This document shows, in pieces, positions 1 to 12,867 of a stretch of 12,867 bases of DNA. The notes under the pieces are model-generated. The model saw nothing but the letters and a program-made list of their open reading frames with translations. It was not told the DNA's origin and did not search any database. Source of the stretch: Arcobacter sp. UBA7394. GTDB lineage: Bacteria > Campylobacterota > Campylobacteria > Campylobacterales > Arcobacteraceae. How positions within the stretch are numbered: the first letter of the stretch is position 1; the number at the start of each line of letters is the position of its first letter. The translations under genes were made by a program, and so were the position numbers. Where the stretch lies: the NCBI GenBank assembly GCA_002470185.1, contig DKNG01000153.1, positions 1 through 12,867 of the forward strand, written 5' to 3'.

Positions 1-196
1 TATTTTAACAATTGCATTTAATCCTAGTGTATTAGGAACATTAACTGGTGAGGGTGTTATGACAATTGCATTCCCAGTTGCAGCTGCAATTATTGTAGTA
101 AGTTTTTTTACAACATTAGTTTATGTTAAAAGAGCAAACGGTGAGTTTGAAGATTTAACAAATGAAGTAAAAAATGATGTAAAGGATTTATTATAA
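1..196 (+). CDS. yjcH: DUF485 (YjcH-type) membrane protein, first copy, 5' end missing
   Basis: This is the C-terminal 64 residues of a DUF485 family inner-membrane protein; the start lies before the window and the first complete codon begins at position 2. It aligns without gaps to the C-terminal part of the complete copy at 2395-2709. Shared stretches include ILTIAFN, VISF/VVSF, TTL(V/I)[14 protein letters not shown] and the ending DVKDLL. One membrane segment lies around the [20 protein letters not shown] stretch, followed by the charged RANGEFE tail typical of E. coli YjcH. In E. coli, yjcH sits between acs and actP; its biochemical role is not established. The TAA stop overlaps the ATG of actP by one base (TAATG), so the two are probably translationally coupled. 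Whether acs precedes this gene cannot be seen. Confidence 0.93.
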
Positions 197-1845
197 TGTT
201 AAAAATATTAGCACTACTTTCTGTATTCGCTGTGGCAATGTTTGCTGCTGGTGATGCAAACTTTGAAGCAACAAAAAGAGAATTAAATATTCCTGCGATT
301 ATTATGTTCTTTATCTTTGTGGGTGGTACTTTAGGTATTACTTACTGGGCTGCGAAGAGAACAAAATCTGCTAGTGATTTCTATACTGCAGGTGGAGGAA
401 TTTCTGGTTTCCAAAATGGTATGGCAATTGCGGGTGACTATATGTCTGCTGCATCTTTCTTAGGTCTTTCAGGTTTAGTATACCTAAAAGGTTATGATGG
501 ATTAGTATATGCTGTTGGATTCTTAGTAGGTTGGCCAGTAATTTTATTCTTAATGGCTGAAAAATTAAGAAACTTAGGTAAATTTACATTCGCTGATATT
601 GCAGCATATAGATTAGGTCAAAAAGAGATTAGATCTCTTGCTGCTTCTGGTTCTTTAGCAGTTGTTACTTTATATCTTATTGCACAAATGGTTGGTTCTG
701 GAAAATTAATTCAAGTATTATTTGGTTTAGAATATGAATATGCAGTTATCCTTGTTGGAGTTATGATGATTGTATATGTTACTTTTGGTGGTATGTTAGC
801 AACTACTTGGGTACAAATTATTAAAGCAGTATTACTTCTTTCTGGTGTAACTTTCATGGGTTACATGGTATTAAGTCACTTTGGATTCTCATTTGAAGCA
901 TTAGCAACAAAAGCTGTTGAAACTCATACTTTAGGTCAAGATATTATGGCACCTGGAGGATTTATATCCGATCCAATTTCCGCAATTTCACTTGGTCTTG
1001 CATTAATGTTAGGTACTGCGGGTTTACCTCACGTTCTTATGAGATTCTTTACTGTTGGAAATGCAAAAGAAGCTAGAAAATCTGTTGTTTATGCAACTGG
1101 ATTTATTGGTTACTTCTACTTAGTTATTGCTATTATCGGTCTTGGAGCAATTGTATTCTTAAACTCTCCAGAAGGTCAAGGGTATTTTGTTGATGGTAAA
1201 TTATTCGGTGGAAATAATATGGCTGCAATTCACTTATCACATGTTGTTGGTGGAAATGTATTCTTAGGATTTATTTCAGCTGTTGCATTTGCTACTATTT
1301 TAGCAGTTGTTTCTGGTCTTACTCTTGCAGGTGCATCTGCAATTTCACATGACCTTTATGCATCTGTTATTAATACTAATGCTACTGAAGAGCAAGAAAT
1401 TGCTGTATCAAAAAGAGCTACAATTGCAATTGGTGTAATTGGTGTTGTATTAGGTATTGCTTTTGAGCATCAAAATATTGCATTTATGGTTGGTCTTGCA
1501 TTTGCTATTGCGGCATCTGCTAACTTCCCAATTTTATTCTTATCAATTTACTGGTCTAAGTTAACAACTAGAGGAGCATTCATTGGTGGATTCTTAGGAT
1601 TACTTACTGCGGTTGTTCTAGTAATTTTAGGTCCTGTTGTATGGGTATCTGTTTTAGGAAATGCTGAAGCAATTTTCCCTTATAAACACCCTGCACTATT
1701 CTCAGTATCTGTTGCATTCCTTGGTATTTGGTTCTTCTCAATTACTGATAAATCGCAAAGAGCAAAAGATGAAGTTAAAGCTTTTGAAGCACAAAGTGTT
1801 AGAGCTGAAACTGGAATCGGAGCTGACGGAGCTGTTGATCACTAA
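196..1845 (+). CDS. actP: Cation/acetate symporter ActP, first copy
   Basis: This is a sodium:solute symporter (SSS family, LeuT fold) that imports acetate with a cation across the inner membrane. It is 549 residues, the same length as E. coli ActP, and is collinear with it as I remember that protein. A signal-like hydrophobic stretch at residues 1-18 ends in FAAGDA, followed by about 13 membrane segments. Family landmarks are [20 protein letters not shown] (about 64-83), [15 protein letters not shown] (198-212), [15 protein letters not shown] (273-287), [10 protein letters not shown] (338-347), the [12 protein letters not shown] segment with [10 protein letters not shown] (361-382), SHDLYA, and [10 protein letters not shown] (444-453). 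The ATG overlaps the TAA of the DUF485 gene, fixing the start by coupling. A hairpin follows the stop. Assignment to the ActP family is firm; exact substrate preference among short monocarboxylates is inferred. Confidence 0.96.
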
Positions 1846-1846
1846 T

Positions 1847-1882
1847 TGTACAATTATTGTACATTTCAAAGAGAGTTGTACA
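1847..1882 (+). repeat. Three copies of TTGTACA after actP1
   Basis: The heptamer TTGTACA occurs at 1847-1853, 1857-1863 and 1876-1882, immediately after the actP1 stop codon. Each copy contains the self-complementary hexamer TGTACA. The third copy forms the loop and inner end of the terminator-like hairpin. No function is known to me. Three copies in 36 nt of AT-rich sequence may be partly chance. Confidence 0.6.
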
Positions 1883-1892
1883 CTCTCTTTGA
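1866..1892 (+). terminator. Hairpin terminator after actP1
   Basis: A perfect 11-bp inverted repeat (TCAAAGAGAGT / ACTCTCTTTGA) with a 5-nt loop lies 20 nt after the actP1 stop. The downstream tract is AT-rich but not a clean run of T, so it is probably a weak intrinsic terminator or an mRNA 3'-end stabilising hairpin. Confidence 0.65.
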
Positions 1893-2270
1893 TTAAACAC
1901 TAAAATCTAATTTTCTCAAAAATATTTATATAAATCTTATTTTACAATTTAAGTTACAAAAAAAACTCATTTTTTTTCTAAACCACTATCAGTATTAATC
2001 ATTATTATTATTATTTATATCAATAAATAGCAATAGAATAAAAGGGTTATTCTAGCTAATATAACATTTTTGTAACAAAATACTATATAAATATTACCTT
2101 ATGTAACAATTTTTATCCTTTACTCTTATATTTAGTATATATAAAATGAAACTTAAATTTAACAACTAAATATAATAATTTATACTGGTACTTTGTGTTA
2201 CCTTTCTACAAAAAAACCATATTTTTTATACATTTTTGTATTTAATACTTTCTTTTCACAAATTTTTGGA

Positions 2271-2278
2271 TGTATAAT
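2271..2278 (+). promoter_or_regulatory. Possible upstream sigma-70 type promoter for yjcH2-actP2
   Basis: TGTATAAT is an extended -10 element with a perfect TATAAT core. No clear -35 is visible, but the upstream sequence is T-rich, as is common in Campylobacterota promoters. It would give a leader of roughly 110 nt before the ATG at 2395. Confidence 0.4.
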
Positions 2279-2298
2279 AAACATACATTTTTTTTATT

Positions 2299-2331
2299 TG
2301 CTATTCTACTGCTACATAAAAGATTAGTAAT
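2299..2331 (+). promoter_or_regulatory. Direct-repeat regulator box and -10 element upstream of yjcH2-actP2
   Basis: TGCTAT at 2299-2304 and TGCTAC at 2310-2315 are direct repeats with an 11-bp period. Exactly 10 bp later is AGTAAT (2326-2331), a 4/6 match to TATAAT. The same arrangement occurs before pta (8498-8530) with a perfect TATAAT. Hexamer direct repeats one helical turn apart, overlapping the -35 position, are typical of OmpR/PhoB-type response regulators. The identity of the regulator is unknown. Confidence 0.55.
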
Positions 2332-2394
2332 AGTTATATAAAAATAAGTACACAGGATAACTTGCACATTAAGTTATACAAAAAAGGAAGCAGA

Positions 2395-2709
2395 ATGAAC
2401 AGCGAATTAGTAGAAAGGATAGAGTCGAATCCTAAGTATCAAGAACTTGTTTCTAAAAGAAATAGTTTTGGTATTAAACTTGGGGTTTTTGTACTAGTTA
2501 TGTTTTATGCATTTATTTTAACAATTGCATTTAACAAAGAAGTGTTAGCTACAAAAATTGGTGATGGTCTTACAACAGTGGCATTTCCTATTGCATTAGC
2601 AATATTAGTAATCAGTTTTATCACAACTCTTATTTATGTAAAAAGAGCAAATGGTGAATTTGAAGACTTAACAAATGATATTAAAGATGATGTAAAGGAT
2701 TTATTATAA
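2395..2709 (+). CDS. yjcH: DUF485 (YjcH-type) membrane protein, second copy
   Basis: This is a 104-residue DUF485 family protein, the same length as E. coli YjcH as I recall it. The N-terminus [22 protein letters not shown] is the usual amphipathic entry. Two membrane segments follow, around residues 26-46 ([18 protein letters not shown]) and 60-82 ([20 protein letters not shown]), then the conserved [10 protein letters not shown] motif and an acidic tail ending DVKDLL. The start at 2395 is chosen over an in-frame ATG at 2362 because it has an AAGGAAG ribosome binding site four to five bases upstream and begins exactly where the family does; the eleven extra residues from 2362 look like leader sequence. 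The TAA stop overlaps the actP2 ATG by one base. Members of this family are paired with ActP-type symporters; the role is unproven but an accessory part in transport is plausible. Confidence 0.94.
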
Positions 2710-4358
2710 TGTTAAAAATTTTAGCAATTATTTCAATAATAGCTTTAAGTGCATTTGCTGCGGGTGATGCATCTTTTGAAGCGACAAAAAGAGAACTTAA
2801 TATTCCTGCGATTATTATGTTTTTTGCTTTTATTGTTTTTACTTTAGGATTAACAGTTTGGGCTGCAAGAAGAACAAAATCAGCAAGTGATTTCTATACT
2901 GCTGGTGGTGGAATTACAGGTTTCCAAAATGGTTTAGCAATTGCTGGAGATTATATGTCTGCTGCTGCATTCCTTGGAGTATCGGGTTTAATTTACTTAA
3001 AAGGTTATGATGGAGTTATTTATGCTGTATCATTCTTAGTTGGTTGGCCAATTATTTTATTCTTTATGGCTGAAAAGTTAAGAAACTTAGGTAAATTTAC
3101 ATTTGCTGATATTGCTGCATACAGATTAGGTCAAAAAGAGATTAGAACTCTTGCTGCGTTTGGTACTATTTCTGTTGTTGTTTTATATTTAATTGCACAA
3201 ATGGTTGGTGCTGGAAAACTTATTCAAGTATTATTTGGTATGGAATATGAGTTTGCAGTAATTCTTGTTGGTGTAATGATGATTATCTATGTAACTTTTG
3301 GTGGTATGCTTGCAACTACTTGGGTACAAATCATTAAGGCGTGTTTATTACTTTCTGGTGTATCTTTCATGGCAATCATGGTTTTATACCAATTTGACTT
3401 TAACTTCGAATCTTTAGCTGTTAAAGCTGTTGAAAATCATACTGCTGGTGAGTCTATTCTTGCACCTGGTGGATTTATTTCTGACCCTATTTCTGCTATT
3501 TCTTTAGGTATGGCATTAATGCTTGGTACTGCTGGTTTACCACACGTACTTATGAGATTCTTTACAGTTGGTAATGCTAAAGAAGCTAGAAAATCTGTTG
3601 TTTATGCAACTGGTTTTGTTGGTTATTTCTGGATTATTATTACTATTGTTGGTTTTGGTGCAATTGCATTCTTAAACTCAGCAGAGGGAGCACAGTATTT
3701 TGTAGATGGTAAATTATTTGGTGGAAATAATATGGCATCAATTCACTTATCACATATGTTAGGTGGAAACGCATTCTTAGGATTTATTTCAGCTGTTGCA
3801 TTTGCTACTATTTTAGCAGTTGTTTCTGGTCTTACTTTAGCAGGTGCATCTGCTATTTCACATGACCTTTATACAAATGTAATTAATCCAAAAGCTACTG
3901 ATGAGCAAATTGTAAAAATTTCAAGAATTACGGTTGTAATTGTTGGTATTGTTGGAGTTACTTTAGGTATTGCGTTTGAAGAGCAAAATATTGCATATAT
4001 GGTTGGATTAGCATTTGGTATTGCTGCATCTGCAAACTTCCCAATCTTATTCTTATCTATTTATTGGAGAGGATTAACTACAAGAGGTGCATTCTTAGGT
4101 GGTTTAGCTGGTTTATTAACTGCTGTAACACTTGTAATTGTTGGACCAATTGTATGGGTTTCTATTTTAGGAAATGAAGAAGCTTTATTCCCTTACAAAC
4201 ACCCTGCGCTATTCTCAGTAACTGTAGCATTTGTTTCAATTTGGTTCTTCTCTAAAACAGATTCATCTGAAAGAGGAAGAAACGAAAAAGAAATGTTCAG
4301 AGCACAAAATGTTAGAGCAAACACAGGTATTGGTTCAGCGGGAGCAGTTGATCACTAG
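2709..4358 (+). CDS. actP: Cation/acetate symporter ActP, second copy
   Basis: A second 549-residue SSS-family acetate symporter, colinear with the first copy without indels and by eye about 80% identical in protein. It keeps all family landmarks: [20 protein letters not shown] (64-83), [27 protein letters not shown] (273-287), [37 protein letters not shown] and [10 protein letters not shown]. The N-terminal MLKILA and C-terminal GAVDH are also shared. Differences cluster in the N-terminal signal-like segment, the loop at about 230-255 and the cytoplasmic tail. At the nucleotide level two blocks (3579-3613 and 3773-3836) are identical to the first copy while flanking synonymous sites differ, suggesting gene conversion. 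It is translated with the DUF485 gene through the TAATG overlap. The two copies may differ in affinity or regulation; this cannot be read from the sequence. Confidence 0.96.
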
Positions 4359-4364
4359 TACTTA

Positions 4365-4394
4365 TTTATCAAAGGAATTTATTCCTTTGATAAA
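4365..4394 (+). terminator. Hairpin terminator after actP2
   Basis: A perfect 13-bp inverted repeat (TTTATCAAAGGAA / TTCCTTTGATAAA) with a TTTA loop starts 7 nt after the actP2 stop. It lacks a clean downstream T run, as with the hairpin after actP1; both share the core CAAAG/CTTTG arrangement. Confidence 0.7.
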
Positions 4395-4516
4395 GTTTAT
4401 CCCTTAATTAAAAAAATTATATTTTTCTTACACTATTCCCATAAAATCACAATTTATTTTCATTTTTTAACTCATTTAATAATAATTTACTTATGCATTT
4501 TTAGATAAAATATATG

Positions 4517-4541
4517 TATAAATATTTAGTATATTACTAAA
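4517..4541 (+). promoter_or_regulatory. Putative promoter with palindromic operator before the nucleotidyltransferase gene
   Basis: TATAAAT at 4517-4523 is a plausible -10 element. It is followed directly by the perfect palindrome TTTAGTA-TAT-TACTAAA (4525-4541; 7-bp arms, 3-bp spacer), ending 18 nt before the ATG at 4559. A palindrome over the expected transcription start suggests a repressor operator; it could also fold in the mRNA next to the GGAAG ribosome binding site. Confidence 0.4.
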
Positions 4542-4558
4542 ACATAGGAAGCATATTT

Positions 4559-6400
4559 ATGAGTATATTAGAACAAAAAACTTTTTTGACATCAATTCAT
4601 CCCTTTGAACATTTGAATAAAGTTCAACTAGAAACATTTGCGGAAAATATTGATATTGTTTATTTTAAAAAAAATGAAGTATTGCAAAAACAAGGAAGTG
4701 AACCAACACATCTATATTTTGTATTAAAAGGTATCGTTCAAGAAACATTAAATGATGAAGTACTTTCAATTTTTTCGAAGAATGAAATATTTGATCCAAT
4801 TTCACTTGTTGAAAACTATTCGAAACATACATTTGTTACAGCACAAGAAACAATTTGTTATTCACTGCCTAGAGAAATCTTTATTAAAACATTACATGAA
4901 AATGTTGAATTAGAGAGTTTCTTTTTTCAGACTATTTCTCAAAAATTAAATAATCATATCAATCAAGAAAAAAATAAAGATATGGCAAATATCATGGTTG
5001 CAAAAATTAAAGATGCCCAAATACATCCTGCTGTAATTATTGATACTGAAAAAACAATTTTTGAAGCAGCTACAATAATAAAAAAAGAGAAAGTACCAAC
5101 AGTATTATTAAAAGACCAAGAAGGTGAAATGTACATTGTTACTGATTCAGATTTTAGACAAAAGGTAATTTTAAATAGAATGGACTTTGATGATAAAATT
5201 GTAAAAATTGCATCAAAAGGTTTAGTTTATGTAAATGAAAATGACTTCTTATTTAACGCTCAACTTATAATGGCAAAACATGGGCTAAAAAGAGTTGTAG
5301 TAAAAAATAATAAAGGAGAAATAATAGGTATTCTTGATCAGATATCTTTATCTTCTTTCTTTGCAACTAACACATTTTCAGTATCTAATGAAATTGTAAA
5401 AGCTGAAACAGTAGAAGAGTTAAAAGCAGCATCCCTTTCTTTTATGAAAATCATTAAATCACTTAATGCAAAAGGTGTAAAAATAGAATTTATTTCTAAG
5501 CTAATTAATCAATTAAATAGAAAACTTCTAAATAAACTTTACAATATTTTAGCACCAATTCAACTGCAAGGTAAATCTTGTTTAGTTGTTATGGGAAGTG
5601 AAGGAAGAGGAGAACAAATTCTTAAAACAGACCAAGATAATGCTTTAATCATTGATGATGATTGTGAAATTACGGATGAAGAATTACAAACATTTACAAA
5701 TAAATTCACAGATACATTAGTTGATTTTGGTTTCCCTAGATGTGAAGGTAATATTATGGTATCAAACCCATACTGGTGTAGAAGAAAATCTGATTTTAAA
5801 GATTTAATTTATTCATGGGTAAATGAACCAAATCCTGATAACTTAATGAATGTGGCAATTTTCTATGATTCTGTTTGTGCATCAGGTGATATTGATACAA
5901 TACTAGAACTAAAAGAATACCTATTTAAAGCAGGTGGTGATTCACAAGCATTTAAATCTAATTTTGCAAAAGTAATTATGAATTTTGATGTACCTTTAGG
6001 GTTCTTTGATGGATTTGTATTTGATAGTGCTAACAATGATCATAAAAATGAGCTTGATATTAAAAAAGGTGGTATATTCATATTAGTACAAAGTGTTAGA
6101 GCTTTAAGTTTAGAGAAAAAACTATTTAATACTAATACAAATAAAAGAATTAAAGTATTAACAGAACAAGGTGTGTTTGATGATGAGTTTGCACAAGAGT
6201 TAATAATGGCATTTAATTTCTTATCAAATTTAAAATTAAAATCAAACCTTGAGAAACTTGATAAAAATGAGATTATTGATAATTATATTAATCCAGATAA
6301 TCTAAATACTATGCAAAAAGATTTATTAAAAGATTCATTTAAAATCATTAATAAACTAAAGAAAAAATTAGAATATCATTTTAAGTTAAACTATGTTTAG
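4559..6400 (+). CDS. Cyclic-nucleotide-binding-like / CBS / DUF294 nucleotidyltransferase signalling protein
   Basis: A 613-residue cytoplasmic multidomain protein of the COG2905 type. Residues about 10-130 form a CAP_ED-like (cyclic nucleotide binding) fold, about 145-270 a pair of CBS domains, and about 285-440 a GlnD-like DUF294 nucleotidyltransferase. The latter has GSEGRGEQ at 346-353 and the metal-binding pair in TDQD (D358, D360). Residues about 460-605 are the DUF294 C-terminal substrate-binding-like helical domain. The phosphate-binding cassette of the first domain looks degenerate: around residues 75-97 the usual GE and R(S/T)A residues are missing. Its substrate is unknown; uridylyl or adenylyl transfer to a protein is a possibility by analogy with GlnD. 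It overlaps the following exonuclease gene by 8 nt. Such proteins are, from memory, frequent neighbours of actP-type transporters, pointing to a role in acetate or nitrogen/energy signalling. Start supported by GGAAG at 4548-4552. Confidence 0.9.
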   Translation: MSILEQKTFLTSIHPFEHLNKVQLETFAENIDIVYFKKNEVLQKQGSEPTHLYFVLKGIVQETLNDEVLSIFSKNEIFDPISLVENYSKHTFVTAQETICYSLPREIFIKTLHENVELESFFFQTISQKLNNHINQEKNKDMANIMVAKIKDAQIHPAVIIDTEKTIFEAATIIKKEKVPTVLLKDQEGEMYIVTDSDFRQKVILNRMDFDDKIVKIASKGLVYVNENDFLFNAQLIMAKHGLKRVVVKNNKGEIIGILDQISLSSFFATNTFSVSNEIVKAETVEELKAASLSFMKIIKSLNAKGVKIEFISKLINQLNRKLLNKLYNILAPIQLQGKSCLVVMGSEGRGEQILKTDQDNALIIDDDCEITDEELQTFTNKFTDTLVDFGFPRCEGNIMVSNPYWCRRKSDFKDLIYSWVNEPNPDNLMNVAIFYDSVCASGDIDTILELKEYLFKAGGDSQAFKSNFAKVIMNFDVPLGFFDGFVFDSANNDHKNELDIKKGGIFILVQSVRALSLEKKLFNTNTNKRIKVLTEQGVFDDEFAQELIMAFNFLSNLKLKSNLEKLDKNEIIDNYINPDNLNTMQKDLLKDSFKIINKLKKKLEYHFKLNYV

Positions 6401-7013
6401 AATCATAAATAATTACTTTGGAAAAAAAAGGCTAAAAGACCAAAATTACTCTTATCTTTTTGATAAACCACATGAAGATGAGTATGTATGTTTTGATTGT
6501 GAAACAACAGGATTAGATCCAAAAAAAGATGATATTATCTCAATTGGTGCAGTTATTATAAAAAATAACATGGTTATATCTAGTAAAAAATTTGTAAGAT
6601 TTGTAAAACCTAAAACAAAACTACAAGCAGATGCAATAAAAATTCATCACATACGTGAGTGTGATCTTGAAGATGCAGATGATATAAATAATGTAATTGA
6701 AGAGTTTATTGATTATATCGGAAATAGAACTTTAGTTGGTTATTTCTTAGAATTTGACATTTCTATGATTAATAAATATTTAAAACCAAAAATTGGTATT
6801 AAACTTCCAAATAAAGCTTTAGAAGTTTCTGAAATTTATTATGATTATAAAATAGAAAAAATACCCCAAGCAAATATTGATCTTAGATTTGACACAATCA
6901 TGGAAGATTTGGATATTCCAGTAATGGGTAAACATGATGCATATAATGATGCATTAATGACTTCTTTAATTTTTATTAAGTTAAAAAACTTACCAAAAGT
7001 AAAAATAAAGTAG
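6393..7013 (+). CDS. DnaQ-like DEDDh 3'-5' exonuclease
   Basis: A 206-residue RNase T/DnaQ superfamily exonuclease, resembling the epsilon subunit of DNA polymerase III but standing alone. ExoI is FDCETTGL with D35 and E37; ExoII is VGYFLEFD with D122; ExoIII is HDAYNDAL with H181 and D186, giving the full DEDDh catalytic set. ExoII lacks the HN of the commoner VGHNVxFD form. An N-terminal extension of about 30 residues precedes the domain. The ATG lies inside the end of the preceding gene (8-nt overlap) with no good ribosome binding site of its own, so translational coupling is likely. The cellular substrate is unknown; it is probably not the replicative proofreading subunit, given its length and location beside a DUF294 nucleotidyltransferase gene and acetate genes. 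This pairing suggests the two act together. Confidence 0.9.
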   Translation: MFRIINNYFGKKRLKDQNYSYLFDKPHEDEYVCFDCETTGLDPKKDDIISIGAVIIKNNMVISSKKFVRFVKPKTKLQADAIKIHHIRECDLEDADDINNVIEEFIDYIGNRTLVGYFLEFDISMINKYLKPKIGIKLPNKALEVSEIYYDYKIEKIPQANIDLRFDTIMEDLDIPVMGKHDAYNDALMTSLIFIKLKNLPKVKIK

Positions 7014-7025
7014 TTTTATTGATCC

Positions 7026-7070
7026 CTGTCATTTGTTTGACATAAATATGACATATAATGTCGATAGAAT
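7026..7070 (+). promoter_or_regulatory. Pho-box-like triple direct repeat and -10 of ackA1
   Basis: Three 7-bp half-sites lie in strict 11-bp phase: CTGTCAT (7026-7032), TTGACAT (7037-7043) and ATGACAT (7048-7054), separated by 4-bp AT-rich spacers TTGT and AAAT. Ten bp after the last is TAGAAT (7065-7070), a 5/6 match to TATAAT. This matches the layout of the E. coli Pho box (tandem CTGTCAT repeats with 4-bp spacers, ending about 10 bp before the -10). An alternative -10, TATAAT at 7054-7059, overlaps the last half-site. The TTGACA at 7037-7042 is badly spaced as a -35 for either element, which favours activator-dependent transcription. Confidence 0.6.
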
Positions 7071-7094
7071 AAAAAAAATATAAGGATTTATTGA

Positions 7095-8282
7095 ATGTTA
7101 GTATTTATTTTAAATGCAGGTAGTTCATCATTAAAGTATCAATTAATGAACCCTGAAACTACAGAAGTTTTAGCTTCTGGACTTTGTGAAAGAATTGGTA
7201 TTGATGGAAGATTAGTACATGAAGCTAATGATTGTAAAACAAAAAAAGATTTATCTATGCCTACTCATAAAGAGGCAATTGAAATTGTTTTAGATGTTTT
7301 AACACAAGGTGAAAATAAAGTTATTGATTCAATTGAAGATATCGACTCAATTGGCCATAGAGTTGTTCATGGTGGAGAGTATTTTTCTTCTTCAGTTATT
7401 ATTGATGAAGATGTAATTTCAAAATTAAAAGAGTTAATACCTTTAGCTCCATTACACAATCCAGCTCATATTATTGGTATTGAAATTTGTAAAGAATTAA
7501 TGCCTTCAAAACCAAATGTAGCAGTATTTGATACAGCATTTCATCAAACAATGCCAGCTAGTTCATTTATGTATGCTGTTCCATATGAAGATTATAAAGA
7601 ACATAAAGTAAGAAAATATGGATTCCATGGAACTTCGCACTCTTATGTATCTAATCAAGCAAAACAAATGTTAAATAAAGATGATTCAAAAGTTATCGTT
7701 TGTCACTTAGGTAATGGTTCTTCAATTTGTGCAGTTAGAGACGGAAAATCAATTGATACTTCAATGGGACTTACACCTCTTGAAGGTTTAATGATGGGTA
7801 CTAGATCAGGAGATTTAGATCCTGCTGTTATATCTTACTTAATGGAAAGAAAAGATATGACTGCAAATGAAATGACTAACTACTTAAATAAAAAATCTGG
7901 TTTACTTGGAGTATCTGGTATTTCATCTGATTTAAGAGAAATTATTGAAGCTGCTGCAAATGGTGATGAAAGAGCAAATACAACTATTGATATGAAATGT
8001 AATAGAATTAAAAAATACATTTGTTCATATGCAGGAATGTTAGAAGGTGTTGATGCTATTTGTTTCACTGCTGGAATTGGTGAAAATGCAGATTTAATTA
8101 GAGAAAGAGTTTGTTCTGGTTTAGAATTTATGGGAGTTGAAATTGATAATGAAAAAAATCAAGTTAGAAACGATCAAAATAGAGAAATCAATAAAGAAAC
8201 ATCTAAAACAAAAATCTTTGTAATTCCTACTAATGAAGAATTAGTAATTGCTAAAGATACTTACAATTTAACAAAAGCGTAA
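7095..8282 (+). CDS. ackA: Acetate kinase, first paralogue
   Basis: A 395-residue acetate kinase (ASKHA fold) that interconverts acetate plus ATP and acetyl phosphate plus ADP in the cytoplasm. Family motifs are all present: NAGSSSLKYQ (N7), GHRVVHGGE (R89), PLAPLHNPA, FDTAFHQTMP (D146), RKYGFHGTSH (H178), HLGNGSS (204-210), MGTRSGDLDP (R237), FTAGIGENA (324-332) and IPTNEE (E381). These correspond to the catalytic Asn, Arg, Asp, His, Arg and Glu known from Methanosarcina AckA. The start has TAAGGA at 7081-7086, 8 nt upstream. The gene has its own promoter region with Pho-box-like repeats and its own hairpin at the end, so it appears to be a separate transcription unit from pta. By eye it is about 60% identical to the second AckA at 9596. 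Its role may be acetate activation or acetyl phosphate control under particular conditions. Confidence 0.97.
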   Translation: MLVFILNAGSSSLKYQLMNPETTEVLASGLCERIGIDGRLVHEANDCKTKKDLSMPTHKEAIEIVLDVLTQGENKVIDSIEDIDSIGHRVVHGGEYFSSSVIIDEDVISKLKELIPLAPLHNPAHIIGIEICKELMPSKPNVAVFDTAFHQTMPASSFMYAVPYEDYKEHKVRKYGFHGTSHSYVSNQAKQMLNKDDSKVIVCHLGNGSSICAVRDGKSIDTSMGLTPLEGLMMGTRSGDLDPAVISYLMERKDMTANEMTNYLNKKSGLLGVSGISSDLREIIEAAANGDERANTTIDMKCNRIKKYICSYAGMLEGVDAICFTAGIGENADLIRERVCSGLEFMGVEIDNEKNQVRNDQNREINKETSKTKIFVIPTNEELVIAKDTYNLTKA

Positions 8283-8295
8283 CAGCTTTTGTTAA
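8268..8295 (+). terminator. Hairpin spanning the ackA1 stop codon
   Basis: A perfect 11-bp inverted repeat (TTAACAAAAGC / GCTTTTGTTAA) with loop GTAACA. The stop codon TAA (8280-8282) is inside the loop, so the 5' arm encodes the last four residues. There is no long T run downstream; it may act as a terminator or an mRNA 3'-end stabiliser. Confidence 0.6.
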
Positions 8296-8353
8296 TAGAA
8301 ATCAATAACGCTTAAATTTTAAACATTACGTACAACTTTAGTACATTATCTCC

Positions 8354-8381
8354 TTGACAATATCCCCTAAAAGCCTATAAA
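8354..8381 (+). promoter_or_regulatory. Possible upstream sigma-70 promoter of pta-ackA2
   Basis: TTGACA (8354-8359) and TATAAA (8376-8381) are separated by 16 bp, a good match to a housekeeping promoter. It would give a leader of about 175 nt before pta. A second, regulator-box promoter lies at 8498-8530. Confidence 0.45.
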
Positions 8382-8497
8382 CACCCTATTTTATTACAAT
8401 TATGCACATTTTAAATATTTTGTAAATTTAATGTATATTTTATGTACTTTTCGAAAAATATAATATACAATATAACTTGAACAAGATTATATACCGA

Positions 8498-8530
8498 TGC
8501 TACTTATATGCTACGGTTTTGAATTATAAT
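8498..8530 (+). promoter_or_regulatory. Direct-repeat regulator box and -10 element of pta-ackA2
   Basis: TGCTAC at 8498-8503 is repeated at 8509-8514 (11-bp period), followed after exactly 10 bp by a perfect TATAAT (8525-8530). No TTGACA-like -35 is present at the right distance; the second repeat lies next to the -35 position. The transcript would start near 8537 with a leader of about 30 nt. The motif and spacing repeat those upstream of yjcH2-actP2 (2299-2331), pointing to one shared activator, probably an OmpR/PhoB-family response regulator. Confidence 0.65.
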
Positions 8531-8565
8531 CTTTCACAAGTTTTAAACTAGAAAGGATAACTTAA

Positions 8566-9561
8566 ATGGGTTTAATTGAAAGCATAAAAGAAAAAGCAAA
8601 ATTACAGTTAAGAACAATTGTTCTTCCAGAGTCTGAAGATGAAAGAGTATTAAAAGCTGCTCAACAAGTTTTAGATGAGAAAACAGCAAATGTTGTATTA
8701 ATTGGAAATGAAGAAACTATTAAAGCTGATGCAGCAGCTTGTGGTGCATTTATTGATGGAGCAACAATTATTGATCCTAAGAAATTTGATAAGATTGATA
8801 CATATATAGATGAATTAGTTGAATTAAGAAAGAAAAAAGGTTTATCTAGAGAAGAAGCTACTGAAATTATGACTACTGAGCCAAGATTCTTTGGTTGTAT
8901 GATGGTTAGACTTGGAGATGCAGACGGTTTAGTAGCCGGTTCTAATTCACCAACTGCTGACGTATTAAAAGCAGCAATTCATGTAATTAAAACTGCACCA
9001 GGAATCAACACAGTATCATCTGCGTTTATTATGGAAACAGCTGATGGTAAATTTGGAGACAATGGTCTTATTTTATTTGCAGACTGTGCAGTAATTCCAG
9101 AGCCAAATGCAGAGCAACTAGCGGATATCGCTTGTGCAACAGCAGCAACAGCTAGTTCAGTGGTTGGACTTGATCCTAGAGTTGCTATGTTATCTTTCTC
9201 AACAAAAGGAAGCGCAAAACACCCATTAGTTGATAAAGTACAATATGCAGTTGATTTATTAGAAGAAAGAAATGTTGATTTCTCTTTTGATGGTGAAATG
9301 CAAGCAGATGCAGCTATCGTTGAAGCAATTGGAGCTAAAAAAGCACCAGGTTCAGAAGTAGCTGGAAAAGCAAATGTATTAGTATTCCCTGACTTACAGT
9401 CTGGAAATATTGGATATAAATTAGTACAAAGATTCGCAGGAGCACAAGCTCATGGACCAGTTGTTCAAGGTTTAGCAAAACCGGTTAATGACTTATCTAG
9501 AGGATGTTCAGTAGAAGATATCGCAAATTTAGTTGCAATTACTGCAACTCAAATCAAATAA
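8566..9561 (+). CDS. pta: Phosphate acetyltransferase (phosphotransacetylase)
   Basis: A 331-residue class I phosphotransacetylase, the short form with only the PTA_PTB catalytic domain. It converts acetyl-CoA and phosphate to acetyl phosphate and CoA, reversibly, in the cytoplasm. Landmarks are TIVLPESEDERVLKAA (17-32), TTEPRFFGCMMVRLGDADGLVAG (103-125), MLSFSTKGSAKHP (208-220), FDGEMQADAAIV (241-252), NVLVFPDLQSGNIGYKLVQR (270-289) and GPVVQGLAKPVNDLSRGCS (297-315), which contains the substrate-binding Ser/Arg of DLSRG (R312). The ATG has AAAGGA 7-8 nt upstream. It is followed 34 nt later by ackA2, with no terminator between, so the two form a pta-ackA operon. It is the only pta in the window and would serve both acetate kinases. 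Confidence 0.97.
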   Translation: MGLIESIKEKAKLQLRTIVLPESEDERVLKAAQQVLDEKTANVVLIGNEETIKADAAACGAFIDGATIIDPKKFDKIDTYIDELVELRKKKGLSREEATEIMTTEPRFFGCMMVRLGDADGLVAGSNSPTADVLKAAIHVIKTAPGINTVSSAFIMETADGKFGDNGLILFADCAVIPEPNAEQLADIACATAATASSVVGLDPRVAMLSFSTKGSAKHPLVDKVQYAVDLLEERNVDFSFDGEMQADAAIVEAIGAKKAPGSEVAGKANVLVFPDLQSGNIGYKLVQRFAGAQAHGPVVQGLAKPVNDLSRGCSVEDIANLVAITATQIK

Positions 9562-9595
9562 TTTTAATTTAAACTAAACAAAAGGAAGCAGAAAT

Positions 9596-10798
9596 ATGTT
9601 AGTATTTATTTTAAACGCAGGAAGTTCATCATTAAAGTACCAATTAATGAACCCAGTTTCAAAAGAGACTTTAGCAGTAGGACTATGTGAAAGAATCGGA
9701 ATTGATGGAGTTATCAAACATGAATTTGGTGAAGATCAAAAGCTTAAATTAGAAGTTTCTATGCCAACTCACAAGGAAGCAATTGAGTTAGTATTAAAAA
9801 CTTTAACTGATGGTGAAGGTTCTGTTATCAATTCTGTTGATGATATTGATGCAATTGGACACAGAGCTGTTCATGGTGGAGAAGAATTCGCTGGTTCTGT
9901 TATGGTTACAGATAAAGTAATTAATAAAATGAAAGAATTAATTCCTTTAGCTCCATTACACAACCCAGCAAATATTATGGGTATGGAAATTTGTCAAGAT
10001 TTAATGCCTGGTAAACCAAATGTTGCTGTATTTGATACTGCATTCCACCAAACTATGCCTGATTATGCATATATGTATCCACTTCCATATGAGCAATACA
10101 CTAAAAATGGTGTTAGAAAATATGGATTCCATGGTACTTCTCACTTCTTCGTATCAAATGAAGCAGTTAAAATGTTAGATAAAAAACATAATACTAGAGT
10201 AATCGTTTGTCACTTAGGAAATGGTTCTTCTGTTTCTGCTATCTTTGATGGTAAATGTATTGATACTTCAATGGGACTTACTCCTGTTCAAGGTTTAATG
10301 ATGGGAACTAGATCTGGAGATATTGGAGCAGGTGCTATTCAATACATGATGGATACTGAAGGTTTATCAATCAAAGAAATGTTAAATGTACTTAACAAAG
10401 AATCTGGAATTGTTGGTATTTCTGGAAAATCATCTGACTTAAGAGAAGTTCTTGAAGGTATGGAAGATGGTGATGATAGATGTAGATTAGCAGTTGATAT
10501 GATTGCTTACATTATCAAAAAATACGTTGGTTCATATGCTGCTGCACTTGATGGTGTTGATGCATTATGTTTCACAGGTGGTATTGGTGAAAATGCTGCA
10601 TTAATTAGAGAAAAAGTTTGTGCTGGTTTAGATTACATGGGATTAAATATTGACCCAACTAAAAATAACAAAAGATCTGGTGAAGCTAGAGATATCTCTA
10701 CTAATGGTTCATCTGGTAGAATTTTTGTTATTCCTACAAATGAAGAGTATGTTATCGCTAATGATACTTACAAAATCGTTTCTGGAATTTCTGAGTAA
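9596..10798 (+). CDS. ackA: Acetate kinase, second paralogue (pta operon)
   Basis: A 400-residue acetate kinase and the likely operon partner of pta, making or using acetyl phosphate. Motifs are N7 in NAGSSSLKYQ, GHRAVHGGE (R90), PLAPLHNPA, FDTAFHQTMP (D147), RKYGFHGTSH (H179), HLGNGSS, MGTRSGD (R239), FTGGIGENA and IPTNEE (E383), so the catalytic set is complete. The conserved DP that follows TRSGD(I/L) in most family members, including the first paralogue (D242, P243), is replaced here by GAG (244-246). AAAGGAAG lies 7 nt before the ATG. The first 60 nt are almost identical to those of ackA1, while the rest is diverged to about 60% protein identity by eye, arguing for an old duplication. 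A strong terminator follows. Confidence 0.97.
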   Translation: MLVFILNAGSSSLKYQLMNPVSKETLAVGLCERIGIDGVIKHEFGEDQKLKLEVSMPTHKEAIELVLKTLTDGEGSVINSVDDIDAIGHRAVHGGEEFAGSVMVTDKVINKMKELIPLAPLHNPANIMGMEICQDLMPGKPNVAVFDTAFHQTMPDYAYMYPLPYEQYTKNGVRKYGFHGTSHFFVSNEAVKMLDKKHNTRVIVCHLGNGSSVSAIFDGKCIDTSMGLTPVQGLMMGTRSGDIGAGAIQYMMDTEGLSIKEMLNVLNKESGIVGISGKSSDLREVLEGMEDGDDRCRLAVDMIAYIIKKYVGSYAAALDGVDALCFTGGIGENAALIREKVCAGLDYMGLNIDPTKNNKRSGEARDISTNGSSGRIFVIPTNEEYVIANDTYKIVSGISE

Positions 10799-10813
10799 TA
10801 TTTACTACATAAT

Positions 10814-10847
10814 AAAAAGGGGAAGACTTAAATGTCTTCCCCTTTTT
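10814..10847. terminator. Bidirectional terminator between ackA2 and the helicase gene
   Basis: A perfect 14-bp stem (AAAAAGGGGAAGAC / GTCTTCCCCTTTTT) with loop TTAAAT. The GC-rich core is flanked by A and T tracts, so it can serve as an intrinsic terminator on either strand, between the convergent ackA2 (+) and rhlE (-) genes. Confidence 0.93.
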
Positions 10848-10865
10848 TATTTCTTAATTTATATT

Positions 10866-12293
10866 TTAGCTATTTCTTGAAGAAACTCTTCTTTGAGACT
10901 CACTAGAAATTCTTCTATTTCTAGGCTTTGCTTTCTCTTTTTTTAACTCTTTTTCCCAAGTTTCAATTAAAGATTTATTTTCACTTTTTTTATCAAATCT
11001 TTTTTTATTATCTTTTGTAGATTTATTTCTAGGGTTTTTATCGTCTTTTCTATCTGATCTTTTTTCTCTCTTATTCTCTTTTGGTTTAGAGTTTCGATTT
11101 GAGTTTCTAGAATTATTGTTTTTATTACTAGTATCTTTTTTAACTTTAGTTAATTTTGATACTGTATATCCATCAATAGCTACTACTTCTAAATCTTTTT
11201 TAATTAACTTCTCTATATCTCTTAAATATTCATACTCTTCATTACAAACCAAAGACATAGCAATTCCAACATTACCAGCTCTACCAGTTCTACCAATTCT
11301 GTGAACATAATCTTCTGGAACATTAGGTAATTCATAATTAATTACATTTGGTAAAAGTTCTATATCAATACCACGAGCTGCTATATCTGTTGCTACTAAA
11401 ACTCTAATTTCATTTGATTTAAAATCAGCTAATGCTTTTGTTCTAGCACCTTGAGATTTACTACCATGAATAGCAGAAGCAGAAATATTATAATTCTTTA
11501 AATAATCAGTTAATCTATTTGCACCATGTTTAGTACGAGTAAATACTAAAACTTGTGATAAATTATTTTCTTTAATTATATGGCATAATAAATTTCTTTT
11601 ATTATCTTTTTGAACATAATGAACAATTTGTTCAACTTGAGCAGAAGATGTATTTCTTCTTGCTACTTCTATTATCTTTGGATTATTTAAAAATCCACTT
11701 GCTAATTTTTTGATTTCATCTGAAAAAGTAGCAGAAAATAAAAGATTTTGTCTATGAGAAGGTAAGTTTGATATTACTTTTTTAATATCATGAATAAATC
11801 CCATATCTAACATTCTATCTGCTTCATCAAGAACTAAAAATTCAACTCTTGATAAATCTATAGAGTTTTGAGATACGTGATCTAACAATCTTCCAGGAGT
11901 AGCGATTACAATATCTACACCTTTTCTTAATTGTGCTTTTTGAGGATTGATTCCAACTCCTCCAAATATCACTGAAGTTTTAATAGGAAGATATTGACTG
12001 TATTCTTCTACATTTTGTGCAACTTGAGAAGCTAACTCTCTAGTAGGCGTTAAAATTAAGGCTCTAACATAAGGTTTTTTACCTTTTTTAGGAGATTTTG
12101 CACTAAGTAAGTTTAACATTGGTAGTGTAAAACCTGCTGTTTTTCCTGTTCCTGTTTGAGCTGCTGCTAAAACGTCTTCTTTTTGAAGAATAACGGGAAT
12201 AGCTTGTTTTTGTATTGGTGTAGGTTCTGTATATCCCTGCTCTTTAATAGCTTTTAGGATATCACTATTTAAACCTAATTGTGTAAATGACAT
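10866..12293 (-). CDS. rhlE: DEAD-box ATP-dependent RNA helicase, RhlE-like
   Basis: A 475-residue DEAD-box RNA helicase that unwinds RNA duplexes using ATP, in the cytoplasm, in ribosome assembly or RNA decay. Motifs in order: Q motif [10 protein letters not shown]...PTPIQ (3-28), Walker A AQTGTGKT (45-52), PTRELA (83-88), TPGRLLD (132-138), DEAD (156-159), SAT (187-189), [11 protein letters not shown] (300-310) and [10 protein letters not shown] (331-340). Residues from about 385 form a strongly basic, Asn/Ser/Lys/Arg-rich tail with little predicted structure, typical of RhlE-type helicases and likely used for RNA binding. The start has AAAAGG 6 nt upstream of the ATG. It is convergent with ackA2 and divided from sppA by about 195 nt holding inverted repeats. 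The RhlE name rests on the core and tail; DeaD/CsdA- or DbpA-specific C-terminal domains are absent. Confidence 0.93.
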
Positions 12294-12312
12294 TAATTAC
12301 CTTTTGTTTGCT

Positions 12313-12408
12313 ATAGTAATTTATAAAAAAGATCTTTTTGATTAATGAAACTATGAAATTGTTATAGTTTTCGAAATGAAGAAAATGTAGTTTATTACTA
12401 TGATTTTC
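12313..12408 (-). promoter_or_regulatory. Inverted-repeat-rich leader upstream of rhlE
   Basis: Three inverted repeats sit in the putative 5' leader of rhlE. They are ATAGTAAT (12313-12320) with ATTACTAT (12394-12401); AAACTAT (12348-12354) with ATAGTTT (12364-12370); and GAAAAT/TAG with CTA/ATTTTC (12381-12408, one bulge). The first and third cannot form together, as they compete for the same bases. A structured, possibly temperature-sensitive leader is conceivable; this is inference. Confidence 0.35.
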
Positions 12409-12411
12409 GGG

Positions 12412-12431
12412 AGTATATCACAAAAATGTGA
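12412..12431 (-). promoter_or_regulatory. Possible rhlE promoter with TCACA-N4-TGTGA palindrome
   Basis: On the minus strand TATACT (12412-12417) is a -10-like element. It is preceded directly by the palindrome TCACA-N4-TGTGA (12418-12431), which would fill the spacer region. No convincing -35 is seen. The palindrome could be an operator; its half-site orientation is the reverse of a CRP site. Confidence 0.35.
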
Positions 12432-12449
12432 AATTTAACTAATTTTTGT

Positions 12450-12482
12450 AAAAAAAGAGAAGTTATATTTTTCTCTTTTTTT
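12450..12482 (-). terminator. Terminator after sppA
   Basis: A 12-bp inverted repeat, 7 A plus GAGAA pairing with TTCTC plus 7 T, with a 9-nt loop. It lies 8 nt past the sppA stop codon on the minus strand and ends in a T run in that direction. Confidence 0.75.
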
Positions 12483-12489
12483 ACTAGTT

Positions 12490-12867
12490 TTAATAAGCTT
12501 TTAGAGTACTTGCAAAATTCATTGAAACTTTTGACACAGTTTCACTAATCAATTTATCCATGAACTTTTCAAATTTATCTTGTTTATTCCAAACTGAAAC
12601 TTTTACTTTTGCTAGTCTTGCAATTTGATTTTTTGCACTTGAAATAGTAGCTACCTCATCAACTAAACCAACATTTTTGGCTTGTCTTGCAGTAAATACT
12701 TTTGCATCTGCATAAATAGTATGATCTTTAACATTAAGTTTTCTTGCATTTGCAACATCACTTATAAACATTTGATAAGTATCATCAATAATACTTTGTA
12801 ATTGTTGTTTTTCATAATCAAACCATTTTCTAGTTGGTGTTCCAGACTCTTTATATTTACCAGCTTT
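12490..12867 (-). CDS. sppA: Signal peptide peptidase SppA (S49 family), C-terminal part
   Basis: The last 125 residues of an S49 family serine protease that degrades cleaved signal peptides in the membrane. The gene enters from beyond the right edge, so the N-terminal membrane anchor and catalytic serine are not visible. The fragment begins KAGKYKESGTPTRKW, matching the family GxYKxxxxPxR segment. The second Lys of KYK (codon 12850-12852) aligns with the catalytic Lys of the Ser/Lys dyad, judged against B. subtilis and E. coli SppA from memory. It continues LQSIIDDTYQMFISDVANAR and ADAKVFTARQAKNVGLVDEV, both hallmark SppA stretches. The reading frame is open through 12867, so an internal ATG at 12771 is not the start. 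Length fits the short (about 290-300 residue) form. It is followed by a terminator and is upstream of rhlE in the same direction. Confidence 0.93.
   Translation of the reverse strand, partial: KAGKYKESGTPTRKWFDYEKQQLQSIIDDTYQMFISDVANARKLNVKDHTIYADAKVFTARQAKNVGLVDEVATISSAKNQIARLAKVKVSVWNKQDKFEKFMDKLISETVSKVSMNFASTLKAY

Follow-up and report, generated by a model that had tools for sequence, protein, structure and literature searches.

The 12,867-nt window analysed here corresponds to contig C141 in a draft genome (G000) of 2.54 Mb and 268 contigs. It aligns with Arcobacter, Aliarcobacter and Campylobacteraceae records at ~68–82 % nucleotide identity over long stretches, which places it in the Arcobacter group. 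Its genes include those for acetate permeases, acetate kinases and phosphate acetyltransferase (Table 1). The first 60 bases of the window are found close to the end of contig C125, and the order is contiguous in the nearest relative, G009. Outside the window, contig C125 encodes an OmpR-type response regulator (RR1, G000:C125:5539–6201). Both actP and ackA are doubled in the cluster, and the genes at window positions 4559–7013 likewise have two copies, one after a symporter gene (G000:C125) and one after actP2.

Table 1. Genes and predicted promoter elements of the window
Feature	Position	Strand	Details
DUF485–actP1 operon, cut at window start	2..1845	+	its box outside, G000:C125:413–429
TGCTAT-N5-TGCTAC operator box (predicted), DUF485–actP2 operon	2299..2315	+	begins 96 bp upstream of DUF485 start codon; identical in nearest relative G009
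AGTAAT, proposed -10 of actP2, doubtful	2326..2331	+	G009 has AGAAAT
DUF485 small subunit of ActP2 permease	2395..2709	+	PF04341
actP2 cation/acetate symporter (SSF)	2709..4358	+	PF00474; NF006903 867.5 bits, cut-off 750
cNMP-binding/CBS/DUF294 nucleotidyltransferase gene	4559..6400	+	domain search
DnaQ-like exonuclease gene	6393..7013	+	PF00929
ackA1, second acetate kinase gene	7095..8282	+	PF00871
TGCTAC-N5-TGCTAC operator box (predicted), pta–ackA2	8498..8514	+	conserved upstream of pta orthologues
TATAAT -10 hexamer of pta	8525..8530	+	exactly 10 bp after box; kept in 29/30 pta orthologues
pta, phosphate acetyltransferase	8566..9561	+	PF01515
ackA2, acetate kinase 3' of pta	9596..10798	+	PF00871

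Pattern search of the window located TGCTAT (2299–2304) and TGCTAC (2310–2315) followed by AGTAAT on the actP2 side, and two copies of TGCTAC (8498–8503 and 8509–8514) followed by TATAAT on the pta side, exactly at the coordinates and with the 11-bp period given in a preliminary description of this DNA. With up to three mismatches allowed, the complete promoter pattern matched the window at these two sites alone (0.02 matches expected from shuffled sequence). The bare 17-mer gave 12 matches at the same tolerance versus 7.7 expected, a number reached by 17 of 200 shuffles and hence not clearly unusual. The preliminary description had also read AGTAAT as a -10-like element of actP2. This assignment is doubtful because the hexamer is not conserved in G009, despite an identical box there, and few actP genes have a -10 element 10 bp past the box (N10). 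The actP2 box itself stands; only its claimed -10 falls.

Searches with exact or few-mismatch patterns found 14 exact copies of TGCTAY-N5-TGCTAY, hereafter the box, in G000, and no match to the reversed pattern. Free-spacer TGCTAY pairs in G009 numbered 91, versus four for the reversed pattern. The reversed-pattern control was set aside as over-lenient, because TGCTAY is a favoured coding word, and a scan of spacer lengths was used in its place. In two single-contig genomes (G084, 59 of 59 matches; G022, 91 of 94; 150 of 153 tallied), the N5 spacer occurred 23 times. The remaining 14 spacers of 0–22 that are not divisible by three averaged 0.79 occurrences and never exceeded 2; spacers divisible by three, which keep coding phase, had a mean of 14.5. 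The frequency of the motif at this spacing is thus well above chance, an observation that the preliminary description had understated. Exact boxes numbered 14, 13, 13 and 10 in four fully fetched relatives (G009, G003, G011 and G022, respectively), and 48 of these 50 lay outside ORFs of at least 60 codons, with a few overlapping the end of an ORF. Among 93 sites compared for promoter structure (ten of the 14 in G000, with L001, L002, L010 and L012 left out, and all 83 in L104–L163), four were inside an ORF.

The preliminary description had suggested scanning genomes for the promoter motif. A scan of 257 Gb with one genome per species, from which records very near G000 may be missing, gave 17 exact matches to TGCTACN5TGCTACN10TATAAT, mainly from Campylobacterota (13 in records so titled). 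By reading of the translations, ten of the 17 precede a DUF4212 symporter gene (six), pta (three) or a satP-like gene (one). One match each lies before a chemoreceptor-like gene (Sulfuricurvum), a chloride-channel-like gene and, in a metagenome-assembled genome (L201), an NADH-dehydrogenase-like gene, while one (L198) has no downstream ORF in the available stretch. The remaining three appear fortuitous: one in Lysinibacillus, which falls within an ORF, one in Cytophagales and one in Rickettsiaceae.

Conservation was assessed upstream of pta orthologues selected at the protein level, regardless of the motif. All 30 orthologues closest to the window, of 74 matches listed, had a box (29 exact, one with a single mismatch) starting 57–72 bp before the start codon, and in 29 of these 30 TATAAT lay exactly 10 bp past it. 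Among base-shuffled pta upstream sequences, 0.1 % came within one mismatch of the box; on the opposite strand the best match always had at least three. Four further loci yielded three pta upstream sequences, two with an exact box (G072 and G080; L218 and L220) and one with a one-mismatch box (G017; L163), and L221 yielded none. RR1 loci, also chosen by protein, had a box no more than 260 bp after the stop codon in 23 of 26 cases (22 exact, one with one mismatch), with TAnnnT at N10 in 22 of 26; in G025 an exact box lies just past the 260-bp range, 255 bp on. For actP, 26 DUF485 starts were obtained from 24 sources, while some other sources gave none; within 230 bp of these starts, 16 had an exact box and five a one-mismatch box, mostly without a retained -10 at N10. 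The box is therefore conserved before orthologous pta and actP small-subunit genes (21 of 26 for the latter, at no more than one mismatch), as the preliminary description would have it. Chance repetition in AT-rich DNA would fit the three-mismatch 17-mer of the window, and two of the 13 sites in G011 lie inside ORFs, but against the spacer control, the box at 30 of the 30 closest pta orthologues listed and the concentration of strict promoters in Campylobacterota this explanation is as good as refuted. The box is almost certainly a functional operator.

Target genes differed in whether a -10 element lies at N10. The N10 geometry was present at ten of 11 pta boxes, 11 of 11 symporter boxes and five of five aapJ boxes (counts that include G000 and its near relative G009); the one pta box without it is the upper member of an overlapping pair in L145. 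No -10 was found at N10 at most actP sites or at the lldP, satP, lutA-like and hydrogenase genes among the 93 sites compared. A repeat in the place of the -35 element at a fixed distance from the -10, as in class II promoters, was thus found at pta, after RR1 and at aapJ, and not at most actP genes. This agrees with the proposal, made in the preliminary description, that an OmpR/PhoB-family regulator would bind over the -35 region (29 of 30 pta upstreams, 22 of 26 RR1 loci and five of five aapJ sites). The promoters without an N10 -10, among them those of most actP genes and of the lldP, satP, lutA-like and hydrogenase genes, are of another class or under other control, and the box may act there in either direction. 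The strict spacing at pta, symporter and aapJ could also be explained if the box were a fixed element read by RNA polymerase as an unusual -35, without a regulator. However, a repeat-binding protein accounts better for the pair of equal half-sites at 11-bp distance, for arrays with three or four half-sites in tandem (L145 pta; L215) and for boxes that are conserved where no N10 -10 is present, which makes such an element very improbable. A second shared element with ACTTCAA lies downstream of the actP box in four stretches (L129, L247, L254 and L256) and may mark a different promoter or a co-regulator.

In G000, boxes precede actP1 (C125:413), actP2, pta–ackA and satP (PF01184). They also precede a DUF4212/SLC5 symporter gene (TIGR03647/TIGR03648 for the G009 copies), an amino-acid-binding protein gene (PF00497; aapJ by reading), a 4Fe-4S gene that reads like lutA/glcF, a GntR-like regulator gene and a molybdopterin oxidoreductase gene (PF00174; reads like soxC). 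Boxes of relatives were found before genes for lactate permease (TIGR00795), DctP (TIGR00787), fumarate reductase cytochrome b (NF010072), malate:quinone oxidoreductase (PF06039), hydrogenase small subunit (PF14720), an ABC ATPase and a protein with a Cache domain, a chemoreceptor by reading. G019 has a single pta match, of a long form; there, a gene for acetyl-CoA synthetase (domains ACAS_N and AMP-binding) is preceded by a box and N10-TATAAT. The shared boxes before actP and pta support the earlier suggestion that acetate uptake and activation are joined in one predicted regulon.

RR1 has a receiver domain (PF00072, 75.3 bits) and a DNA-binding domain (Trans_reg_C, PF00486, 40.3 bits), both above cut-off, and is thus of OmpR/PhoB type. 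The gene directly upstream of RR1 encodes its partner kinase, 98.5 % identical between G000 and G009; the G009 protein contains sCache_2 (98.6 bits), HisKA (PF00512, 30.9 bits) and HATPase (PF02518, 54.7 bits) domains, the latter two above cut-off. RR1, the box-bearing symporter and pta were present in all ten cluster loci first read, and actP in nine, with two actP operons in seven loci, one in two (G036 and G020) and none in G022. A complete kinase gene precedes RR1 in nine of the ten loci, and the tenth stretch (L156) begins inside RR1. In these clusters the kinase gene had no exact box upstream of it, and there is therefore no sign of self-regulation there.

Comparable arrangements were found in other families. 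The order kinase–regulator–box–DUF485–actP occurs in G055, where the box is exact and followed by N10-TACAAT, and in G050, where it has one mismatch. In G058 and G040 the regulator gene is followed by a one-mismatch box, then by a porin-like gene and actP. By our own estimate, such a gap would contain a one-mismatch box by chance with a probability of ~0.002. The kinases of G058 and G040 have an sCache_2 match and those of G055 and G050 have none. In a tree of the regulators, an RR1 clade (15 rows) and a FIST-linked clade (five rows) each had 100/99 support; the tree did not resolve the regulators of the other families, whose kinship to RR1 is therefore judged from gene order and, where the kinase type agrees, from that as well. 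Genomes in which RR1 was found (E <1e-100; n=69) had a median of nine boxes and those in which it was not found (n=18) a median of three (P=0.0015, ignoring kinship between genomes). This comparison drew on 89 of 90 genomes, G000 being left out, and G075 and G080 were set aside in a second comparison. Box and RR1 are not strictly coupled, which counts against RR1 as the reader. RR1 (72 %) is encoded in G010 and G029 with no box in the following 260 bp. Five genomes without a close RR1 still have boxes before actP (G014, G019, G021, G091 and G095), and two of these, G014 and G019, encode an RR1 relative of 53–55 % with an sCache_2 kinase.

RR2 and RR3 are paralogues with FIST-domain kinases, and most of the recognition helix of RR1 (TIRAEISRLKK) is shared by RR2 (TIRAEVNRVKK) and likewise by RR3. 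Beside RR2 in both G009 and G000 lie four GCTAT half-sites with an 11-bp period, the last of them 10 bp before TAAACT; in G009 this array is upstream of an aldehyde dehydrogenase gene (PF00171). As RR2 adjoins GCTAT repeats of like geometry, such repeats appear to go with this regulator subfamily. The first bases of the half-sites beside RR2 are a mixture of C, T and G, whereas GCTAY pairs have T in 29 of 29 cases at both half-sites before pta, and in 23 of 23 and 22 of 23 cases after RR1. Paralogues adjoining the same geometry with other first bases offer the best indirect argument that RR1 would read TGCTAY. The box might instead be read by RR2 or RR3, or by several overlapping regulators, with RR1 a neighbour or one input. 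The shared helix is compatible with this, as are the few boxes kept in genomes without a close RR1 and the case of G043, in which a FIST-linked regulator gene is followed by TGCTATN5TGCTATN10TATAAT and then an aldehyde dehydrogenase gene. However, it is RR1, not RR2, that is fixed at the acetate cluster, the array beside RR2 mixes first bases, and no exact or GCTAY box was found in the stretches around RR3 (L213) or the FIST-linked regulator of G012 (L219); a reader among these paralogues is unlikely on this evidence.

A regulator from outside the RR1 subfamily, such as BumR or another protein with a Trans_reg_C match, is improbable to a greater degree. G000 has 43 such OmpR-type DNA-binding matches, and one distant OmpR operon is itself preceded by a box that is kept in G009 and G011. 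Yet the regulator of that operon has 32 % identity to RR1 and a different helix, and none of the neighbourhoods fetched contained another regulator with like linkage to the box and to acetate genes. The box of this operon (G000:C169:4762–4778, L009; also L111 and L133) precedes genes for a small protein, an OmpR-type regulator not close to RR1 and a kinase, an arrangement that suggests a regulatory cascade. RR1 is considered the main reader of the TGCTAY box with a probability of roughly 0.72. The box, its spacing, its distance to the -10, the gene linkage and the conservation are observations; binding by RR1, the direction of regulation and the ligand are inferences.

The sensor domain of the RR1 kinase aligns with 2qhk, 4k08, 4exo and 5g4y. 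Of these, 5g4y (with 5g4z) is PscD with propionate, 4k08 holds acetate and 4exo pyruvate, as given in the PscD report, and in PscD four residues, Y90, H103, Y143 and K156, hold the carboxylate (PMC5062169). All four of these C2/C3-carboxylate contacts are kept in the kinase of G000, which was checked apart. Kinases were recognised in 15 of 20 further loci given, and the same four contacts occur in three of these 15 (L104, L115 and L129). The W145 of PscD is also kept in the G000 kinase and in these three, and F at 92 and Y at 94 agree with the 4exo domain. H103 is replaced in 12 of the 15 kinases and the pocket is absent from two, so the ligand may differ between lineages.

Several known systems resemble this one in part. 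BumS/BumR of Campylobacter jejuni, which the preliminary description named as a candidate, belongs to the same phylum and is likewise a two-component system, for short-chain fatty acids. BumS is reported to be a cytoplasmic PAS sensor phosphatase without the residues usually needed for autophosphorylation (PMC11796366). The kinase described here instead combines sCache_2, HisKA and HATPase domains, and no PAS domain was found in the G009 protein at E 0.001. On sensor architecture, BumSR is not supported as the regulator, and the better candidate is the pair of an sCache_2 kinase and an OmpR-type regulator encoded directly before a box in this cluster. CrbS/CrbR (MxtR/ErdR) of Pseudomonas and Vibrio also coordinates acetate permease and activation genes through two-component control; PMC5715377 describes CrbR as a LuxR-family regulator that acts via an imperfect inverted repeat with an ACTU motif. 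CrbS is reported to be fused to an SLC5 transporter. In contrast, the present system has an OmpR-type regulator (Trans_reg_C), a direct repeat and a Cache sensor, and identity with CrbS/R was rejected on regulator family and site symmetry. MctS of Rhizobium (PMC9100948) is a sensor kinase with a Cache domain, next to a monocarboxylate permease of the SLC5 type. The MctS model is the best NCBIfam match of our kinase, but at 113 bits versus a cut-off of 700, with the sensor half alone covered, the kinase falls far short of the MctS equivalog level.

The pho box is a direct repeat with half-site CTGTCAT and an 11-bp period that replaces the -35 element ~10 bp before the -10. RR1 has the same type of DNA-binding domain as PhoB and its putative operator a pho-box-like geometry, but the half-site is TGCTAY, and RR1 scores 73.6 bits against a PhoB-model cut-off of 296.2. 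Taken as a whole, the preliminary description is supported for the PhoB-like geometry and the single acetate regulon and not for BumSR and the actP2 -10.

A mechanism can be proposed in which TGCTAY-N5-TGCTAY is the operator of RR1, under the kinase with sCache_2 encoded just upstream. The half-sites, one helical turn (11 bp) apart, would present the same DNA face to a head-to-tail winged-helix dimer. At pta–ackA, the DUF4212/SLC5 symporter and aapJ, the box would stand in for the -35 element at a distance of exactly 10 bp from the -10. In this position, phosphorylated RR1 would most likely bring RNA polymerase to the promoter by class II activation. Activation at these three genes is likely by position. 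The most likely signal at the sensor is acetate, propionate or pyruvate on the outer side of the membrane; uptake (two ActP, SatP and the symporter) and activation (Pta–AckA) would then be switched on together, with co-induction of further organic-acid, amino-acid and other electron-donor genes.

OmpR-type two-component regulons are a known kind; literature searches over leading titles of open-licence papers found none on the regulon, operator or sensor pairing described here. For the Arcobacter group, the analysis supplies an operator sequence, a promoter geometry, a candidate sensor–regulator pair and a list of organic-acid targets. A wider and tentative reading, which we hold to be somewhat more doubtful than probable, is that a Campylobacterota OmpR-type subfamily shares one DNA code, GCTAY direct repeats with an 11-bp period that end 10 bp short of the -10, and has diverged in sensor and in first base. 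The sCache member would read TGCTAY and govern a global regulon for electron donors and organic acids (acetate, lactate, C4-dicarboxylates and amino acids, and in some genomes hydrogenase and sulfite oxidation), while FIST members would read G/C-GCTAT and run alcohol and aldehyde oxidation. If this split is true, the subfamily would be an independent counterpart of CrbS/R and the ethanol-oxidation regulators of Pseudomonas. Sister box and sister regulator make a natural pair in which to follow a change of winged-helix specificity.

Sister boxes, with GCTAT half-sites of other first bases, an 11-bp period and a -10-like hexamer at N10, were seen at G000:C123:8044–8128 (L294), G000:C105 (L212:256–294) and L215:4012–4050. 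Their settings were cytochrome c and solute-binding-protein genes opposite a divergent gene, and a FIST-kinase regulator with an aldehyde dehydrogenase gene. In G080 (G080:C1:642642–643297, L220), RR1 is frameshifted and the pta and symporter boxes remain.

Some conserved boxes have no same-strand start within 260 bp. In six stretches (L012, L106, L118, L127, L154 and L157) the box is accompanied by a conserved upstream stretch, and in L154 and L157 it sits after what reads like serS. Small RNAs sought at gene-less boxes gave no Rfam match at gathering score in ten sources, five of these six stretches included. In seven others (L001, L105, L126, L116, L140, L148 and L151), a small gene that reads as ribbon-helix-helix-like has a conserved box ~150 bp upstream, which points away from the gene.
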